DNA of 64,000 nt from Exiguobacterium acetylicum (GTDB taxonomy: Bacteria > Bacillota > Bacilli > Exiguobacteriales > Exiguobacteriaceae), in NCBI RefSeq assembly GCF_022170825.1, contig NZ_CP081878.1:2935001-2999000 (forward strand). Reading direction: 5' to 3'. The notes below the pieces were generated by a model. The model was not told the DNA's origin and did not search any database. It worked only from the letters and a program-made list of their open reading frames with translations. Numbering within the stretch: the stretch's first letter is position 1; the number at the start of each line of letters is the position of its first letter. Shown in pieces: positions 1-64,000 of the stretch. A program made the position numbers and the translations under genes.

Positions 1-1441
1 CTGTATTAACATCAACACCAACCTGGTTGACAACTGTTTCGACGACAAAATCAAGTGTCTCCTTCAGTTTCGTTTGTGAGACATCATGTTGGTACTGACC
101 GACACCAACCGATTGTGGATCGACTTTGACGAGTTCAGCAAGTGGATCTTGCAGGCGACGTGCAATCGAAATCGCTGATCGTTGTTCGACCTGAAGCTCC
201 GGGAACTCAGTCCGTGCAATCTCCGACGCAGAGTAAATACTCGCGCCTGCTTCATCCACGATCGTAAAAGCGATATCCGTTTGCCCTTTCATCCAGTCTG
301 CAACGAATGCTTCCGTCTCGCGGGAAGCCGTACCGTTACCAATTGCAATCAATTCAATACCATACGTGTCGACGAGCTTTGAAAGGGTTTGGCGCGCTTC
401 TTTCGCTTTTTGCTCTGACATCGTCACGTAGATGACACCGACTTCCTTCATCTCACCTGTCGGATCGATGACCGCCCACTTACAACCTGTCCGGTAAGCC
501 GGATCGAGTCCCAGCATGACTTTCCCTTTCATCGGAGGCTGCATGTAGAGCTGGCGGAGGTTCTTACCGAAGACGTCAATCGCCTGAAGTTCTGCTTTTT
601 CAGTCAGTTCGTTCCGGATTTCTCGTTCGATAGCAGGGAAAACAGACTTTTTATACCCCGTCGTGATCGCCGCTTCAACGATGTCACGTTTCTTTGGCGC
701 CAGTTGTGCATAGGAACGAAGTAATGTTGGTAAAATCTGTTGCTCCTCTAAAACGATTTTCACCGAGACAATTTTCAACGACTCGGCACGATTGATCGCA
801 AGAATCCGGTGGGGAACGATCTGTTGAATTCGTTCGTTGTAGGCATAATACTGTGCAAACACACCTTTTTCATCAACTGCATCCTTTTTCTGCTTCGTGA
901 CGATTTCTGCTGAACGACGTATTTGCTTGCGTATGAACTCACGCACTGTCGCTTGTTCGCCCCACTCCTCGGTGATGATTGATTGCGCCCCGGTAAGGGC
1001 TTCTTCCGAATCGAGTGTACCGCTCAAACGCTGGAACACTGCCTCATCATAGGCAGACTTGTCGCGTAACCAGTCAGCGAGTGGTGCAAGCCCCGCTTCC
1101 CGTGCAATTTCAGCCTTCGTCCGACGTTTTGGTCGAAACGGTAAGTAGATATCTTCGACTTGCTGTAACGTCGTCGCTTCTTCGAGCGTTCGACGGAGTT
1201 CAGGCGTCAGTACACCTTGTTCCTCGATTTTTTCAAGGACGTCACTTCGTCTACTTTCAAGTTGTGTTAATTGTTTATGTCGGTCGAGGATCGCTTTAAT
1301 CGCGACCTCATCGAGTTCACCTGTTTGTTCTTTCCGGTAGCGGGCGATGAACGGAATCGTACCGCCTTCTTCCGTCAATTGTAAGACTGCCTTCACTTGA
1401 GCAGGACGTACATTCAATTCACTTGCGATTCTCTTTTCCAT
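1..1441 (-). CDS. tex: Tex, transcription accessory protein (partial)
   Basis: The gene reads leftward and leaves the window, so only about the first 480 codons of a protein usually near 720 residues are present. Tex is a cytoplasmic nucleic-acid-binding factor with a helical N-terminal part, a YqgF/RNase H-like domain, helix-hairpin-helix motifs and a C-terminal S1 domain. The conserved N-terminal stretch EGGTIPFIARYRKE lies near residues 25-38, and the YqgF-like core VMLGLDPAYRTGCK near residue 305. The S1 domain lies outside. The ATG at 1441 gives the expected N-terminus. tex also lies downstream of the sigB operon in Bacillus subtilis, but here no rsbX lies between. Confidence 0.95.
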   Translation of the reverse strand, partial: MEKRIASELNVRPAQVKAVLQLTEEGGTIPFIARYRKEQTGELDEVAIKAILDRHKQLTQLESRRSDVLEKIEEQGVLTPELRRTLEEATTLQQVEDIYLPFRPKRRTKAEIAREAGLAPLADWLRDKSAYDEAVFQRLSGTLDSEEALTGAQSIITEEWGEQATVREFIRKQIRRSAEIVTKQKKDAVDEKGVFAQYYAYNERIQQIVPHRILAINRAESLKIVSVKIVLEEQQILPTLLRSYAQLAPKKRDIVEAAITTGYKKSVFPAIEREIRNELTEKAELQAIDVFGKNLRQLYMQPPMKGKVMLGLDPAYRTGCKWAVIDPTGEMKEVGVIYVTMSEQKAKEARQTLSKLVDTYGIELIAIGNGTASRETEAFVADWMKGQTDIAFTIVDEAGASIYSASEIARTEFPELQVEQRSAISIARRLQDPLAELVKVDPQSVGVGQYQHDVSQTKLKETLDFVVETVVNQVGVDVNT

Positions 1442-1485
1442 CTGCTTCACCTCTCATTCATTATACCGAAGAATGCATGGAAAAG

Positions 1486-1514
1486 AAAAAAGACTGACAT
1501 GAGGTCAGTCTTTT
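1486..1514 (-). terminator. Terminator of the rsbV-rsbW-sigB transcript
   Basis: The stem GACTGAC/GTCAGTC is followed on the minus strand by a T-run. The stem overlaps the sigB stop codon and lies before tex, so sigB and tex are probably separate transcripts. Confidence 0.75.
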
Positions 1515-2302
1515 GAGAATACTTCATTTGGTTCAACTTTAATTGCTTCACGTAACTTCTGCAAAGCACGTCGTTGGAGACGGGACACGTGCATTTGTGA
1601 AATGCCGAGTAGTTCTCCCGTTTCTTTTTGGCTCATATTGCGATAATAAGCACATTCAAGAATCGAACGCTCGCGGTCCGTTAAGACAGCAAATGCCTTT
1701 TCAAGAATCAGACGCTGATCGACAGAGTCATAGCCATTCTCTTGGTTACCAACGAGGTCGAGCAAGGTGACGGTACTACCTTCCTGATCTGCCTCAATCG
1801 AGCTGTCGACGGATAGAGCTTGATAGCTCTTACCCATCTCGAGTGTTTCAAGGACTTCCTCTTCTGATACCTCAAGGCGAGCAGCAATCTCGTCAATGCG
1901 TGGAGAACGTTGTAGCTCCGTCGTCAATTCCTCGACTGCCTTTTTGATTTTTGGTCCAAGTTCCTTGATGCGACGTGGAACGTGGACGCTCCATGTCTTA
2001 TCGCGGATGAAACGTTTGATTTCTCCGATGATCGTCGGAACAGCAAACGATTCAAAACTACGACCAAATTCCTTATCGAATCGGCGAAGTGCTGCGAGTA
2101 ACCCAATCATTCCGACTTGAACAAGATCGTCATGAATCGGTCGACCACGCGAGAACTTCCGGGCCAAAGCTTCTACCAAGTCTGAATAACGCTCGAGTAA
2201 TGCCGCATGCACTTCCTCATCTTGGTCGTCTTGCTGATACAAATCAATCAGTCGAAGTACTTCATCATCACTGTGATGGCGTTGTTGAGACTTTGCTGGC
2301 AC
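1505..2302 (-). CDS. sigB: RNA polymerase sigma factor SigB
   Basis: General-stress sigma factor of the sigma-70 group 3 type. Region 2 is seen in 'DDLVQVGMIGLLAALRRFD', followed by 'SFAVPTIIGEIKRFIRDKTW'. Region 3 follows. Region 4 with its helix-turn-helix ends in 'SQKETGELLGISQMHVSRLQ'. An in-frame ATG lies at 2317, but a good Shine-Dalgarno sequence (AGGTGG) lies just inside it, six bases before a GTG at 2302. The GTG is therefore the preferred start, giving 265 residues and a 35-base overlap with rsbW. Its activity should be held by the RsbW anti-sigma factor and released by RsbV. A sigma-B promoter before rsbV implies autoregulation. Confidence 0.95.
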   Translation of the reverse strand: MPAKSQQRHHSDDEVLRLIDLYQQDDQDEEVHAALLERYSDLVEALARKFSRGRPIHDDLVQVGMIGLLAALRRFDKEFGRSFESFAVPTIIGEIKRFIRDKTWSVHVPRRIKELGPKIKKAVEELTTELQRSPRIDEIAARLEVSEEEVLETLEMGKSYQALSVDSSIEADQEGSTVTLLDLVGNQENGYDSVDQRLILEKAFAVLTDRERSILECAYYRNMSQKETGELLGISQMHVSRLQRRALQKLREAIKVEPNEVFSKD

Positions 2303-2750
2303 TTTGACCCACCTCATCTCTATTCATATATTTTGTCATATGGACAGTGACGCCGTTCGCTTTCTCGATCGTTACTTGATCCATCAATGCTTCGATCATC
2401 AAGATACCGAGTCCTCCTTCATGCAAGGAATCGAGATCGTGTGAATCCGTGATTGGTTCACTTTGGCGTTTGACCTCATCTTTATCAAACGTAATGCCGT
2501 TATCTTTGACGACAATCTCCAGACGATCGTCAGGGTAGACGTTGCATGTCAATGCGATACTACCATCTTCTTTTCCTTCATATGCATGTTGGACAGCGTT
2601 CGCGCACGCTTCTGAGACCGCGATTTTGATATCTTCGATGTCGTCATACGTGTATCCCATCCGATTTGCGACGCCTGAAACTGTCAAACGTGCAATCGCT
2701 ACATATTCCGGTTTTGCCGGTAATGTCATGTTCAGTTGTTCGTTCTTCAT
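2268..2750 (-). CDS. rsbW: Anti-sigma-B factor, serine kinase RsbW
   Basis: GHKL-fold serine kinase of 160 residues that binds SigB and phosphorylates the antagonist RsbV. The ATP-binding N-box is visible in 'AVSEACANAVQHAYEG', with the downstream D-x-G-type motif in 'VVKDNGITFD' and a glycine-rich lid in 'HEGGLGILMIEALMD'. Its start overlaps the end of rsbV (ATGA) and its end overlaps sigB, so the three genes are translationally coupled. This fits the fixed stoichiometry needed for partner switching. The length is typical of the family. Confidence 0.95.
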   Translation of the reverse strand: MKNEQLNMTLPAKPEYVAIARLTVSGVANRMGYTYDDIEDIKIAVSEACANAVQHAYEGKEDGSIALTCNVYPDDRLEIVVKDNGITFDKDEVKRQSEPITDSHDLDSLHEGGLGILMIEALMDQVTIEKANGVTVHMTKYMNRDEVGQSASKVSTTPSQ

Positions 2751-3073
2751 TGCGTACCACCTCGTACACCACTATCAATTGTAATGATGCTTGAAAGACC
2801 AGTGATCTCGAACAGGCGACGGATTCGTTCAGAAACACCAACGAGCGTGAACGATGTGCCGTTCTTTTTCGCTGCTTTGAGTGCGCCAACGAAAACGCCA
2901 AGACCTGTTGAATCCATATAGTGAACTTCATCCAAGTGCACAATGACGTCATTTGTTTCGACTGCTGGGACTAATTCTTGGCGAAGCTTTGGTGCCGTAT
3001 ACGTATCAATCTCACCTGCGATATAAAGATGCGTCTGACCGTCAAGCTGCTCTGTTTTAATTGTTAAATCCAT
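2747..3073 (-). CDS. rsbV: Anti-anti-sigma factor RsbV
   Basis: STAS-domain protein of 108 residues that, when dephosphorylated, captures RsbW and frees SigB. The phosphoacceptor region is 'YMDSTGLGVFVGALK', where the serine of DSTGLG is the conserved phosphorylation site of the family. A TTG at 3091 is in frame, but AGGAGG lies immediately after it and nine bases before the ATG at 3073, so the ATG is the start. A PP2C phosphatase (RsbU or RsbP) is needed to activate it. None is encoded in this window, unlike in B. subtilis where rsbU lies directly upstream. Confidence 0.95.
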   Translation of the reverse strand: MDLTIKTEQLDGQTHLYIAGEIDTYTAPKLRQELVPAVETNDVIVHLDEVHYMDSTGLGVFVGALKAAKKNGTSFTLVGVSERIRRLFEITGLSSIITIDSGVRGGTQ

Positions 3074-3161
3074 CTTCAAGTTCCTCCTCAAGGAAAATCT
3101 GTCTATGTGGTCTTTCTATTTATCCTACCTCATCCCTTTATAAAAAGGTCACTTGGGTATG

Positions 3162-3187
3162 TTTCCCCGTAAAGAAAACTTTGAAAC
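3162..3187 (-). promoter_or_regulatory. Sigma-B-type promoter of rsbV-rsbW-sigB
   Basis: On the minus strand GTTTCA, 14 bases, then GGGAAA. This matches the sigma-B consensus (GTTTaa, 12-15 bases, GGGwAw). It lies about 90 bases before rsbV, where the autoregulatory sigma-B promoter lies in B. subtilis. Confidence 0.75.
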
Positions 3188-3210
3188 CCATTTTATAAAA
3201 AAAGAGGTCA

Positions 3211-3238
3211 AAAAAAGTCGCATACGCTAGTATCGACT
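3211..3238 (-). terminator. Terminator of the ndoAI-ndoA transcript
   Basis: A stem with outer arms AGTCG/CGACT and inner arms ATAC/GTAT is followed on the minus strand by six T. It separates the toxin-antitoxin transcript from the rsbV operon. Confidence 0.75.
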
Positions 3239-3267
3239 CTTCTTGTGTTGCGCTTCTATGTAAGTGC

Positions 3268-3618
3268 CTAAAAATCAACCAAGCCTAAGCTGATTGCGAC
3301 GGCACTATTTACTTTCATCATCGTGTCTGGATCTAGATGTGTGACTTTATCCGTTAGACGTCGTTTATCAATTGTCCGGATTTGCTCAAGTAAGATGACC
3401 GAATCACGTTCTAATCCGTGTCGCTCTCGATATACTTCCACATGGGTCGGTAGTTTGGCTTTGTCGATCTGTGCCGTGATCGCAGCCACGATGACTGTCG
3501 GGCTGAATCGGTTACCAATATCATTTTGTAGAACAAGCACGGGACGAACTCCCCCTTGTTCCGATCCGACCACAGGTGACAAATTTGCATAAAACACGTC
3601 GCCACGTTTGACTATCAA
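3268..3618 (-). CDS. ndoA: Endoribonuclease toxin EndoA (MazF family)
   Basis: A 116-residue MazF-type mRNA interferase that cuts single-stranded RNA at short motifs. The family N-terminus '[20 protein letters not shown]' is present, followed by '[12 protein letters not shown]' with the catalytic arginine, '[10 protein letters not shown]', and '[12 protein letters not shown]'. The C-terminal part is complete. It lies three bases after the antitoxin gene in the order alr, antitoxin, toxin seen in B. subtilis. In that species rsbR and the stressosome follow; here a terminator follows instead. Confidence 0.96.
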
Positions 3619-3621
3619 AGC

Positions 3622-3846
3622 TTACACCCCGCTTACTTGACGTAGGAGTGAGAACTCCGCCTCCGTTTCAATCTGGAACATTTCGCCTACGATCGATAAA
3701 TTGATTGCTGCCATTTCTTCGTAACCACGCTTCAATTCCTCACGTAGCTGACGCTTGCGTTCTTCGGTCGTATGGTTCGACTTCATCCCAATCGTCTCCT
3801 TCGCTACATTTCGCTCAACAAACTGCATTTCCCGTTGTTGGACCAA
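3622..3846 (-). CDS. ndoAI: EndoA antitoxin, short NdoAI-like
   Basis: A 74-residue protein whose C-terminal half (LKRGYEEMAAINLSIVGE ... RQVSGV) matches the EndoA-binding half of NdoAI. The start is a TTG at 3846 with GGAGGTG eight bases upstream. Relative to B. subtilis NdoAI (93 residues) it has nearly 30 fewer residues before the RGY motif, and the usual ribbon-helix-helix strand/helix sequence is not recognisable. The upstream 140 bases hold no coding sequence that could restore it. It should neutralise EndoA. Whether it still binds DNA is doubtful. Confidence 0.85.
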   Translation of the reverse strand: MVQQREMQFVERNVAKETIGMKSNHTTEERKRQLREELKRGYEEMAAINLSIVGEMFQIETEAEFSLLRQVSGV

Positions 3847-3902
3847 GATAATGGCACCTCCAGATTCACTGAAACCTTAACGAACGACTCACTTTCTACT
3901 TC

Positions 3903-3931
3903 AATATATCAGTCGAATTCAGAAAATACAA
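3903..3931 (-). promoter_or_regulatory. Candidate sigma-A promoter of ndoAI-ndoA
   Basis: TTGTAT, 17 bases, TATATT on the minus strand, in the AT-rich gap between alr and the antitoxin gene. It allows toxin-antitoxin expression apart from alr. Confidence 0.5.
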
Positions 3932-3985
3932 TCAAAATTCAAACAAATAACATATTTTTGCCATCTTATTGATGTCCTGTACGAA

Positions 3986-5059
3986 TCATTGACGCGGAAC
4001 ACGCTTCGAGAATTGGCAAAGAACTTCATAGTTGATCGTCCCGAGCCAATGCGCTGCTTCCTCAATCGGTGCACCTTCCCCAATCAAGATGACTTCCGTC
4101 CCAGTCGGATATTCTCTTGGTAAACGAATCATGAGTCGATCCATACAAACACGTCCGACGATTTCACACGGTAGACCGTCTACGATCAGTGAATAACCTT
4201 GGAACTTGCGTGACCAGCCATCCGCATAACCGATTGGAACAGTTCCGATCCATTCATCGGTCGGCGCTGTATAGGTTGCGCCGTAACTAATCGATTGACC
4301 CGGCTCGACTTGTTTGACTTGCATCAAGCGGCTTTTCAGGGAAAAGGCTGGTTTTAAGAACTCATAATATCCCACCATCTCATCAGACGGCAACGCACCA
4401 TATAACGCGATGCCGACTCGAACGACGTTGAACGGTGCTTGACCTGCTAGACGAATCGCTGCCGCTGAATTCGCGCAGTGGATATATCGAATGTCTGGTA
4501 CGTGTGCAACATAAGATAAAAACGTTTCAAGCTGACGTTCGAACAACCGACTGTTCAGCTCATCCGCGGTCGCGAAATGCGTATAGATTCCTTCGAGTTC
4601 AATCAGATCATCATCACATTCAGTAAGGATTTGCTTCAATTCATCGACATGTTGTAGTCCGAGTCGACCCATTCCCGTATCGACTTTGATATGCAAGCGA
4701 AGATGATCAATTTCCGTCAAATGCTGTTTTGCTTCCCGTAGCCACTCCGCTGAGAAGACGGGAACAGCGACGTCATAATTCGAAGCGACGGGCGCATGCT
4801 CCGGCAGTAAGGCTTCAAGCATCAGGATCGGCGCTTGGATGCCTGCTTCCCGCAACTCGATTGCCTCTTCAAGAAGCGCAACAGCGAGTAAGTCGGCTCC
4901 ATTATCTAAAGCAATCTCAGCGACTGTCACTGCCCCGTGACCATAGCCGTCCGCTTTGACGACCGCCATCACCTGTTGCTCGCCCATTCGTTGTTTAATT
5001 TCGCGTATATTATGTGCGATCGCTTCCCGATCGATTTCAATCCAAGTTGGTCGGTACAT
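3986..5059 (-). CDS. alr: Alanine racemase
   Basis: PLP-dependent enzyme (357 residues, normal length) that interconverts L- and D-alanine for peptidoglycan. The N-terminal TIM barrel carries the PLP lysine at residue 35 in 'AVVKADGYGHGA'. The C-terminal beta domain contains 'SISYGATYTAP' with the second catalytic tyrosine and 'VCMDRLMIRLP'. It begins inside the end of acpS (23-base overlap) with a GAGGG ribosome site, so the two genes are probably co-transcribed. Confidence 0.97.
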   Translation of the reverse strand: MYRPTWIEIDREAIAHNIREIKQRMGEQQVMAVVKADGYGHGAVTVAEIALDNGADLLAVALLEEAIELREAGIQAPILMLEALLPEHAPVASNYDVAVPVFSAEWLREAKQHLTEIDHLRLHIKVDTGMGRLGLQHVDELKQILTECDDDLIELEGIYTHFATADELNSRLFERQLETFLSYVAHVPDIRYIHCANSAAAIRLAGQAPFNVVRVGIALYGALPSDEMVGYYEFLKPAFSLKSRLMQVKQVEPGQSISYGATYTAPTDEWIGTVPIGYADGWSRKFQGYSLIVDGLPCEIVGRVCMDRLMIRLPREYPTGTEVILIGEGAPIEEAAHWLGTINYEVLCQFSKRVPRQ

Positions 5060-5417
5060 CCCATTCCCTCTTCTCTAATAAGACTTGCGCAGACGCATAG
5101 TGCTCAGAATGTGTGATCGAGACGTGGATGACGCCATCGAACGGTCCAGTCATGATTGGTCTTCCCGTCTCATCGTTTAAGACTTCGACGTCCTGCCAGG
5201 AGACTTCTTTTCCAACGCCGGTTCCGAATGCCTTGACGAATGCTTCTTTTGCGGCGAAGCGTCCAGCGAGGTACTCGATACGGCGGTGTCCTAAGAGCGA
5301 TTGAAACCGCTCCTGCTCTGCCTGCGTTAAGATTCTTCCCGCAAAACGTGGTTGTCGCTCGAGCGTTTGCTCGATTCGATTCAGTTCCACCAAATCGATT
5401 CCAATTCCATAAATCAT
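5037..5417 (-). CDS. acpS: Holo-[acyl-carrier-protein] synthase
   Basis: A 126-residue AcpS-type phosphopantetheinyl transferase that moves the 4'-phosphopantetheine arm of CoA onto acyl carrier protein for lipid synthesis. The metal-binding motifs are visible as 'GIGIDLVEL' (Asp8) and 'RFAAKEAFVKAFGTG'. GGAGG lies eight bases before the ATG at 5417, which rules out upstream in-frame starts. The gene is divergent from the rhomboid gene and overlaps alr. Confidence 0.96.
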   Translation of the reverse strand: MIYGIGIDLVELNRIEQTLERQPRFAGRILTQAEQERFQSLLGHRRIEYLAGRFAAKEAFVKAFGTGVGKEVSWQDVEVLNDETGRPIMTGPFDGVIHVSITHSEHYASAQVLLEKREWDVPTNLD

Positions 5418-5485
5418 CCGAGGCGCCTCCACAGTTCTATTCTTCGCCATCTTCATATAGAATGAAGAAGAAGCGAGGTGTTGTC

Positions 5486-6226
5486 ATGTTTAGTCGAACG
5501 GAAAACCTACAAACGTTCACACGTTCTTATCCGGTCGTTTCGTTGTTCATTTTAATCCAAGTCGCCCTGTTTGTCATCGAACAGTTAGGTGTGCTCCTTA
5601 ATCTGACATTCTCTCCTCTAAGTGCAGGGGCATCCATCAATCTCTTAATCGAACAAGGTGAATGGTGGCGTGTCGTCACGGCAACTTTCTTGCATTACGA
5701 TTTTTGGCACATTGCATTCAATACGTTTGCCCTTGTCATCTTTGCTCCACCACTCGAGCGAATGATTGGTCATGGTCGATTTGCTGCCTTTTACTTGCTC
5801 GTTGGTACACTGGCGAATATCTTGACGTACTTCACGAAAATCAATGAACCGTTTTATGGACAAGCTGGAGCATCTGGTGCCATTCTTGGTTTGCTTGGTT
5901 TTTATGTCTACTTGAGTCGATTCAAGCGGACGGTCATCATGGCAGATGATACACGTCTTGTGTATATCTTCACTGCGGTCACAGCAGTCTTTACGTTACT
6001 TGGGTCGAACGTCGCTGTTTTTGGTCACTTGTACGGTTTCGTCCTCGGATTCCTCTTCGGATTCGTCTTCGGTAATCGTGCTGTTCCATTCACACGTCCG
6101 TTCCAAACGGGTCGTCGTACGAGCGGTGGACCTGTCTTCGTAAGTGGCTCTGGTCAATTCGGTCGGATCTTCTTCTATATCATCATCGCGTTTGCTGTAC
6201 TCGGATTATTCTTCCGCTATTTGTAA
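5486..6226 (+). CDS. Rhomboid-family intramembrane serine protease
   Basis: Integral membrane protein of 246 residues with about six membrane segments. The serine of the 'GASGAILGLLGFY' motif is near residue 130 and the catalytic histidine of 'VFGHLYGFVLGFLFG' near residue 181, giving the Ser-His dyad of active rhomboids. The first loop contains 'WWRVVTATFLHYDFWHIAFN', typical of the family. The ATG at 5486 is used because GAGGTG lies five bases upstream. In Bacillales a rhomboid gene often lies beside acpS. The substrate is unknown. Confidence 0.9.
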   Translation: MFSRTENLQTFTRSYPVVSLFILIQVALFVIEQLGVLLNLTFSPLSAGASINLLIEQGEWWRVVTATFLHYDFWHIAFNTFALVIFAPPLERMIGHGRFAAFYLLVGTLANILTYFTKINEPFYGQAGASGAILGLLGFYVYLSRFKRTVIMADDTRLVYIFTAVTAVFTLLGSNVAVFGHLYGFVLGFLFGFVFGNRAVPFTRPFQTGRRTSGGPVFVSGSGQFGRIFFYIIIAFAVLGLFFRYL

Positions 6227-6235
6227 AACGCCATC

Positions 6236-6272
6236 AAAAAGGGACTCCGCTACAAAGCGCGAGTCCCTTTTT
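6236..6272. terminator. Bidirectional terminator
   Basis: AAAAAGGGACTC/GAGTCCCTTTTT arms around a 13-base loop, between two convergent genes. It can serve both strands. Confidence 0.85.
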
Positions 6273-6276
6273 AGTC

Positions 6277-6540
6277 TTATTTGCGAAGCACTTCTGCCAA
6301 GTCCTTCACATCGTCAATCAAGTTATGGATCGTTTCCTGATTATCCGTATAGAGTGCTTTTAGTTCCTCAAAACGTCCTTTTGGATCTTGTTTGACAGCA
6401 GACAATTGTGTTCCTGCACCGCTGAATGTCCGTTTCACTGCTGCGAACTGCGCTTGGCGCGTATCTTTATGCAGTAGTGATAAAGTCGCGCCGACGAGTG
6501 CGCCACCAAGTGTTGCTACGACAAAATAGTTCTTCTTCAT
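6277..6540 (-). CDS. YtxH-like small stress protein
   Basis: An 87-residue protein with one N-terminal hydrophobic segment (FVVATLGGALVGATLSLL) followed by a charged helical tail. The segment followed by 'HKDTRQAQ' resembles the YtxH/YtxG family of general-stress-linked membrane-anchored proteins, but the match is only by pattern. It is probably anchored with a cytoplasmic tail. The next gene starts 20 bases upstream, so the three genes from phhB onward may form one unit. Confidence 0.65.
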   Translation of the reverse strand: MKKNYFVVATLGGALVGATLSLLHKDTRQAQFAAVKRTFSGAGTQLSAVKQDPKGRFEELKALYTDNQETIHNLIDDVKDLAEVLRK

Positions 6541-6559
6541 CTGTTAGTCCCCCTGCATC

Positions 6560-7060
6560 TCACTCATTTGTTGGTGGTACGATTTGATACCGTTTCATGA
6601 CGGGAGAAGGCGCGAACGACTTCCCTGCCTCTTCAGCATACTGGTCTACCGTAAGACGTTCAACTGATTTTGCATAACGGGCGCCGTCCCCCGTCTCGTG
6701 AAACTGAATCAATAAGGCAAGATCCGTTCCTTTCTCGACACGTCCAATCCGAAATGCCTGGAAGCCACTATACTCTGCTCCGATGACTTTCGGATTCGAC
6801 ATGACTTGGTGCACGAATAGATCCCCGCTATTTTGGTCTGCCGGAATCGACCAATAGAAGAGACTACCTTCATTTGAAAAATTCCCACGCGATTCGAGCA
6901 ACGTGTAGGTATTACCACTTTGAAAAGGCGATTTCGAGTCCGTTTCCATCCAGAGGATGGCATCGCCGCTTCCGCTAGCGACACGAATATGAGCATCACG
7001 GGAACGAATTTGTTCAACGAACGAACCGCTACCGAATGTAATCGAAAGTTTAGATGGCAT
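6560..7060 (-). CDS. Unrecognised cytoplasmic protein
   Basis: A 166-residue protein with no signal peptide or membrane segment. I do not recognise a family. It is rich in beta-type sequence with aromatic and Gly/Ser turns ('LSITFGSGSFVEQIRS', 'GNTYTLLESRGNF', 'FYWSIPADQNSG'), suggesting a beta-sandwich. GGAGG six bases before the ATG at 7060 sets the start. The gene overlaps the end of the pterin dehydratase gene by 11 bases and is probably co-transcribed with it. Confidence 0.7.
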   Translation of the reverse strand: MPSKLSITFGSGSFVEQIRSRDAHIRVASGSGDAILWMETDSKSPFQSGNTYTLLESRGNFSNEGSLFYWSIPADQNSGDLFVHQVMSNPKVIGAEYSGFQAFRIGRVEKGTDLALLIQFHETGDGARYAKSVERLTVDQYAEEAGKSFAPSPVMKRYQIVPPTNE

Positions 7061-7325
7061 CACAGGCCTCCGCAAGTTGAAAGTCTTTTTCCGTCAATCC
7101 GTTTTCATCATGAGTCGTCGCCGCAAGTGTAACATTTTTATAATCGATCACAATCCGTGGATGATGATTCAAGTTTTCAGCAACACTCCCAACTTCCTGT
7201 ACGAAATCTAGTGCTGCGGGAAACGATGGCAGTGTGTACGTCCGAACGATTTCATCATCGACGACACTCCAATCCTGCAACCGCTCCAGGCGCTCTTCCA
7301 CTTCATATTCATTCAACCTAGCCAT
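7050..7325 (-). CDS. phhB: 4a-hydroxytetrahydrobiopterin dehydratase (PCD/DCoH)
   Basis: A 91-residue pterin-4a-carbinolamine dehydratase. The active-site signature 'ENLNHHPRIVIDYKNV' is complete, with the downstream 'TTHDENGLTEKDF'. The family recycles 4a-hydroxy-tetrahydropterin formed by aromatic amino-acid hydroxylases, or acts on related pterins. No hydroxylase gene lies nearby. GGAGGAG six bases upstream sets the ATG at 7325. It leads a small minus-strand unit with two small genes. Confidence 0.9.
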   Translation of the reverse strand: MARLNEYEVEERLERLQDWSVVDDEIVRTYTLPSFPAALDFVQEVGSVAENLNHHPRIVIDYKNVTLAATTHDENGLTEKDFQLAEACDAI

Positions 7326-7416
7326 CCCTTTCTCCTCCTCTACTATCATTTTCGTCCTATACTTTATACCCCATTCTTTTACTTCTCTATACCTATTTGT
7401 ATCCGATTTCTTCCTT

Positions 7417-7444
7417 TTGCCTTCTGTGTGAGATAGAGTACAAT
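7417..7444 (+). promoter_or_regulatory. Sigma-A promoter of pncA-pncB
   Basis: TTGCCT, 16 bases, TACAAT, ending 44 bases before the pncA start. Confidence 0.65.
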
Positions 7445-7488
7445 GTGAAAGAGAACACTAATTCAAAATCGGAAAGGGGCTAACGCAT

Positions 7489-8022
7489 ATGCGCGCTCTG
7501 ATTGTCATTGATTACACGATCGATTTCGTTGCTGACGAAGGAAAGCTGACTTGTGGAAAACCAGGACAAGCGATTGAAGATCGAATTGCTACGTTGATGG
7601 AGGAATTTTCAACGGAGGATTACGTCGTCATCGCCAACGATATTCACGAAGAAGGCGATACGTTCCATCCAGAGACTGTCCTTTTCCCGCCGCACAATAT
7701 CCGCGGGACACATGGACGTGATCTTTTCGGGAAAGTCGCTGCCATGGCACGGGTCGCCGATCACGTCATCGACAAGACGCGCTATAGTGCGTTCGCTGGG
7801 ACGGACCTCGATCTACGCTTGCGTGAACGCGGTATCCGCGAAGTCCACCTCGTCGGCGTCTGTACGGACATCTGTGTCCTGCATACAGCTGTTGATGCCT
7901 ACAATCTCGGATATCGTATCGTCGTCCATGCGGATGCTGTCGCAAGCTTTAACGCGACAGGTCACGACTGGGCTCTCACACACTTTAAACAATCGATCGG
8001 CGCAGAAGTCGTCGGCGAATAA
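7489..8022 (+). CDS. pncA: Nicotinamidase / cysteine hydrolase
   Basis: Isochorismatase-fold amidohydrolase (177 residues) that deamidates nicotinamide to nicotinate. The catalytic triad is visible: Asp8 in 'VIDYTIDF', a lysine in 'DKTRYSAF', and the nucleophile cysteine in 'GVCTDICVLHTAVDA'. It lies 17 bases before nicotinate phosphoribosyltransferase, so the pair forms a complete nicotinamide-to-nicotinate-mononucleotide salvage step. A sigma-A promoter lies directly upstream. Confidence 0.92.
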   Translation: MRALIVIDYTIDFVADEGKLTCGKPGQAIEDRIATLMEEFSTEDYVVIANDIHEEGDTFHPETVLFPPHNIRGTHGRDLFGKVAAMARVADHVIDKTRYSAFAGTDLDLRLRERGIREVHLVGVCTDICVLHTAVDAYNLGYRIVVHADAVASFNATGHDWALTHFKQSIGAEVVGE

Positions 8023-8039
8023 GAAGGGATCTGTCCGTC

Positions 8040-9491
8040 ATGTTACAACGTAATCTTGCACTCCATACTGATCTATACTTACCGCGATGGATGTATATCT
8101 ACTGGAAAGAAGGACGTCATAACGAACGTGCCGTCTTTGATGTCTATTATCGTTCAAATCCGTTCGCAGGCGGATATGTCGTCTTTGCAGGTCTTGAGAA
8201 TATCATCGAGTACATCCAAACACTCCGTTTCACGGAAGAAGACATCACGTACTTGCAAGAGATGATTGGTTTTCCGGATGAATTCAAGGATGAACTCCGT
8301 CAGTTCAAGTTCAACGGTTCGATTTCAAGTGTCAAAGAAGGCGAGATCGTCTTCCCAAACGAGCCATTGATCCGGATCGAAGCGCGAATCTTTGAAGCGA
8401 AACTCCTACAAACCGCAATTTTGAACATCGCGAATCACGAGTCGCTCATCGCTACGAAATACGCACGCATTCGTCAATCGGCTCCCCGTGCGAAGTTCCT
8501 AGAAGCAGGTGCCCGTCGCGCCCAAGGGATCGATGCCGCTTATTTCGGAACACGCGCGTCGTACCTCGCTGGTTTTGACGTCACAAGCCTTGCTTCAGCA
8601 GGCCGTGACTTCGGCATTCCGTGTGGTGGAACGATGGAGCATGCCGACATTCAATTCCATGATGACGAATTGACAGCATTCCGAACGTTCGCTTCCCATT
8701 ATCCGGATCAAGCGACATTACTCGTCGATACGTACGATACGCTCAAGAGTGGTCTTCCGAATGCCATCACGGTCGCGAAAGAGTTGCAAGCAAAAGGACA
8801 CAAACTCCGTGGCATCCGCATCGACTCTGGTGACTTATCCTACTTGTCAAAACGTGCCCGCAACATGCTTGACGAGGCCGGCTTCCCGGAAGTCGACATC
8901 GTCTTGTCGGGTGACCTCGATGAATATGTCATCCAAGACTTACGGATCCAAGGCGCCCAAGCCAACACGTTCCTCGTCGGAACACGTGGCATAACGGCCT
9001 ACGAACAACCAGCCCTCGGAATGGTCTATAAACTGGTCGCGCGTGAAGTCGATGGCGAGCTCGCACCCGTCATCAAAGTATCCTCGTCAAAAGCCAAGAC
9101 GACGACGCCTCACATCAAAGAAGTCTACCGCATCATCGACCCAGTGACGGATAAGTTCAAAGGCGATTACGTCACGTTGATGGATGAAGATCCATCGACG
9201 CTTGATGCTGTTGATTTAATAGATGTCCGGGATCCGTCGTTCCGTAACCGCGTCGAGCAGTTCAAGGTCGAACGGTTGCTTGAACCAATCTTTAAAGACG
9301 GCGAGTTGATCTACACGGTTCCAACAATCGAAGAGAGCCGGCACTTCCACGAAACACAGATCGGACGTCTGTGGGAAGAATACAAACGGCTGCGTTTGCC
9401 AGAGATCTATGCTGTCACATTCAGCGATCGTCTCTGGAAACTCAAACTCGACATGATTCGGGATACGCGCCTAGCAAGTGGGTTAAAATAA
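8040..9491 (+). CDS. pncB: Nicotinate phosphoribosyltransferase
   Basis: Cytoplasmic enzyme (483 residues) joining nicotinate and PRPP to nicotinate mononucleotide, with ATP hydrolysis. Family motifs include 'DLYLPRWMYIYWKEGRHNERAV' at the N-terminus, 'FEAKLLQTAILNIANHESL', 'EAGARRAQGIDAA' and the phosphate-binding 'RGIRIDSGDLSYLSK'. The start ATG has AAGGGA upstream. It follows pncA closely and ends in a strong terminator. Confidence 0.95.
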   Translation: MLQRNLALHTDLYLPRWMYIYWKEGRHNERAVFDVYYRSNPFAGGYVVFAGLENIIEYIQTLRFTEEDITYLQEMIGFPDEFKDELRQFKFNGSISSVKEGEIVFPNEPLIRIEARIFEAKLLQTAILNIANHESLIATKYARIRQSAPRAKFLEAGARRAQGIDAAYFGTRASYLAGFDVTSLASAGRDFGIPCGGTMEHADIQFHDDELTAFRTFASHYPDQATLLVDTYDTLKSGLPNAITVAKELQAKGHKLRGIRIDSGDLSYLSKRARNMLDEAGFPEVDIVLSGDLDEYVIQDLRIQGAQANTFLVGTRGITAYEQPALGMVYKLVAREVDGELAPVIKVSSSKAKTTTPHIKEVYRIIDPVTDKFKGDYVTLMDEDPSTLDAVDLIDVRDPSFRNRVEQFKVERLLEPIFKDGELIYTVPTIEESRHFHETQIGRLWEEYKRLRLPEIYAVTFSDRLWKLKLDMIRDTRLASGLK

Positions 9492-9497
9492 GACGCC

Positions 9498-9540
9498 AAA
9501 AAGCGCCGTTCTTCCTCCCTCAGGATGAACGGCGCTTTTT
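9498..9540. terminator. Bidirectional terminator after pncB
   Basis: AAAAAGCGCCGTTC/GAACGGCGCTTTTT arms. It serves pncB and the convergent membrane-protein gene. Confidence 0.9.
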
Positions 9541-9541
9541 C

Positions 9542-9868
9542 TCATGTCAATCCTGCTTCGTTTCCGACAGGTGTCATTTCTGTTGGCGCTTGTTCCATCT
9601 TCTTACGAAAGTACCACGCGAAGCCGAGCGCACCTCCGATGAAGACGATATACGTTATGCGTTGACCGAATTCAGCTAAGGAATCCGCGTAAAAAATACT
9701 GATTAAATGATCACTTCCACTAATGAGTAGCAAACAGGCAATCAGGAGCGCAATGCGATATGCAAGCGACGGGCGGTCTGTCGGTTCAGCATGCCAATAC
9801 ATGATGATATGGTGGGCAAGCAGGACGATACCCAGGATTCCTAATATTCCAATGAGTACTTGCGGCAT
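9542..9868 (-). CDS. Small integral membrane protein
   Basis: A 108-residue protein with three hydrophobic segments (near residues 4-25, 38-55 and 68-88) and a charged C-terminal tail. A family name cannot be given from the sequence. AGGAGG lies about ten bases before the ATG. It is monocistronic between the pncB terminator and the divergent ywpF-like gene. Confidence 0.7.
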   Translation of the reverse strand: MPQVLIGILGILGIVLLAHHIIMYWHAEPTDRPSLAYRIALLIACLLLISGSDHLISIFYADSLAEFGQRITYIVFIGGALGFAWYFRKKMEQAPTEMTPVGNEAGLT

Positions 9869-10010
9869 AATGAACGATCCTCCTGTTAGTAGTATCTAGT
9901 CTTATTTAAACATAGTTCATACGAATTTCGTCAGGAAAAGTTTCCCGTCCCACATTCCGCACGTTATACTGTAGAAAAATCGTAAGCGATCAAGGGAGGG
10001 CATTTTTTTC

Positions 10011-10502
10011 ATGAAAACCTTTAAATTATGCACATTACGCATTTTAATGGATGAGTCCGGGCGCGATACAACGATTCCTGTCGCCATTCAGGACGGATTG
10101 ACGGTTAGTACTGAACAGACGGCACAGTGGGTCGCAGAAATCGTTGTTCCTCCGACGGATCAGCCGATCGTCGATGAATTATTCACAAAACATTTACGTG
10201 CTTTGATTGAAATTACGATCTCACGACCTGATAATGACCCTGCCGCGATGATCGTCACGCCTCTTGAACGGACTGCCCTAAGCGAACACGTCTCGTATGT
10301 CTTCACCGGTAAGATGGTCATGATGAAAAATGATTTATCTGAATCGATCCTACGCGAAGTCGTCGAGGACGGATTCGCCGGCGAGGAGCTCGTACAGGAA
10401 TACAAGGATCGTCGTTCAAAACGTGGCGCACACATTACGAGCATTGCGAAGGAAACATTCAAACAGTATTTAGCAGAACATCCGGAAGCACCGATTTCTT
10501 AA
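10011..10502 (+). CDS. YwpF-like family protein
   Basis: A 163-residue soluble protein. The N-terminal 'MKTFKLCTLRILMDESG', the middle 'LIEITISRPDNDPAAMIVTP' and the C-terminal helical tail resemble the YwpF family of Bacillales, whose function is not established. It has no signal peptide. Its stop overlaps the stop of the convergent phosphatase gene with no terminator between them. Confidence 0.65.
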   Translation: MKTFKLCTLRILMDESGRDTTIPVAIQDGLTVSTEQTAQWVAEIVVPPTDQPIVDELFTKHLRALIEITISRPDNDPAAMIVTPLERTALSEHVSYVFTGKMVMMKNDLSESILREVVEDGFAGEELVQEYKDRRSKRGAHITSIAKETFKQYLAEHPEAPIS

Positions 10503-11089
10503 GGTTTTTCAACCTCATCCGTGATATGATCCGCTACATTGATTCGGTCGATCGTATAGTGATCCGTATATTGGATATAATTCGCACACGCGTTTTTTAA
10601 AGGTGTCCGGTAACTAAACGTCTCATCAATCGATGATAAGGCTGCCTTGATCGTATGCGAATGACAAACGATTAAGATGCGCTTCCCCTCATGCACTTGC
10701 GTCACTTCTTGTAACGCTTCGAACACACGGTCCTGAATCGCTTGTTCCGTTTCGAGACCCGGAACGAGGTTCGTATCGTTCGCTTGAACCGCTTCATAAA
10801 TCGCTGCGACCAGTTCACCAGACGCTGCACCGAACTCGCGTTCAACGAGTCGGTCATCTGTCGCCGTGATCGCTAAACCAACAGCACGACCGATGATTTC
10901 CGCTGTCTCAACCGCACGCGATAGCGGACTCGCTAACAAGACATCCCACTTCTCATTCGCTAGATAAGCGGCGCTGAGCTCCGCTTGTCTTCTTCCTGTT
11001 GCATTTAATGGAATATCTTCTCTTCCTTGGATCCGTTCATTTAAATTCCAATCTGTCTGACCATGCCGCACTAAACAAATTTCAGTCAT
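10499..11089 (-). CDS. Histidine-phosphatase family protein (GpmB/CobC-like)
   Basis: A 196-residue phosphatase of the histidine-phosphatase superfamily. The phospho-histidine motif is 'CLVRHGQTDWN' near residues 5-15; the second-half motif 'ILIVCHSHTIKAAL' carries the second catalytic histidine. Substrates in this family range from phosphoglycerate to alpha-ribazole phosphate and cannot be chosen here. AAGGAG eight bases before the ATG at 11089 sets the start. The esterase gene lies 17 bases upstream, so both are likely on one transcript. Confidence 0.88.
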   Translation of the reverse strand: MTEICLVRHGQTDWNLNERIQGREDIPLNATGRRQAELSAAYLANEKWDVLLASPLSRAVETAEIIGRAVGLAITATDDRLVEREFGAASGELVAAIYEAVQANDTNLVPGLETEQAIQDRVFEALQEVTQVHEGKRILIVCHSHTIKAALSSIDETFSYRTPLKNACANYIQYTDHYTIDRINVADHITDEVEKP

Positions 11090-11106
11090 GTCTCTGTCTC
11101 CTTCAT

Positions 11107-12096
11107 TCAAGAAATATGACTGATTGTATCATGTTTTTCATTTGAGAGTTGTCGCGGTGGCAACAACAACACCTGACAGGTGAAGCGTTCAATTCGTTCG
11201 AGCAGTCGCTCAATCTTCAATGGATTTTCGGTCTGCGCAAAACTAGCAAGCGAGTGGGTCCCGTTCGGAAAAGAAAACAGACGAACATCGGCTCCGACAT
11301 CGGCTCCTTTCTCAACGAAATGGAGCGCTTGCGAAAATGGAACGATTGGATCTTTTTTTCCATGCAAGAGCATGATCGGTGGGGCGTCTGACGAGAGATG
11401 CGTCACAGGTGAAACGTGGGTCATGAGCTTGCGCCACTCTTCCCGTCCGCCTTTATAAAACTTAATGTGAGCGATCCAAGTCTGAATGAAATTAAACAAT
11501 AAAAAGTTCGTCGGCGGGTATAAAGCGATGACACCACTGATCAATGGCATGTGTCGCTCATCGCGCTCACCGACGAACGCAGTTGGGGCAAGTGCCGTCG
11601 TCAGCATGAGTGCAGCTCCGGCTGAGTCTCCCCATACCATCATCCGTCCTCTTAGAATACGAAGATCCTCTGCTTCCTTGTTCAAAAAGCATAATGCATC
11701 CCGTACATCCTCCAAGTTATCCGGAAAATAACTACCCTCTTCGAACAAACGATAATCGATACTACAGACGGCTACTCCGAGTTCAAGTAGGCGATCAACG
11801 ATTGGGCTAAAGCAGAACATGTCCTCGCGCGCTCCACGAACGAATGCTCCACCGTGTGCGTAGATTGCGACTGGAAACGGTCCTTCCCCCGGCGGATAAT
11901 AGAGATCGAGTTGTAAGGTGCAGTCCCCCACCTGTTTATAGGCGAGCGTCCGCGGTGCAAGTTGTTTTTCTGTGAGTGGCAAGGCGGGTTCGGTCCACCG
12001 AAGTAACGCACCATAATTGTTCCAGATGCTCGCTCCCGCCGCTGCCGTCGTTAGTAATGCAGCCCCCCCCATTAGCCATGCAGTTTCACGTTTCAC
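11107..12096 (-). CDS. Alpha/beta-hydrolase, HSL-type esterase
   Basis: A 329-residue carboxylesterase-like hydrolase with an N-terminal hydrophobic segment (about residues 6-24) that probably anchors it in the membrane or acts as an uncleaved signal. The oxyanion motif is in 'YAHGGAFVRG', the nucleophile elbow in 'VWGDSAGAAL', the acid in 'LHGKKDPIVPF' and the histidine in 'NGTHSLASF'. Natural esters are not predictable. It precedes the phosphatase gene on the minus strand. Confidence 0.85.
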   Translation of the reverse strand: MKRETAWLMGGAALLTTAAAGASIWNNYGALLRWTEPALPLTEKQLAPRTLAYKQVGDCTLQLDLYYPPGEGPFPVAIYAHGGAFVRGAREDMFCFSPIVDRLLELGVAVCSIDYRLFEEGSYFPDNLEDVRDALCFLNKEAEDLRILRGRMMVWGDSAGAALMLTTALAPTAFVGERDERHMPLISGVIALYPPTNFLLFNFIQTWIAHIKFYKGGREEWRKLMTHVSPVTHLSSDAPPIMLLHGKKDPIVPFSQALHFVEKGADVGADVRLFSFPNGTHSLASFAQTENPLKIERLLERIERFTCQVLLLPPRQLSNEKHDTISHIS

Positions 12097-12185
12097 TTGA
12101 TCACCTCCAAAAGACGTACCAGTTTCTTCACTTTATTATCCTTTTACCCAGTTTTAAAAGAAGTCGAACGTCTTGGTATTCCTAC

Positions 12186-12214
12186 TTGACGCTTCCTCAA
12201 CGTTCCGCTATAGT
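12186..12214 (+). promoter_or_regulatory. Sigma-A promoter of the zinc-binding lipoprotein gene
   Basis: TTGACG, 17 bases, TATAGT. It is followed within 11 bases by a Zur-like operator. Confidence 0.8.
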
Positions 12215-12224
12215 GAGAAAGTCC

Positions 12225-12245
12225 AAATCGGAATAGTTACGTTTT
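12225..12245 (+). promoter_or_regulatory. Zur-type operator
   Basis: An imperfect palindrome with half-sites AAATCGGAAT and GTTACGTTTT around one base. It matches the Bacillus Zur box at 17 of 20 defined positions. Lying just downstream of the -10 box, it should give repression when zinc is sufficient. Confidence 0.75.
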
Positions 12246-12265
12246 AATAATGGAGGTATCATATA

Positions 12266-13279
12266 ATGAAAAAAATCATTCCTGCTTTAACAGTCGCATT
12301 TGCGAGTGCAAGTGTCCTCGCGGCTTGCGGATCGAATACCGATTCATCAACTTCAGATAACAAACAAACAGAAGTCTACGCATCAACATTCGCGACAGCT
12401 GCCATCGCTCGTGAAATCGGTGGTAATCAAGTCAATGTCAAGATGATCGTCCCACCTGGAGCAGATCCACACTCTTATGAACCGACATCGAAGCAACTCA
12501 CTGAGATTGCTAAAGGAGACTTGTTCCTTTTGACCGGTACGACACTCGAGCCATACTCAAAAAAAATCCAGGAGAGCTTAAAAGGCACGGACGTCCGCTT
12601 CATTGAGACGAGTAAAAACGTCAACTTGCTAGAATCGGATGCTACGCTTCATACACATGAAGAGGAGGGGCATACAGAAGACGAGCACGCTCACGAAGAA
12701 GAAGGGCACGATGATCACGCAACAGATGAGCATGCTCATGAAGAAGAAGGACACGACCACGGAAAATACGATCCACACGTCTGGCTCGATCCTGTAAACG
12801 CAAAAGCAATGGCGCGTTCGATCACAACTGCTTTATCAAAAGAAGTACCAAAGGATAAAGCAACGTTCGAGAAAAACTTGAAAGCCTTCGATCAGCAAGC
12901 AAATGAATTGGACGAACAATTCAAGCAAGCTGTTACTGATGGCTCGAAAAAAGAGCTTCTCGTTACGCATGCTGCTTACGGTTACCTCGCAGAACGATAT
13001 GGTTTCACGCAGCTTCCGATCGCCGGAATTTCGCCTTCCGATGAACCGTCTCAAAAACAATTGGCTGCTTTAGTCAAGGAGGCACGGATGCATGATTTGA
13101 AATACGTTGCTTTTGAAGAGACCGTCTCTCCGAAAGTTGCCCGTGTCATTCAAAAAGAAATCGGAGCTGAATCCGTGACGATTCATAATCTAGAGTCGGT
13201 CACGAAAGCGCAACAAAACAGCTCTTATTTCAAGTTGATGGAAGAAAACGTTCAGACATTGAAAAAAGCACTTCAGTAA
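12266..13279 (+). CDS. znuA: Zinc ABC transporter substrate-binding lipoprotein
   Basis: Cluster A-I metal-binding lipoprotein (337 residues) that captures zinc outside the membrane for an ABC importer. The signal peptide ends in the lipobox LAAC. The metal ligands are suggested by 'GADPHSYEPTSKQ', 'YDPHVWLDPVNAK', 'VTHAAYGYLAERYG' and 'FEETVSPK'. A His/Glu-rich loop with three copies of an HEEEGH block lies between, typical of ZnuA/AdcA. No ATPase or permease gene is adjacent; the next gene is an unrelated transporter. A Zur box and sigma-A promoter lie upstream. Confidence 0.92.
   Translation: MKKIIPALTVAFASASVLAACGSNTDSSTSDNKQTEVYASTFATAAIAREIGGNQVNVKMIVPPGADPHSYEPTSKQLTEIAKGDLFLLTGTTLEPYSKKIQESLKGTDVRFIETSKNVNLLESDATLHTHEEEGHTEDEHAHEEEGHDDHATDEHAHEEEGHDHGKYDPHVWLDPVNAKAMARSITTALSKEVPKDKATFEKNLKAFDQQANELDEQFKQAVTDGSKKELLVTHAAYGYLAERYGFTQLPIAGISPSDEPSQKQLAALVKEARMHDLKYVAFEETVSPKVARVIQKEIGAESVTIHNLESVTKAQQNSSYFKLMEENVQTLKKALQ
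12650..12777 (+). repeat. In-frame His/Glu-rich repeats in znuA
   Basis: Three copies of an H-x-HEEEGH-type block, separated by acidic spacers, form the metal-binding loop of the zinc lipoprotein. Copy number may vary between strains. Confidence 0.8.
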
Positions 13280-13286
13280 AGTACAG

Positions 13287-13315
13287 TTGACACGCGTTAC
13301 TCAATGCGGTACGGT
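13287..13315 (+). promoter_or_regulatory. Promoter of the SAM-riboswitch leader
   Basis: TTGACA, 17 bases, TACGGT. The -35 is perfect and the -10 weak. It lies about 30 bases before the riboswitch. Confidence 0.55.
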
Positions 13316-13343
13316 AAGAAACGTGTTTTACAACAATTGAATG

Positions 13344-13508
13344 ACTTCTTTTTATCGCGAGAAACGGAGGGACTGGCCCAATGATGTTTCGGCAGCGGAC
13401 GATTTGATTCGTACTGTGCCAAATCCAGCAAGCGAAAGCTTGAGAGATAAGAAGAGCGTCTTTATTTTATAAAGACCTCCTTCTTTCTTGCGAAGGGGTC
13501 TTTTTTTG
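13344..13508 (+). promoter_or_regulatory. SAM-I (S-box) riboswitch with terminator
   Basis: The aptamer spans about 13344-13456. The closing stem pairs TTCTTTTTATC with GATAAGAAGA. The core shows the S-box signatures 'GGAGGGACTGGCCC', 'CGGCAGC' and 'GTGCCAAATCCAGC'. An intrinsic terminator follows: AAGACC-T-CCTTC pairs with GAAGGGGTCTT (about 13471-13508) and ends in T7. When S-adenosylmethionine is abundant, transcription should stop before the transporter gene. Confidence 0.95.
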
Positions 13509-13534
13509 TATCTTTGAGAAACGAGGTGTCAACA

Positions 13535-14845
13535 ATGAATGAAACGATCACGCCTAACAAATGGGCACTGCTTCCTCTCGTCGTATTCCTAGTCCTCTTT
13601 ATCGGTGCCGGAATCTTTTATGACGACTTTTACAAATTCCCGATTCTTATCGCTGCTTTGATCGCTTTGATCTTTGCTGCAATCACGACGAAAGGGAGTA
13701 TCAACCAGACCGTCGAACGAATTGCGACCGGTGCCGGGAATCCTGATATCATGATCATGGTCTTCATCTTCTTATTAGCCGGTACGTTTTCTGGTACAGC
13801 AGAAGCGATCGGCGCGATTGACGCAACTGTTAATGCTGCTTTGACGTTTTTACCTCCCTCGCTCCTCATGAGTGGTCTGTTCATCATCGCCGCGTTCATC
13901 TCAATGGCAATGGGAACCTCTACTGGAACGATTGCTGCACTCGCGCCAATCGCTTTCGGTATTCATGAAGCGACAGGCATCAATGTTGCCATCGCAGCAG
14001 CTGCTGTCGTTGGTGGATCGATGTTCGGTGATAACTTGTCGTTCATCTCGGATACGACGATCGCTGCCGTTCGAACACAAAAAACGAACATGCGCGATAA
14101 GTTCCGGACGAACTTCATGATCGTCCTACCGGCTGCTATTTTGACGATCATCTTGCTCGCTTTCGTTTCCGGTTCTGGGGACGTCGTCGAAGCAAAAGCA
14201 TTCGAGTTCTATAAGTTGATTCCATATCTTGCTGTCATCGTCCTTGCACTATTTGGCGTCAATGTCATCCTTGTCTTAATTGGTGGTACGTTACTCACTG
14301 GCATCATCGGCATAATCAATGGGAGTTTCGGCTTGAGTGGCTTCGTCCTCTCGATGTCTGAAGGAATGATGGGTATGGCGGAGATCTCAATTTTGACACT
14401 CCTCATGGGTGGTCTCGTCAGCTTGATTACGTTCAACGGTGGAATTGCTTTCTTAAAAGAGACGCTGACACGCAAGATTTCACAGCGTCGCGGTGCCGAA
14501 TTCAGTATGGCAGCACTCGTCAGCGCAACAAATCTTGCGACGGCAAACAATACGATCTCGATTCTTGTCGCTGGACCACTGGCAGCTGAGATTGCCGATA
14601 CGTATGAAGTTGATCGTAAGAAATCAGCGAGTATTCTCGATATCTTCTCTTGTGGTATTCAAGGCATCATCCCGTATGGCGCACAGCTGTTGATTGCAGC
14701 GGAGTTGACGAAGACGGCTTCTCCTGAACTGATTCCGTATCTGTTCTACCCGTTCCTTCTCTTCGTCTGTGGATCAATCGCCATCTTCTTCGGATTGCCA
14801 CGCATGAAGAAGACAGCGACGAAGCAAGAAAAAATTTCTTCTTAA
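13535..14845 (+). CDS. NhaC-family transporter, probably methionine uptake (MetT-like)
   Basis: A 436-residue membrane protein with about 11-12 hydrophobic segments and the NhaC/Na+:H+ antiporter-superfamily pattern ('FLLAGTFSGTAEAIGA', 'MAMGTSTGTIAALAPIAFG', 'GGSMFGDNLSFISDTT'). By family alone it would be named an antiporter. The SAM riboswitch directly upstream indicates a sulfur amino-acid role, and S-box-controlled NhaC members have been proposed as methionine transporters (MetT). Substrate is therefore inference from regulation. GAGGTG six bases upstream sets the ATG at 13535. Confidence 0.85.
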   Translation: MNETITPNKWALLPLVVFLVLFIGAGIFYDDFYKFPILIAALIALIFAAITTKGSINQTVERIATGAGNPDIMIMVFIFLLAGTFSGTAEAIGAIDATVNAALTFLPPSLLMSGLFIIAAFISMAMGTSTGTIAALAPIAFGIHEATGINVAIAAAAVVGGSMFGDNLSFISDTTIAAVRTQKTNMRDKFRTNFMIVLPAAILTIILLAFVSGSGDVVEAKAFEFYKLIPYLAVIVLALFGVNVILVLIGGTLLTGIIGIINGSFGLSGFVLSMSEGMMGMAEISILTLLMGGLVSLITFNGGIAFLKETLTRKISQRRGAEFSMAALVSATNLATANNTISILVAGPLAAEIADTYEVDRKKSASILDIFSCGIQGIIPYGAQLLIAAELTKTASPELIPYLFYPFLLFVCGSIAIFFGLPRMKKTATKQEKISS

Positions 14846-14850
14846 TCGAC

Positions 14851-14884
14851 AACAGGTCCAATCGTCATGATTGGACCTGTTTCA
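14851..14884. terminator. Terminator after the MetT-like gene
   Basis: ACAGGTCCAATC/GATTGGACCTGT arms with a five-base loop. It lies between convergent genes. Confidence 0.8.
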
Positions 14885-15088
14885 TTATTTTTTCTGCTTT
14901 GCTTGTCTTTCTAAGATCAAATAGGCGATTGCCGGAAGCGGGAATTGAACAAGTCCAGCTCCTCCCCAAACCCATGGATTACGTCCTGATTTTCGAGCAC
15001 TGAGAAACAGACCTACTGCTTGCGTTACTAATAAGGCACCAATACTAAGCCAAGTACATTTAGATAGCTTTTTATTCTTTTGAGCCAT
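14885..15088 (-). CDS. Small membrane protein, unrecognised
   Basis: A 67-residue protein with lysine-rich ends and two hydrophobic segments (about residues 12-30 and 40-58), so a two-pass membrane protein with both ends probably inside. A GGGGGAGAG ribosome site precedes the ATG. It lies alone between a terminator and a 158-base gap that leads to the divergent aldo/keto reductase gene. Confidence 0.65.
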   Translation of the reverse strand: MAQKNKKLSKCTWLSIGALLVTQAVGLFLSARKSGRNPWVWGGAGLVQFPLPAIAYLILERQAKQKK

Positions 15089-15246
15089 CTTCTCTCCCCC
15101 TTTTCTAACACGCGGTTAAATCTCATGTTTCCTTTCTATTTTACCTTACTTCATTCCTCCATGAGCATGGAAACGGACGTCTTCGTTCGTTCATGCTAAA
15201 CTAAACGAGCAAATCTAAAACTACGTTTTATGAGGAGGAGTAACAC

Positions 15247-16059
15247 ATGCAATACGCAAAACTTTCGAATGGTATTACGATTCCCCAAATCGGATTCGGT
15301 GTCTGGCAAGTAGATGAAGAGACAGAAGCACCTGCTGCTGTCGCTGAAGCATTACGCGTCGGATATCGTCACATCGATACAGCTGCTGTCTACAAAAACG
15401 AGCGCGGTGTCGCAAAAGGAATCAAGGAAAGCGGCGTGAAACGTGAGGATCTCTTCTTAACGTCAAAAGTCTGGAACGATGACATTCGTGCCGGTCGGAC
15501 GAAGGAAGCATTCGCAGAATCGCTCGAACGTCTTGAAACAGATTATCTTGATCTCTACCTGATCCACTGGCCGGTCGAAGGCTATATCGAAGCGTGGAAA
15601 GCAATGGTTGAACTGTATGAAGCAGGCAAGATCAAGGCGATCGGTGTCTCGAACTTCAAGGAACATCACCTCGATACATTGGCAGAAGAGGGCTTGATGG
15701 CACCGATGATCAACCAAGTCGAGTTGCATCCACAATTGCCGCAACACGAACTGCACGAATACTTGCAAGATCACAACATCCAAGTCGAAGCATGGAGCCC
15801 ACTCATGCAAGGGAAATTCCTCGAAATCAACGACTTCAAGGAAATCGCAGAGAAGCACGGCAAGACACCTTCACAAGTCGTCTTACGTTGGCATCTCGAC
15901 AACGGCATCGTCGCTCTTCCAAAATCCGTTACACCAGAACGCATTGCGGAAAACTTCGACGTCTTTGATTTCCAACTCGATGCCGATGATCTTGAGAAAA
16001 TTGACCGTCTGGCAACGGATGTCCGCCTCGGACCGGATCCGGACGAAATCGATTTTTAA
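15247..16059 (+). CDS. Aldo/keto reductase
   Basis: A 270-residue NADPH-dependent reductase with a TIM-barrel fold, of the YtbE/YvgN (AKR5) type. The catalytic tetrad is visible: Asp in 'GYRHIDTAAVYKNE' with its Tyr, Lys in 'FLTSKVWN', and His in 'LYLIHWP'. The cofactor end shows 'LPKSVTPERIAENFDVF'. Such enzymes detoxify methylglyoxal and other aldehydes; the native substrate is not predictable. GAGGAG lies upstream of the ATG and a strong terminator follows. Confidence 0.93.
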   Translation: MQYAKLSNGITIPQIGFGVWQVDEETEAPAAVAEALRVGYRHIDTAAVYKNERGVAKGIKESGVKREDLFLTSKVWNDDIRAGRTKEAFAESLERLETDYLDLYLIHWPVEGYIEAWKAMVELYEAGKIKAIGVSNFKEHHLDTLAEEGLMAPMINQVELHPQLPQHELHEYLQDHNIQVEAWSPLMQGKFLEINDFKEIAEKHGKTPSQVVLRWHLDNGIVALPKSVTPERIAENFDVFDFQLDADDLEKIDRLATDVRLGPDPDEIDF

Positions 16060-16122
16060 TCTGACGATTCACGTAAAAGAGAACGTCTTCCATATGAAGT
16101 CGTCTTGATTCATATGAACGAC

Positions 16123-16168
16123 GAGAGACCCGTTTCCAGTCTACGACTTGGAAGCGGGTCTCTTTTTT
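16123..16168. terminator. Terminator after the aldo/keto reductase gene
   Basis: GAGACCCGTTTCCA/TGGAAGCGGGTCTC arms followed by T6. It lies between convergent genes. Confidence 0.85.
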
Positions 16169-16182
16169 ATGATTTTAGCTGA

Positions 16183-16644
16183 TCAGACATAATAAATTAA
16201 AATCGTATCTTCCGCTTCTTCTGCCTTTTGAAAATAGGCGCGTAAATCGGCGAACTGTTCCCAGACATCCTCGAATTCGCCCGGTGTTCCGGCTTCATCA
16301 TGAATCGAAGCGAGTGCCCGTTGATCGAAATTTCGCATCACCTCAGCCGAGATGATGAGGAGTGGCAAGGGAAGAATGCCGACAATCGCCGCTTTCTCCT
16401 CATTAACGATTAACTCTTCGCCAACGATTGCTCGTCCCAGATTGTAATGCGTGTCTTGATCAATATAGATATCGATTTGATTCATCAAATGATAGATGGC
16501 ATTCGTCTGTTCGAGGGCGAACAATTGTTCATGATCGGGTTGCGTCTCATGAATGAATAAAATCCAGTCCATGATGATGTGGGGATCGTTTCCGAACGAC
16601 TCCCAGACCGCATCCGTGACGCGGACGAAATGTACGTTTTCCAT
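16183..16644 (-). CDS. Unrecognised acidic cytoplasmic protein
   Basis: A 153-residue, strongly acidic protein without signal peptide or membrane span. It starts MENVHFVRVTDAVWES and ends AEDTILIYYV. No family is recognised. It lies directly after (downstream of) the AGCS symporter gene on the same strand, with a terminator between, so it is probably transcribed separately. Confidence 0.65.
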   Translation of the reverse strand: MENVHFVRVTDAVWESFGNDPHIIMDWILFIHETQPDHEQLFALEQTNAIYHLMNQIDIYIDQDTHYNLGRAIVGEELIVNEEKAAIVGILPLPLLIISAEVMRNFDQRALASIHDEAGTPGEFEDVWEQFADLRAYFQKAEEAEDTILIYYV

Positions 16645-16694
16645 TCTCCCCCTCCCTTCTGTACTCTGTATTCCCTTTTTAAATTCGTTCTATA

Positions 16695-16722
16695 CAAAAA
16701 AAGAGCCAGATTTCTCTGACTC
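16695..16722 (-). terminator. Terminator of the AGCS symporter gene
   Basis: Minus-strand stem with GAG/CTC and CAGA/TCTG segments around a single mismatch, followed by T7. Confidence 0.65.
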
Positions 16723-16729
16723 CCTTTCC

Positions 16730-18175
16730 TTAGATCGCTTTTTCGTCTTTTTCTGATTCTTGCCATGCTTCAAGCGTATCTTTCCCTGGCAAGTTCGGAA
16801 TCGAGTCCGCATAGAATCGTGGCTCTTTTCCAGCTTTTCGTTGCCCGACATAATCTTCGAGCGCAAGTTTCGCGATTTTCGAGAGACGGAAGATCGCATA
16901 CAAGTTAACGATCGCCATCAGTCCCATGAAGATATCTGCTAACGCCCACACGAGATTCGCCGATTCAACGAGTGAACCGAAGACGATCATGACGAGAACG
17001 AGTACACGATATGCCAACAAAACTTGTTTATTTTCACGGATGAAGTTGATATTCGATTCACCGTAGTAGTAGTTTCCAACGACGGAACTAAAAGCAAAGA
17101 GGAAAATCGCGACGACCATGAATCCTGTCGCGAGTGATCCAACTTGTGATGCGAGAGCACCTTGTGCTAAGTCGATCCCGGCTACCGGTTGACCACTTGC
17201 ATCTTTTGTTGCCACTCCACTGACGAGAACAATCATCGCTGTCGCCGAACAGACCATCAACGTATCAACGAAGACCGCAAACGATTGAATCAATCCTTGC
17301 TTGACCGGGTGAGAGACTTCCGCTGTTGCCGCTGCGTTCGGTGCTGAACCCATACCAGCTTCGTTCGAGAATAAACCGCGGCGAATACCGTTCAAGAGTG
17401 CTGCTCCTACCGCACCACCTGCTAGTGTCTTGAACTCGAACAGACCTTCTTGGAAGATCAATTTAAAAATACTTGGTAAGACTTCAAGATTCGTCGCCAT
17501 GATATAGAGCGCGATTAGGATATAACCACCGGCCATGATCGGTACGAGGAACGACGCGACGGTTGCGATACTACGGACGCCACCAAAGATGACAAGTGCC
17601 GTCAGCACGACTAGTCCGACCGTAATCCATGTCTTATCAAAGCCATATTGATTTTGAAGTGAAAGCGAGATCGTATTCGATTGAACGGAATTGAAGACAA
17701 ATCCGAATGAGATCGTAATCAAAATACTGAATAAGACCCCTAACCAACGTTGACCGAGTGCTTTCTCCATATAATAGGCAGGGCCCCCACGCCATGCCTT
17801 ATCATCTCGCACCTTGTAGATCTGCGCGAGTGTACTTTCAACGAACGCCGATGCCGAGCCGATCAAGGCGATCAACCACATCCAGAAGACCGCTCCTGGT
17901 CCACCGAGTGCGATTGCTGTCGCGACGCCCGCGATATTACCAGTACCGACACGTGCTGCCGTACTGATTGCGAATGCTTGGAACGGTGACACGCCATCTT
18001 TCCCTTTATCCGTTCCTTGGAACAGTAAACGTAACATCTCCGGTATCATCCGAAATTGAACGAACCGCATCCGGAATGTAAAATAAATGCCTAATCCGAC
18101 GAGTAAGATAATCAGTACGTTCGTCCATAACGTGTCACTGATTCTATTGACTACATCCATTACCTGCTTCTCCAT
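16730..18175 (-). CDS. Sodium:alanine/glutamine symporter (AGCS family)
   Basis: A 481-residue membrane transporter of the alanine-or-glycine:cation symporter family (AlsT/YrbD type), with 10-11 hydrophobic segments. Family signatures include 'FQAFAISTAARVGTGNIAGVATAIALGGPGA' split across residues ~65-95 and 'RRGLFSNEAGMGSAPNAAATA'. It should import alanine, glycine or glutamine with sodium. A GlnR/TnrA-type box overlaps the start of its transcript, which suggests nitrogen control and fits a glutamine or alanine substrate. A second family member lies at the right edge of the window. Confidence 0.93.
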   Translation of the reverse strand: MEKQVMDVVNRISDTLWTNVLIILLVGLGIYFTFRMRFVQFRMIPEMLRLLFQGTDKGKDGVSPFQAFAISTAARVGTGNIAGVATAIALGGPGAVFWMWLIALIGSASAFVESTLAQIYKVRDDKAWRGGPAYYMEKALGQRWLGVLFSILITISFGFVFNSVQSNTISLSLQNQYGFDKTWITVGLVVLTALVIFGGVRSIATVASFLVPIMAGGYILIALYIMATNLEVLPSIFKLIFQEGLFEFKTLAGGAVGAALLNGIRRGLFSNEAGMGSAPNAAATAEVSHPVKQGLIQSFAVFVDTLMVCSATAMIVLVSGVATKDASGQPVAGIDLAQGALASQVGSLATGFMVVAIFLFAFSSVVGNYYYGESNINFIRENKQVLLAYRVLVLVMIVFGSLVESANLVWALADIFMGLMAIVNLYAIFRLSKIAKLALEDYVGQRKAGKEPRFYADSIPNLPGKDTLEAWQESEKDEKAI

Positions 18176-18216
18176 CCGATTCCCTCCACTTCCACCACAT
18201 AGTTTCTCTTTTTAGA

Positions 18217-18233
18217 TGTAAACTTTTTTCACA
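18217..18233 (-). promoter_or_regulatory. GlnR/TnrA-type operator
   Basis: TGTAAACTTTTTTCACA fits TGTNAN7TNACA exactly. It lies just downstream of the predicted transcription start of the AGCS gene, a position expected for repression. It overlaps a 12-base palindrome TTCACATGTGAA at 18228-18239. Confidence 0.6.
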
Positions 18234-18241
18234 TGTGAATT

Positions 18242-18270
18242 ATCATACGCAATTTTTTTTGAAAAATCAA
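18242..18270 (-). promoter_or_regulatory. Sigma-A promoter of the AGCS symporter gene
   Basis: TTGATT, 17 bases, TATGAT on the minus strand, about 65 bases before the start codon. Confidence 0.6.
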
Positions 18271-18291
18271 ACTCATCTATACTTCAAACCA

Positions 18292-18337
18292 CAAAAAACG
18301 TGCTAAACCTCACATCGGATGTTAGGTTTAGCACGTT
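18292..18337 (-). terminator. Terminator of the CoA-disulfide-reductase fusion gene
   Basis: Perfect 14-base arms AACGTGCTAAACCT/AGGTTTAGCACGTT, followed on the minus strand by a T-run. Confidence 0.85.
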
Positions 18338-18357
18338 CACATAAATAATTTTTTAGA

Positions 18358-20811
18358 TTAGATGAACAGATTCAAATTAGAGCCATCCGTTGCACCAAGG
18401 TAACTCGCGACACCACCATAATCAATATCATCGAGAAGTTCTTCCTTCTTAATACCCATGATGTCCATCGACATCGTGCAAGCGATCATTCGGACACCCG
18501 CTGCTTGCGCTTTTGCCATCATCGTCTCGAGCGCATCGACTTGTTTATCCTTCATGACTTTTTTCATCATCTTTTGACCGGCTCCTGCCATGTTCATGTT
18601 CGAGAGTGGTAACTCTCCCGCATGTTTCGGCATCATCATGCCCATCATTCGTTCGATGCCTGCTTTTTCGACTGCTGGTGCATCTGGTTTTCGAATGACG
18701 TTCAAACCCCAGAACGTAAAGAACATCGTCACTTGTTTCCCCATCGCCTGTGCACCTTGCGCGATGACGAAAGAGGCAAGTGCTTTATCGAGATCGCCAC
18801 TGAAGACGACCATCGTCGCATCATCCGCCGGATTAACCTGAACAGGTGCTACAGCAGGTGTCTCCCCTTGTCCTTTTTCAAGCAAGACCTCGACAACTCC
18901 TTGATTCATTTCCGCTGAATGGACCGTGTGACCTAGTTTTTTCGCCCATGCTTGAACGTCTGGCAAGAAACCAGGATCAGACGCCTTGACGAAAATTTGC
19001 TCGCCGTCCGTCATCTGATCGATTTTTGTTTTCAGCTCTAAGATTGGACCAGGGCACTGTAAGCCGCACGTATCGAGCAGCGTCACTTGTTCCGGTGCAG
19101 TCTTCGTTTCTGGTTCACGTTTCGTTACCGTCACAGCTGTCTCCTCCTTCGCTTGGCTTCGTGCTTCTTGATCACGATGGACGACTGACCATGTTTTGTA
19201 GCCGCCGCTTAAGTTCTTCACTTCATAACCGTGTTGTTGCAACAGTTGACTCGCAACATATCCACGTAATCCGACTTGGCACGTCACATAAATCGTTTGA
19301 TCCTTCGGCAGATCATCCAACTTCTCACGTAAAGTCGGTAACGAGATATTGACCGATCCAGGAATCGCGCCTAACTCGTTTTCTGAAGGTTCACGGACGT
19401 CAAGTAACAAACCACCGTTCGCAACGATCGCATCAATTTCATGCCAATGAACATTCGCACTGTCACCAAGAACGATGTTCGATGCGATATATCCTGCCAT
19501 ATTGACCGGATCTTTTGCTGAACTATACGGTGGTGCGTACGATAATTCGAGATCTGGTAAATCGAGAACCGTCAATCCACCTTTGATTGCTGTCGCGAGG
19601 ACGTCGATTCGTTTTTCAACGCCTGTCATGCCGATTGCCTGTGCTCCGTAGATCGTTCCTTCAATTGGATCAAACAGTAACTTCATCGAAATCGGACTTG
19701 CCCCTGGGTAGTACCCCGCATGCGATCCCGGATGGAGGTGCACCGCTTCATAACGCAGACCGAGCTGACGCAACCGTTTCTCATTGTTACCTGTCGAAGC
19801 AACCGTCAAGTCGAAGACTTTTGCTACTGCTGTTCCGAGTGTGCCGTTGTACCGGACGTCACGTCCAGCAATGATATCGGCAACAAGACGACCTTGCCGG
19901 TTCGCCGGCCACGCGAGTGGCACATGCGTCGCTTCCTTCGTGATGAAGTCTTTGACTTCGATCGCGTCACCAATCGCAAAGATCGATGGATCGGATGTCC
20001 GCAGTTGATCGTCGACTTGAATCGTCTGTTTGATTCCGAGCGTTAGACCAGCATCTGCGGCTAACGTACTTTCTGGTGCGACACCAATCGACAGGATATT
20101 CATCTCTGTATCGATCACGCGTCCGCTTGTCAGGACGACACGACGACCAGCTTCTTCAAAACGAGCAACGCCATCTTCTAGAATCAACTCGACACCTTTC
20201 GCCCGAAGATGTTCATGAACGATCGCCGCCATTTCCGGGTCGATCGGAGCCATGACTTGATCCGCCATCTCGACGAGGGTGACGTGTGCTCCCCGTTCAG
20301 CGAGATTTTCTGCCATCTCGAGACCAATGAAACCACCACCGATGACAAGTGCTGTATCCGGACGAGTCGTATCAACGTATTCTCGCATCCGGTCCGTATC
20401 CGGGATGTTCCGTAACGTAAAGACGTTCGTTGCATCACTCAGTCCCGGAATGTTCGGACGAATCGGTTTCGCACCTGGAGAAAGAATTAGATGATCGTAC
20501 GATTCATCGTATTCTTCACCTGTTTCGACATTGCGGATCGTGATTGTCTTCGCTTTACGGTTGATGCGAATCGCTTCCGACAAATTACGAACATCTAAAT
20601 TAAACCGTGCATGCATGCCTTCTGGCGTTTGGACGAGTAATTTATTGCGATCTTTGATGACATCTCCGATATAGTAAGGCAGTCCACAGTTCGCGAACGA
20701 AATCTCTTTTCCCCGTTCAAGCAAAATGATTTCTGCCGTTTCGTCAATCCGACGCAATCGTGCTGCTGCCGTAGCGCCACCAGCGACGCCACCTACGATG
20801 ATCGTTTTCAT
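18358..20811 (-). CDS. CoA-disulfide reductase-rhodanese-TusA-DsrE fusion
   Basis: An 817-residue cytoplasmic protein with four domains. Residues 1-445 are an FAD/NAD(P)H CoA-disulfide reductase: GGVAGGATAAARLRR at the FAD site and the redox cysteine at 42 in 'SFANCGLPYYIGDVI'. About 455-545 is a rhodanese with 'TCQVGLRG'. About 583-655 is a TusA/SirA domain with 'CGLQCPGPILELK'. About 665-817 is a DsrE-like domain with 'ACTMSMDIMGIKKEEL'. Together they could reduce CoA-persulfide and pass sulfane sulfur between cysteines. AGGAGG nine bases upstream sets the ATG at 20811. The promoter contains a CstR-like inverted repeat. Confidence 0.93.
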   Translation of the reverse strand: MKTIIVGGVAGGATAAARLRRIDETAEIILLERGKEISFANCGLPYYIGDVIKDRNKLLVQTPEGMHARFNLDVRNLSEAIRINRKAKTITIRNVETGEEYDESYDHLILSPGAKPIRPNIPGLSDATNVFTLRNIPDTDRMREYVDTTRPDTALVIGGGFIGLEMAENLAERGAHVTLVEMADQVMAPIDPEMAAIVHEHLRAKGVELILEDGVARFEEAGRRVVLTSGRVIDTEMNILSIGVAPESTLAADAGLTLGIKQTIQVDDQLRTSDPSIFAIGDAIEVKDFITKEATHVPLAWPANRQGRLVADIIAGRDVRYNGTLGTAVAKVFDLTVASTGNNEKRLRQLGLRYEAVHLHPGSHAGYYPGASPISMKLLFDPIEGTIYGAQAIGMTGVEKRIDVLATAIKGGLTVLDLPDLELSYAPPYSSAKDPVNMAGYIASNIVLGDSANVHWHEIDAIVANGGLLLDVREPSENELGAIPGSVNISLPTLREKLDDLPKDQTIYVTCQVGLRGYVASQLLQQHGYEVKNLSGGYKTWSVVHRDQEARSQAKEETAVTVTKREPETKTAPEQVTLLDTCGLQCPGPILELKTKIDQMTDGEQIFVKASDPGFLPDVQAWAKKLGHTVHSAEMNQGVVEVLLEKGQGETPAVAPVQVNPADDATMVVFSGDLDKALASFVIAQGAQAMGKQVTMFFTFWGLNVIRKPDAPAVEKAGIERMMGMMMPKHAGELPLSNMNMAGAGQKMMKKVMKDKQVDALETMMAKAQAAGVRMIACTMSMDIMGIKKEELLDDIDYGGVASYLGATDGSNLNLFI

Positions 20812-20846
20812 CTGATGATTCCTCCTTGAATTTCTATCTGCCACTT

Positions 20847-20875
20847 AATATACCCTGTTAGGTATGTCATTTCAA
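20847..20875 (-). promoter_or_regulatory. Sigma-A promoter of the CoA-disulfide-reductase fusion
   Basis: TTGAAA, 17 bases, TATATT on the minus strand. A palindromic operator lies in the spacer. Confidence 0.75.
20850..20865 (-). promoter_or_regulatory. CstR/CsoR-like operator
   Basis: ATACC, 6 bases, GGTAT, within the promoter spacer. Persulfide-sensing CstR proteins bind ATACC/GGTAT-type repeats before sulfane-sulfur genes. The regulator gene is not in this window. Confidence 0.55.
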
Positions 20876-21011
20876 GTCAGTTGCTCGTAGATTCACAAAC
20901 AAGACATATCTCTGCTCTTTTGTATTTTCTTCCTATCTTAACGGACATTAGTTGCAATTCCTTCTGAAATGCTTGAAACTGAATTTATAGTATATAAAGG
21001 GGGATTTTGCA

Positions 21012-21539
21012 ATGGACCAGGAACGTAACTCGAACGAATCAAACGAGAATAATAAAGTGACACCGATTCACCAAGATCGTCAACCCGAAACAAACGAACA
21101 AGGAATTGCACCGCAACAGCAACAACACTTGGAAACTTTCCAAGCTTTCCTCGTTGAAAAAGGTATCCCGATGGAAGCTCGTGAAAATGAGACACACGTC
21201 TTCTTCATGACACAAGAAAAAACACCTGCTGGAGCAGAACCGATGATGATGATCGTCTTCAGTAAGACAACGACGGATGTCGAATTGTTCGCTCGTACCG
21301 TGACACACGTACCAGACGGTGTCGAGGATCTTCCGATTCTTAACGCAATCAACGATTTCAACCAAGAATTCAAATACTTCCGCGTCGTTCTCGACAGCGA
21401 CCGTGATGTCACGATCGCATCGACAATCGACCTCGATCACGGATTTAACCCAGCTGCGATCTTCGGACATTCTGTCATGATGTTCCAAGCATCAGACGAA
21501 GTCTACACGTATTTGACAAAACTGTATGAACAGTTCTGA
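21012..21539 (+). CDS. YbjN-domain protein
   Basis: A 175-residue protein with a polar, Gln/Asn-rich N-terminus (about 1-38) followed by a YbjN-type domain: 'LVEKGIPMEARENETHVFF', 'MMMIVFSKTTTDVELFARTV', and 'LPILNAINDFNQEFKYFRVVLDSD'. The fold resembles type III secretion chaperones; the family has been linked to stress responses but has no fixed function. It stands alone, with a strong terminator downstream. Confidence 0.75.
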   Translation: MDQERNSNESNENNKVTPIHQDRQPETNEQGIAPQQQQHLETFQAFLVEKGIPMEARENETHVFFMTQEKTPAGAEPMMMIVFSKTTTDVELFARTVTHVPDGVEDLPILNAINDFNQEFKYFRVVLDSDRDVTIASTIDLDHGFNPAAIFGHSVMMFQASDEVYTYLTKLYEQF

Positions 21540-21552
21540 TTTTTCCTTTCCG

Positions 21553-21588
21553 AACGGCTTTGGAGCCCTGCTCCAAAGCCGTTTTTTT
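21553..21588 (+). terminator. Terminator after the YbjN gene
   Basis: AACGGCTTTGGAG/CTCCAAAGCCGTT arms followed by T7. Confidence 0.9.
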
Positions 21589-21601
21589 CTTTAAAGTTCA
21601 A

Positions 21602-21630
21602 TTGACAATGAGAATTATTCTCGCTATAGT
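21602..21630 (+). promoter_or_regulatory. Sigma-A promoter of the iron/glycosylation operon
   Basis: TTGACA, 17 bases, TATAGT, with a Fur box filling the spacer. It ends 64 bases before the lipoprotein start. Confidence 0.9.
21604..21622 (+). promoter_or_regulatory. Fur box
   Basis: The 19-base site matches the classical Fur consensus at 15 positions and contains the perfect palindrome GAGAATTATTCTC (21610-21622). Placed between the -35 and -10 boxes, it should give iron-dependent repression of the whole downstream operon. Confidence 0.9.
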
Positions 21631-21694
21631 TAGATTTGTGAAAACGACTACATGACGGAAACGTCTTATTAATTCTTCTGGGGGAATCACGATT

Positions 21695-22879
21695 ATGAAA
21701 AAGCGTTTAAAAGTAGCTTCTATCTTCATGGTAGCCGGTATCTTGGCTGCCTGCGGTTCGAATGAAACGGATACGACTGCACCGAAAAAAGAGAAAACGG
21801 AACAGTCAACAGAAACAAAATCAGCAGATGCGGGGATCGCTGCAACGACACTGACAGATGAATTGACGATCTTCAGCTCAATCAAAACAGAACTCGATAA
21901 AGCAAAAGAAGGACAAGCAATTGATTGGAAGATGGTCAAGACAAGTTATGAATCGAAACTAAAAGGTGGCGTCGAGACGACAGCACCAGAAATCGAACAA
22001 GTTATCCAGTCTGCTTTAGCAGGCGTTGAAGCGAAGGATCTCGATGAGAACATCGCTCGTCAACTTGTCGATAAAGGTCTACAATCCTACTTCTATAAAT
22101 TACAAAAAGCAACACAAGCAAAAGCTGAAGAAGCACTTGTCGCTGGTAAACCGGAAGCGGCAACGGAAGCACTCAAGGACATCGAAGCGATGGCAAAGAC
22201 CGTCTTCATCCCAACAGCTGAGAAACGTGACGCGAGCTACGGCTTTAAAAATGAAGACGCAATCGCTCAAGCAATCACATCAGGTCTTGCAGCTCAACAA
22301 GAAGCAATCGACGCGAAAGAAATCGGTGACTTCAACGTTGCGAAACAAGTGACGGATAAATCGATTTACCGTTCCTTCTATTTAGCTGCACTCGGTTATG
22401 CTCAAAAAATCGAGGATGGCGTCAAAGCTGGTACGGACGAAAAAGAATTACAGATGGAACAAGCAGAAGGATACGGTTTCCTCCTCGCGATCGAAGAATC
22501 ATTAGCAGGCGGAGACGAAGAGGCTGTCAAAACGTTAAAAGAACGTTATGATTTCTCAAAAACAAAACCGGCTGACGTCTCTTACAAAGAAATCGAAGGT
22601 CTATTCGCAAAAGCATTAACAGAAAAAGTCGACGGTTATCATGAAGAGGCACAAGAAGCGATCGAGAAGAAAGACGTCGATACAGCACGCGTAGAAGCAA
22701 TGGAAGCGAACATGTTCGTCGTCGCGATGAAACCGACGCTTGAGAACCGTCTCGGTAAAGAAAAAGCAGCGCAAGTCGCAAAAGACGCAAACGAATGGTT
22801 CGCACTCGTCGAAAAAGGTGACGTCAAGGCTGAAACGACAGGCGAACGGATCACCGACGCACTCGAACCACTTAATTAA
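21695..22879 (+). CDS. Helical-repeat lipoprotein, Fur-regulated
   Basis: A 394-residue surface lipoprotein with a signal peptide ending in the lipobox LAAC and a low-complexity Lys/Thr/Glu linker. The rest is helical and appears to contain two to three diverged copies of one unit. 'ARQLVDKGLQSYFYKLQKA' near residue 125 resembles 'AKQVTDKSIYRSFYLAALGY' near 218, each followed by Lys/Glu-rich helices and an 'xxKDxxxA' turn. First in the Fur operon that also encodes FTR1, it is placed where EfeM/EfeO lies in other systems. The M75 histidine motif of EfeO is not visible, so I do not assign it there. Probable role: extracellular iron capture. Confidence 0.85.
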   Translation: MKKRLKVASIFMVAGILAACGSNETDTTAPKKEKTEQSTETKSADAGIAATTLTDELTIFSSIKTELDKAKEGQAIDWKMVKTSYESKLKGGVETTAPEIEQVIQSALAGVEAKDLDENIARQLVDKGLQSYFYKLQKATQAKAEEALVAGKPEAATEALKDIEAMAKTVFIPTAEKRDASYGFKNEDAIAQAITSGLAAQQEAIDAKEIGDFNVAKQVTDKSIYRSFYLAALGYAQKIEDGVKAGTDEKELQMEQAEGYGFLLAIEESLAGGDEEAVKTLKERYDFSKTKPADVSYKEIEGLFAKALTEKVDGYHEEAQEAIEKKDVDTARVEAMEANMFVVAMKPTLENRLGKEKAAQVAKDANEWFALVEKGDVKAETTGERITDALEPLN

Positions 22880-22906
22880 GAAGGAAAATGGAAACGGAGG
22901 GATAAG

Positions 22907-23818
22907 ATGAATATCGGAATTACGGGAGGTGCCGGCTTCATTGGCGCCGCCCTCGCCCTCCGGCTTCAGCAACAGCATACCGTCCATGTTCTTGATGCTT
23001 TCACGGACTACTATGATGTTCAACTGAAAGAAGAACGAGCAGCTGCATTAAGGCGTGCCGGCGTTATCGTTACGACAGGTGACGTTCATCACGATCTCGA
23101 CGCCTGGATGGAGACATCGTTCGACGCCGTCTTTCATCTCGCAGCTCTTCCAGGTGTTCCGCGTTCGCTCGAGGAACCGCATCACTATATTCGTGAGGAC
23201 ATCGATATGACGGTGACCTTGTTAGAAGCCGCAAAAAGACATGGCATGCCGCATGTCTTTTTCGCGTCTTCTTCTTCCGTTTACGGGGAACAGACTGGTC
23301 CGCTGAAAGAAGATCAGGCAACGGGACACGTCTCCAGCCCTTATGCGGCAGCCAAGTATAGTGCCGAAAGCTTTTGTCATGCTTATGCTCATTTATATGA
23401 TGTAAACGTGACGCTGTTTCGCTTCTTTACGGTCTATGGTCCTTCGGGTCGTCCTGATATGGCGCTGTTTCGATTCATCGAACAGGCATTACGCGGAGAG
23501 GCACTCACCGTCTTCGGTGATCCGATCCGTGACTTCACGTATATCGATGACATCACCCGTGGAATGGAACAGGCGTTGCTGGCTCGTGCAGTAGGGACGT
23601 ATAACCTCGGCGCGAATCAGCCGGTCTCCGTCCGCACTCTAGCTGAACGGATCGGTCAACGGTTTGATGTGCCCGTGCAGACTCAAACTGCACGACGCGG
23701 AGACGTGACGATGACATGGAGTGATACGACAGCGGCACGGGAAGCATTCGGTTACCAACCGTCAATCGAGATCGATGTTGGACTGGAGCAGGTGATCGCG
23801 TGGCATCAAAATCGCTGA
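22907..23818 (+). CDS. NAD-dependent epimerase, UDP-glucuronate 4-epimerase-like
   Basis: A 303-residue extended-SDR enzyme. It has the NAD motif GITGGAGFIGAAL at the N-terminus, the catalytic 'YAAAK', and 'RFFTVYGPSGRPDMALFRF', a stretch characteristic of UDP-glucuronate 4-epimerases (CapI/LpsL type) more than GalE. It would make UDP-galacturonate, the donor for an acidic sugar. It starts 27 bases after the lipoprotein gene with GGAGG, and its end overlaps the flippase gene by 19 bases. Other UDP-sugars remain possible. Confidence 0.85.
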   Translation: MNIGITGGAGFIGAALALRLQQQHTVHVLDAFTDYYDVQLKEERAAALRRAGVIVTTGDVHHDLDAWMETSFDAVFHLAALPGVPRSLEEPHHYIREDIDMTVTLLEAAKRHGMPHVFFASSSSVYGEQTGPLKEDQATGHVSSPYAAAKYSAESFCHAYAHLYDVNVTLFRFFTVYGPSGRPDMALFRFIEQALRGEALTVFGDPIRDFTYIDDITRGMEQALLARAVGTYNLGANQPVSVRTLAERIGQRFDVPVQTQTARRGDVTMTWSDTTAAREAFGYQPSIEIDVGLEQVIAWHQNR

Positions 23819-24654
23819 TCCGAACGCTTCTGTATCTGACGCTTACCGGGCTCGTCATCTTTTTGCTCCTTCGTTTTTTCCTGGAGTTACCGGTCTCGTA
23901 TCGGTATATCGAAGCTCTGTTCAAGAGTCCCTGGACGATCCTTGCGACCTTGACATACGCGATCGCCTTTTATTTACGCGCGGTCGCCTGGCGTCGCGCC
24001 GACTCAAAACGTGCACCAACAGCTGTTTATCTATCAAGTCTGTATCTCGGACTGACGATCAATCACCTTTCACCGGTCAAACTCGGTGAGATGATCCGAC
24101 TCGTGACGGCGAGAGCCGTCGGAAGTCCATGGAAACAGACAAGTGCCATCTTCGTCTTACAACGAAGTATTGACTTGATTGTTCTGTGTACCTTCATTCT
24201 GATCGGCTGGTTGTTTCATCCAATCGTCTTGCTCTTCGCTGTGCTTGCGAGCGGATTGTTGCTCGTGCTACGCCGACATGTCCTGCACCTCCCATCGCTC
24301 GTTCTGTTCGGAACACTCGCTTGGGGAATCGAGGCACTCGCCGTGTTCTTCCTCTTGCATGGAGCAGCTGTCGATGTTTCGTTTCCGACGACATTGATTG
24401 CGATGAGTGCCGGTGTCCTGTCTGGTGTGATTCAGTTCACGCCGGGTGGACTTGGTACGTACGAACTCGCGATGGGTACCGTGTTACGACAAGCCGGTGT
24501 TGCCCATGCGTACGATGTTGCCTTGATGACGCATTTCTTTAAATATGCCTTTGCTTTTCTTATCCCGCTGTACATTCTCATTCGGCATCCGGCTACGCTT
24601 CGGTTGTTGGTTCGTCAGCTCAAATACACTGATTGGAAAGGAGGAAGACGATGA
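23800..24654 (+). CDS. Flippase-like membrane protein (LPG-synthase TM / UPF0104 type)
   Basis: A 284-residue protein with seven to eight hydrophobic segments, of the lysylphosphatidylglycerol-synthase-transmembrane / AglD-like family. Typical motifs are 'YLRAVAWRRA', 'LYLGLTINHLSPVKLGEMIRL', 'VLQRSIDLI' and 'GVIQFTPGGLGTYELAMG'. Relatives are thought to translocate lipid-linked sugars or aminoacyl lipids. The start is a GTG at 23800 inside the epimerase gene, and the end overlaps the next gene by ATGA. In this operon a role in flipping the lipid-linked sugar is plausible inference. Confidence 0.85.
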   Translation: MASKSLIRTLLYLTLTGLVIFLLLRFFLELPVSYRYIEALFKSPWTILATLTYAIAFYLRAVAWRRADSKRAPTAVYLSSLYLGLTINHLSPVKLGEMIRLVTARAVGSPWKQTSAIFVLQRSIDLIVLCTFILIGWLFHPIVLLFAVLASGLLLVLRRHVLHLPSLVLFGTLAWGIEALAVFFLLHGAAVDVSFPTTLIAMSAGVLSGVIQFTPGGLGTYELAMGTVLRQAGVAHAYDVALMTHFFKYAFAFLIPLYILIRHPATLRLLVRQLKYTDWKGGRR

Positions 24655-26087
24655 AAAGTGCTTCTCGCTTTGAAAAAGTCGCAGCACGCGCCTGGAACTT
24701 ACTCAATGAAGGAAAACCCTTCACACCCATTTTTACGATCGGCGTCTTCTTGACGTACGCCTTATGGACGCAGATGCCACTCGCAGAAGCTGGTCTTGGT
24801 TTCATCGTGACGCTTCCTTTATTTATCTTGCTTTGGCGTTATGACTTTCCGTTATTTTTACGAAATTACCTTTGGATCCCGGTTATCGTTTGGCTGTTCC
24901 TTCGCGGTACGAATGCTGATTATTTGCCTTTATTCGCCTATGGTGCGGGTCTCTATTTCTTCTTCACGATCTTTTTCTGGGGAACGATCTACTATCATCT
25001 CCGAATCGGAACACGCTGGACGAACTTCACGCGTTTTTGGAAACTCGTTCTAAAAAATAGTGATTCAACGAGCGGTAACGCACAAGAGCAGCTCCCGAAA
25101 GTTGCCCTATTGCTTATGTACTGGTGGACAGCAAGTGACGCTTCGTCGCTCGACATGACGTTCGTCTGGTTTCCGATTGGTCTATTCATCTTTGCTTGGA
25201 TTTTGCATCATTATCTCTTTGACTGGAAACCGAAGTTGCCCGAGGCAATGACGGTCGATGCTGATCTTCCGACTTCAGAAAAAGTGTACGTCCTGATCGT
25301 CGACGGGATGCGCAAAGATCGCTACATGGCAGCAAACACACCGTTCCTCGAACGATTGCGTCAGGAAGGAACGGAATATACGAACATGGAAACCGTCTAC
25401 CCTGCCCGGACCGTCGTCTGCTTCAGCTCGATGTTCACAGGTGCTCGACCGGAAGATCACGGTATTCATTCGAACATGGTTTGGAACACGACAGGCGTCA
25501 AAACAGACACTGTCTTCGATCGTCTTCGTGCCGTCGATAAATCCGGGAAGATTCTCGGTATCGCCCATCTCGTCGATGCGTTCGGTTCAACCGACGTACG
25601 GACCGTCACAGCAGTCATGCATAACGATGTTGCTGACCGAAATATCGTGGAACGTGCCAAACAAATCGTCCACGAAGAAGACCCTGATCTGCTCGCAATC
25701 CAGTTGATCGGAACGGACCAAACGGGACACAGTCGGGGAACACTCTATTCCGAGTATGTTCAAAAAATAGAAGAAGCAGATGCGCTCCTTGCTGAGTTTT
25801 GTGAAGAACTCGATCGTCTCGGTAAACTCGATGATGCAACACTCATCGTCATGGCGGATCATGGTCAAGCGGACGGAATCGGTGGACACGGTCACTTAGA
25901 TGAGGGCGAACGATTCGTTCCCTTCTGGATGTATGGCAAGAATGTGCACGCCGGTCTAAAAGTCGATACGCACCGCCATATCTTGTCACTCGGACCAACG
26001 ATCACAAAAGTACTAGGGGCAGACATCCCGCACGATAGCCGTGGCGTCTTGTTGACGGAAGCGTTCAAGGAGGCGACATCTAAATGA
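24651..26087 (+). CDS. Membrane alkaline-phosphatase-superfamily phosphodiesterase
   Basis: A 478-residue protein with an N-terminal membrane region of about five segments (to residue ~195) and a C-terminal type I phosphodiesterase/nucleotide-pyrophosphatase domain. The two-metal site is intact: Asp in 'LIVDGMRKDRY', the Thr nucleophile near 254 in 'YPARTVVCF', 'LIGTDQTGHSRG', 'VMADHGQADGIGGHGH'. It could act as a phosphodiesterase or as a phosphoalcohol transferase on lipids. It overlaps the genes on both sides by ATGA. The membrane-fused architecture is unusual for this catalytic family. Confidence 0.85.
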   Translation: MKSASRFEKVAARAWNLLNEGKPFTPIFTIGVFLTYALWTQMPLAEAGLGFIVTLPLFILLWRYDFPLFLRNYLWIPVIVWLFLRGTNADYLPLFAYGAGLYFFFTIFFWGTIYYHLRIGTRWTNFTRFWKLVLKNSDSTSGNAQEQLPKVALLLMYWWTASDASSLDMTFVWFPIGLFIFAWILHHYLFDWKPKLPEAMTVDADLPTSEKVYVLIVDGMRKDRYMAANTPFLERLRQEGTEYTNMETVYPARTVVCFSSMFTGARPEDHGIHSNMVWNTTGVKTDTVFDRLRAVDKSGKILGIAHLVDAFGSTDVRTVTAVMHNDVADRNIVERAKQIVHEEDPDLLAIQLIGTDQTGHSRGTLYSEYVQKIEEADALLAEFCEELDRLGKLDDATLIVMADHGQADGIGGHGHLDEGERFVPFWMYGKNVHAGLKVDTHRHILSLGPTITKVLGADIPHDSRGVLLTEAFKEATSK

Positions 26088-26812
26088 AGATCATCGTCTT
26101 TTTACCGGCACACAATGAAGAAGTGTCGCTACCGCTCGTCTTGAAACGAATTCCCGATATGATTGACGGTATACCAGTCGAGACCCTCGTCATCGACGAC
26201 GGTTCGACGGATGCAACGAGTGCGATCGCACGCCAACACGGTGCACATGTCTATCGGTTCGAGCAGAATCAAGGTCTCGGCGCTGCTGTCCGCGAAGGAC
26301 TCCGCCAATCGCACGAACTCGGAGCTGATGTTGCCGTCATGATCGATGCCGATAATGAGTACCCTGCTGATCAAATCCCGGATATCGTTCGACCAATCCT
26401 AAACGATCAAGCCGATTACGTGTTCGGTTCTCGTTTCCTCGGTACCGTTGACGGGATGCGACTCTATCGCTATATTGGCAATCATGTCTTCACATGGTTA
26501 CAGTGTCTATTGCTGAAACGCAGAATTCATGACGGTCAAAGTGGGATGCGGGCGTTTTCACGCGCAGCGTGTCACCATGCTGAGATTATTCATGATTATA
26601 ACTATGCACAAGTATTGACCCTCAATCTCGTTCGAAAAGGGTTCCGCCTTCACGAAGTCCCGATTCGTTATCGAGTCCGAGAAGCCGGAAAGTCCTTTAT
26701 CCGTTTGAATTATGTCCAACGTGTTCTCCCGGCGATTTACCGGGAGTGGCGACGTCCTATCACTCAACTCAGCGTCGAAGAACGCACTGAACGAAAGGAG
26801 CATCTCGGATGA
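26084..26812 (+). CDS. GT2 glycosyltransferase, polyprenyl-phosphate sugar synthase-like
   Basis: A 242-residue GT-A-fold family 2 glycosyltransferase of the DPM1 type without C-terminal membrane spans. Motifs in order: 'LPAHNEEVSLPLVL', 'VIDDGSTDAT', 'QGLGAAVREGL', the metal-binding 'MIDADNEYP', and 'DGQSGMRAFS'. Relatives move a sugar from a nucleotide donor to polyprenyl phosphate (dolichyl-phosphate mannose synthase; RgtE for galacturonate). Its position between the epimerase and a GT-C transferase supports that role. Overlaps of four bases with both neighbours. Confidence 0.9.
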   Translation: MKIIVFLPAHNEEVSLPLVLKRIPDMIDGIPVETLVIDDGSTDATSAIARQHGAHVYRFEQNQGLGAAVREGLRQSHELGADVAVMIDADNEYPADQIPDIVRPILNDQADYVFGSRFLGTVDGMRLYRYIGNHVFTWLQCLLLKRRIHDGQSGMRAFSRAACHHAEIIHDYNYAQVLTLNLVRKGFRLHEVPIRYRVREAGKSFIRLNYVQRVLPAIYREWRRPITQLSVEERTERKEHLG

Positions 26813-27543
26813 AACGCCTTCTTTTGCTACCGCTACTCTTGCTCTCCCTTTTCGTAGGTAGCCCTTCTGTCTCCGCTTATAGTTACGGAGACCCCGGAAA
26901 GGAAGCTTTTGCGGAAGCGTACAAACAATTTGAAGAACAGCTCGATGCTAAAGATTACGCGCTTGCGAAAGAAACACTTGCCGCCTATGATAAAGAGTTC
27001 AAACTGTATTTCCCTGAAGCGAAAGCGAAGATCGACACGGCTCTTGAACAAGAAGATGCCGAGGCTGCTAAACAAGCATACCGCGTCGCTCTTCGCCAAA
27101 ATATCGAACGCCGCCTGCACTTTGCTGAAGAGCAGTTCGAAGATTTCGGGCAAGCGAAACTCTTACTCGCGAAAGCTCGTGGCACGTATGATGTGCTCGC
27201 ACCATACGTCAAGGAAAGCAAGGATGCAAAGACATCCGATGATGTGTATACTGCATTTGATGAATCATTAAAGGCACTCGGAAATCCTGGACTGTTTGGT
27301 GTCGGGAAAAAAGCGAGTGATGAAGAATCCTTCAAGAAAAACATTACGATGATCGAAGATACATTAACACCGCTCTTCGTCCTGCCGGGTGAAGAAAAAA
27401 CAGGCGTCTTTACGGAAGAGGACTCTTTCCTCGGTCAAACGTTCGGAACAGACGCGATCTGGAAGCTGATTGCGCTCGGACTTGTCGTCGTACTCATCGT
27501 CATCGTCGTCATCGGTCAATGGAAGAAGAAACGTCGCTCATAA
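26809..27543 (+). CDS. FTR1-associated helical membrane-anchored protein
   Basis: A 244-residue protein with a cleavable signal peptide (to about residue 23), a mainly helical extracellular part, and one C-terminal membrane segment followed by KKKRR. Sequence such as 'QFEEQLDAKDYALAKETLAAYDKEFKLYFPEAKAK' resembles the extracellular N-terminal domain that is fused to FTR1 in YwbL/EfeU of B. subtilis. Here it would be a separate gene directly before the permease. It probably handles iron before transport. The family match is from pattern only. Confidence 0.75.
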   Translation: MKRLLLLPLLLLSLFVGSPSVSAYSYGDPGKEAFAEAYKQFEEQLDAKDYALAKETLAAYDKEFKLYFPEAKAKIDTALEQEDAEAAKQAYRVALRQNIERRLHFAEEQFEDFGQAKLLLAKARGTYDVLAPYVKESKDAKTSDDVYTAFDESLKALGNPGLFGVGKKASDEESFKKNITMIEDTLTPLFVLPGEEKTGVFTEEDSFLGQTFGTDAIWKLIALGLVVVLIVIVVIGQWKKKRRS

Positions 27544-27555
27544 GGAGGAAGACAG

Positions 27556-28473
27556 ATGGATTTTCAAGCGTTTTTGATTACGCTTCGGGAGTGTCTCGAG
27601 GCTGTTCTGATCGTCGGTTTGATCTTAGGTTATCTCGATCGATTGAACGCCCCGCAATATAAGAAATGGGTCTATGCCGGTGTTGGACTAGCGCTTCTTG
27701 CCAGTCTCGGTGTCGCGTTCTTGTTCCAAGTCGTCTTCACGAGCTTTGCAAGCTTCGGAAGTGATACGTATCTTCGTCTCGGTATCATGATGGTCTCTGT
27801 CCTTCTCTTGACGCACATGGTGCTGTGGATGGGTAAGGAAGCGAAAGAGAATCAAAAAGCTTCCCAAGCGAAAGTCGCCGCTGCTGTCTCAACAGGTAGT
27901 GCGATTACGATGATCATCCACTCGTTTCTCGTCATCGTTCGAGAAGGAATCGAAACAGTCTTTTTCTTCGCTGCCATCTCAGGTGGGGAAATCGAGAAAG
28001 TCCTGACAAGTTACGGTGCGGTTTCCGGTCTCTTACTCGCGTTGATTTTCGGATACTTATTCGTCTCAGGATCAATGAAAATCCCAGTCAAACGCTTCTT
28101 CCAAGTGACCGGTGTACTGATCCTATTCATCGCTGCAGGCATGCTCGTCCAAACGATTGGACGATTCCAAGATCTTGGTTTGCTCGGTAGTCTCCTGATG
28201 AATGCTGACGGCACTCCAGCTGCTGTCTATAACATCGTCGGCTTCATGCCGGAGCATTACATCGATCAGGTACAATACCTGCGCGATACCGGCAATTCGA
28301 CGTTGATCAGTGGACAAATCGGAACGTTCATGGGCGCGATGTTCGGATATAGTCATAATCCATCTCTTGAACAAGTCGTCGCTTGGTGGGGCTACTTCGC
28401 CTTTGCTGGTTGGATGTTACTCCGCCAAAACAAACCATCGAAGTCATCGAAGTCCTTACAGGAGGTTTCTTGA
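27556..28473 (+). CDS. FTR1-family iron permease
   Basis: A 305-residue, seven-segment permease of the oxidase-dependent iron transporter family (FTR1/EfeU). Two REXXE iron-binding motifs are present: R-E-C-L-E at residues 11-15 and R-E-G-I-E near 129-133. Without the N-terminal extracellular domain of YwbL, it relies on the partner encoded 12 bases upstream. AGGAGG precedes the ATG. It should import iron when Fur repression is lifted. Confidence 0.95.
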   Translation: MDFQAFLITLRECLEAVLIVGLILGYLDRLNAPQYKKWVYAGVGLALLASLGVAFLFQVVFTSFASFGSDTYLRLGIMMVSVLLLTHMVLWMGKEAKENQKASQAKVAAAVSTGSAITMIIHSFLVIVREGIETVFFFAAISGGEIEKVLTSYGAVSGLLLALIFGYLFVSGSMKIPVKRFFQVTGVLILFIAAGMLVQTIGRFQDLGLLGSLLMNADGTPAAVYNIVGFMPEHYIDQVQYLRDTGNSTLISGQIGTFMGAMFGYSHNPSLEQVVAWWGYFAFAGWMLLRQNKPSKSSKSLQEVS

Positions 28474-29849
28474 CCGTTCGAAGCGATCGTTCACGTCCGC
28501 GTGGACGATCGCTTTTTTGGATCACCCTTCTGTTCATCGGTGGCTGGATCGGTTTACGGATTTTGTATGTCAGTCCGTTCATCGCGAGCTACGATATCGC
28601 GAACTTTACGCTAGCTGTGACCGATTATGATTTAGCAGATTTACGCCCGCACTTCCCGGGCTATCCATTCTTCATTTTATTGGCGAATCTTTTTCTTCCA
28701 CTGACGACAGCTATCAAAGCGCTCGGTCTCGTTTCTACACTTGGACTAGCAAGTGCCCTGTTGCCACTCTACTCGCTCTTTCGTCGTCATGCCTATGATA
28801 CGACTCGGTTGATTGCTGCCTTTACCGTTCTCTCTACTGCCTCACTCGTTACGTTCGCTGCGACAGGGATGTCGGATGGACTCGCCCTTGGATTACTCGT
28901 CTGGTACGGCTGGAGCATCGAACGCGCACGGCATAAGATTCGCCGCTGGCTCCCGTATCTCTTATTCGGTTTACTGATGGCGACGCGCTTGTCCTATGCG
29001 CCGTTTGGTTTCATGCTCCTCGTCCTACTGTGGCAAGTGCGAAAGGATTATTGGCAACTCTTATCCGAGTGTGCGCTGCTTCTACTTGCACAACTCGCTT
29101 GGTTGCTCCCGGTCGCCTTCTCCGTTGGCGGTCCTTACTCGTTTCTTCAGCTCTCGCTTCGCTTCGTCAGTGGTCATTTTTCCGACTGGGGTGGTTCTGC
29201 TCAGACTGATGACGCCTCGTTTTTCCAACGATTCGTCAAGACGCTTCAGCAACTCGTCTGGCATGGCATCGGCTATGGCACGTGGATTGGGTTGGTGTCC
29301 GGGATGATGCTGTTCTTACGCAAACGTTGGACGATCGATCTCGCTTGGGGGACGACGGCTGGACTCTATTTCATCTGGGTTTGGCTCGGACAAAATATTG
29401 ATAAGCCCCGTCATGTCTTACCGCTCGTGCTCCTGTTTCTCGTCTGGTCGATCCGTCAGCTTCCGTTACGAATGTACCTGCCGTTTTTAGTCGTTCAGTT
29501 AACAATCGGTAGTTTAGCGTTGAACGAACAAGCAACGCGTCCGCCAGCAACGATTGAACTAGCGCGTTACGTGACGACCCTTTCACCAGGAGCAACCGTC
29601 TTCACGGATGAGGAAGCTCGCCAATTCGAGTCTGAACGACCAAATGCTTCAATCGTTCCGATCGGTTCCGTCAGTAAATGGAATGCAGAACCAAAATCCG
29701 ACCAGAGTTACGTAACTGGTCGATTACTCGAGCGTCTTTATGCTCAAGGTGTTCGACCTAAAGTCAAACAGGTCGTCCGCTTTACGAGTGATTCCCGATA
29801 CGAACCGGAAGATGCAAAAGCGAGGCTATATCAGTTAATAGCACCTTGA
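28470..29849 (+). CDS. GT-C membrane glycosyltransferase
   Basis: A 459-residue protein with about ten membrane segments. The first extracellular loop carries acidic residues and the pattern 'SYDIANFTLAVTDYDLADL' then 'PHFPGYPFF', typical of GT-C enzymes (PMT/GT39, RgtA/ArnT-like) that use polyprenyl-phosphate sugars outside the membrane. The start is a TTG at 28470 that overlaps the FTR1 stop, with AGGAGG just upstream, so translation is coupled. It would be the final transferase of the operon's glycosylation pathway. The acceptor (lipid, polymer or the lipoprotein) is unknown. Confidence 0.82.
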   Translation: MTVRSDRSRPRGRSLFWITLLFIGGWIGLRILYVSPFIASYDIANFTLAVTDYDLADLRPHFPGYPFFILLANLFLPLTTAIKALGLVSTLGLASALLPLYSLFRRHAYDTTRLIAAFTVLSTASLVTFAATGMSDGLALGLLVWYGWSIERARHKIRRWLPYLLFGLLMATRLSYAPFGFMLLVLLWQVRKDYWQLLSECALLLLAQLAWLLPVAFSVGGPYSFLQLSLRFVSGHFSDWGGSAQTDDASFFQRFVKTLQQLVWHGIGYGTWIGLVSGMMLFLRKRWTIDLAWGTTAGLYFIWVWLGQNIDKPRHVLPLVLLFLVWSIRQLPLRMYLPFLVVQLTIGSLALNEQATRPPATIELARYVTTLSPGATVFTDEEARQFESERPNASIVPIGSVSKWNAEPKSDQSYVTGRLLERLYAQGVRPKVKQVVRFTSDSRYEPEDAKARLYQLIAP

Positions 29850-29870
29850 TTGCATCACTATATACAAACG

Positions 29871-29922
29871 AAAAACCATGTCGACTCCCGAATGACTCCG
29901 GGGAAATCGACATGGTTCTTTT
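29871..29922. terminator. Terminator ending the iron/glycosylation operon
   Basis: AACCATGTCGA/TCGACATGGTT arms with an inner CTCCCG/CGGGGA hairpin, then T4. It can serve both strands. Confidence 0.8.
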
Positions 29923-30487
29923 ATTTCTGAGTATCATAACGACGTTCCATATAATCAAAGGTGCCACCGCTGATTTCGATTGTTCTTACCGGTTCGAAGC
30001 CGAGACGGCGATACAGTCGCTGCGCTCCTCCGTTCGTTTGATCAGCGTTTAAGGTGAATGCTTGTAGTCCTCGTTTTTCTCCTTCTTCCGCTGCTGCCTG
30101 CAACAATTCCGTTCCAATTCCTTTACCACCATGACGCGCGTCAACAGATAGTGTATCCAAGTAATAGACCGGTCCCTCCGTCTCGACGTCGATCTGGACA
30201 TCTTGCCCCGTCCACAGTTTCAATTGTTCTTTAATTGGTTCGTCGAGTTGTTTCGCTTCTGTCCCAGCATACGCAATCACGATGCCCGCTACTTCACCCT
30301 CGATGATTTTCACGAGGATATTTTCATGACTGAGTCGGTTTCCGGTTTGGGAAACGAAATAGGCGAGTCTTTCTAGAACCTCTTCTTTTTCCGTCGTCCC
30401 CGTCAGCGTCTCAGCGATTTCATGAATCGCTTGTTCAATTAAGGGAGCAATCTGTTTTGCTTCTGAAGCATCTGCTTGTCGAATCAT
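29921..30487 (-). CDS. GNAT-family N-acetyltransferase
   Basis: A 188-residue acetyl-CoA-dependent transferase. The acetyl-CoA pyrophosphate-binding motif is 'ARHGGKGIGTELLQAA' in 'YYLDTLSVDARHGGKGIG', followed by 'LNADQTNGGAQRLYRRLGF'. The N-terminal 'MIRQADASEAKQIAPLI' is typical. Substrate is unknown. It ends at the operon terminator and starts about 100 bases after the YitT gene's terminator. Confidence 0.88.
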   Translation of the reverse strand: MIRQADASEAKQIAPLIEQAIHEIAETLTGTTEKEEVLERLAYFVSQTGNRLSHENILVKIIEGEVAGIVIAYAGTEAKQLDEPIKEQLKLWTGQDVQIDVETEGPVYYLDTLSVDARHGGKGIGTELLQAAAEEGEKRGLQAFTLNADQTNGGAQRLYRRLGFEPVRTIEISGGTFDYMERRYDTQK

Positions 30488-30530
30488 ATCGTTATTCTCC
30501 TTTGAACTTATTTTCTAATCAATGAACCTG

Positions 30531-30561
30531 AAAAATCGGACTCGACAATGTCGAATCCGAT
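30531..30561. terminator. Terminator of the YitT-family gene
   Basis: ATCGGA-TCGAC/GTCGA-TCCGAT with one mismatch, followed on the minus strand by T5. Confidence 0.65.
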
Positions 30562-30589
30562 ACTTAATTTTTTTAGACTTCCATTTGTT

Positions 30590-31207
30590 TTACTGCGTGA
30601 CTTTTTGCGCGACAGGTACCGGTACGATAACAGGTTCCCGTGTCATGACAGCAACGACACGACCGGCAATCGCTACGGCCAGTAACGTGTATAACGTCAA
30701 GCTAAGTGGCAGATAAACAAGTGAAATGACTAACACGATGGCGTCGAGTCCGAACAAAATCGTCCCGATCGATAGACCTGTCAGTTTACTGAGTCCCATC
30801 GACAGTAGATCGTCTCCACCTGTCGCTGCTCCACTTTTCAAAACAAGTCCGAGACCATATCCGGTCACGATTCCGCTAGCGATTGCTGCGATGAGTGTCG
30901 CTGGCCAAGCTTGTTCTGGAAAGTGGAACAAATCGAGTCGATGCCACATCTCGTAAAAGAGTGATAACGCACCTGCTGAAAGTAACGCTTCACTGACGAA
31001 GCGCTTGCCTTTGAAGTACAAGGCACCAATGAAGAATGGAATATCAAGCACAATCATCGAGATTGAAGGATTGATATCAAAAAAGTATCGACCGAGCAGC
31101 GATAATCCAATAAAGCCGCCTTCTGCTAATCCGAACTGTTCATTCAATGTGTAGTAACCGAACGCCATAATCAGCGTTCCGGTTAAGATGGTTGCGATTC
31201 GTTTCAT
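30590..31207 (-). CDS. YitT-family membrane protein
   Basis: A 205-residue integral membrane protein with five to six hydrophobic segments. 'FGLAEGGFIGLSLLGRYFF', 'SGIVTGYGLGLVLKSGAATGGDDLLSM' (split over ~115-141) and 'GTILFGLDAIVLVI' fit the YitT/DUF161 family. It lacks the C-terminal DUF2179 domain of longer members. Function is unknown; a transport role is suspected. Its ribosome site lies in the arm of a hairpin, and a long structured leader precedes it. Confidence 0.82.
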   Translation of the reverse strand: MKRIATILTGTLIMAFGYYTLNEQFGLAEGGFIGLSLLGRYFFDINPSISMIVLDIPFFIGALYFKGKRFVSEALLSAGALSLFYEMWHRLDLFHFPEQAWPATLIAAIASGIVTGYGLGLVLKSGAATGGDDLLSMGLSKLTGLSIGTILFGLDAIVLVISLVYLPLSLTLYTLLAVAIAGRVVAVMTREPVIVPVPVAQKVTQ

Positions 31208-31218
31208 GTTTTATTGTC

Positions 31219-31397
31219 CTCTCCCGTTTACATCGTGGGAGAGGTTTTATACGTCCCGTTTGGGTATTCATCTATTTTCGCTCTCCCTGATTTTTATAAG
31301 CCATTACCGTCTTGTTCGTTTTGACCGGTACTGCTAAAAATCAGGTAAGCTAAATAGATGATTGGTCCTCTCGGTATCCATCGGTTTCCACCCCTTC
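31219..31397 (-). promoter_or_regulatory. Structured 5' leader of yitT, candidate riboswitch
   Basis: Three nested helices are seen on the minus-strand RNA. P1 pairs 31352-31360 with 31269-31277 (9 perfect pairs). P2 pairs 31335-31345 with 31286-31296 (11 perfect pairs). P3 pairs TACCG-type arms at 31326-31330 and 31305-31309. A separate hairpin, CCTCTCCC/GGGAGAGG (31238-31245 with 31219-31226), buries the likely ribosome site, which ends 11 bases before the ATG. A GGGT/ACCC pairing may close the whole. I cannot match it to a named riboswitch class. This leader fills most of the 411-base gap between yitT and nox. Confidence 0.6.
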
Positions 31398-31414
31398 ATT
31401 AAAAATCTATTTTC

Positions 31415-31420
31415 ATTATA
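31415..31420 (-). promoter_or_regulatory. -10 box before the yitT leader
   Basis: A perfect TATAAT on the minus strand about 210 bases before yitT. The -35 (GTTTTA at 17 bases) is weak. Confidence 0.45.
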
Positions 31421-31543
31421 ACCCGAATTTCAGTAACTAAAACAGTTTTACGCATTCTTCACATAATCCAAACAGTTTTGCTCACTCATTCACAATTTAG
31501 ACAAGGTTATGCTCAACATTGAACAAACTACTTGAAAACAACC

Positions 31544-31561
31544 TTGTGAAGGATTACACTA
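31544..31561 (+). promoter_or_regulatory. Rex-like operator before nox
   Basis: TTGTGAA, 4 bases, TACACTA. It differs from the Rex consensus (TTGTGAA-N4-TTCACAA) at two positions. It overlaps the probable -35 region. Further upstream (31437-31500) two copies of an AACAGTTTT block lie about 36 bases apart. Confidence 0.45.
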
Positions 31562-31576
31562 AGTATATCAAATGAA

Positions 31577-31592
31577 TGTGATATTTATCACA
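31577..31592 (+). promoter_or_regulatory. CRP/FNR-family operator before nox
   Basis: TGTGATATTTATCACA, a perfect TGTGA-N6-TCACA site with arms TGTGATA/TATCACA. It lies 27 bases before the nox start codon, probably near the transcription start. Confidence 0.65.
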
Positions 31593-31618
31593 AACAAAAC
31601 ACAAAGGAGACTTTACCC

Positions 31619-32968
31619 ATGAAAGTAGCAGTCATCGGATGTACACACGCAGGAACAGCAGCAGTCAAAGAACTCGCTTCACAACAAGATGTCGAGATCA
31701 CCGTTTATGAGCGGAATGACAATGTATCGTTTCTCTCTTGTGGGATCGCACTTCACGTCGGTGGTGTCGTCAAACATGCGGAATCGCTATTCTACTCGTC
31801 ACCAAGTGAACTTGCTGAACTCGGAGCAGAGATGCGCCTAAAACATGATGTACTTGAAATCGATAGTGAACGTCAAACGATCGTTGCGAAAAACCTCATG
31901 ACTGGTGAAGTCGTTCACGATACGTACGATAAACTCATCATGACAACAGGATCATGGCCAATCATTCCGATGCTTCCTGGCATTGAGTTGAATCAGATCG
32001 AGCTCTGTAAAAACTATCATCACGCCCAAACGATCATTGAAAAAGCGACAGATGCAGAGCGCATCACAGTCGTTGGTGCAGGCTATATCGGTGCTGAACT
32101 GGTTGAAGCGTTTGAAGCATACGGAAAAGACGTCACGTTCATCGATAGCGCGGATCGCATTCTCAACAAATACCTCGACCGCTCGTTCACTGACGTCATT
32201 GAACAGGAATTAACAGATCGCGGCATTCGTCTCGAACTCGGACAAACCGTCCAAAGCTTCAAAGGAGAAAACGGTGCTGTCACACACGTCGTCACGGACA
32301 AAGGAACGTTCGAAACAGACCTCGTCATTCTTTGTGTCGGTTTCCGTCCAAGTACGGAACTCCTAAAAGGACAGGTCGATATGCTACCGAACGGCGCGAT
32401 CATCGTTGACGATTATATGCGGACGAGCAACCCGAACATCTTTGCTGCTGGTGACAGCTGTGCCGTCTATTACAACCCAGCTCGGACACATGCCTATATT
32501 CCACTTGCAACAAATGCTGTCCGGATGGGTACGCTCATCGGAAAAAACTTACGCGCACCTAAAATTCGTTACCAAGGAACACAAGGCACATCCGGTCTTC
32601 GCTTATATGACTTAAACATCGCGTCGACTGGTTTGACAGAAGAAGCAGCACCATTGTTCGGACTTGAAGTGAGCAGCACGACAGTTACGGATGCGTATCG
32701 CCCAGAGTTCATGCCAACAGCAGAAGACGTCCAATTAAAACTCGTCTTTGAGACAGCAACACATCGTGTCGTCGGTGCACAAATCATCTCTAAAGTCGAT
32801 TTGACACAGGCGATGAATACACTGTCTGTCGCGATTCAAAATGACATGACACTTGAAGAACTCGCTTTCGTCGATTTCTTCTTCCAACCGCACTACAACA
32901 AACCGTGGAACTTGCTGAACCAAGCAGCTCTGCAAGCAATGAACGAACGCCAATCAGCTCGCGTCTAA
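31619..32968 (+). CDS. nox: H2O-forming NADH oxidase
   Basis: A 449-residue flavoprotein disulfide reductase. The N-terminal FAD motif is 'VIGCTHAGTAAVKEL', the redox cysteine is residue 41 in 'VSFLSCGIALHVGG', the NADH motif is 'ITVVGAGYIGAELVEAFE', and the C-terminus 'FVDFFFQPHYNKPWNLLNQAAL' matches streptococcal-type Nox closely. It reduces oxygen to water with NADH and so regenerates NAD+ and lowers oxygen stress. CoA-disulfide reductase is the main alternative. Rex-like and FNR-like sites upstream fit redox control. Confidence 0.88.
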   Translation: MKVAVIGCTHAGTAAVKELASQQDVEITVYERNDNVSFLSCGIALHVGGVVKHAESLFYSSPSELAELGAEMRLKHDVLEIDSERQTIVAKNLMTGEVVHDTYDKLIMTTGSWPIIPMLPGIELNQIELCKNYHHAQTIIEKATDAERITVVGAGYIGAELVEAFEAYGKDVTFIDSADRILNKYLDRSFTDVIEQELTDRGIRLELGQTVQSFKGENGAVTHVVTDKGTFETDLVILCVGFRPSTELLKGQVDMLPNGAIIVDDYMRTSNPNIFAAGDSCAVYYNPARTHAYIPLATNAVRMGTLIGKNLRAPKIRYQGTQGTSGLRLYDLNIASTGLTEEAAPLFGLEVSSTTVTDAYRPEFMPTAEDVQLKLVFETATHRVVGAQIISKVDLTQAMNTLSVAIQNDMTLEELAFVDFFFQPHYNKPWNLLNQAALQAMNERQSARV

Positions 32969-32982
32969 ATGCATCAGATCAC

Positions 32983-33015
32983 GAAAACAAGCAACGGGAC
33001 CCGTTGCTTGTTTTC
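32983..33015. terminator. Terminator after nox
   Basis: GAAAACAAGCAACGGG/CCCGTTGCTTGTTTTC, perfect arms. It lies between convergent genes. Confidence 0.9.
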
Positions 33016-33027
33016 ATATATTCTCGT

Positions 33028-33489
33028 TCATTTTTCGTATACTTCTTGCCAGTCATGGTACGGCATCGTGCCATTCACTATTTCCATGTCAAACCGTAAC
33101 GGTGCAATCAACTCGAGCGAATTGCCATCCGGATCCTCAAAGTAGATCGCCGCGTGTGCATGTGGATGATTATCGAGAACGAGCGGTTGATCGGCGGCCG
33201 CTACACCAAACGCAGATCGAACTTCAATCCCTCTCTCCTCCAACCAATCCTGTGCCTTTTTGATGTCGTCTTGCTCCATTCGAAACGCAATATGTCGAAT
33301 CGACGGATGATACGGTAACTCGACTTGACCAGCTTTCCATAAACCTAACCAACTCTTACCGTGCTCAATCCAAAAGAAAGCGACACGTTCATTTTGGAAA
33401 GCACATGCAAGACCCAATTTTTCATAAAAGACAATCGATCGTTCGAGTTCTTTGACCGGTAAATGAGCTTCATACAATCCAGCAATCAT
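33028..33489 (-). CDS. VOC-family (glyoxalase/dioxygenase-fold) protein
   Basis: A 153-residue protein of the vicinal-oxygen-chelate superfamily with two beta-alpha-beta-beta-beta modules. Likely metal ligands are the His in 'YEAHLPVKELERSIVFYEK', the His in 'SIRHIAFRME', and the Glu in 'FEDPDGNSLELIAPL'. It could be a glyoxalase-like lyase or a thiol transferase of the fosfomycin-resistance type; no subfamily can be chosen. The ATG at 33489 has GAGGAG about ten bases upstream. Confidence 0.85.
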   Translation of the reverse strand: MIAGLYEAHLPVKELERSIVFYEKLGLACAFQNERVAFFWIEHGKSWLGLWKAGQVELPYHPSIRHIAFRMEQDDIKKAQDWLEERGIEVRSAFGVAAADQPLVLDNHPHAHAAIYFEDPDGNSLELIAPLRFDMEIVNGTMPYHDWQEVYEK

Positions 33490-33553
33490 CTTCTTCACAC
33501 TCCTCTTTTTCTAGTGTAAACCATCAATTTCCAAATTTACTACCATCAGAAAC

Positions 33554-33578
33554 GTTTAATCCGACTTGTTGAGGGAAC
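33554..33578 (+). promoter_or_regulatory. Sigma-B promoter of the SDR gene
   Basis: GTTTAA, 13 bases, GGGAAC. The -35 is perfect and the -10 has one mismatch. Confidence 0.75.
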
Positions 33579-33620
33579 ATACACCCTATACCAAAACCAA
33601 CTTTCAGGAGGAATGTTTAC

Positions 33621-34505
33621 ATGGCTGCATCGAAAAATCCGTTAACACAATACTTCAATGACGATTTCCCAAAACAATATCAGGACGCACCAGCGGTTCA
33701 AGCAAAAATGGAACCTGTTCCCGATTGTGGAGAAGAGAGTTATAAAGGCTCAGGCAAATTGATTGGTAAAAAAGCACTGATTACGGGTGGCGACTCCGGC
33801 ATCGGCCGAGCAGCAGCGATCGCCTATGCTCGTGAAGGGGCTGACATCGTCCTCAACTACTTACCGGAAGAACAACAGGATGCAGAAGAAGTCAAAGCAC
33901 TCGTTGAAGCAGCGGGACAAAAAGCATATCTTTTACCTGGTGACCTAAGTGATGAAGCGTTCTGTCAGCAACTCGTCAAAGAAGCGCACGAATCACTCGG
34001 TGGAATCGATATTTTGGCACTTGTCGCTGGTAAACAACAAGCTGTCGAAGACATTCTCGATCTGTCGACGGAACAATTGCGCAAAACATATGAAATCAAT
34101 GTCTTCTCCCTCTTCTGGGTCGTTAAAGCAGCCTTGCCACTCTTGAAGGAAGGAGCTTCGATCATCACGACGACATCCGTCCAAGGATACAACCCAAGTG
34201 CGAACCTCTTGGATTATGCGTCGACGAAGTTCGCCATCAACGGGTTTACGCGTGGACTCGCTAAGCAAGTCGCGCCAAAAGGAATCCGTGTCAACTCCGT
34301 CGCACCTGGTCCGATTTGGACACCACTTCAAATCTCGGGCGGTCAGCCAAGCGAGAATATTCCAGAGTTCGGACAGGAAACACCACTGAAACGTAGTGGT
34401 CAACCGGTCGAATTATCAGATGTCTATGTCTTCCTCGCTTCAGACGCTGCGAGCTATGTCACAGCCCAAATTTACGGTGTCACTGGCGGTATCGAATTAG
34501 CATAA
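33621..34505 (+). CDS. SDR-family oxidoreductase, YdaD/YhxC-like
   Basis: A 294-residue short-chain dehydrogenase with the N-terminal extension ('[17 protein letters not shown]') found in the YdaD/YhxC general-stress group. The cofactor motif is '[21 protein letters not shown]', the catalytic Tyr-x-x-x-Lys is 'YASTK', and '[12 protein letters not shown]' follows. Substrate unknown. A sigma-B promoter upstream matches the stress-regulon behaviour of YdaD and links it to the sigB operon of this window. Confidence 0.9.
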
Positions 34506-34551
34506 GGATCAAATATTGACGGGGATGACTCAAAAGTCCGTCTCTACTAAG

Positions 34552-34588
34552 ATCAGGGTGGCAGAATGATCATCTGCCACCCTGATTT
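34552..34588 (+). terminator. Terminator after the SDR gene
   Basis: ATCAGGGTGGCAGA/TCTGCCACCCTGAT, perfect 14-base arms followed by TTT. Confidence 0.85.
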
Positions 34589-34591
34589 CGT

Positions 34592-34747
34592 AAAAAAGAA
34601 GTACTCGTTATACGCCACTCCTACAGGAAAAAGCGCATTTTTGCGCTGTCAGAGACAAACAAGACCCGATTTTCTGCTTGAAAGAAGCAGGAAAACTGGC
34701 TTGTGTCTCGCCTGAGGAAAGGGCGTGAGAAGAGTACTTCTTTTTTT
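34592..34747 (+). repeat. 156-nt structured intergenic element
   Basis: Perfect 15-base end arms (34592-34606 with 34732-34746) close a highly structured element. Inside are ACGCC/GGCGT, CAGG/CCTG, a hairpin AGCGCA/TGCGCT, and a long arm GAGACA...AAG/CTT...TGTCTC with an inner TTTTC-TGCTT/AAGCA-GGAAAA hairpin. The pattern ACTCCT-CAGG-AAAA-GC early and GAGGAAA-GG-CG-GAG late recalls intergenic repeats common in Bacillus genomes. It fills most of the 340-base gap between the SDR and acetyltransferase genes. It has no coding capacity. It may be a mobile repeat or a non-coding RNA. Confidence 0.65.
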
Positions 34748-34786
34748 GAGTTTGTCCCGTTTATGTACATCTTAACGGGATATCAG

Positions 34787-34815
34787 TTGCATCACGGAGG
34801 ACCATTTAGTCTAAT
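34787..34815 (+). promoter_or_regulatory. Sigma-A promoter of the acetyltransferase gene
   Basis: TTGCAT, 17 bases, TCTAAT, about 30 bases before the start codon. Confidence 0.55.
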
Positions 34816-34845
34816 GAAAGTAATAATGATGAAGGAGTGAATCAG

Positions 34846-35397
34846 ATGACTGAAAAAGAAAAGATGATTCAAGGAGAACTCTACTTAGCACAAGATCCAG
34901 AACTCGTGGCTGACCGCATCCGGGCACAATCGCTCTGCCATGAGTTCAATCAATTGAGCGTCCATGATGGTGCTAAACGAAAGGCACTTCTCAAGCAGTT
35001 GTTCCAGACGGAGCAAGCTGACTTTTACATCGAACCAACCTTTAAATGTGACTATGGCTATAACATCACGTTAGGTACTCGTTTTTATGCTAATTATGAC
35101 TGTGTCTTCCTCGATATTTGTCCGATTACGATTGGCGACAACTGCATGCTCGCTCCAGGGGTACATATTTATACTGCGACTCACCCACTCGATCCTGTCG
35201 AGCGCAACAGTGGTTATGAATTCGGAAAACCAGTCGTCATCGGCAATAACGTCTGGATTGGCGGACGTGCCGTCATCAATCCTGGTGTTACAATCGGAGA
35301 TAATGCTGTCATTGCTTCAGGCAGTGTCGTCGTCAAAGATGTACCAGCAAACAGTGTCGTCGGTGGAAATCCAGCACGAGTCATCAAAACAATCTAA
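34846..35397 (+). CDS. maa: Maltose/galactoside O-acetyltransferase family protein
   Basis: A 183-residue left-handed beta-helix acetyltransferase of the Maa/LacA family. The N-terminal helical part is '[18 protein letters not shown]', followed by hexapeptide repeats with '[20 protein letters not shown]', where the catalytic histidine sits, and '[30 protein letters not shown]' over residues ~130-160. It acetylates sugars with acetyl-CoA. AAGGAG eight bases upstream sets the ATG at 34846. Confidence 0.92.
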
Positions 35398-35494
35398 TTC
35401 TCATCAAATTCTAATCTATTCCTCAGCTTCCTTTCACGTAGTCTGGTTATTCTATGTATAAGAACAACAGCCACTACTAAAGGAGGAAAACATC

Positions 35495-36382
35495 ATGACT
35501 GAAAAACGAACAGATAAAGGGAATAAACGCTTTAAAAAAGGAATTGCAACACTTGCCGTAACGGGTACGGTCTTAACAGGAGCCGGTGCATTCCTACTCT
35601 TCACAGGTCCAGGACACTCTCTCGTCAACTCAACGGTCACCACTTCACAGCAGGCGGAGCAGAAAGTCGAAGCCGCTTCGCGCCAAGTCGAGCAAAAGCT
35701 CCCAGCTTCAATGCGTGACGATCAGGAAATCGAAGGCACATTGCAGAAACTATCGGATCGCTCGATGACGATCGATGTCAACGGTGACACTCAGACGTAT
35801 GACTTTGCTTCATCAGTAGAACGCGAAGCCGTGCAAGAAGGCGATTGGGTCAAAATCGATCTGAATGCGAATCAGCAAATTACGGAACTTGAACGAGAAG
35901 ATCAAGATGATCGTAATGACCGAGATGACGATGGCAATCGCTCAGATGATTCATCAGACGATGCGAGCGAACGCTATGGTGTTCTTCGTGCCCTCTCTCA
36001 AAGTGAATTGACACTTGAACAAGATGGACAGGAAACAGTTTACGCGATTGCTGATCGTGCGGAACGTGATGCTGCTAAATCTGGAGATATCGTGAAAATT
36101 GAATTGAATGGTGACGGTCAAGTCCGTGAAATCGACCGGGAGGATAATGACGATCAGGATCGTGATGATGCACGCGACGAAGACCGTGATGATACACGGG
36201 AGCAAGAAGTCCGAGGTACGCTCGCTAAGATTACAAGCCAAGAGATCGTCATCGAACAAAATGGTGCGCAAAAGTCATACTCTCGTGCATCGAACATGGA
36301 ACAAGATGATGACATCCGAGTCGGCGGTTCCGTTAAACTAGAGTTGAACGCGTCAGACGAAGTGACAGAAATCGATGAATGA
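35495..36382 (+). CDS. Secreted/anchored triple-repeat acidic protein
   Basis: A 295-residue protein with a basic N-terminus and one hydrophobic segment (about residues 18-40) that serves as signal or anchor. The rest is three copies of a ~60-residue beta-rich module. Each opens with 'EGTL/YGVL/RGTL' and ends with 'VKIDLNANQQITELER', 'VKIELNGDGQVREIDR' or 'VKLELNASDEVTEID'. The copies are separated by Asp/Arg-rich linkers. No family name is certain; the module resembles small secreted beta-barrels. It lies 19 bases before a response regulator gene, so it is probably part of that two-component operon. Confidence 0.8.
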   Translation: MTEKRTDKGNKRFKKGIATLAVTGTVLTGAGAFLLFTGPGHSLVNSTVTTSQQAEQKVEAASRQVEQKLPASMRDDQEIEGTLQKLSDRSMTIDVNGDTQTYDFASSVEREAVQEGDWVKIDLNANQQITELEREDQDDRNDRDDDGNRSDDSSDDASERYGVLRALSQSELTLEQDGQETVYAIADRAERDAAKSGDIVKIELNGDGQVREIDREDNDDQDRDDARDEDRDDTREQEVRGTLAKITSQEIVIEQNGAQKSYSRASNMEQDDDIRVGGSVKLELNASDEVTEIDE

Positions 36383-36401
36383 TCATTAAAGGAGGATGTT
36401 T

Positions 36402-37085
36402 ATGCCAACCACCATCTTAATCGTTGAGGACGATGTGAAAATCGCACGCCTCCTTGAACTCGAACTCCAATATGCCGGGTACGCGACACGTGTCGCTCCC
36501 AACGGAAAAGATGGTCTCGCTGCCGCTGAGCATTCGGTTGATCTCGTCTTACTCGACGTGATGATGCCGGAGCTTAGCGGCTTCGAGGTGTTGCGCAGGC
36601 TCCGTGGAAAAGGCATTCACGTCCCCGTCATTATGCTAACAGCACGTGGGGAAGTCTACGATAAGGTCGCGGGACTCGATCTCGGTGCGAATGATTACGT
36701 GACGAAACCGTTCGAAATGGAAGAACTACTTGCTCGAATCCGTGCGTTACTACGCACTCCGACTTCAACTGCAAACTCATCGCGCACGTTACAGTTCGCC
36801 GATCTTGTAATCGATCTTGATCGACATGAAGCATTTCGAAACGAACTGCGACTCGATTTGACACCACGTGAGTTCGAACTCCTGACGTATTTACTCGAAA
36901 ACAAAGAACATGTCCTGACACGCGAACAAATCTTAAACCGCGTCTGGGGGTACGATTATTTTGGCGAAACAAATATCGTCGACGTCTACATCCGGTATCT
37001 TCGAAAAAAAGTCGATGCCCATCCTCCTGCTCTAATCCAGACCGTTCGGGGTGTTGGTTATGTGCTACGGGAGGCGAACCCATGA
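36402..37085 (+). CDS. OmpR-family response regulator
   Basis: A 227-residue two-domain regulator. The receiver domain has 'LIVEDDVKIARLLELEL', the phosphorylated Asp in 'VDLVLLDVMMPELSGFEVL', 'IMLTARG' and the lysine in 'DYVTKPFEMEEL'. The C-terminal winged helix has 'LDLTPREFELLTYLLENKEHVLTREQIL' (split) and 'VDVYIRYLRKKVD'. GGAGG just before 36396 favours the ATG at 36402. It overlaps the kinase gene by ATGA. Its target is not known, although the preceding repeat-protein gene is a candidate. Confidence 0.95.
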   Translation: MPTTILIVEDDVKIARLLELELQYAGYATRVAPNGKDGLAAAEHSVDLVLLDVMMPELSGFEVLRRLRGKGIHVPVIMLTARGEVYDKVAGLDLGANDYVTKPFEMEELLARIRALLRTPTSTANSSRTLQFADLVIDLDRHEAFRNELRLDLTPREFELLTYLLENKEHVLTREQILNRVWGYDYFGETNIVDVYIRYLRKKVDAHPPALIQTVRGVGYVLREANP

Positions 37086-38353
37086 AGCTTCGAACAAAAC
37101 TCGCCTTATCCGTCACCGCTTTTACGACACTGTTATTAGTACTCTCCTTTGTCGTTGTCACCCTTGTCGTGCGTAATCATCTGATTGAATCCCGTTATAC
37201 TCAGCTTGAACAGGCAGAGGAATTAATGGAGGATGATTCATCAGTCCGGGCATTGCTGACGCTTCATGAGGATTCCGTCGTCTTATCGAATGAAGATGGA
37301 CGCTGGGTCATTTCAAATGACGAAGATGACGATGACTCGTCTAGCATCAATGGGGATGTCCGTGCAAGTGATCTCCCCGGTATCCCGCGTTCGAATGAAC
37401 CATTCAAGTCCGGCGATTGGTTCGGGATCGTTTATCAGGACCAAGCTTATTTGTTCGAAGATGAGGGCGTCGATGATACGGTCTCGACACTCATCTTAAC
37501 CTTCACCATCGTGTTAATCGTTGGAATCCTTATTGCTTTCATCAGCAGCTTCTGGATTGCTTATCAGACGCTCCGCCCGCTCAGGCAACTGAATGATACG
37601 ATGCAACGGATTTCGTCTTCCGGTACGCTTGAGACCGTGCAGACCGAACGCGATGATGAGATCGGTCGCCTCGGACGTGTCTTTAATCAGATGATTGGAC
37701 GTGTCGATCAGACGATGGAACAGCAACGCCAATTCGTCGCCGATGTCTCACATGAGATGAAGACACCGCTAACCGTCATTGAAGGATATGCTCAATTGTT
37801 GAAGCGATGGGGCAAAACGAAGCCGGATGTCCTTGATGAATCGATTGAAAATATCTTACAGGAGACACACGCGATGCGAACGACCTTGATCGAGCCCATG
37901 CTCGAACTGTCTCGTCTCGGTTATGAAGAGACATCTGTTGAAGTGATTGACTTAGCCGAGCTTGGGAGCGAACTTGCTGATCGCATGTATCACGCGACAG
38001 GGACGATCATTCCTGTTGATGCCTCTGGAACGATCCGAGCAAATCGCGAGGCCGTGTTACGTATTTTGACGATTTATATCGATAACGCTCTGAAATATGC
38101 GACTTCTCCAGAATTGCATCTGCGTAAGGAACGACTGGCTGTTCTCGACCGCGGGACGTCTCTAACGGACGAAGAACGCGCCCGGTTATTCGATCGGTTT
38201 TACCGACTCGACGCAGCACGCGACCGTTCAGGAAGTGGACTCGGATTGTCGATTGCTGCTGCGCTAGCGACGACCCACCATTTTCAAGTTGGCAGTGAAG
38301 CGCGTCGATCGGATGGAAGCTGTTTCTACCTCATTCCAGAACAGTCCAAATGA
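37082..38353 (+). CDS. Sensor histidine kinase
   Basis: A 423-residue membrane kinase: segment 1 at ~9-31, an extracellular domain to ~140, segment 2 at ~141-165, HAMP ('YQTLRPLRQLNDTMQRIS'), HisKA with the phospho-histidine in 'VADVSHEMKTPLTVIEGYAQ', and a HATPase domain with N-box 'ILTIYIDNALKYA', G1 'VLDRGTSL' and G2 'RSGSGLGLSIAAAL'. The ATPase domain is shorter than usual. The extracellular part has acidic runs ('DEDDDDSS'), which together with the acidic repeat protein suggests sensing of cations or envelope charge (inference). Confidence 0.93.
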   Translation: MKLRTKLALSVTAFTTLLLVLSFVVVTLVVRNHLIESRYTQLEQAEELMEDDSSVRALLTLHEDSVVLSNEDGRWVISNDEDDDDSSSINGDVRASDLPGIPRSNEPFKSGDWFGIVYQDQAYLFEDEGVDDTVSTLILTFTIVLIVGILIAFISSFWIAYQTLRPLRQLNDTMQRISSSGTLETVQTERDDEIGRLGRVFNQMIGRVDQTMEQQRQFVADVSHEMKTPLTVIEGYAQLLKRWGKTKPDVLDESIENILQETHAMRTTLIEPMLELSRLGYEETSVEVIDLAELGSELADRMYHATGTIIPVDASGTIRANREAVLRILTIYIDNALKYATSPELHLRKERLAVLDRGTSLTDEERARLFDRFYRLDAARDRSGSGLGLSIAAALATTHHFQVGSEARRSDGSCFYLIPEQSK

Positions 38354-38420
38354 AACTTTTTCTTCATCTATGTCGTACACTTAAGGAAGAACGTCACATG
38401 ATGAAAGAAGGAAATTCACG

Positions 38421-39500
38421 ATGGCTAAAAAACGTTGGGGTGGACTTGCTGTTGCAGGCGCCTTTCTCTTAACGAAAGGAAAGGTCATCCTTGCCTTATT
38501 GAAGTTTTCAAAGTTTGGAGGTACTCTGATTTCGTTTGGAGTGTCTCTGCTCTTTTACGCTCAAGTATTCGGTGTCTGGTTTGGCGTCGGTTTACTTTAT
38601 CTCTTGTTCATTCACGAGATGGGACATCTACTTGCAGCTAAACGACTCGGTTTTAAAACGGGACCAGCAATCTTCGTTCCCTTCATGGGAGCTGTGATCG
38701 GGATCAAAGATACGTTCCGGACGCCAAAACAAGAAGCGATTCTCGCATACGGTGGACCACTTGCTGGTCTCGTGTCCTTAATTCCACTTGCAATCGGATA
38801 CGCTGTGACAGGAAATGACTTCTGGCTCGTCATCTTCCATCTCGGAGCCTTGTTGAATCTCTTCAACCTACTCCCAGTCAGTCCACTTGACGGTGGACGG
38901 ATCCTTGCCGGTTTACCGATCATCGTCTGGGTCGCCGGTCTTGCTGCCCTGATTGCTTACGGCATCACGAACTTCAGCCTGATTCTACTCTTGATCGCTT
39001 TCTTCGGCGGTAGCGCTGTCTGGAAACGGTATAAGTTCGCGAAACAATATGAAGAGAACCGCTCGACCTTGATGTTATACCGTGCTGCACGCGAACGCGT
39101 CTTACACGCAAAGGCGGAGCAAGAACGTGCAAACGCTGAAGTCGCACTTGCTCCGGAACTCGAAGGTGAGGAAGAACAACCCATCGAGAGTACGTACGAT
39201 CCAATCGCTTGGTCACTTCGTCTCGATTTACAAGATCTCCGACAAGCGAGTCCAGAAGAAGCGCGTCATGAAGCGGATGATCTGTTACGGTATCAATATG
39301 ACGCCGCAAACGATTACGATGCGTTGTTGCGACGAATCGACCAACGAATCGAACCACTCCGTCTCGCTGAAGAGTCCGTCCAGTATCACCAGATGCCGAA
39401 AAAACAACAAACGATCACGCTACTCGCCTACTTGGCGCTTGGCGCGATTTTATTCATTGCTTTTGAGTACTCGAAGGGGTACTTGCCTACACCATCTTAA
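38421..39500 (+). CDS. Site-2 protease family (M50) metalloprotease
   Basis: A 359-residue membrane protein. The zinc-binding HExxH is 'LFIHEMGHLLAAKRLG' and the third-ligand motif is 'LFNLLPVSPLDGGRI', both needed for activity. The C-terminal third is a cytoplasmic, Glu/Arg-rich helical domain ('AARERVLHAKAEQERANAEVAL') followed by a final membrane segment. It starts 67 bases after the histidine kinase gene, so it may belong to the same transcript. Substrate unknown; an anti-sigma factor or the repeat protein are possibilities. Confidence 0.88.
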   Translation: MAKKRWGGLAVAGAFLLTKGKVILALLKFSKFGGTLISFGVSLLFYAQVFGVWFGVGLLYLLFIHEMGHLLAAKRLGFKTGPAIFVPFMGAVIGIKDTFRTPKQEAILAYGGPLAGLVSLIPLAIGYAVTGNDFWLVIFHLGALLNLFNLLPVSPLDGGRILAGLPIIVWVAGLAALIAYGITNFSLILLLIAFFGGSAVWKRYKFAKQYEENRSTLMLYRAARERVLHAKAEQERANAEVALAPELEGEEEQPIESTYDPIAWSLRLDLQDLRQASPEEARHEADDLLRYQYDAANDYDALLRRIDQRIEPLRLAEESVQYHQMPKKQQTITLLAYLALGAILFIAFEYSKGYLPTPS

Positions 39501-39505
39501 AACGA

Positions 39506-39547
39506 GTTCCATCGGATGCGCTCCTTTGCGCATCCTTTTTTTATGGA
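39506..39547 (+). terminator. Terminator after the M50 gene
   Basis: GGATGCGC/GCGCATCC with a six-base loop and T7, nested in outer GTTCCAT/ATGGAAC arms. Confidence 0.9.
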
Positions 39548-39573
39548 ACGAACACATTGATTAGAGTGATTTC

Positions 39574-39602
39574 TTGCATCTCGTCATAGAAGCGACTACT
39601 CT
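39574..39602 (+). promoter_or_regulatory. Sigma-A promoter of the MATE gene
   Basis: TTGCAT, 17 bases, TACTCT. Downstream, the ribosome site AAGGAG can pair with CTCCTT three bases later (39636-39650). Confidence 0.5.
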
Positions 39603-39650
39603 GAGTAAAACCCTACTTACCACTTGTCTAAAAAAGGAGGCTCTCCTTCC

Positions 39651-41039
39651 ATGAATAAAAACACTGCCCGTTTGGGTGAAGCACCTGTCAATCAGCTCTT
39701 ACTTAGTCTCTCCTTACCGGCGATGGTCGGGATGCTCGTCACGGCACTTTACAATATCATTGATACGATTTTCGTCGCCCAAGGAATCGGTACGGCCGCG
39801 GTTGCTGCTGTCGGGATCGCGTTCCCCGTTCAACTCGTCCTGATGGCAATCGCAAACTCAATCGGGATCGGTGGCGCTGCCATCGCGTCGCAACGGCTCG
39901 GTCAAAAACAGACGGATGGTGCCAGTCGTGCCTATGCCAACGTCTTGATGGCTGTCTTCTTCATCAGCATGCTCGCCATCATCAGTGCTTTCATCTTCGT
40001 CGAACCACTGCTACGTCTCTTTGGTGCGACGGATGAAATCATGCCGTATAGTATCGATTTCTTACGCGTCCTGCTACTCGGATCTCCCTTCTTCATGTTG
40101 ACGATGGCGTCGAGTGCGATGTTACGGGCAGAAGGGCGAGCGAACTATCAGATGCGCGTCATGCTAACGACAGTTGCGATCAACATCGTCCTGACACCAC
40201 TATTCATCTTTGGTCTCGATTGGGGCATTCAAGGAGCCGCGCTCGGGACGGTCATCGCGCAAATCGTCGGTGCTCTGCTCGTTTTCCGCTTCTTCTTTAC
40301 GAAACGTCGACAAACGGGATTAACACTCGATCGAAATGCCTTCAAACCCGATTTTCGATTAACGTTTCGGATGATGCAAATCGGATCATCCTCATTCATC
40401 ATGCAAGTATCGCAATCCGTTCTATTCATCACCGTCAACCATATGCTCGTTCGGTACGGCGGTACGACAGAACTCGCGACGTTTGCGGTCATCAATAAGT
40501 TCATGGCGCTCGTCGGTATGCCAATCATGGGGATCGTGCAAGGGATGCAGCCAATCGTCGGGTACAATTTTGGTTCTCGACAATTCAGCCGGATGTCGCT
40601 TGCTATCAAACTGGCGATCCGCTATGGCTTAACGTTATCGATCAGCTTATGGTTACTCATTCAGCTCTTCCCTCGTTTTTGGGTCGGCTTGTTCACGGAA
40701 GAAGCGACACTTCTACAGGAAGGCTCAAGCGCGATGCGAATCTTATTCGCTTTATCATTCGTCTACGGGATTCAAATGATCATCAATGGGATGTACCAAT
40801 CGCTTGCGAAAGCAAAAGTCGCTTTATTCCTGTCCTTGTCGCGTCAAACGCTCTATACGATTCCACTCGTCTTGATCTTGCCAGTATTTTTCGGTGTCAA
40901 TGGTGTCTGGTTCGCCTTCCCGATTGCTGACGCTATGGCTGTCTTGACGGCACTCGTCTTTGCCTATAAAGATCGGATTCTTTTATTCAAACCGGAAGAG
41001 TACGTCGAAGAGGAACAAAAGGTCGCAAAAGCAAAATGA
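39651..41039 (+). CDS. MATE-family efflux transporter
   Basis: A 462-residue transporter with 12 hydrophobic segments in two related halves, of the NorM/DinF/MepA type. Typical stretches are 'LLLSLSLPAMVGMLVTALYNIIDTIFVAQGIG' (residues ~17-48) and 'GMPIMGIVQGMQPIVGYNFGSRQ'. It exports organic cations or drugs with sodium or proton influx. GGAGG ten bases upstream sets the ATG at 39651, and the ribosome site can fold into a small hairpin. Confidence 0.92.
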   Translation: MNKNTARLGEAPVNQLLLSLSLPAMVGMLVTALYNIIDTIFVAQGIGTAAVAAVGIAFPVQLVLMAIANSIGIGGAAIASQRLGQKQTDGASRAYANVLMAVFFISMLAIISAFIFVEPLLRLFGATDEIMPYSIDFLRVLLLGSPFFMLTMASSAMLRAEGRANYQMRVMLTTVAINIVLTPLFIFGLDWGIQGAALGTVIAQIVGALLVFRFFFTKRRQTGLTLDRNAFKPDFRLTFRMMQIGSSSFIMQVSQSVLFITVNHMLVRYGGTTELATFAVINKFMALVGMPIMGIVQGMQPIVGYNFGSRQFSRMSLAIKLAIRYGLTLSISLWLLIQLFPRFWVGLFTEEATLLQEGSSAMRILFALSFVYGIQMIINGMYQSLAKAKVALFLSLSRQTLYTIPLVLILPVFFGVNGVWFAFPIADAMAVLTALVFAYKDRILLFKPEEYVEEEQKVAKAK

Positions 41040-41054
41040 ACGTGATTCACTTGA

Positions 41055-41083
41055 GGTCGTCTGCCCTGCAGATGATCTTTTTT
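41055..41083 (+). terminator. Terminator after the MATE gene
   Basis: GGTCGTCTGC/GCAGATGATC with two G-T pairs, a three-base loop, and T6. Confidence 0.8.
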
Positions 41084-41100
41084 GATAGACTTCTAGAATA

Positions 41101-41114
41101 CGAACATGTATTCT
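41101..41114 (+). promoter_or_regulatory. LexA (SOS) box-like site
   Basis: CGAACATGTATTCT matches the Bacillus SOS box CGAACRNRYGTTYC at 12 of 14 positions. It lies inside a perfect palindrome with arms GAATAC/GTATTC (41096-41113), 34 bases before the exonuclease gene. Confidence 0.55.
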
Positions 41115-41147
41115 GTTACTAGTGAATGACAGGAAGGAGCCTGCTTG

Positions 41148-41714
41148 ATGTATACATTAGCGATTGACTTCGAAACGGCAAACCGCAACAGCCGGAGCAT
41201 TTGTGCGTTTGGTTGGTCCGTCCTCTCGAACGGTCGAGTCATAGAGAGTAAACAGGTTTTGATTAACCCGGAAGAAAACTTCGATGCTGGAAACATTCGT
41301 GTCCACGGGATTCGTCCGAGCGATGTCTTCGATGCACCGACGTTACCGGAAGCGATGGAAGCACATGGTTTATATGAATTGATTGCAGGTGCTCAGCTCG
41401 TCGTTGCCCACAATGCCTCATTTGATATGGGAGCGCTCCAAAAAGCGATTCAAAAATACGATATGTACCAGATGCCCGCTTTTACGTATGGCTGCACGGT
41501 CAAATTATCCCGTAAACTGTATCCGTGGTTACCGAATCATCGATTGAATACGATGGCAGAATTCCTCAATGTTTCTTTTCAACACCACGATGCAAAAGAG
41601 GATGCTTATGTCTGCGCCTTACTCTTAAACGATATGTTGGAACGAACGAATCTACAGGATCCGGTCACTTTGCATACGTTTTGTGGCGTTCGCATGGGAC
41701 AGGTGGCTTACTAA
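41148..41714 (+). CDS. DEDDh 3'-5' exonuclease (DnaQ-like)
   Basis: A 188-residue single-domain exonuclease of the polymerase III epsilon type. ExoI is 'LAIDFETANR' (Asp-x-Glu), ExoII is 'VVAHNASFDMGALQKAI', ExoIII-epsilon is 'HHDAKEDAYVCALLL' with the catalytic His and Asp. No additional domain is present. AAGGAG eight bases before the ATG at 41148 sets the start. An SOS-like operator upstream suggests a DNA-damage role. Confidence 0.9.
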   Translation: MYTLAIDFETANRNSRSICAFGWSVLSNGRVIESKQVLINPEENFDAGNIRVHGIRPSDVFDAPTLPEAMEAHGLYELIAGAQLVVAHNASFDMGALQKAIQKYDMYQMPAFTYGCTVKLSRKLYPWLPNHRLNTMAEFLNVSFQHHDAKEDAYVCALLLNDMLERTNLQDPVTLHTFCGVRMGQVAY

Positions 41715-41718
41715 ACCA

Positions 41719-41752
41719 AAAACACTCCAGACAATTAAGTCCGGAGTGTTTC
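41719..41752. terminator. Terminator after the exonuclease gene
   Basis: AAACACTCC-GAC/GTC-GGAGTGTTT arms with a single mismatch. It lies between convergent genes. Confidence 0.8.
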
Positions 41753-41765
41753 TCATGACAGTCTA

Positions 41766-42881
41766 TTATTTACTTGTTTGTTTAATTGGGAACCAGCCTG
41801 GACGACTTGTGATGCCTTTCCATAAAGCATCCGGAACGACAAGTTCGGCTTGTGCTTCTGGATCAAGTTCTGTCCGGATTGACGCAAGGTCACCCGCTTC
41901 GACTTTTTCAACCCACTTCGGTTCCATGATGAGTTCACGACCGAGAGCGATCATCGGCACGACAGTCAAGCCTTGTTCGACTTCGTCCGCTGTGTGAAGC
42001 GAACCGACACCAATGACAGGTACTTGTTCGCCAACACGCTCTTGAACGAGTGTAATTGGTGAAGTTTTTTCGTTTTCATCACGAATCGAACCTGCGAAGA
42101 AGTCCATTACTGAAACGTGCAAGTAATCGAGGTCTTTTTTCGCTAATTCATCGACGAGACGCATCGTATCATCGAGTGTGATTCCTGGATTTTCGATCTC
42201 TTCTGGAGAGAATCGGTATCCGACGATGAACGAAGGATCTTGTTTTGCGACGGCTTCGACTGCATCGACAACAGCTAGTGGGAACGCAAGACGTTTCTCT
42301 AAGCTACCGCCCCATTTATCTTCACGACGGTTTGAGTGTGGAGAGAAGAACTGTTGAATCAAGTACGTGTTTGCACCATGAATCTCAACACCATCAAATC
42401 CAGCTTCCATCGCACGACGTGTTGCTTGACCGAATGCTTCGATGATCGCTTCGACTTCCTCAGCTTCTAGCGCACGTGGCGTCATTGCCCCCTCACGTAC
42501 TGGTGCGACAGCACTAGCACTGACCGTTTGTCCACCAACGAGTTCCGGTGGTGCCATACGACCAGCATGGAAGATTTGCAAGATTGCTTTTGCGCCTTTG
42601 TCTTGAATCGTTTTTGCAAGTCGCTTCAGACTTGGAACGAGATCGTCACGGTGCGCGCCGAATTCATTCGGGAATCCTTGACCGTCTGCTGTAACATTCG
42701 CACATGCTGTAATGACTGCACTGACGCCACCTGAACGTTCTGCGTAATACGCGAGTTCAGCATCGGATACTTCGCCGTTTTCTTGCGCTGCATAGTTCGT
42801 CATCGGTGCCATTAAGACGCGGTTTTTCAGCGTCACACCGTTTGGTAATGTAAATGGTTCAAACATTGCTTGAGTTGCCAT
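41766..42881 (-). CDS. NADH:flavin oxidoreductase, Old Yellow Enzyme family
   Basis: A 371-residue FMN-dependent TIM-barrel enzyme of the OYE/YqiG type. 'FEPFTLPNGVTLKNRVLMAPMTNYAAQENGE' opens the barrel, 'AILQIFHAGRMA' and 'GFDGVEIHGANTYLIQQFFSPHSNRREDKWGGS' (residues ~165-200) carry the substrate His/Asn pair and flavin contacts, and 'VPVIGVGSLHTADE' binds the phosphate. It reduces activated C=C bonds. GGAGG ten bases before the ATG at 42881 excludes longer starts. It may be co-transcribed with the MMPL gene upstream. Confidence 0.93.
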   Translation of the reverse strand: MATQAMFEPFTLPNGVTLKNRVLMAPMTNYAAQENGEVSDAELAYYAERSGGVSAVITACANVTADGQGFPNEFGAHRDDLVPSLKRLAKTIQDKGAKAILQIFHAGRMAPPELVGGQTVSASAVAPVREGAMTPRALEAEEVEAIIEAFGQATRRAMEAGFDGVEIHGANTYLIQQFFSPHSNRREDKWGGSLEKRLAFPLAVVDAVEAVAKQDPSFIVGYRFSPEEIENPGITLDDTMRLVDELAKKDLDYLHVSVMDFFAGSIRDENEKTSPITLVQERVGEQVPVIGVGSLHTADEVEQGLTVVPMIALGRELIMEPKWVEKVEAGDLASIRTELDPEAQAELVVPDALWKGITSRPGWFPIKQTSK

Positions 42882-42973
42882 GAGTGAAGTGCCTCCTCTA
42901 ATTTCTTGAATTGAATATCGACAGTATACGCTCGTCTTCCTCTGAATAGCTACTGATGTGCTTACGCAATGTG

Positions 42974-45064
42974 TCACTTACGGATTACTTTACGACGACC
43001 ACCTGGCCACCACCAGTTCCAGTGACCAAAGAGCTTCATCAATGCGGGAACGAGCAACATCCGGACGATCGTTGCATCAATGAAGATTGCGAGTGCGATA
43101 CCGACACCCAGTTGTTTGATCGGACTGACACCTGTGAAGGCAAACGCCCCAGTGACGACGATCATGATTAAAGCAGCAGACGTAATGATCTTACTTGTCT
43201 TCGCAAGTCCCATCTCGGTCGCATAATCGTTATCCCCCGTCTCGTCGTAGTATTCTTCCATCCGAGAAACGAGAAAGACTTCATAGTCCATCGATAAACC
43301 GAAAACGAGTGAGAAAATGAAAACAGGTGTCAGTATGCCAATCGTCTCCTGTGGAAGAATCCATCCGGACTCAAACAAGATAACGAGTAATCCAAATGTT
43401 GCTCCTAAACTGAGTAAGTTCATCAAAATCGCCTTGATTGGGATCAAGATAGACCGGAAAGCGATCAGCAAAATGATGAACGTTGCCAAGACGACGACAC
43501 CGACTGCTAAGGGAAGTTTCGATTCAATGGCGTCGTAAATTTCTTGATTGAAAGCTGCAGGTCCCCCGACGAGATAACCATCCGCCTGCATGTTTCGCAC
43601 CCAGTCCTGCGAGGCAGCGTCCCCCGGGTCCCCTTTTAAATTGACATCGATCCGTGCTTGATCGTCCTCTGATAGAAATGCTGTCAAGGCTTCGCTCCCG
43701 GCAGGAACAGCGAGTAACTGTTCGAGCGGAACCTGTTGCTGCTCGGCGATTGTTACAGCCGAAACAACGGAACGCACTTCCGGATCCGACTCGAGTCGGA
43801 TCGTCACATCTTCGATTTTTTCTCGTCCCACCTCTGAGGAAGCATCAGCAGATAAAATAAGAACAGCATCCGTTCCATCGTTCCCGAATGTTTTCTCCCA
43901 TGATTCAAAGGCAAGACGCGACGGATACGATTCCGGTAAGGCAGTTGCTTGTGGAATATTCAACGTCAAATCACGGAGAGGAAGTAAACAAGGTAACAAT
44001 AGCAACAGAGATAACACGGTCACGGCAACCGGACGCTTCATGACGAAACGAGCGAGACGACGCCAGCGATCTTCACTACGCCCTGCACGCTGTCGGAAGA
44101 GTCGTCCTTTCTCTAGCACTTTTCCGAAGACGATCAACAATGCCGGTAAGAGCGTCAACGCGCTGACGACTGCTCCAAGAACCGAAACGAGCGTCCCGAT
44201 CGCGACAGCCCGGAAGACATCAACATCAATCAATAAAAGTCCGGCAAGTCCGACGAACACACAAATCCCCGAAAATAAAATCGAGCGCCCTGCCGTCTCG
44301 ACCGAGCGAATCGCTGCTGCTCGGATACTTTGCCCACCCTGACGTTCTTCGCGGAAGCGATTGACGTATAGCAATGAAAAATCAATCCCAAGCGCAAGCG
44401 AAATCATCGCGACTGCATTCAAGACGAAAATCGATAACTCTTGTTGCCCGGCAACAAAATAGAGGACACCTGCCCCAAAAACAAAGGTAACAAGCCCCAT
44501 GATCAACGGTAAAATCGCAGCAATCGGTGTACCGAAGACAAGTAATAAAACGATCAATGCCGCCGGAATACCGATCAACTCCGCTCGAATCAAATCATTT
44601 TTCGAAGCCGTATTCAAATCATCGACGACGACCGGTTCACCGGTCAGCCGAATCGTCCCGGTATCATCCAGTTGACGGGTGACCGCAGCTGCCCATTTCG
44701 AATCAAGGTTCGGTACACCGACCGTTACATATCCCTTATCATCACGAATCGCTTGTGGATTTTCGACGGGTCCAGTCACGTTACCGACGCCTTTAATATC
44801 ACGGAAACGCTCGACATGCTGCACCATCGTTTGTTGTAGATTCTCTTGGTCTTCAAATAAAACGATGATTGTGTGTGGATCCTGATCAAAATCCTTATCT
44901 AATGTCGTCTCGACGCGTTGAAAGTCGCCGTCACGTGTAAATCCGTTTCCTTCTAAGCGATCCGGTAATTGATACGCAAAATAACCGAGCGCGACGAGCA
45001 GGATCGCCCAAACGACCAATACTCCTCGAAAATACGCACTAATCAGATGACCAAGCCGTTCCAT
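42974..45064 (-). CDS. MMPL/RND-family exporter
   Basis: A 696-residue protein with 11-12 membrane segments and two large extracellular loops, of the MmpL/YdgH type. The proton-relay motifs are 'SLALGIDFSLLYVNRFREE' in the first half and 'VFGLSMDYEVFLVSRMEEYY' in the second. Family members export lipids or drugs. The start at 45064 has AAAGGGG upstream. No dedicated regulator or partner gene is next to it. Confidence 0.9.
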   Translation of the reverse strand: MERLGHLISAYFRGVLVVWAILLVALGYFAYQLPDRLEGNGFTRDGDFQRVETTLDKDFDQDPHTIIVLFEDQENLQQTMVQHVERFRDIKGVGNVTGPVENPQAIRDDKGYVTVGVPNLDSKWAAAVTRQLDDTGTIRLTGEPVVVDDLNTASKNDLIRAELIGIPAALIVLLLVFGTPIAAILPLIMGLVTFVFGAGVLYFVAGQQELSIFVLNAVAMISLALGIDFSLLYVNRFREERQGGQSIRAAAIRSVETAGRSILFSGICVFVGLAGLLLIDVDVFRAVAIGTLVSVLGAVVSALTLLPALLIVFGKVLEKGRLFRQRAGRSEDRWRRLARFVMKRPVAVTVLSLLLLLPCLLPLRDLTLNIPQATALPESYPSRLAFESWEKTFGNDGTDAVLILSADASSEVGREKIEDVTIRLESDPEVRSVVSAVTIAEQQQVPLEQLLAVPAGSEALTAFLSEDDQARIDVNLKGDPGDAASQDWVRNMQADGYLVGGPAAFNQEIYDAIESKLPLAVGVVVLATFIILLIAFRSILIPIKAILMNLLSLGATFGLLVILFESGWILPQETIGILTPVFIFSLVFGLSMDYEVFLVSRMEEYYDETGDNDYATEMGLAKTSKIITSAALIMIVVTGAFAFTGVSPIKQLGVGIALAIFIDATIVRMLLVPALMKLFGHWNWWWPGGRRKVIRK

Positions 45065-45093
45065 GATGCGTCCCCTTTCTCTAACAAACGTAC

Positions 45094-45132
45094 AAAAAAC
45101 ATCCTTCTTGCTGAAAAGCGAAAAGGATGTTT
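45094..45132 (-). terminator. Terminator of the gene at 45136
   Basis: AACATCCTT/AAGGATGTT arms followed by T-run on the minus strand. Confidence 0.8.
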
Positions 45133-45135
45133 CCA

Positions 45136-45936
45136 TTACGTCTTTTGAAAAATTTGAACCCATGTGTTGCCGAACGTCGCGGACGTCGAAACGATAGCAA
45201 GACGACGTGCCTCTTCATCGAGTAACACACTTTTGAGTAAAACGGAGGAATGACATCCCTCAAACTTATATTTCAGCTGATTCTTCTCATACAAGTAAAA
45301 ACGAGATGAATCGGTGATCGAAAACAATTGGTGCCTGTGGTCAACGAGCGAATACTCCGCGTAATCCGAAAAGGGAATGATCGACTCCTCATTCGTCGCA
45401 GCATCCCAAATGACGTATCGTTCCTTTTGGTCGTCATAGGAGATGATCGTAGTAGGAGCAATGAATCGTTCGAACGTCAAACGTGTATCATATCCCCGCT
45501 CAACCAAGCGTCCGAACAACGGTGCCTCTTCATAGTCAGAGTACCGCCAGTTCCCTGTTTGAACGTTTACGCAGACGACATCTGTTTCTGCCGTGTACAG
45601 GAAAATCTCATCTTCTTGCCACAAGAATAAATTACTGAACCATGCCTCGGAAAAAGCAGCAGGTCGCTTGATATATTCTAAATGCCCTTGCTCTAAATCT
45701 AATAAACCAAAATAAGCTGACTCTTCAAATACGATGAACAATCGTCCACCGCCTGGCTCAATGTACCAGGAGAATGGAACATACGCACATGCTGTTTCCC
45801 ATAGTGGTTTTAAATCCGCATCACATTTCATAAATCCGTGGCGATCTCGAAAAAGAAGCAAATCCTCTCCGATTCGATCGAACAGTGAGACGGATTCATG
45901 GAGTAACAGCTCTGCAGCAGGTTTATACATATGCAT
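45136..45936 (-). CDS. Unrecognised WD/beta-propeller-like protein
   Basis: About 266 residues, soluble, without signal peptide. The sequence alternates short hydrophobic strands with aromatic and acidic turns ('LFIVFEESAYFGLLDLEQG', 'EIFLYTAETDVVCVNVQTGNW', 'QLFSITDSSRFYLYEKNQL'), as in small beta-propellers. I cannot name a family. ATG codons at 45936 and 45930 are both close to an AGGAAG ribosome site. It is monocistronic and ends in its own terminator. Confidence 0.7.
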   Translation of the reverse strand: MHMYKPAAELLLHESVSLFDRIGEDLLLFRDRHGFMKCDADLKPLWETACAYVPFSWYIEPGGGRLFIVFEESAYFGLLDLEQGHLEYIKRPAAFSEAWFSNLFLWQEDEIFLYTAETDVVCVNVQTGNWRYSDYEEAPLFGRLVERGYDTRLTFERFIAPTTIISYDDQKERYVIWDAATNEESIIPFSDYAEYSLVDHRHQLFSITDSSRFYLYEKNQLKYKFEGCHSSVLLKSVLLDEEARRLAIVSTSATFGNTWVQIFQKT

Positions 45937-46007
45937 CACTTCCTACTTCATACGGTATCAACCTTCTTCATTTCTCGCTACTATTGATGCGCTCGACTTG
46001 CACCTCC

Positions 46008-46016
46008 TGTTATACT
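46008..46016 (+). promoter_or_regulatory. Extended -10 promoter of yycC
   Basis: TGTTATACT, an extended -10 box, 30 bases before the yycC start. No good -35 is seen. Confidence 0.4.
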
Positions 46017-46045
46017 AACCTCATGGAAAAAGGAGGATGAACCGG

Positions 46046-46219
46046 ATGAAACCTTTACAACTATCCGCTGAGACGGCTGTCGAACTTTCGAAACGTCTGA
46101 ACGTACCCCTCGAGCAATTGATGCATATGCCCCGCCATATCTTGATTCAAAAGCTCGTCGAATTAGAGCAAGAACAAGCGAAAACAGAAACTGACCCGTC
46201 TAACGAAACTGAATCTTAA
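46046..46219 (+). CDS. yycC: YycC-like small protein
   Basis: A 57-residue protein 'MKPLQLSAETAVELSKRLNV' with 'PLEQLMHMPRHILIQKLVEL', which is the conserved core of the YycC family of Bacillales. Function unknown. The sequence looks like a compact helical, possibly helix-turn-helix fold. GGAGG nine bases before the ATG at 46046 sets the start; the ATG at 46037 directly follows the ribosome site and is too close. Confidence 0.82.
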   Translation: MKPLQLSAETAVELSKRLNVPLEQLMHMPRHILIQKLVELEQEQAKTETDPSNETES

Positions 46220-46223
46220 GCAA

Positions 46224-46259
46224 TAAAGCCTCTTATCCAACGATGGAAAGAGGCTTTAC
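46224..46259. terminator. Bidirectional terminator after yycC
   Basis: TAAAGCCTCTT/AAGAGGCTTTA arms. It lies between convergent genes. Confidence 0.8.
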
Positions 46260-46266
46260 TTTAAAT

Positions 46267-46749
46267 CTAGGATTGCGGATGATAATCTGATTTACCGTAT
46301 CGAAAGACATTAATGATTGCTTTCCCGTCACTCGGATAACCATTCGGATGATCAATCGGAAAGAGTGAGAAAAAGACGAAATAGAATGAGAAATATGCGA
46401 ATTGGTACGTAAAAATCGATGCCTCGAACACACCAGCATAAATGAGACCATTGACGACTAAGATACTCACTAAGTTTGCGATCGATCCACCTGCATAGAC
46501 CATAATGTTAGCAAATTTCGTTTCATGACGTAGTGCCTCATATTGACACCACCCATCCCAAAAATAGATACGATTCAGTCGAATCGGTCCGACACGAAGT
46601 AACGATTTTCCGGAACCAATATTGATCTCCATGTTTCCACCGAACAATCGGGCAAAAAAGTAATGCCCCATCTCATGAATCAATGTCACGATAGGCAACA
46701 GTAAAAAGAACGACAAAAAGAATTTCCATAAATCCTCAAAACCAAACAT
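46267..46749 (-). CDS. Small M50-like membrane metalloprotease
   Basis: A 160-residue membrane protein with the zinc-binding motif 'LIHEMGHYFFARLFGG' in the first segment. The later stretch 'FFSLFPIDHPNGYPSDGKAI' resembles the third-ligand region of site-2-protease relatives. It is half the usual size and has four hydrophobic segments, so it is a minimal or divergent member. Substrate unknown. Confidence 0.78.
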   Translation of the reverse strand: MFGFEDLWKFFLSFFLLLPIVTLIHEMGHYFFARLFGGNMEINIGSGKSLLRVGPIRLNRIYFWDGWCQYEALRHETKFANIMVYAGGSIANLVSILVVNGLIYAGVFEASIFTYQFAYFSFYFVFFSLFPIDHPNGYPSDGKAIINVFRYGKSDYHPQS

Positions 46750-46891
46750 ACACCGTACATCCTTTCATAAAAACAACATCCTATATACTACTTAAGAGGT
46801 TTTTTCCCGAAAGATGACGCTTCAAACAAAGTTTCGATAAATTCAGGCAAGTCAATTTCATGACAGGCTGACATCGGACTGTCATCCACGT

Positions 46892-46925
46892 AAAAAAGGA
46901 CGAAGCCATCTTACGCTTCGTCCTT
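46892..46925 (-). terminator. Terminator of the pullulanase gene
   Basis: AAGGACGAAGC/GCTTCGTCCTT arms followed on the minus strand by T6. Confidence 0.85.
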
Positions 46926-46931
46926 CTGCAT

Positions 46932-48938
46932 TTAATCAGTCTTCTTTCGACGCTTGTTCGCTGCGTACAACAATCCGATGATCGTTAATGCAGCACCACC
47001 TGCCACCGCATATTTCTTATAGTCCGCTTTTCGTTCGGCAATGACCGTCGTCGTCAATGCTTGGATGACTAACTGTTTCTCTTCGTGCAACCGTGGTGCG
47101 TGCAACTTAACGGCCCCCGACTCAACCAATACCTCGAATTCACCGTTTGGCAATTCAATCGTGATATCCTCTTCCGTCGCATTGTGGTAGACACGTTGCC
47201 GCTCGACATATCCTTCATAGGTGCGTTTTAGTTCAAAGGCAATAACACCTTCCCCTTCTTCAAGGAAGCGCAGATGTTTTTTAATCATCGCCGCATTTGC
47301 GAGACGGAACATCGGATACTGACGACGAAGGGCAATCAGTCCTTTGACGTACTCAACTGCCGGACGCTCTGTTTCCGCCCGTTCGTAGTCGAGACGATTG
47401 ACGACCTCTCCGGCATTGAAGCTGTCACGAATACCGTCCTTCGTTCGGAAAAATTCTTGTCCAGCGTGGAGGAAAGGAATTCCTTGTCCCGTCAAGATGA
47501 TCGCATTTGCGAGCATTTGACGCTTACGTCGAATCTCTTCCGTATCCTCTGGACGAGATACCGATAACTTGTCCCAAATCGTTAAATCATCGTGAGCTTC
47601 GACGTACGACACGACCTGATTCGGTTCATCGGCAAATCCTTGCGAAGAGACGTTACCGGCGATTCCCCGTTTGACTTCACTCGTTCGGTCGAATGCACCG
47701 CTGATGAAACCACGGTCTTCCGGCGTTTGGACGTCGCCTTTGACGCCGTCTCGTAAGCCATTATTGAAATGAGCGATTCCTGGCATTTTCGGTGCATTGA
47801 AGTAATTCGCTTTCTCTTCCGGATCAAGTGGTGTATCGAGATCCCAGCCTTCCCCGATGATTAAAATCGACGGATCGATACGATCAAGCGCATGACGTAC
47901 TTGATTCATCGTCTCAACATCATGAAGCCCCATCAAGTCGAATCGGAAACCATCCAGGTGGTATTCTTTCGCCCAGTACGTCACACAATCAAGGATGAAC
48001 TTCCGCATCATCAGACGTTCAGACGCCGTATCATTTCCACAGAAACTACCGTTTGACAGACTACCATCTGCCTCTTGACGATAGAAGTATCCAGGAACGA
48101 ACTGACCAAGCGGAACTGTTGCCGCATCATACGTATGATTGAAGACGACGTCCATGATGACACGGATACCACGGTCATGTAACGCTTGTACTAATTGTTT
48201 TAATTCAAGGATCCGCGTTCGTGGATCATCGGGATTCGATGAATACGAACCTTCCGGCGCAAAGTAGTTCACTGGGTCGTAACCCCAGTTATAGTTATCC
48301 GGGTCGTTCGGTGCTGTCTCATTGACTGAGCCAAAATCGTAGATCGGCAGTAACTGGACATGTGTCACACCGAGATCCGCTAAATAATCAAGTCCTGTCA
48401 ATCCACCATTTGGTGTCCGCGTCCCTGCTTCCGTTAGACCAGCAAATGTGCCACGTGCGACGACACCACTAGCCGGATGACTCGTTGCATCGCGTACATG
48501 CAATTCATAGACAACTGCGTCTTGCGAAGAATGAAACAGTGGGCGTTCTTCGATCCATCGTTCTGGTGTCACACTTGTCGGGTCAATCAACGCACCGCGT
48601 TTTCCGTTCGTTCCGACGGCTTTTGCATACGGATCGACTGCTTCGACCTTTTGTCCGTTGATGCTCGCTTGAAACGTATAGAAGTAACCTTCATATGTCG
48701 CTCGATCGAGTTCAACGACGTACGTTCCCCGTTCGCCCGCCACCATCTCGATCTCTTCGACTTTTCGTGCGCGTAACGTCTTGTAGAGACGAATCACGAC
48801 ATGCTCTGCTGTCGGCGCCCATAATCGCACGTGAATCGCTTTCTCTGAGAAAGTCGCTCCTAAATCATTTCCACTATAGGCAAATCGCTCATCCAGTTCT
48901 TGCGGTGTGAGCGTCAACATGTCTGCTGTTTGTTTCAA
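46932..48938 (-). CDS. pulA: Type I pullulanase with C-terminal membrane tail
   Basis: A 668-residue GH13 debranching enzyme that cuts alpha-1,6 bonds in pullulan and glycogen or starch dextrins. It has an N-terminal CBM48-like region ('IHVRLWAPTAEHVVIRLY'), the type I signature 'YNWGYDPVNY', and the catalytic residues in 'DGFRFDLMGLHD' (nucleophile), 'LIIGEGWDLDTP' (acid) and 'YVEAHDDLTIWDKL'. There is no signal peptide, but residues ~640-660 form a hydrophobic helix followed by KRRKKTD. A TTG start at 48938 is supported by AAGGGGTG seven bases upstream. Confidence 0.92.
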   Translation of the reverse strand: MKQTADMLTLTPQELDERFAYSGNDLGATFSEKAIHVRLWAPTAEHVVIRLYKTLRARKVEEIEMVAGERGTYVVELDRATYEGYFYTFQASINGQKVEAVDPYAKAVGTNGKRGALIDPTSVTPERWIEERPLFHSSQDAVVYELHVRDATSHPASGVVARGTFAGLTEAGTRTPNGGLTGLDYLADLGVTHVQLLPIYDFGSVNETAPNDPDNYNWGYDPVNYFAPEGSYSSNPDDPRTRILELKQLVQALHDRGIRVIMDVVFNHTYDAATVPLGQFVPGYFYRQEADGSLSNGSFCGNDTASERLMMRKFILDCVTYWAKEYHLDGFRFDLMGLHDVETMNQVRHALDRIDPSILIIGEGWDLDTPLDPEEKANYFNAPKMPGIAHFNNGLRDGVKGDVQTPEDRGFISGAFDRTSEVKRGIAGNVSSQGFADEPNQVVSYVEAHDDLTIWDKLSVSRPEDTEEIRRKRQMLANAIILTGQGIPFLHAGQEFFRTKDGIRDSFNAGEVVNRLDYERAETERPAVEYVKGLIALRRQYPMFRLANAAMIKKHLRFLEEGEGVIAFELKRTYEGYVERQRVYHNATEEDITIELPNGEFEVLVESGAVKLHAPRLHEEKQLVIQALTTTVIAERKADYKKYAVAGGAALTIIGLLYAANKRRKKTD

Positions 48939-48969
48939 AGCTAAGCACCCCTTTCATTTCATGGTTTTT

Positions 48970-48978
48970 ATTATAACA
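48970..48978 (-). promoter_or_regulatory. Extended -10 promoter of the pullulanase gene
   Basis: TGTTATAAT on the minus strand, about 35 bases before the TTG start. No clear -35. Confidence 0.5.
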
Positions 48979-48992
48979 AAATTTTAAAGCAG

Positions 48993-49021
48993 TGGACGCT
49001 TCCGGTATTCCTCTCTAAAAT
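48993..49021 (+). promoter_or_regulatory. Sigma-A promoter of yajQ
   Basis: TGGACG, 17 bases, TAAAAT. The -10 lies inside a CTCTC/GAGAG inverted repeat. Confidence 0.55.
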
Positions 49022-49049
49022 AGAGAGTGGAATGAAAGGGGAGATTAAA

Positions 49050-49544
49050 ATGGCAGCAAAAGATAATTCATTTGATATCGTGTCACAAATCAACATCGAG
49101 GAAGTGAAGAACGCGGTTCAGATTGCACTGAAGGAAATCACGAACCGCTTCGACTTTAAAGGTTCAAAGAGTGACATGAAGCTTGAAAAAGAGGATTTGA
49201 TTTTGATCTCAGATGACGATTTCAAACTCGATCAAGTCAAAGACGTCTTAACAGCAAAATTGATCAAGCGAGACGTTCCGACTAAAAACCTGCAGTACGA
49301 AAAAGTCGAGCAGGCTGCCGGTAATACGGTCCGTCAACGTGTCATCCTCAAAAGTGGAATCGATCGTGACGATGCGAAAAAGATCAACAACGCCGTCAAG
49401 GAATCAAAATTAAAAGTGAAGACACAGATCCAAGATGACCAAATCCGCGTCACAGGTAAATCACGAGACGACTTACAACAAGTCATGCAGATCGTTCGTG
49501 AGCTTCCATTATCAGTCGACGTTCAATTCATTAACTTCCGTTAA
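49050..49544 (+). CDS. yajQ: YajQ-family nucleotide-binding protein
   Basis: A 164-residue cytoplasmic protein of the YajQ/UPF0234 family with two ferredoxin-like domains. The N-terminus '[19 protein letters not shown]', '[19 protein letters not shown]' and the C-terminal '[16 protein letters not shown]' are conserved. Members bind nucleotides, and a Xanthomonas member binds cyclic di-GMP. GGAG six bases before the ATG at 49050 sets the start. Confidence 0.95.
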
Positions 49545-49592
49545 TCGATTCACATCATATCGGCTGAACGTTCTTGCTCAGTCCATCAAACT

Positions 49593-49644
49593 AAAAAAAG
49601 AGAGGTACTTTCTGGATCGTATCCAAAAAGTACCTCCCTTTTTT
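49593..49644. terminator. Bidirectional terminator after yajQ
   Basis: GAGGTACTTT/AAAGTACCTC arms with inner GGAT/ATCC, flanked by A-run and T-run. Confidence 0.85.
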
Positions 49645-49651
49645 CTGTTTC

Positions 49652-50437
49652 TTACTGCGCTGTATAACCACCATCGAGAACGACAGCTTGACCCGTAACA
49701 CCTGCCGCTTTGTCACTTGCAAGGAAAATCGCGTAATCCGCGATTTCTTTGACTTGGAGTAAACGTTGTTGCGGAACAAGTGGGTAGATGACTTCTTCGA
49801 GTACACGTTCGAGCGGTACATTTCGTGTTTCAGCGAGCGAAGACAATTGGTTTTGGACGAGTGGTGTATCGACATATCCTGGGCAGATCGCATTGACCGT
49901 GATACCAGAAGTTGCTCCTTCTAATGCGGCAACTTTTGTTAAACCGATGACGCCGTGTTTCGCACTGTTATAGGCAGCTTTCCCAGCAAAACCAATCAAT
50001 CCGTTGATTGACGACATGTTCAAGATTCGTCCAGAGCCTTGTTTTTTCATGATCGGGAAGACGTATTTCGTATAGAGGAATGGTGCACGAAGCATGATGC
50101 TTTGAAGCAAGTCGAATTTCTCAGTCGAGAACTCTTCGATTGGTGAGACGTGTTGCATTCCCGCGTTGTTGATGACGATATCAATCGTTCCGTAATGTGC
50201 GACCGTCTGATCGATACTTGATTTGATTGCTTCTTCATTCGTCACGTCACCTGCGACGGCAAACGCATCGAAGCCTTTTTCACGAAGCGTTTCAGCTGAG
50301 CGTTTAGCAGCTTCTTCTTGAAGATCGACGATGACGACCTTCGCGCCTTCTTGAGCGAATTCTTCAGCGATCTCAAGACCGATTCCGCTTGCTGCTCCTG
50401 TAATTAACGCGACTTTTCCTTCGAGTTGTTTCATCAT
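49652..50437 (-). CDS. 3-hydroxybutyrate dehydrogenase-like SDR
   Basis: A 261-residue classical SDR. 'KVALITGAASGIGLEIAEEFA' binds NAD, 'NNAGMQHVSPIEEF' with its Gln/His is typical of D-3-hydroxybutyrate dehydrogenase, 'YNSAKHG' is the catalytic Tyr-x-x-x-Lys, and 'CPGYVDTPLVQNQL' is characteristic. It would interconvert acetoacetate and 3-hydroxybutyrate. The divergent LysR gene is the likely regulator. Confidence 0.9.
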   Translation of the reverse strand: MMKQLEGKVALITGAASGIGLEIAEEFAQEGAKVVIVDLQEEAAKRSAETLREKGFDAFAVAGDVTNEEAIKSSIDQTVAHYGTIDIVINNAGMQHVSPIEEFSTEKFDLLQSIMLRAPFLYTKYVFPIMKKQGSGRILNMSSINGLIGFAGKAAYNSAKHGVIGLTKVAALEGATSGITVNAICPGYVDTPLVQNQLSSLAETRNVPLERVLEEVIYPLVPQQRLLQVKEIADYAIFLASDKAAGVTGQAVVLDGGYTAQ

Positions 50438-50519
50438 GATGGATTCCTTCTTTCTTTATCTTTACGTGTTCGGTTTCTTTACTGTACGCTGATTGAAAGA
50501 ATAATAAAAATGAATACTT

Positions 50520-50536
50520 GTTATGACATCTATAAC
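50520..50536 (+). promoter_or_regulatory. LysR-type operator between the SDR and LysR genes
   Basis: GTTAT, 7 bases, ATAAC: an inverted repeat with the T-N11-A spacing favoured by LysR regulators, 22 bases before the lysR start. Confidence 0.5.
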
Positions 50537-50558
50537 TCAAAAGAATAGGAGAATACTG

Positions 50559-51437
50559 ATGGATTTCCGCCAACTGGAATACTTTACGGAAGTGGCACGC
50601 TTCAAAAGCTTCACTCGTGCGGCTGAACATCTCCATGTCACGCAACCGACGCTCAGTAAAATGGTTCGTCACTTAGAAGAAGAACTCGAGATGGAATTGT
50701 TCGACCGGAGTAAACGACAAATCGCCCTAACGGATGCCGGTGAGACATTATTGATCGAAGGTGAAAAGATTCTGCGTCAGTTATCCGATTTACCTTCCCA
50801 TCTCTATGATGTCATGCATCTGACGAAAGGAACGATCCGCCTCGGTGTTCCTCCACTCATCGGCTCGCTGTTTTTCCCGGGTCTCCTGCGGCGTTTCGAA
50901 GAGACATATCCAATGATTCAAATCGAATTGATCGAAGCCGGTGGACATGCGTTAGAAAAAGCAGTCGTCGCCGGTGAAGTGGATCTAATCGCAACGGTCC
51001 TTCCTTCGGATGAGCATTTAACGACGCATCCCTTCATCGAAGAAGAACTCCATTTGTTTTTACCTAGTGATCATCCACTCGCTGATCGGTCGATAATTGC
51101 GTTAGAAGAAGTCGCTGATATGCCATTCGTTTTGTTTAACGAAACGTTCTCGCTTCATGATGTCGTTTTGAATGCTTGTCACGATGCAGGGTTCACACCA
51201 CACGTTTCCCGAATTAGTTCGCAGTGGGACTTCCTCTGTTTGCTGGTCGCAGAAGGAAATGCTGCGACCGTCCTTCCGCGTTCGATCGCAGATCGCTTTT
51301 CGATTCGTGGTGTCAAAACGATTCCCCTGAAAACGCGTGTGCCATGGCATTTAGGAATTGCTGTCCCGACCGGTCGCTATCAATCGTACGTGACGCGAAA
51401 ATGGATTCAGTTCGTCAGTGATATGTATTCCAAATAA
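50559..51437 (+). CDS. LysR-family transcriptional regulator
   Basis: A 292-residue LTTR. The winged helix-turn-helix covers 'FRQLEYFTEVARFKSFTRAAEHLHVTQPTLSKMVRHLEEEL' (residues ~3-43), followed by a periplasmic-binding-like effector domain ('GTIRLGVPPLIGSLFFPGLL', 'GEVDLIATVLP'). The overall sequence resembles the CidR/YwbI group. It is divergent from 3-hydroxybutyrate dehydrogenase and 91 bases before a carboxymuconolactone-decarboxylase-like gene; either could be its target. AGGAG seven bases upstream sets the ATG at 50559. Confidence 0.92.
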   Translation: MDFRQLEYFTEVARFKSFTRAAEHLHVTQPTLSKMVRHLEEELEMELFDRSKRQIALTDAGETLLIEGEKILRQLSDLPSHLYDVMHLTKGTIRLGVPPLIGSLFFPGLLRRFEETYPMIQIELIEAGGHALEKAVVAGEVDLIATVLPSDEHLTTHPFIEEELHLFLPSDHPLADRSIIALEEVADMPFVLFNETFSLHDVVLNACHDAGFTPHVSRISSQWDFLCLLVAEGNAATVLPRSIADRFSIRGVKTIPLKTRVPWHLGIAVPTGRYQSYVTRKWIQFVSDMYSK

Positions 51438-51454
51438 GCATACCTTTTATAAAA

Positions 51455-51475
51455 ACCATGTATTTGTAGCATGGT
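51455..51475 (+). promoter_or_regulatory. Inverted repeat over the promoter of the CMD gene
   Basis: ACCATG, 9 bases, CATGGT. It overlaps the -35 of the next promoter. Possible LysR or other operator. Confidence 0.4.
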
Positions 51476-51492
51476 ATTTCTTCCTTTACGAT
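51464..51492 (+). promoter_or_regulatory. Sigma-A promoter of the CMD gene
   Basis: TTGTAG, 17 bases, TACGAT. Confidence 0.45.
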
Positions 51493-51528
51493 AAGAACAT
51501 CGTTAAAAAAGAAAGGAAGTCCTTTACC

Positions 51529-51942
51529 ATGGCAACTCATTTTGAATCACGTCACGAAACAGGCGTCAAAAAACTCAGCGAATTCACAGACGCAAACGCT
51601 GCACAATCGACACATGATAAAATCTCTGAATCCCTGAAAGATATCGCTCCAGCAGTCGGTGAGTGGATCACAGATTTCGCATACGGTGAAGTTTACAGCC
51701 GCGATGGTCTCGTCAACCGTGACCGCGCGATCGTCACGATTGCTTCTCTCGTCACACAAGGTACAGAACCACAGCTCGCTCTCCACATTAACACTGGATT
51801 AACAGCTGGTTTAACAGGAAACGAAATCGTCGAAGCTATCATGCACCTTGTTCCTTACACTGGATTCCCACGTGTCTTGAACGCACTCGAAGTCGCGAAA
51901 GTCGTCTTCGCAGAACGAGGCGTCACAGTCGAAACTGAATAA
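51529..51942 (+). CDS. Carboxymuconolactone decarboxylase family protein
   Basis: A 137-residue AhpD/CMD-fold protein. 'GRDGLVNRDRAIVTIASLVTQGTE'-like sequence (residues ~62-84) and 'GLTGNEIVEAIMHLVPYTGFPRVLNALEVA' are the family core. The CxxC pair of peroxidase-type AhpD members is absent, so it is closer to true decarboxylase-like or cupin-less YurZ-type proteins. Function unknown. The ATG at 51529 has AAAGGA upstream. Confidence 0.88.
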   Translation: MATHFESRHETGVKKLSEFTDANAAQSTHDKISESLKDIAPAVGEWITDFAYGEVYSRDGLVNRDRAIVTIASLVTQGTEPQLALHINTGLTAGLTGNEIVEAIMHLVPYTGFPRVLNALEVAKVVFAERGVTVETE

Positions 51943-52018
51943 TCTACGCACGATTTGATTCAAAAAAGATGGGCATGACGCATTTTCGGGTATTTCCTTA
52001 ACAAAGGAGTGGTCGATT

Positions 52019-52612
52019 ATGCGTTATGCCCTTTTTGCAGATCTTCACAGCTCAGTAGCCGACACATCGGCTGTCCTAGCTGACATACGGCGGCTCGCTC
52101 CCGATGCGCGTCTGTTTTGTCTTGGTGATATTCACGAATGCCACGTCGGTAAAAAGCGAGCGAAGCGCTATTCCTTTGAATCGCTCTCCCTCGTCGTGAC
52201 GCTCGATGATGCTTTTTTAGAACTGATTGATTTTAAAACATTGCTTGGCAATCAAGAAGAACGCATCCTATCACTCGTTCCACCGCATCTGTCTCCTGTC
52301 ATCGATGCGTTACGCGATTGCCCTCGAAAACAACGTATCGAGGGAGCGCTATTGATGCATGGAGACCAATTAAGTTGGTCGCGTGATTTTTTGCCCGATC
52401 TGTCACAGCAACGCGAACCGTTACTCTTTTTTGGTCATAGTCATATCAGAGGTTTGTTTCAAAACGGGAATGCACTCCCTAGTCCATTACACGAACCCTT
52501 ATCGATCGCAGGAGAGCGTTATGCGGTCAATCTTGGACCTGTCGTCTTCGAACGGGAATGGTGTCTCTACGATACGGAGCAACAATCGATCGTATTCCAT
52601 CAGGCAAACTGA
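52019..52612 (+). CDS. Calcineurin-like metallophosphoesterase
   Basis: A 197-residue two-metal phosphoesterase. The motifs are in order: 'LFADLHSS', 'CLGDIHE', 'LLGNQEE', 'LMHGDQLSW' and 'FGHSHIRG'. The usual GDxxDR is altered to GDIHE and GNHE to GNQE, so metal binding or specificity may differ from typical members. It has its own ribosome site and a terminator after it. Confidence 0.87.
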   Translation: MRYALFADLHSSVADTSAVLADIRRLAPDARLFCLGDIHECHVGKKRAKRYSFESLSLVVTLDDAFLELIDFKTLLGNQEERILSLVPPHLSPVIDALRDCPRKQRIEGALLMHGDQLSWSRDFLPDLSQQREPLLFFGHSHIRGLFQNGNALPSPLHEPLSIAGERYAVNLGPVVFEREWCLYDTEQQSIVFHQAN

Positions 52613-52620
52613 GGCGATAC

Positions 52621-52660
52621 AACAAAAGCCGTCGGGCGCAAGGCTCGATGGCTTTTGTTC
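52621..52660. terminator. Bidirectional terminator after the phosphoesterase gene
   Basis: AACAAAAGCC-TCG/CGA-GGCTTTTGTT arms. It lies between convergent genes. Confidence 0.85.
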
Positions 52661-52674
52661 ATGCATCTTTAATA

Positions 52675-53280
52675 TCAGAGGTAACGGACAAGCGATGCTT
52701 TAACGACATCGACTTGTGTGAAGTTTGACTCTTCTGCAAAGGCTTCAATGACTTGACGGACATCACCTTGGCGACGAACGAAGCTCGTCGGAACTGGCGT
52801 CGTACCAACAAGTTGCTCATGCAGACTCGTTAATCGATGATCATCGATGATTGTCGTCATCAAATCAAGGAACAACAGAACGTGCAGACGGTTCAAATAA
52901 TCCCATGGTTTGTCTTCCGAACGGAATTCATTACGTGCAAGCCACTTTTTCAATCCAATCGCATCGATTTGACTCAATGTCTCTGTCGTGCGCGCTGACT
53001 TCCAAAGCGTCAACAGTTCGCCCAGTTTTTTACGCGTCTGTTTTTTACGCATGAAAAATTCAAAATTATCTTTCGTTCGTAATGCATCGCCTTCAATTGG
53101 AGCGATCAATTCTGCTTCTGGTGCCGTTACGAAGTCGTGAACGAAATCGACAGACTCTCCCGGTAACCACGCCGCGACTTTCCCGTGAAAATCAGCCATG
53201 AATGCGACCGTTTCCGCCAAAGGCTCCTGCTTCATCTGTGAAGCAGCTTGCTGTAATCGTTCTTTCGTTTCAGTCTTCAT
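52675..53280 (-). CDS. Unrecognised helical protein downstream of argS
   Basis: A 201-residue, helix-rich soluble protein without signal peptide or membrane span. No family is recognised. Possible features are an 'HDFV' acidic patch near residue 50 and a C-terminal 'NFTQVDVVKASLVRYL'. It starts 30 bases after argS on the same strand with no terminator between, so it is under the argS T-box and may serve arginine or translation physiology. Confidence 0.7.
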   Translation of the reverse strand: MKTETKERLQQAASQMKQEPLAETVAFMADFHGKVAAWLPGESVDFVHDFVTAPEAELIAPIEGDALRTKDNFEFFMRKKQTRKKLGELLTLWKSARTTETLSQIDAIGLKKWLARNEFRSEDKPWDYLNRLHVLLFLDLMTTIIDDHRLTSLHEQLVGTTPVPTSFVRRQGDVRQVIEAFAEESNFTQVDVVKASLVRYL

Positions 53281-53310
53281 AATCTACCTCTTCTTATTCG
53301 TGGATTGGTC

Positions 53311-54993
53311 TTACATTTCTTCTGGAGCGCCGACACCAAGTAAACGAAGACCTTCTGTCAAGACAATCGTGACAGACTTGACGAGTGCAAGACGTGATTG
53401 TTTTGCTGCGTCATCTTCGAGAACACGGACGTGCCCGTAGTATTTATTGAAGCTTTGTGCGAGATCTAAGACGTAACGGCTAATGATCGATGGTTCACGA
53501 CGCGCGAATGCCCGATCGATGACCGTTGAGAATTGGTTCAGCATCGATACGACACCCCATGCATGATCATCAGTACTGCCAGCGAATGGTGTCCCGTCAT
53601 AACCACCTTTACGGAGTAACGAGTGCGCACGGGCATTCGTATACTGGACGTATGGTCCTGTTTCACCTTCGAATTTCAACATATGCTCAAGATCAAACTC
53701 GATGTTGTTCATCCGTTCGTTCTTCAAGTCATGGAAGATGACCGCACCCACACCAACTTGACGAGCCGTTGCTTCTGCATTCGCTAGGTTCGGATTTTTT
53801 TCCGCGATGTTTTTCTTCGCGACGTCGATCGCTTCTTGTAGTACTTCTTCAAGCAAGACGATCCGACCTTTACGCGTCGACATTTTCTTTCCGTCTTTCA
53901 TGATTAAACCGAACGGTACATGGTGCATGCCGTCGACATTTTCAAATCCAAGCTTCTTCAGGACGGCAAACAATTGCTTGAAGTGAAGGGCTTGCTCGCC
54001 ACCAACGACATAGAACGCCTGTTCAAAACGGTATTTTTCAAGACGGTAGACAGCAGCTGCTAAATCGCGCGTTGCATAAAGTGTTGCGCCATCTTTCTTT
54101 TTGATCAAAGCAGGCGGCATACCTTCTGCTTCTAGGTCAACGACCATTGCCCCTTCTGATTCGACGAGGAGATTCTTTTCTTCGAGTAAATCGATGACGT
54201 GTTGCATCTTATCGTTGTAGAAGGCTTCTCCATTCAAGCTATCGAATTTGACGCCGAGCATGTCATAGACACGGTTGAATTCGACGAGGGAGACTTCGCG
54301 GAACCACGTCCAAAGCGTTGTCGCCTGCTCATCACCTTGTTCGAGTTTTTTGAACCAGAGACGTCCTTCATCCTCAAGTGCTGGATTCGTTTCCGCTTCT
54401 TCATGGAAGCGAACGTACAATTTCAACAATTCTTTGATTGGTTCTGCACGGACTGCTTCTTCCTCACCCCACATCGTGTAAGCCACCATCAATTTCCCAA
54501 ACTGTGTTCCCCAGTCTCCTAAATGGTTGACGCCGACGACATCATACCCTTTTTTACGTGAGATCTGGTTGAGCGCGTTCCCGATGACCGTTGAACGCAG
54601 GTGACCCATCGAGAATGGTTTCGCGATGTTTGGTGATGAGAAATCCGTGACGATCGTTTTTCCGTTCGCTTCACTTGATCCAAATGTTTCTTTTTCCGTC
54701 AGGACTTGGTTGACGATTTCTTGCGAGACGACCTCCCGGTTCAAGAAGACGTTGATGTAAGGACCTACGGCTTGAACGTTTGAGAACAACGGCGTGTCGA
54801 TTTTTTCTGCGAGGTCCGAAGCAATCATGTTTGGTGCTTTACGGAATGCTTTAGCGAGCATGAAGCATGGGAATGCCAGATCTCCATGATCTTCATGTTT
54901 TGGTTGCTCGATCAGTTGTTCGATTTGTTCAACCGATAAGGCACCTTCCATGACTTGATGTAACACTTCTGCATACTGCGCTTTATAACTCAT
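53311..54993 (-). CDS. argS: Arginyl-tRNA synthetase
   Basis: A 560-residue class I aminoacyl-tRNA synthetase charging tRNA-Arg. The additional N-terminal domain opens the protein. The HIGH-type motif is 'FSSPNIAKPFSMGHLRSTVIGNAL' (residues ~122-145), the KMSKS-type motif is 'GKKMSTRKGRIVLL', and the C-terminal anticodon-binding DALR domain ends with 'LVKSVTIVLTEGLRLLGVGAPEEM'. GGAGG before the ATG at 54993 sets the start. Transcription is controlled by a T-box leader. Confidence 0.98.
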   Translation of the reverse strand: MSYKAQYAEVLHQVMEGALSVEQIEQLIEQPKHEDHGDLAFPCFMLAKAFRKAPNMIASDLAEKIDTPLFSNVQAVGPYINVFLNREVVSQEIVNQVLTEKETFGSSEANGKTIVTDFSSPNIAKPFSMGHLRSTVIGNALNQISRKKGYDVVGVNHLGDWGTQFGKLMVAYTMWGEEEAVRAEPIKELLKLYVRFHEEAETNPALEDEGRLWFKKLEQGDEQATTLWTWFREVSLVEFNRVYDMLGVKFDSLNGEAFYNDKMQHVIDLLEEKNLLVESEGAMVVDLEAEGMPPALIKKKDGATLYATRDLAAAVYRLEKYRFEQAFYVVGGEQALHFKQLFAVLKKLGFENVDGMHHVPFGLIMKDGKKMSTRKGRIVLLEEVLQEAIDVAKKNIAEKNPNLANAEATARQVGVGAVIFHDLKNERMNNIEFDLEHMLKFEGETGPYVQYTNARAHSLLRKGGYDGTPFAGSTDDHAWGVVSMLNQFSTVIDRAFARREPSIISRYVLDLAQSFNKYYGHVRVLEDDAAKQSRLALVKSVTIVLTEGLRLLGVGAPEEM

Positions 54994-55028
54994 CTTTATT
55001 TCCTCCTGCTTCACTGATTTTTTGCAAT

Positions 55029-55280
55029 AAAAAACGCCCCTTGCGCCACGCGCAAAGAGACGGAATAACCGCGGTACCACTCTTCTTGGTGTCACTCGAC
55101 ACCCACCTTGTTCGGGGATAACGGGGTTCCCCCGGCTACGCCTTTTCCATCAGGAATCGGGCAGCGTCTCAGAAGTGCGTTTCACGACTGTTTCGTCCTC
55201 AGGCTTCCACCATTCCCTGATTCGCTAGTTGACGACAATCAACCGTTACTCTCTTCATCACCGACTGTATTTGATATCTT
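55029..55280 (-). promoter_or_regulatory. T-box riboswitch of argS
   Basis: Minus-strand leader with a long Stem I (about 55130-55265), a candidate specifier CGC (Arg) in its lower loop near 55180, the T-box core AGAGTGGTACCGCGG (55070-55084), and an intrinsic terminator at 55029-55063 ending in T6. Uncharged tRNA-Arg should pair with the T-box and allow readthrough into argS. It fills most of the 406-base gap between argS and the GGDEF gene. Confidence 0.95.
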
Positions 55281-55284
55281 TCAC

Positions 55285-55313
55285 ATTATACGCAATTCTT
55301 TCTTTTCTCTCAA
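55285..55313 (-). promoter_or_regulatory. Sigma-A promoter of the argS T-box leader
   Basis: TTGAGA, 17 bases, TATAAT on the minus strand. Confidence 0.85.
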
Positions 55314-55399
55314 CCTTATTTTTTTGGTAAATGCCTTATCAAAATTTCCACAATTCGGGTATAGGGATAAAAGATACTTCTCAGGGGGAGGGATGTTTC

Positions 55400-57076
55400 A
55401 TGCGCTACTATCAACACGTAGCCCGGGCGAGCTGGATCGTCTTCGGTCTCGTCGCTTTGACATTGTTATTGATTGGTATCGTTCATCCACCGACCTTCCA
55501 TCCTTCTGTCTCCATCATCAATACGCTTTACTTATTTGGACTCGTTCTCTTGTTTCAGTTCGATAATGTCCGCCGTGGCGGTATTTACTATACGTTCCAA
55601 GAAGGAATCATCTTATTTCTATTTTTAAATTACGGTTTAACATATGCCTTGATTTTGAGCCAAATTGGTATTCTCGTCTTTCAATTCATGTCTCACCGTA
55701 AAGCGATTCGCTGGAAACGTTTCGTGTACCTCTATCCGATCAACGCTCTATTTGACTTAGTCTACATCTCGCTTCCGGCATTTGCGTATTATGCACTCGG
55801 TGGTCCAATCGGCTCGAGTTTTACGTATACGAAAGCACTGATTCCTTTTAGCGGTTTTTTGATCACAGTCTTCCTTGTCTCTTACTTCCAATGTTTATTC
55901 GTTAATCGTTTCCTTTATTTGAAATATGATTGGCGACGTCTCGTCAAGCTTCAATCTCTCGTCTATGGAATCAGCATGTTAAGTGCTCTACTTGGCATCT
56001 GGTTTTATGATGAAAGCCCGCTTGTCGCAGCAACGGTGTCTGCCTTAATTCTCTTTTTATTCAAGCGTCTATTGCAAGAACGTGGGGATTCACTCGAAGC
56101 AAACGATAATGCCAAACGATTTGATGATGCGAAAGAACACTTATTGATTTCCCGCTTTGAACGAGAGACGATCGACTCGCTGCTCTTCGATTTAACACAT
56201 CTTTTATCTTTTTCAGAAGGGTGGATCTCGATTCAACAGCAACGGAAGCAAGTCATCTATAACATTCGAACGAAGCAGCCGATTGATGTGTTACCTCTGT
56301 TCCACTCACTGAAAGCTGACGATCTGCATACCCCAATCATTTATGGTCTTCGGTGCGACTGGGGAAATGATATTCAAATCGATTTACCTGTCGATCGCCA
56401 TTCGATGCTAGCCATTCCCTCGATTACAAGTGGAGAAGTCGATGTCTCGATCATCCTGTTCCATCAAGTCGCAGATGCCTATGACGCAACGAATGCTGAC
56501 GAATTATCCCGTTTACTCCGCATCTTTTGCCGTGTTTTAGAACGCTCTCGTGAAACGGTTCAGCTGTATACGGAAAGTCGGACGGATGCCTTGACTGAAT
56601 TACCAAATAGTCGTGCTTTTTACGAACACGGTCGGCAAGAATTTGCTGCTAGTACCTATCCGTTATCCGTCATTTTGTTCGATATCGATCATTTCAAACG
56701 AGTCAACGATACGTACGGTCACAAGGTAGGCGATCTTGTCCTCCGCGAACTCGGTCGACGCATCCAGGCGATTCAATTACAACAAGATGATGTCTTTGCT
56801 GCTCGTTATGGTGGGGAGGAATTCGTCCTTCTGTTGCGAAATGGTAGTCAAGAGGCTGCCATTCAGCTCGCTGAGACCGTTCGCCACACGGTCATGGATC
56901 GGCCCTTCCTCGTCGATGGTCATCGACTTTCGTTAACAGTCAGTCTTGGCATTGACACAGTGGACGAAAGGTATCAACGGACGTTCGAAGAATCGTTACG
57001 TCAAGCCGACCATGCGTTATATGTCGGTGGAAAACACAACGGACGTAATTGTACTGCACACTATGCAAATCTTTGA
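55400..57076 (+). CDS. Membrane diguanylate cyclase (GGDEF)
   Basis: A 558-residue protein: an N-terminal region of six to seven membrane segments (to ~225), a GAF-like middle, and a C-terminal GGDEF domain. The active loop is 'AARYGGEEFVLLLRNG' (GGEEF, active type), preceded by 'ILFDIDHFKRVNDTYGHKVGD'. The RxxD inhibitory site is replaced by a Gln/Asp-rich stretch, so product feedback is probably absent. It should make cyclic di-GMP from GTP in response to a membrane signal. GGAGGG seven bases upstream sets the ATG at 55400. Confidence 0.93.
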   Translation: MRYYQHVARASWIVFGLVALTLLLIGIVHPPTFHPSVSIINTLYLFGLVLLFQFDNVRRGGIYYTFQEGIILFLFLNYGLTYALILSQIGILVFQFMSHRKAIRWKRFVYLYPINALFDLVYISLPAFAYYALGGPIGSSFTYTKALIPFSGFLITVFLVSYFQCLFVNRFLYLKYDWRRLVKLQSLVYGISMLSALLGIWFYDESPLVAATVSALILFLFKRLLQERGDSLEANDNAKRFDDAKEHLLISRFERETIDSLLFDLTHLLSFSEGWISIQQQRKQVIYNIRTKQPIDVLPLFHSLKADDLHTPIIYGLRCDWGNDIQIDLPVDRHSMLAIPSITSGEVDVSIILFHQVADAYDATNADELSRLLRIFCRVLERSRETVQLYTESRTDALTELPNSRAFYEHGRQEFAASTYPLSVILFDIDHFKRVNDTYGHKVGDLVLRELGRRIQAIQLQQDDVFAARYGGEEFVLLLRNGSQEAAIQLAETVRHTVMDRPFLVDGHRLSLTVSLGIDTVDERYQRTFEESLRQADHALYVGGKHNGRNCTAHYANL

Positions 57077-57082
57077 AAGGTC

Positions 57083-57874
57083 GTGACTCTATTGTCAATT
57101 ACGGAAATTGAAATGATACTCCCCACGTCTCAAACTAACCGAACGATTCGGATTCATCGTCCAACACATCTCGATCCTGATGAAGCCCTACCAGTGATTT
57201 ATATGCACGATGGACAAAATGTCTTCAGTGGGGAGACTGCTTCGTTCGGAAAAGGCTGGGAAATTCATCTCGCACTCCAACAAACCCAAATTCCGGCAAT
57301 GGTCGTTGCCATCGATAGCCCCGAAGACGGAATGGATCGATACGATGATTACGCCCCTTGGAGTGACGAAGCTTTATTGATGCGGACGGCCTATCCCTCG
57401 CATCGGTCGTCAATCGGAGGCAACGGAAAAGTCTACATGGACTGGATCATCCGTGAACTGAAGCCATATATTGATGCCAATTATGCGACACGACCTGACG
57501 ATACGACGATGATCGGCAGCTCGATGGGTGGCGTCATTTCGCTCTATGGATTATTTGCGTATCCGGAAGTCATCACGCGCGTCGCTGCCCTGTCGACTGC
57601 CGGATGGGCAAACTTCTCCTCACTCCTTGAATTCATCGAGCGAAGCCCGTCTCTTTCTACTGATCATCGTTGTTACATGGATGTCGGTACGAAAGAAGTA
57701 AGTGGTCCGATGACCGAGACGGATTATCTACACACGAATGACGTTTTAGCACGAGCAGTCGCACAAAAACTCACTCAAAGTCGCTATACGATCATCCCGG
57801 AAGCGATTCATCATGAAACGGCATGGGCCAACCGTTTACCCGATATTTTGCGTTACTTATTTCCCTCCTCCTGA
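57083..57874 (+). CDS. Esterase-D-type alpha/beta hydrolase
   Basis: A 263-residue cytoplasmic hydrolase of the putative-esterase/enterochelin-esterase group. 'LPVIYMHDGQNVFSGETASFGKGWE' opens the core (residues ~36-60), the nucleophile elbow is 'MIGSSMGGVISLYGL', and the histidine lies in 'AIHHETAWANRLP'. GTG 57083 is very close to AAAGG; the TTG at 57092 is a possible alternative start. It lies six bases after the GGDEF gene and is probably co-transcribed. Confidence 0.88.
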   Translation: MTLLSITEIEMILPTSQTNRTIRIHRPTHLDPDEALPVIYMHDGQNVFSGETASFGKGWEIHLALQQTQIPAMVVAIDSPEDGMDRYDDYAPWSDEALLMRTAYPSHRSSIGGNGKVYMDWIIRELKPYIDANYATRPDDTTMIGSSMGGVISLYGLFAYPEVITRVAALSTAGWANFSSLLEFIERSPSLSTDHRCYMDVGTKEVSGPMTETDYLHTNDVLARAVAQKLTQSRYTIIPEAIHHETAWANRLPDILRYLFPSS

Positions 57875-57878
57875 ATAC

Positions 57879-57922
57879 AAAAAAAGCCAGGCGATTTCTA
57901 AAAAGAAATCATCTGGCTTTTT
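57879..57922. terminator. Bidirectional terminator after the esterase gene
   Basis: AAAAAGCCAG-GATTTCT/AGAAATC-CTGGCTTTTT arms with a short mismatch. Confidence 0.85.
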
Positions 57923-57932
57923 ACACGTTGCC

Positions 57933-58856
57933 TTATACCAATTCTTCTTGTTGCTCTTTTTCATAACGGTTACGCGGATGCTCCCGGCATTCATCAGAAC
58001 ATGAACGCATCACTTTTGGTTCACATTCTTCACAGCAGAAGTGCTGGCGATTACATTCCGGGTTTGCACAATTAACGTAGCGTGTCTCCGCTTTTCCGCA
58101 GTAATAACATTCTGAGACGACAGATGGATTGACGGCATTAACAGGAACTTGCACACGCTCATCAAAGACGTACAGTTCGCCTTCCCAATCTTCTCCTTGT
58201 GTCTGTTCATCTTTTCCGTACATGACGACTCCGCCTTTTAGGTGGAAGATATCATCACTTTGTTGCCGTTTCCGGAAGTACGCCGTGAATTTCTCACAAC
58301 GAACACCACCCGTACAATATGTGAGAACCTTTTTCCCTTCAAATAAATGCTCGTTCTCGTCGAGCCACTCTGGGAATTCCCGTGAAGCATCGACATCGAC
58401 TTTTACGGCATTCTTGAAGTGTCCGAGGTCGTATTCATAGTTGTTTCGTACATCGAGAATGACGACGTCATCTTGTTTCATCATTTCTTTCCACTCTGCT
58501 GGTTCAAGGTACGCAGCGTGTTCTTGTGGTACGTTGAATTCGTCCTCAAAACGCCATGTGACGAGTTCTTTTTTGTAGCGGACGAACGTTTTTTTGAAGG
58601 CATGTTCTTCAACTTCATCGATTTTGAATTCGATGTCAGCGAATCGTGGATCCGCCGTCAAATCCTTCATGTATTGTTCCGTCTGTTCGACCGTTCCAGA
58701 AAGTGTACCGTTGATTCCTTCTGGTGCGATCAAAATCCGCCCTTTAATACCGAGCTCTTTACAGTAGGAAAGATGCTCTTTCGTCAGTTGTTCCGCATTT
58801 TCAATCGGAACATACTTATAAAATAATAGTACGCGATAAGGTTTCATATTCCTCAT
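57933..58856 (-). CDS. trhO: tRNA uridine(34) hydroxylase TrhO (rhodanese family)
   Basis: A 307-residue protein of the YceA/YbfQ/TrhO family that makes 5-hydroxyuridine at the tRNA wobble position. The N-terminal 'LLFYKYVPIENAEQL' and 'RILIAPEGINGTLSGT' form the extra domain, and the rhodanese loop is 'LTYCTGGVRCEKFTAYF'. The C-terminal end carries cysteine clusters ('CYYCGKAETRYVNCANPECN', 'CCEECEPK'), probably zinc sites. ATG codons at 58856 and 58847 are both possible. A structured leader precedes it. Confidence 0.92.
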   Translation of the reverse strand: MRNMKPYRVLLFYKYVPIENAEQLTKEHLSYCKELGIKGRILIAPEGINGTLSGTVEQTEQYMKDLTADPRFADIEFKIDEVEEHAFKKTFVRYKKELVTWRFEDEFNVPQEHAAYLEPAEWKEMMKQDDVVILDVRNNYEYDLGHFKNAVKVDVDASREFPEWLDENEHLFEGKKVLTYCTGGVRCEKFTAYFRKRQQSDDIFHLKGGVVMYGKDEQTQGEDWEGELYVFDERVQVPVNAVNPSVVSECYYCGKAETRYVNCANPECNRQHFCCEECEPKVMRSCSDECREHPRNRYEKEQQEELV

Positions 58857-58873
58857 TAGCCCCCATGTCAGTT

Positions 58874-58941
58874 TTTTGCAGTAAAACGAACGTTGGCAAA
58901 CGAAGCGTCTAGCTATTGACTAGCTGGGAACGCCTGCAAAA
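58874..58941 (-). promoter_or_regulatory. Three-way-junction leader of trhO
   Basis: On the minus-strand RNA, TTTTGCAG pairs with CTGCAAAA (58934-58941 with 58874-58881). Inside lie a compound hairpin GCGT-AGCTA/TAGCT-ACGC with CT/GGGA-type internal loop (58905-58933) and a small hairpin CGTT/AACG (58885-58900). No named riboswitch class fits. It is a candidate cis-regulatory RNA. Confidence 0.5.
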
Positions 58942-58956
58942 CGCACCCATTTAAGT

Positions 58957-58985
58957 ATAATACCAACTCCCTTTCGAATGTACAA
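58957..58985 (-). promoter_or_regulatory. Sigma-A promoter of trhO
   Basis: TTGTAC, 17 bases, TATTAT on the minus strand, about 95 bases before the gene, so the leader is transcribed. Confidence 0.7.
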
Positions 58986-59085
58986 TCCACAATTCCTGAA
59001 TCCCTTTCAAGGAATTTCATTCCCTTTCTGAATCAGAAAGAGGTAAAATAAAACTCAGTAGTACATCTTGCAAGGAGGATTCCGA

Positions 59086-59733
59086 ATGCTCCACACACTT
59101 CGTGACTGGATCGAGCAGATGATCTTCTTTCTCCAAGACTTACCTGGAGGAGCTGCCACCGGTTTAATTGCCCCGTTTCTTGAGTCTCTATTTCCTTTCC
59201 TGCCACTCGTCCTGATCATTTCCGCGAACGCGGCAACCTATGGTTTTGGTATGGGTGTTCTCGTATCATGGGTCGGGAGCATGCTTGGATCACTCGTCGT
59301 CTTCGCTTGTATTCGCTATTTGTTCCGGCGTCCGGTCACGCGTTGGCTTGAAAAACATCATGGTGCTCAACAATGGATCGAACGCGTTCGTCACATGAGT
59401 CCGATCTCACTGGGATTCTTTTTCTCGCTTCCGTTCATGCCCGCGTTCATCATCACGTCCATTTCCGCCATGATTCAATTATCACTGCGGACGTACTTGA
59501 TCGCTGCCGGTGCCGGTCGCTTGATCGTCGTGATCATCTTTTCGCTGATTGGCAAGGAATGGTCAACGTTCCTCGAGCGTCCGATGCGTCTTGTTCTTCT
59601 ATTTTTGATCTTACTCGCCATCTGGGGAGTCAGTCGTGGGACAGAAGAATGGTTGAAGCGTCGCGCGCTCTCAAAACGTGCAGATCATTTACGGGAAATC
59701 GAAGATAAGATCGAACGTCCATCTGAAAAATGA
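59086..59733 (+). CDS. TVP38/TMEM64 (DedA-like) membrane protein
   Basis: A 215-residue protein with five to six hydrophobic segments. 'GLIAPFLESLFPFLPLVLIISANAATYGFGMGVLVSW' (residues ~25-60), 'GSMLGSLVVFACIRYLFRRP' and 'GFFFSLPFMPAFIITSISAMIQLS' match the SNARE-associated/TVP38 group, which includes undecaprenyl-phosphate and lipid scramblases. The C-terminal tail is charged and cytoplasmic. GGAGG seven bases upstream sets the ATG at 59086. Confidence 0.85.
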   Translation: MLHTLRDWIEQMIFFLQDLPGGAATGLIAPFLESLFPFLPLVLIISANAATYGFGMGVLVSWVGSMLGSLVVFACIRYLFRRPVTRWLEKHHGAQQWIERVRHMSPISLGFFFSLPFMPAFIITSISAMIQLSLRTYLIAAGAGRLIVVIIFSLIGKEWSTFLERPMRLVLLFLILLAIWGVSRGTEEWLKRRALSKRADHLREIEDKIERPSEK

Positions 59734-59735
59734 CT

Positions 59736-59770
59736 CAAGCCTGTCTATGATTTCATAGACGGGCTTTTTT
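59736..59770 (+). terminator. Terminator after the TVP38-like gene
   Basis: AAGCC-GTCTATGA/TCATAGAC-GGCTT arms followed by T6. Confidence 0.9.
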
Positions 59771-59861
59771 AATCTATTCTCGTTTTTCTACTAATAGGTC
59801 TTTTGAATCATTTTCCAATATAATTAATATATAAAAATAACGTTCAAACAATGTTCAATAT

Positions 59862-59875
59862 TGAAAACGCTTACA
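59862..59875 (+). promoter_or_regulatory. CcpA cre site
   Basis: TGAAAACGCTTACA matches the cre consensus TGWAANCGNTNWCA at every position. It overlaps a possible -35 (TTGAAA at 59861) and lies 123 bases before the acetate-transport operon, implying glucose repression. Confidence 0.8.
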
Positions 59876-59997
59876 TTAAATTGGTATGACCAATACTAAT
59901 ATAGTAATGAGCTTTTTCTCTTAAAAATTAGGATAGCTTTTCCAGAAACGACATCCTTATAATGAATTTACATTCATTTCTTGAAGGAGGCGTCCTC

Positions 59998-60324
59998 ATG
60001 CATCAAGTGTCCGAAGTCCAGAAAAATGAAGCAACTCAATCTGCTCCAGCGATCGTCGAGAGCGCGACCTTTCAGCAATTGATGCGCCAAAAGAATGGCT
60101 TCATTCTCCCTGCCATCAGTTTTTGCCTTATTTTTTATTTTACGCTTCCGATTTTGACAAGCTATTTCACGATCTTGAACGAGCCGGTGTTCGGTGATAT
60201 CACGGGTGCTTGGATCTTCGCGTTTGCCCAGTTCATCATGACATGGACGTTTTGCATGATGTACAGCAAAAAAGCACGTGCCTTTGATAGACTCGTCGAA
60301 CAGATCAAGGAGGAGTCGAAATGA
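59998..60324 (+). CDS. DUF485 membrane protein
   Basis: A 108-residue protein with two hydrophobic segments, of the DUF485/YjcH family that is regularly paired with acetate symporters ActP. 'FQQLMRQKNGFILPAISFCLIFYF' and 'GAWIFAFAQFIMTWTFCMMYSKKA' are typical. It overlaps actP by ATGA. GGAGG seven bases before the ATG at 59998 sets the start. Confidence 0.9.
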   Translation: MHQVSEVQKNEATQSAPAIVESATFQQLMRQKNGFILPAISFCLIFYFTLPILTSYFTILNEPVFGDITGAWIFAFAQFIMTWTFCMMYSKKARAFDRLVEQIKEESK

Positions 60325-61877
60325 ATTATACTGCCGTTGCGTTATTTGCGGCGATCGTCGGTTTGACGCTCGTCATTACATACTTTGCCGCCCGTAAAAC
60401 AAAGACTGCTAACGACTTTTATACAGCAGATGGTGGATTAACCGGTGCGCAAAACGGGATGGCGATTGCCGGCGACTACATGTCTGCCGCCTCGTTCCTC
60501 GGTATTGCTGGGATGATTGCCTTAGCTGGCTTCGATGGATTCTTCTACTCGATCGGTTTCCTCGTTGCTTACCTCGTCGTCTTGTACCTCGTTGCCGAAC
60601 CACTTCGGAATCTCGGGAAATATACGATGGCCGATATGATCGCTGCTCGTTTCAACGCTTCAAAGGTTCGTGGGGTCGCTGCTATGAACTCGATTGCCAT
60701 CTCGATTTTCTACATGATTGCGCAACTCGTCGGTGCAGGTGCCTTGATTGAACTGTTACTAGGAATTCCTTACACGACGAGTGTCATCATCGTCGGGATC
60801 TTGATGACCGTTTACGTCGTCTTCGGTGGAATGACGGCGACCTCATGGGTCCAAATCATCAAAGCGATTCTCTTGATGGCAGGAACAGCTGTCATCTCAT
60901 TCATGGTCTTCGCGAAGTTCGATTTTTCGATTTTCAAGATGTTTGCAGAAGTCAAACAAGCGACGCCGCTCGGTGATTCATTTTTGAATCCCGGAAACAA
61001 GTTCAAGTTACCACTCGATACGATTTCATTAAATCTCGCACTCGTTCTCGGAACGGCTGGATTACCGCATATTTTAATTCGTTTCTTTACCGTCAAAGAT
61101 GCTCCGACAGCTCGTAAGTCCGTCGTGTATGCGACATGGATCATCGGTGCCTTTTATATCTTGACGATCTTCCTAGGCTTTGGTGCCGCTGCTTTCGTCG
61201 GTTCTGACGATATCATTGCTGCGAATGCCGCTGGTAACATGGCGGCACCACTTCTCGCCCAAGCACTCGGTGGCGATTTACTCTTCGCGTTCGTCGCTGC
61301 AGTCGCCTTTGCGACAATCCTCGCCGTTGTGGCAGGACTCGTCTTATCCGCAGCATCCGCCTTTGCTCATGACTTCTATAGTCATATTTTACGCAAAGGA
61401 CAAGCAACAGAAAAAGAACAGATGACGGCAGCACGACTCGCTTCCATCGCCGTCGCCTTGATTTCGATGGTACTGGCATTATTTGCACAAACGATGAACG
61501 TCGCGTTCCTTGTTTCGCTTGCCTTTGCTGTCGCAGCAAGTGCCAACTTGCCAGTCATTCTCTTGACGATCTTCTGGCGCCGTTTCAATACTGGCGGAGC
61601 AGTCACAGGTATGGTCGTCGGGTTATTCTCTTCACTGATTCTCGTCGCACTCAGTCCAAATCTTTGGGCAGTCGACGGTTCAGCCTTGTTCGTCGGGGAA
61701 GCCCTCTTCCCGCTGACGAATCCAGGAATCGTCTCTATCCCACTTGGTTTCCTCGGAGCCATCGTTGGGACGTTGTTGACGAAATCGAACGAAGTCGCCG
61801 GTAACTTCGAACGAATCATAGTCAAGGCCAATACCGGTATCGATGCAGCTACAGAAGTCGCCGCGTCAAAAGAATAA
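60321..61877 (+). CDS. actP: Cation/acetate symporter (solute:sodium symporter)
   Basis: A 518-residue SSS-family symporter with 13 hydrophobic segments. 'DFYTADGGLTGAQNGMAIAGDYMSAASFLGIAGM' (residues ~33-66), 'LGTAGLPHILIRFFTVKDA' and 'DFYSHIL' are typical of ActP. It should import acetate or related monocarboxylates with sodium. Translational coupling with the DUF485 gene and a perfect cre site support a role in acetate reuse after glucose is exhausted. Confidence 0.93.
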   Translation: MNYTAVALFAAIVGLTLVITYFAARKTKTANDFYTADGGLTGAQNGMAIAGDYMSAASFLGIAGMIALAGFDGFFYSIGFLVAYLVVLYLVAEPLRNLGKYTMADMIAARFNASKVRGVAAMNSIAISIFYMIAQLVGAGALIELLLGIPYTTSVIIVGILMTVYVVFGGMTATSWVQIIKAILLMAGTAVISFMVFAKFDFSIFKMFAEVKQATPLGDSFLNPGNKFKLPLDTISLNLALVLGTAGLPHILIRFFTVKDAPTARKSVVYATWIIGAFYILTIFLGFGAAAFVGSDDIIAANAAGNMAAPLLAQALGGDLLFAFVAAVAFATILAVVAGLVLSAASAFAHDFYSHILRKGQATEKEQMTAARLASIAVALISMVLALFAQTMNVAFLVSLAFAVAASANLPVILLTIFWRRFNTGGAVTGMVVGLFSSLILVALSPNLWAVDGSALFVGEALFPLTNPGIVSIPLGFLGAIVGTLLTKSNEVAGNFERIIVKANTGIDAATEVAASKE

Positions 61878-61887
61878 GTTCCCCTTA

Positions 61888-61925
61888 ACGGCTCCTTCAA
61901 CCCCCTTGAAGGAGCCGTCCCCTTT
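61888..61925 (+). terminator. Terminator after actP
   Basis: ACGGCTCCTTCAA/TTGAAGGAGCCGT arms with a five-base loop and a short T-tract. Confidence 0.8.
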
Positions 61926-61991
61926 TACATTTTTCTCATTCATTGCGATACTTAGTGAATCATATAGAAGAATGAGAAAGGAAGACTGTAC

Positions 61992-62849
61992 ATGGATCTC
62001 GCTTTTTATTATTTCTTAATCCTTGGATTTTTCATTGGCATCATTTCCGGCTTTTTCGGAATCGGTGGTGGCATCATCTTAACGCCACTATTACTCATTT
62101 TAGGATATGCTCCGAGTGTCGCGATCGCGACGAGTCTCATGCTGACTCTTGGATCTACCGTTTCAGGAACAATCTCTCACTTACGTCTTAAGAATGTCGT
62201 CTGGCGCGATAGTCTCGTCGTCGGTGGCGTCGGAATCATCGGTTCGACGATTGCGACACCACTCGTCCTTCGTTTAGAGGAAGTCAACGGTGCCCATCTC
62301 GTCATCTCGATCGTTTATATCGGACTCTTACTCTACTTTGCGAATAAGTTCTTACGTCCAAAATCGACGACAGGTGAACAGACCGGTTGGAAAAATCGAT
62401 ATCTTGCTCTTGCCTTCACGGGTCTGTTCGCAGGATTCATCTCTTCGTTACTTGGTGTCAGCGGTGGATTCATCATCACACCGTTACTCGTCGGGATCGT
62501 TGGCTATGAGTTGAAACGTGCAGTCGGAACGAGTATTGCTTCCGCGTTACTGATCGTCCTATCGGGACTCGTCAACTATACGGTCGCAAGTACGAACATC
62601 GATATCTTAGTCGGTATCATGCTAATCGTCGGTGCCTTGCTCGGAGCACCAATCGGAGCGAAGCAGTTGACGCATTTTGAAAGTCCGTTCGTCAAAAAGT
62701 ACCTCGGTATCTTCTATTTGACGGTTGCGATCAGTGTCTTATTTGAAGTCCTCGGCTGGAACGTCGCCTCACTCTCTGTCCTCGTTGCCCTTAGTTTAAT
62801 TTTCTTACTGACACTCCTCATCTACAGTCGTCGTCGAACGAATGGATGA
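61992..62849 (+). CDS. TauE/SafE-family exporter
   Basis: A 285-residue membrane protein with eight hydrophobic segments in two related halves, each with the motif GFFGIGGGIILTPLLL or LLGVSGGFIITPLLVG. The family (sulfite exporter TauE/SafE) moves sulfoacetate, sulfite or other small organic anions; the substrate cannot be set here. AAAGGA precedes the ATG. Confidence 0.92.
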   Translation: MDLAFYYFLILGFFIGIISGFFGIGGGIILTPLLLILGYAPSVAIATSLMLTLGSTVSGTISHLRLKNVVWRDSLVVGGVGIIGSTIATPLVLRLEEVNGAHLVISIVYIGLLLYFANKFLRPKSTTGEQTGWKNRYLALAFTGLFAGFISSLLGVSGGFIITPLLVGIVGYELKRAVGTSIASALLIVLSGLVNYTVASTNIDILVGIMLIVGALLGAPIGAKQLTHFESPFVKKYLGIFYLTVAISVLFEVLGWNVASLSVLVALSLIFLLTLLIYSRRRTNG

Positions 62850-62862
62850 ATCGTCTTATCAG

Positions 62863-62903
62863 AAAAGCGGTGATGCCTTCTATCAGGCATCACCGCTTTT
62901 TTC
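62863..62903. terminator. Bidirectional terminator
   Basis: AAAGCGGTGATGCC/GGCATCACCGCTTT, perfect arms, between convergent genes. Confidence 0.9.
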
Positions 62904-62905
62904 CG

Positions 62906-64000
62906 TTAAGCCACTCGTTTATGACCCGCCCGTTCGTAGTTCCTCGTTTGTTCAATGACTAAGTGCGACAAGAACAACATTCCAATCAAGTTCGGAATCA
63001 TCATCAACCCATTTGCGATATCTGCGACGAGCCACAACGGTTCTAGTTGAGCAACGGCACCATAACAAGCTGCAAGAGCGAAGAACACACGATAACCTTC
63101 ATTGAAGCGTGTTGTACCGCTCAAGTACTCTAAACATTTTTCTCCGTAGACATACCATCCGATGATCGTCGAATAACCAAAGAAGAAGACGGAGAAAGCA
63201 ACGGTCCATTCTCCAAATGATCCAAGGACACTCGCAAAGGCAGTTGCCGTCAGTGCTGCCCCAGAAAGACTCGCGTCATGCGTCATACCTGAATGTAGCC
63301 CACCTGACGGATCCCAAAAGCCTGTCGTCAGAAGGACGAGTGCAGTCATCGTACAGACGATCAAGGTCACGATGAAGGTACTCGTCATCGAGATCAATCC
63401 TTGCTCGACTGGGCGTTCACTTTTTGCAGATCCAGCAATTAATGCTGCTGTCCCAAGTCCTGCCTCGTTCGTAAAAATCCCGCGTGCTACACCGACTTGC
63501 ATCGCCATCATGATGGACACACCTGTAAAAGCACCTGCTGGCGCAAGCGGCTGGAACGCATATTCAAAGATTAATCCTAAAGCTGGCAAAATCTGATCCG
63601 CCTTCAATACTAAGAGGACACAAGCGGCACCGATATACAGTAAGCTCATGATCGGAACGAAAATTGTCGAGATGGCACTGACACGTTCAAGTCCACCACG
63701 GATCGATACATAGACTGCAATCGCAAGCAATACACCAAACAGTAGCAACGGCACACGGAAAGATTGCTCAAGCACCGTCGCCATCGCATTTGCTTGTACC
63801 GTGTTTCCGACACCAAATGATGCGATTAAACCAAATACCGCAAACAAAATCGCGAGGAATTTGAATTTCGGTCCTAGTCCCTTCTCGATATAATACATCG
63901 GTCCACTAACGGCTTCGCCTCGTTCATTTCGACTTCTAAAGAGAATAGCAAGTAGGCTTTCCGCATATTTCGTTGCCATTCCGATCAAACCAATGATCCA
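62906..64000 (-). CDS. Sodium:alanine symporter, AGCS family (partial)
   Basis: The gene reads leftward from beyond the right edge, so its N-terminal part is missing. The visible 364 codons begin with 'WIIGLIGMATKYAESLLA'. 'GPMYYIEKGLG', 'IRGGLERVSAISTIFVPIMS' and 'ARGIFTNEAGLGTAALIAGSA' are AGCS signatures. It should be a sodium/alanine or glycine symporter and is a diverged paralogue of the gene at 16730-18175. Confidence 0.92.
   Translation of the reverse strand, partial: WIIGLIGMATKYAESLLAILFRSRNERGEAVSGPMYYIEKGLGPKFKFLAILFAVFGLIASFGVGNTVQANAMATVLEQSFRVPLLLFGVLLAIAVYVSIRGGLERVSAISTIFVPIMSLLYIGAACVLLVLKADQILPALGLIFEYAFQPLAPAGAFTGVSIMMAMQVGVARGIFTNEAGLGTAALIAGSAKSERPVEQGLISMTSTFIVTLIVCTMTALVLLTTGFWDPSGGLHSGMTHDASLSGAALTATAFASVLGSFGEWTVAFSVFFFGYSTIIGWYVYGEKCLEYLSGTTRFNEGYRVFFALAACYGAVAQLEPLWLVADIANGLMMIPNLIGMLFLSHLVIEQTRNYERAGHKRVA

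Follow-up and report, generated by a model that had tools for sequence, protein, structure and literature searches.

Why should a high-affinity iron permease share an operon with genes for attaching sugars by way of a lipid carrier? The question is raised by eight open reading frames, all on the + strand at 21695-29849, which we read as one operon in the window, the 64,000-nucleotide stretch of Exiguobacterium acetylicum DNA that was analysed. The locus contains the following features.

21552..21584, + strand: terminator-like hairpin of the upstream gene (15 pairs, then a T run)
21602..21630, + strand: promoter TTGACA-17-TATAGT (11/12 positions; top sigma-70-like match of the region)
21609..21623, + strand: Fur-type iron box TGAGAATTATTCTCG within the promoter (motif also present at siderophore genes of the genome)
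21695..22879, + strand: lip, FEA1-like lipoprotein (NF038033, E 2e-8, under cut-off)
22907..23818, + strand: epi, UDP-glucuronate 4-epimerase-like SDR (closest PDB chains 5u4q, 6zl6 and MoeE5; Arg185 motif)
23800..24654, + strand: flip, flippase-like membrane protein, PF03706 LPG_synthase_TM (E 2e-20; start uncertain)
24651..26087, + strand: pde, membrane type-I phosphodiesterase of the alkaline-phosphatase superfamily (metal/nucleophile residues identical in 19/19 orthologs)
26084..26812, + strand: gt2, GT2 polyprenyl-phosphate sugar synthase (adjoins pde in 37/37 relatives)
26809..27543, + strand: part, FTR1 partner (secreted helical protein with a C-terminal membrane anchor)
27556..28473, + strand: ftr1, FTR1-family iron permease (PF03239)
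28460..28465, + strand: gtc ribosome binding site AGGAGG (sequence reading)
28470..29849, + strand: gtc, GT-C glycosyltransferase with a TTG start overlapping the ftr1 stop (PMT_2 matches of relatives; fold)
29874..29917, + strand: strong terminator-like hairpin at the operon end (-24.4 kcal/mol, z -4.9)

Re-reading of the sequence confirmed the gene set, strand, location and tight junctions of the initial annotation. No gap exceeds 27 nt (lip-epi), and part and ftr1 lie 12 nt apart; flip/pde, pde/gt2 and gt2/part overlap by ATGA, and ftr1/gtc by TTGA, where AGGAGG precedes the TTG start at 28470. The epi/flip overlap is 19 nt, provided that flip starts at GTG 23800. The pde start was set to ATG 24651 from orthologs; the reading frame itself opens at TTG 24633. 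Profile matches uphold the family assignments of the epimerase, flippase-like protein, phosphodiesterase, GT2 and FTR1.

We looked to the promoter for a sign of iron control. The box TGAGAATTATTCTCG agrees with TGATAATNATTATCA at 11 of 14 informative positions, a score that is modest taken alone, being reached by 8% of random 420-nt stretches. Nine Exiguobacterium loci include enough flanking sequence to show the box, and it is kept in every one, identical in eight and with a single difference at the central, uninformative position in the ninth (L040). Genome-wide there are 29 such sites versus 9 for the reversed pattern, and six perfect sites flank genes for IucA/IucC siderophore synthesis, siderophore binding, ABC transporters and flavodoxin. 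The Fur box that had been proposed in the promoter spacer is thus a conserved 7-1-7 element common to other iron genes of the genome. Among relatives, boxes of at least 12/14 precede lip in 22/31 and part in 23/37 cases, versus 4% of background stretches. Where the glycosylation genes are unlinked from ftr1, four of the five loci with readable upstream DNA have a Fur box of their own; the operons at L094, L095, L097 and L102 each open with a 13/14 box. We infer that the operon is a unit of the iron-starvation regulon under putative Fur control.

The ftr1 translation matches PF03239 with 136.6 bits (curated Pfam cut-off 25.3) and carries RECLE and REGIE, two copies of the RExxE motif that binds iron in the membrane helices of FTR1 permeases. 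Against the EfeU equivalog NF041756 it scores 174 bits, under the NCBIfam cut-off of 255, and elsewhere in the same genome a 582-codon frame encodes another FTR1 protein, distinct from this one. The partner protein contains AYSYG and LGNPGLFG motifs. The lipoprotein is all-helical with about 48 disordered N-terminal residues; it matches the FEA1-related NF038033 with 33 bits (curated cut-off 250), 22 of 25 lip orthologs match the profile at E up to 0.1, and by these profile matches lip is a distant FEA1 relative. A Foldseek search with the lip fold gave nothing significant and a second search only generic helical-bundle rows, so we claim no iron-binding fold for it; profiles of lip and part had no convincing match among solved structures.

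It had also been suggested that the lipoprotein itself receives the sugar. This idea is weakened because lip and the pathway occur apart: lip is absent from 3 of 37 pathway genomes and still present in two Exiguobacterium genomes in which the other seven genes are lost as a block and the promoter and box have decayed. Ser/Thr content is raised in the lip linker (20% vs 9%), as is frequent in lipoprotein linkers generally, yet it is inconsistent among members (6-34%), and we rejected the linker as a candidate acceptor. A search of lip for a conserved Ser/Thr-rich target found none.

The remaining proteins point to the chemistry. 6zl6, the Bacillus cereus UDP-GlcA 4-epimerase, and MoeE5 are within the top four solved chains for epi, and all 29 epimerase members have the RP[DN]MA motif with Arg185, the residue for the product carboxylate in UDP-GlcA 4-epimerase (PMC12338863). 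The epi product is thus probably a UDP-GlcA 4-epimerase. In 33 of 37 loci there is a UDP-hexuronate enzyme, either the epimerase, UDP-glucose dehydrogenase or both, and together with the epimerase relatives and the Arg185 motif this lends support to the GalA-type UDP-hexuronate precursor first suggested for the locus. The dehydrogenase is encoded elsewhere in the genome of the window and beside the cluster in 13 relatives. In the stretches read, neither enzyme was present in 4/37 loci and the PF03706 protein was absent from 11/37, suggesting that precursor supply and flipping may differ or come from elsewhere. Among gtc relatives, 14 of 24 have PMT_2 Pfam matches, and the acidic residue D42 of the first outer loop is invariant in 24 sequences. 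The gtc model (pLDDT 87) fits ArnT best (Z 23.7 over 400 residues), followed by Pmt, ALG12 and OST; on this model the product is a GT-C fold glycosyltransferase. Finally, pde matches the NPP-type phosphodiesterase family PF01663 with 105 bits, and D224, T260, N281, D362, H366, D409, H410 and H421, identical among its orthologs, form a complete metal/nucleophile set. We know of no Und-P-sugar pathway in which such a phosphodiesterase has an assigned step. Relatives of the L111 type lack both the catalytic residues and a nearby FTR1, and none of the plasmid records searched carried pde.

Do the two gene groups belong together? In a survey of 399 Bacilli genomes, 54 have both the FTR1 subtype of the operon and pde, and none has one without the other (nominal P 3e-68, without correction for relatedness, the counts not being phylogenetically independent). 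Of the 54 genomes, 37 lie outside Exiguobacterium and come from 17 families besides that of the window; all 37 have part, GT2 and GT-C, the last at the pde locus in 34 and at the FTR1 locus in 3. No match to the FTR1 subtype was found in the 19 genomes of the sister genus. When relatives were checked for separation of the glycosylation genes from FTR1, ftr1 and pde shared one locus in 30 of the 37, and the other 7 still held both, unlinked. All eight genes lie within 19 kb in 19 genomes. The proposed coupling of FTR1 to lipid-linked glycosylation therefore stands, and we conclude from gene content that in Exiguobacterium, as in many other Gram-positives, the pathway and a high-affinity iron importer are inherited together. 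Judging by the boxes, pathway and importer are apparently switched on together.

Outside Bacilli the importer changes. In two genomes (L155 and L159), epi, flip, pde, gt2, part, lip and gtc lie beside ferric ABC importer genes, whose Fe(III)-binding protein matches a solved one with E 3e-99; a search of the L155 genome for FTR1 found none. Four genomes of a genus with 74% GC have the same pde and GT2 with a ferric ABC importer, which was read in two loci, and in four loci the only box in 19.5 kb is at the pde promoter. In this genus, a membrane protein between FbpA and FbpB looks GT-C-like by eye; it had no Pfam match and a weak hhalign match (probability 18%). Since pde and GT2 also sit with a ferric ABC importer, gene content indicates that FTR1 is not the essential partner of the glycosylation genes, and that FbpABC takes its place in other lineages.

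Joint inheritance and apparent joint switching suggest a sugar-decorated surface for iron capture. The sequences show which genes are present, that they are inherited together, that the iron boxes are conserved, and what the fold and key residues are; from this we infer the identity of the sugar, the acceptor, the direction of each step, the iron response and the role of the phosphodiesterase. We propose, with about even confidence, that a shortage of iron turns on the glycosylation, by way of a lipid carrier and probably with a hexuronate, of some surface component that serves to capture ferric iron, the importer being accompanied by its own pathway. At low iron, Fur would come off its site at 21609-21623, and the whole set of eight genes would be expressed. 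UDP-glucose dehydrogenase would convert UDP-glucose to UDP-GlcA, the epimerase UDP-GlcA to UDP-GalA, and GT2 would place the hexuronate onto undecaprenyl phosphate. Where there is a PF03706 protein, it may aid the outward turning of the lipid-linked sugar, and GT-C would then pass the hexuronate to an acceptor on the outer side of the membrane. On the same side, the phosphodiesterase would most likely move or cut a phosphodiester, either a phospho-substituent of the glycan or a lipid-linked intermediate. The likeliest acceptors would be those secreted proteins of the cluster that capture iron, the partner above all and possibly the lipoprotein too; it is the inseparability of the genes alone that points to them. 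The decorated surface would gather ferric iron for FTR1, or for FbpABC in other lineages. Tentatively, then, we read the system as Fur-controlled protein glycosylation, in which a hexuronate glycan, possibly phosphorylated, on secreted iron-capture proteins is needed for delivery to the interchangeable importers FTR1 and FbpABC.

The acceptor could instead be a lipid or polymer of the envelope, such as a wall polymer, lipoteichoic acid or a glycolipid. An acidic or phosphorylated sugar placed there would enrich ferric iron at the surface or offset the effects of iron stress on the envelope. Lipopolysaccharide is the target of the rhizobial Und-P-GalA pathways, ArnT, the best fold match of GT-C, modifies lipid A, and the lipoprotein offers no conserved Ser/Thr-rich target. 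Gram-positive GT2/flippase/GT-C systems of similar build act on teichoic acids (GtcA, PMC7389260). We nevertheless consider a polymer or lipid acceptor rather unlikely, as it leaves unexplained that pde, FTR1 and the partner are never apart in 399 genomes and that the pathway keeps both partner and lipoprotein when the importer is swapped. Improbable in our view is a small glycolipid or sugar-phosphate, secreted or bound to the membrane, that chelates ferric iron in the manner of a siderophore and whose iron is taken up via FTR1 or FbpABC. Independence of the importer, a phosphodiesterase with no assigned role and hexuronate chemistry fit such a product, and FbpA-type proteins accept chelated ferric iron; however, FTR1 and FbpABC transport iron ions and not whole siderophores, the usual GT-C acceptor is membrane or protein, and the cluster lacks an export or assembly enzyme. 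That iron uptake and glycosylation have nothing more in common than one promoter and one conserved place in the chromosome, and do not act jointly, as the common site in many Bacilli next to genes we take to be trxA/etfAB and uvrC might suggest, is hardly credible and was rejected: co-occurrence is 54/54 despite reshuffled gene order and split loci, unlinked glycosylation loci carry their own Fur boxes, two Exiguobacterium genomes show joint loss, and a second type of iron importer is also associated.

If glycosylation of an iron-capturing surface is indeed what the operon encodes, it would add a new mode of iron acquisition, with a surface glycan rather than a siderophore as the capturing agent. 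Its spread over 18 Bacilli families, its own boxes when unlinked and its recurrence with an unrelated ferric ABC importer indicate a general, undescribed step in Gram-positive iron acquisition. Two fields usually studied apart, iron uptake and glycosylation, would become linked, and there would be a context for the partner protein, for a family of GT-C enzymes and for a membrane phosphodiesterase that is so far an orphan. Our search of the open-access literature for FTR1/FEA1 with glycosylation, Exiguobacterium iron regulation and uronate-based iron capture found no description of such a system.

Several known systems resemble parts of the operon. Like EfeUOB/YwbLMN, it combines an FTR1-family permease with extracytoplasmic partner proteins, apparently under the control of iron, but it lacks EfeO (imelysin M75/cupredoxin) and EfeB (peroxidase), with no such Pfam match in the eight proteins, and its FTR1 falls short of the EfeU cut-off. 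The Pgf system of Streptococcus mutans (PgfS-M1-E-M2), with a GT2, an epimerase and large membrane protein(s), is proposed to glycosylate surface proteins (PMC5856776). It is similar to the operon in these components and differs in that PgfE is a predicted UDP-glucose epimerase, there are two PgfM proteins, and neither a phosphodiesterase nor an iron link is described; our GT2 scores 46 bits, far under the PgfS cut-off of 500. CsbB/GtcA/YfhO glycosylation of teichoic acids likewise combines a GT2, a flippase and a multi-pass transferase outside the membrane. Here, however, the flippase-like protein belongs to PF03706 and not to the GtrA family, which no operon protein matched in Pfam, GT-C is unmatched to YfhO, and iron control and the phosphodiesterase are new. 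Rhizobial LpsL-RgtE-RgtA and ArnC/ArnT have the same series of UDP-hexuronate enzyme, GT2 polyprenyl-phosphate synthase and GT-C, and our model is closest to ArnT, whereas the operon occurs in a Gram-positive without lipid A or LPS (to our knowledge, no LPS is expected in Exiguobacterium), has an additional phosphodiesterase and PF03706 protein, and is tied to an iron importer. The ferric ABC importer FbpABC/FutABC, which we do not know to accompany glycosylation genes elsewhere, replaces FTR1 in L155, L159 and the 74% GC genus.

The open reading frames and their overlaps bear out the eight tightly packed genes that the initial annotation had described in this part of the 3.36-Mb Exiguobacterium host genome:

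21695-29849, + strand: eight-gene operon, in the order lipoprotein, epimerase, flippase-like protein, membrane phosphodiesterase, GT2, FTR1 partner, FTR1, GT-C
28470: TTG start codon of the GT-C gene, with AGGAGG ahead of it
21609-21623: Fur-type box TGAGAATTATTCTCG, between the promoter hexamers

At five operon genes the start codon overlaps the stop of the gene before; a terminator-like hairpin lies upstream of the promoter, and past the last gene there is a strong hairpin. Pfam and NCBIfam confirmed the epimerase, PF03706 protein, type-I phosphodiesterase, GT2 and FTR1 assignments, and the lipoprotein is distantly related to the FEA1-related family, scoring well under the cut-off of that family's model. 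The same genome encodes a second, different FTR1 protein in a 582-codon frame (G000:C1:1590024, L002). Two pyridine nucleotide-disulphide reductase (CoA-disulphide-reductase-like) genes, ~28% identical to each other, flank the region at window positions 18358-20844 and 31619-32968.

Across a sample of 399 Bacilli genomes, the phosphodiesterase ortholog group is sharply bounded, with 37 non-genus genomes at ~49-63% identity and the next matches at 32-35%; the FTR1 subtype likewise occurs in 37 non-genus genomes (45-65% identity, next ≤36%). The initial annotation had proposed asking whether the glycosylation genes stay with FTR1 in related genomes, and they do: the two genome lists coincide (37/37), and one 19-kb stretch holds both genes in 30 genomes and all eight genes in 19. 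Of 19 Exiguobacterium genomes, 17 have both genes and the other two have neither. The nominal hypergeometric P of 3e-68 is too small given the relatedness of the genomes, which span 17 families besides the window's own. The partner gene accompanies the pair in all 37 non-genus genomes and is missing from the two Exiguobacterium genomes that lack the FTR1 subtype. GT2 adjoins the phosphodiesterase gene in 37/37 genomes, and GT-C shares the phosphodiesterase locus in 34 of them; three genomes have it at the FTR1 locus instead. Because gene order varies between genomes (e.g. lipoprotein-partner-GT-C-FTR1-epimerase-phosphodiesterase-GT2), the association argues for selection over a frozen neighbourhood.

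In many Bacilli (L073-L090) the cluster occupies a single chromosomal site. One flank has fatty-acid/electron-transfer-flavoprotein genes and a small gene of thioredoxin size; the opposite flank has genes resembling those for uvrC and aspartokinase. Divergent phosphodiesterase relatives (32-35% identity; L110, L111, L112) have no FTR1 nearby; those of L111 and L112 lie next to a UGDH-like gene, and those of L110 and L111 have lost several catalytic residues and are possibly pseudo-enzymes.

The operon's box matches 11 of 14 informative Fur-box positions, a score reached by 8% of random 420-nt stretches and so not rare alone. We nevertheless consider it credible because it is kept in the genus, its motif is over-represented in the host genome with perfect copies at iron-related genes, and boxes recur across loci. 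All nine Exiguobacterium loci whose flank is long enough have it; eight copies are identical, and the L040 copy differs once, at the uninformative centre. The host genome holds 29 sites of the motif vs 9 of the reversed pattern, and its six perfect copies lie beside genes for siderophore synthesis and binding, transporters and flavodoxin. Boxes of at least 12/14 precede the lipoprotein gene in 22/31 loci and the partner gene in 23/37 (loci that include relatives of one another), vs 3.8% of background stretches. Since boxes precede both genes, many Bacilli appear to carry two Fur-type units, lipoprotein-epimerase-flippase-phosphodiesterase-GT2 and partner-FTR1-GT-C, which Exiguobacterium appears to have fused into one operon. 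In seven genomes, phosphodiesterase and FTR1 lie on different contigs. Here the glycosylation loci of L094, L095, L097 and L102 open with their own 13/14 box; those of L096 and L101 abut the end of a contig, and in these genomes a box precedes the partner gene instead; that of L091 has no box scoring at least 11. A perfect box in the host genome (G000:C1:1325334, L165), flanked by a gene for a siderophore-binding protein and one for a GAF-GGDEF diguanylate cyclase, possibly places cyclic-di-GMP under iron control.

Two Exiguobacterium genomes (G010 and G011; L151, L152) provide a natural deletion: between intact flanking genes, the whole run of seven genes after the lipoprotein gene is missing except for a remnant of the 3' end of GT-C. 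The lipoprotein is kept (84-86% identical), and promoter and box have decayed (TTGACAATGAGAATTATTCTCGCTATAGT to TTAAAAATATGAATTATTCTCCTTACGT). By this comparison, the seven genes were lost together as a unit, and the putative iron-controlled promoter did not outlast them.

Outside the class Bacilli the phosphodiesterase is rare: the 299 genomes of the phylum sample yielded six more with the gene. In two of these loci, a ferric ABC importer takes the place of FTR1:

L155:7220-18896: epimerase, flippase-like, phosphodiesterase, GT2, partner, lipoprotein and GT-C genes, contiguous with ferric ABC importer genes
L159:2282-13410: the same genes, likewise contiguous with ferric ABC importer genes

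Both importers comprise a solute-binding protein and a permease, with the ATPase also present in L159, and both partners are without the C-terminal membrane anchor. The binding protein of L155 resembles ferric-binding proteins of solved structure (E 3e-99), a perfect 14/14 box lies just upstream of its gene, and that genome has no FTR1. Four genomes from one genus with 74% GC (L156, L157, L158, L160) have phosphodiesterase and GT2 genes on a shared strand, and the sole iron-type box in 19.5 kb stands at the promoter before the phosphodiesterase gene (4/4 loci). L156 and L160, read in detail, add on that strand a lipoprotein, an FbpA-type protein (E 3e-78 to 7w3w), an unassigned membrane protein, a permease (FbpB), an ATPase (FbpC) and an epimerase. 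Their lipoprotein, which has SGTHTGS repeats and a tail weakly resembling a cupredoxin, would be an attractive candidate for O-glycosylation and metal binding. Since the phosphodiesterase/GT2 clusters of L155, L159, L156 and L160 sit with a ferric ABC importer, the distribution indicates that the glycosylation genes track ferric-iron acquisition, not FTR1 as such.

The epimerase most closely resembles UDP-GlcA 4-epimerases: 5u4q (which carries a dehydratase annotation), 6zl6 (the B. cereus enzyme) and MoeE5. It retains Arg185, the residue holding the carboxylate of UDP-GalA (PMC12338863), inside an RP[DN]MA motif seen in 29/29 members. A UDP-glucose-dehydrogenase-like gene, in some copies degenerate, lies in or near the cluster in 13/37 genomes, an epimerase and/or UDP-glucose dehydrogenase at 33/37 loci, and the host encodes UDP-glucose-dehydrogenase-family enzymes away from the operon. 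From the epimerase likeness, the kept Arg185 and the dehydrogenase genes, the precursor is probably a UDP-hexuronate, with UDP-GalA the first choice. The predicted GT-C model (pLDDT 87) best matches ArnT (Z 23.7 over 400 residues, 5.5 A), followed by Pmt, ALG12 and oligosaccharyltransferases, and GT-C relatives match PMT_2 and TMEM260-like models. Every catalytic residue of the phosphodiesterase is kept in 19/19 orthologs and membrane helices precede its catalytic domain; by family chemistry, it would act on a phosphodiester outside the membrane.

As acceptor, the lipoprotein alone is less favoured. Its linker is richer in Ser/Thr than its body (20% vs 9% on average), inconsistently between sequences. 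The partner or an envelope component is favoured because the lipoprotein is separable from the pathway, missing in 3/37 genomes that have it and present in two without it, whereas the partner is never separate from the phosphodiesterase and is retained at the importer swap in L155 and L159.

The iron-import/glycosylation operon recognised in the initial annotation is thus confirmed, far more strongly than a single locus suggested, and the sequence comparisons give good support to the idea that iron import and a lipid-linked glycosylation pathway are coupled. Searches of an open-access library turned up no account of a system like this, though one may exist elsewhere. By membership tests the operon does not belong to EfeUOB, Pgf or CsbB/GtcA/YfhO. 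It would work like the Und-P-sugar/GT-C pathways, which include rhizobial RgtE/RgtA, ArnC/ArnT, Pgf and CsbB/GtcA/YfhO, with the addition of FTR1 or Fbp iron import.
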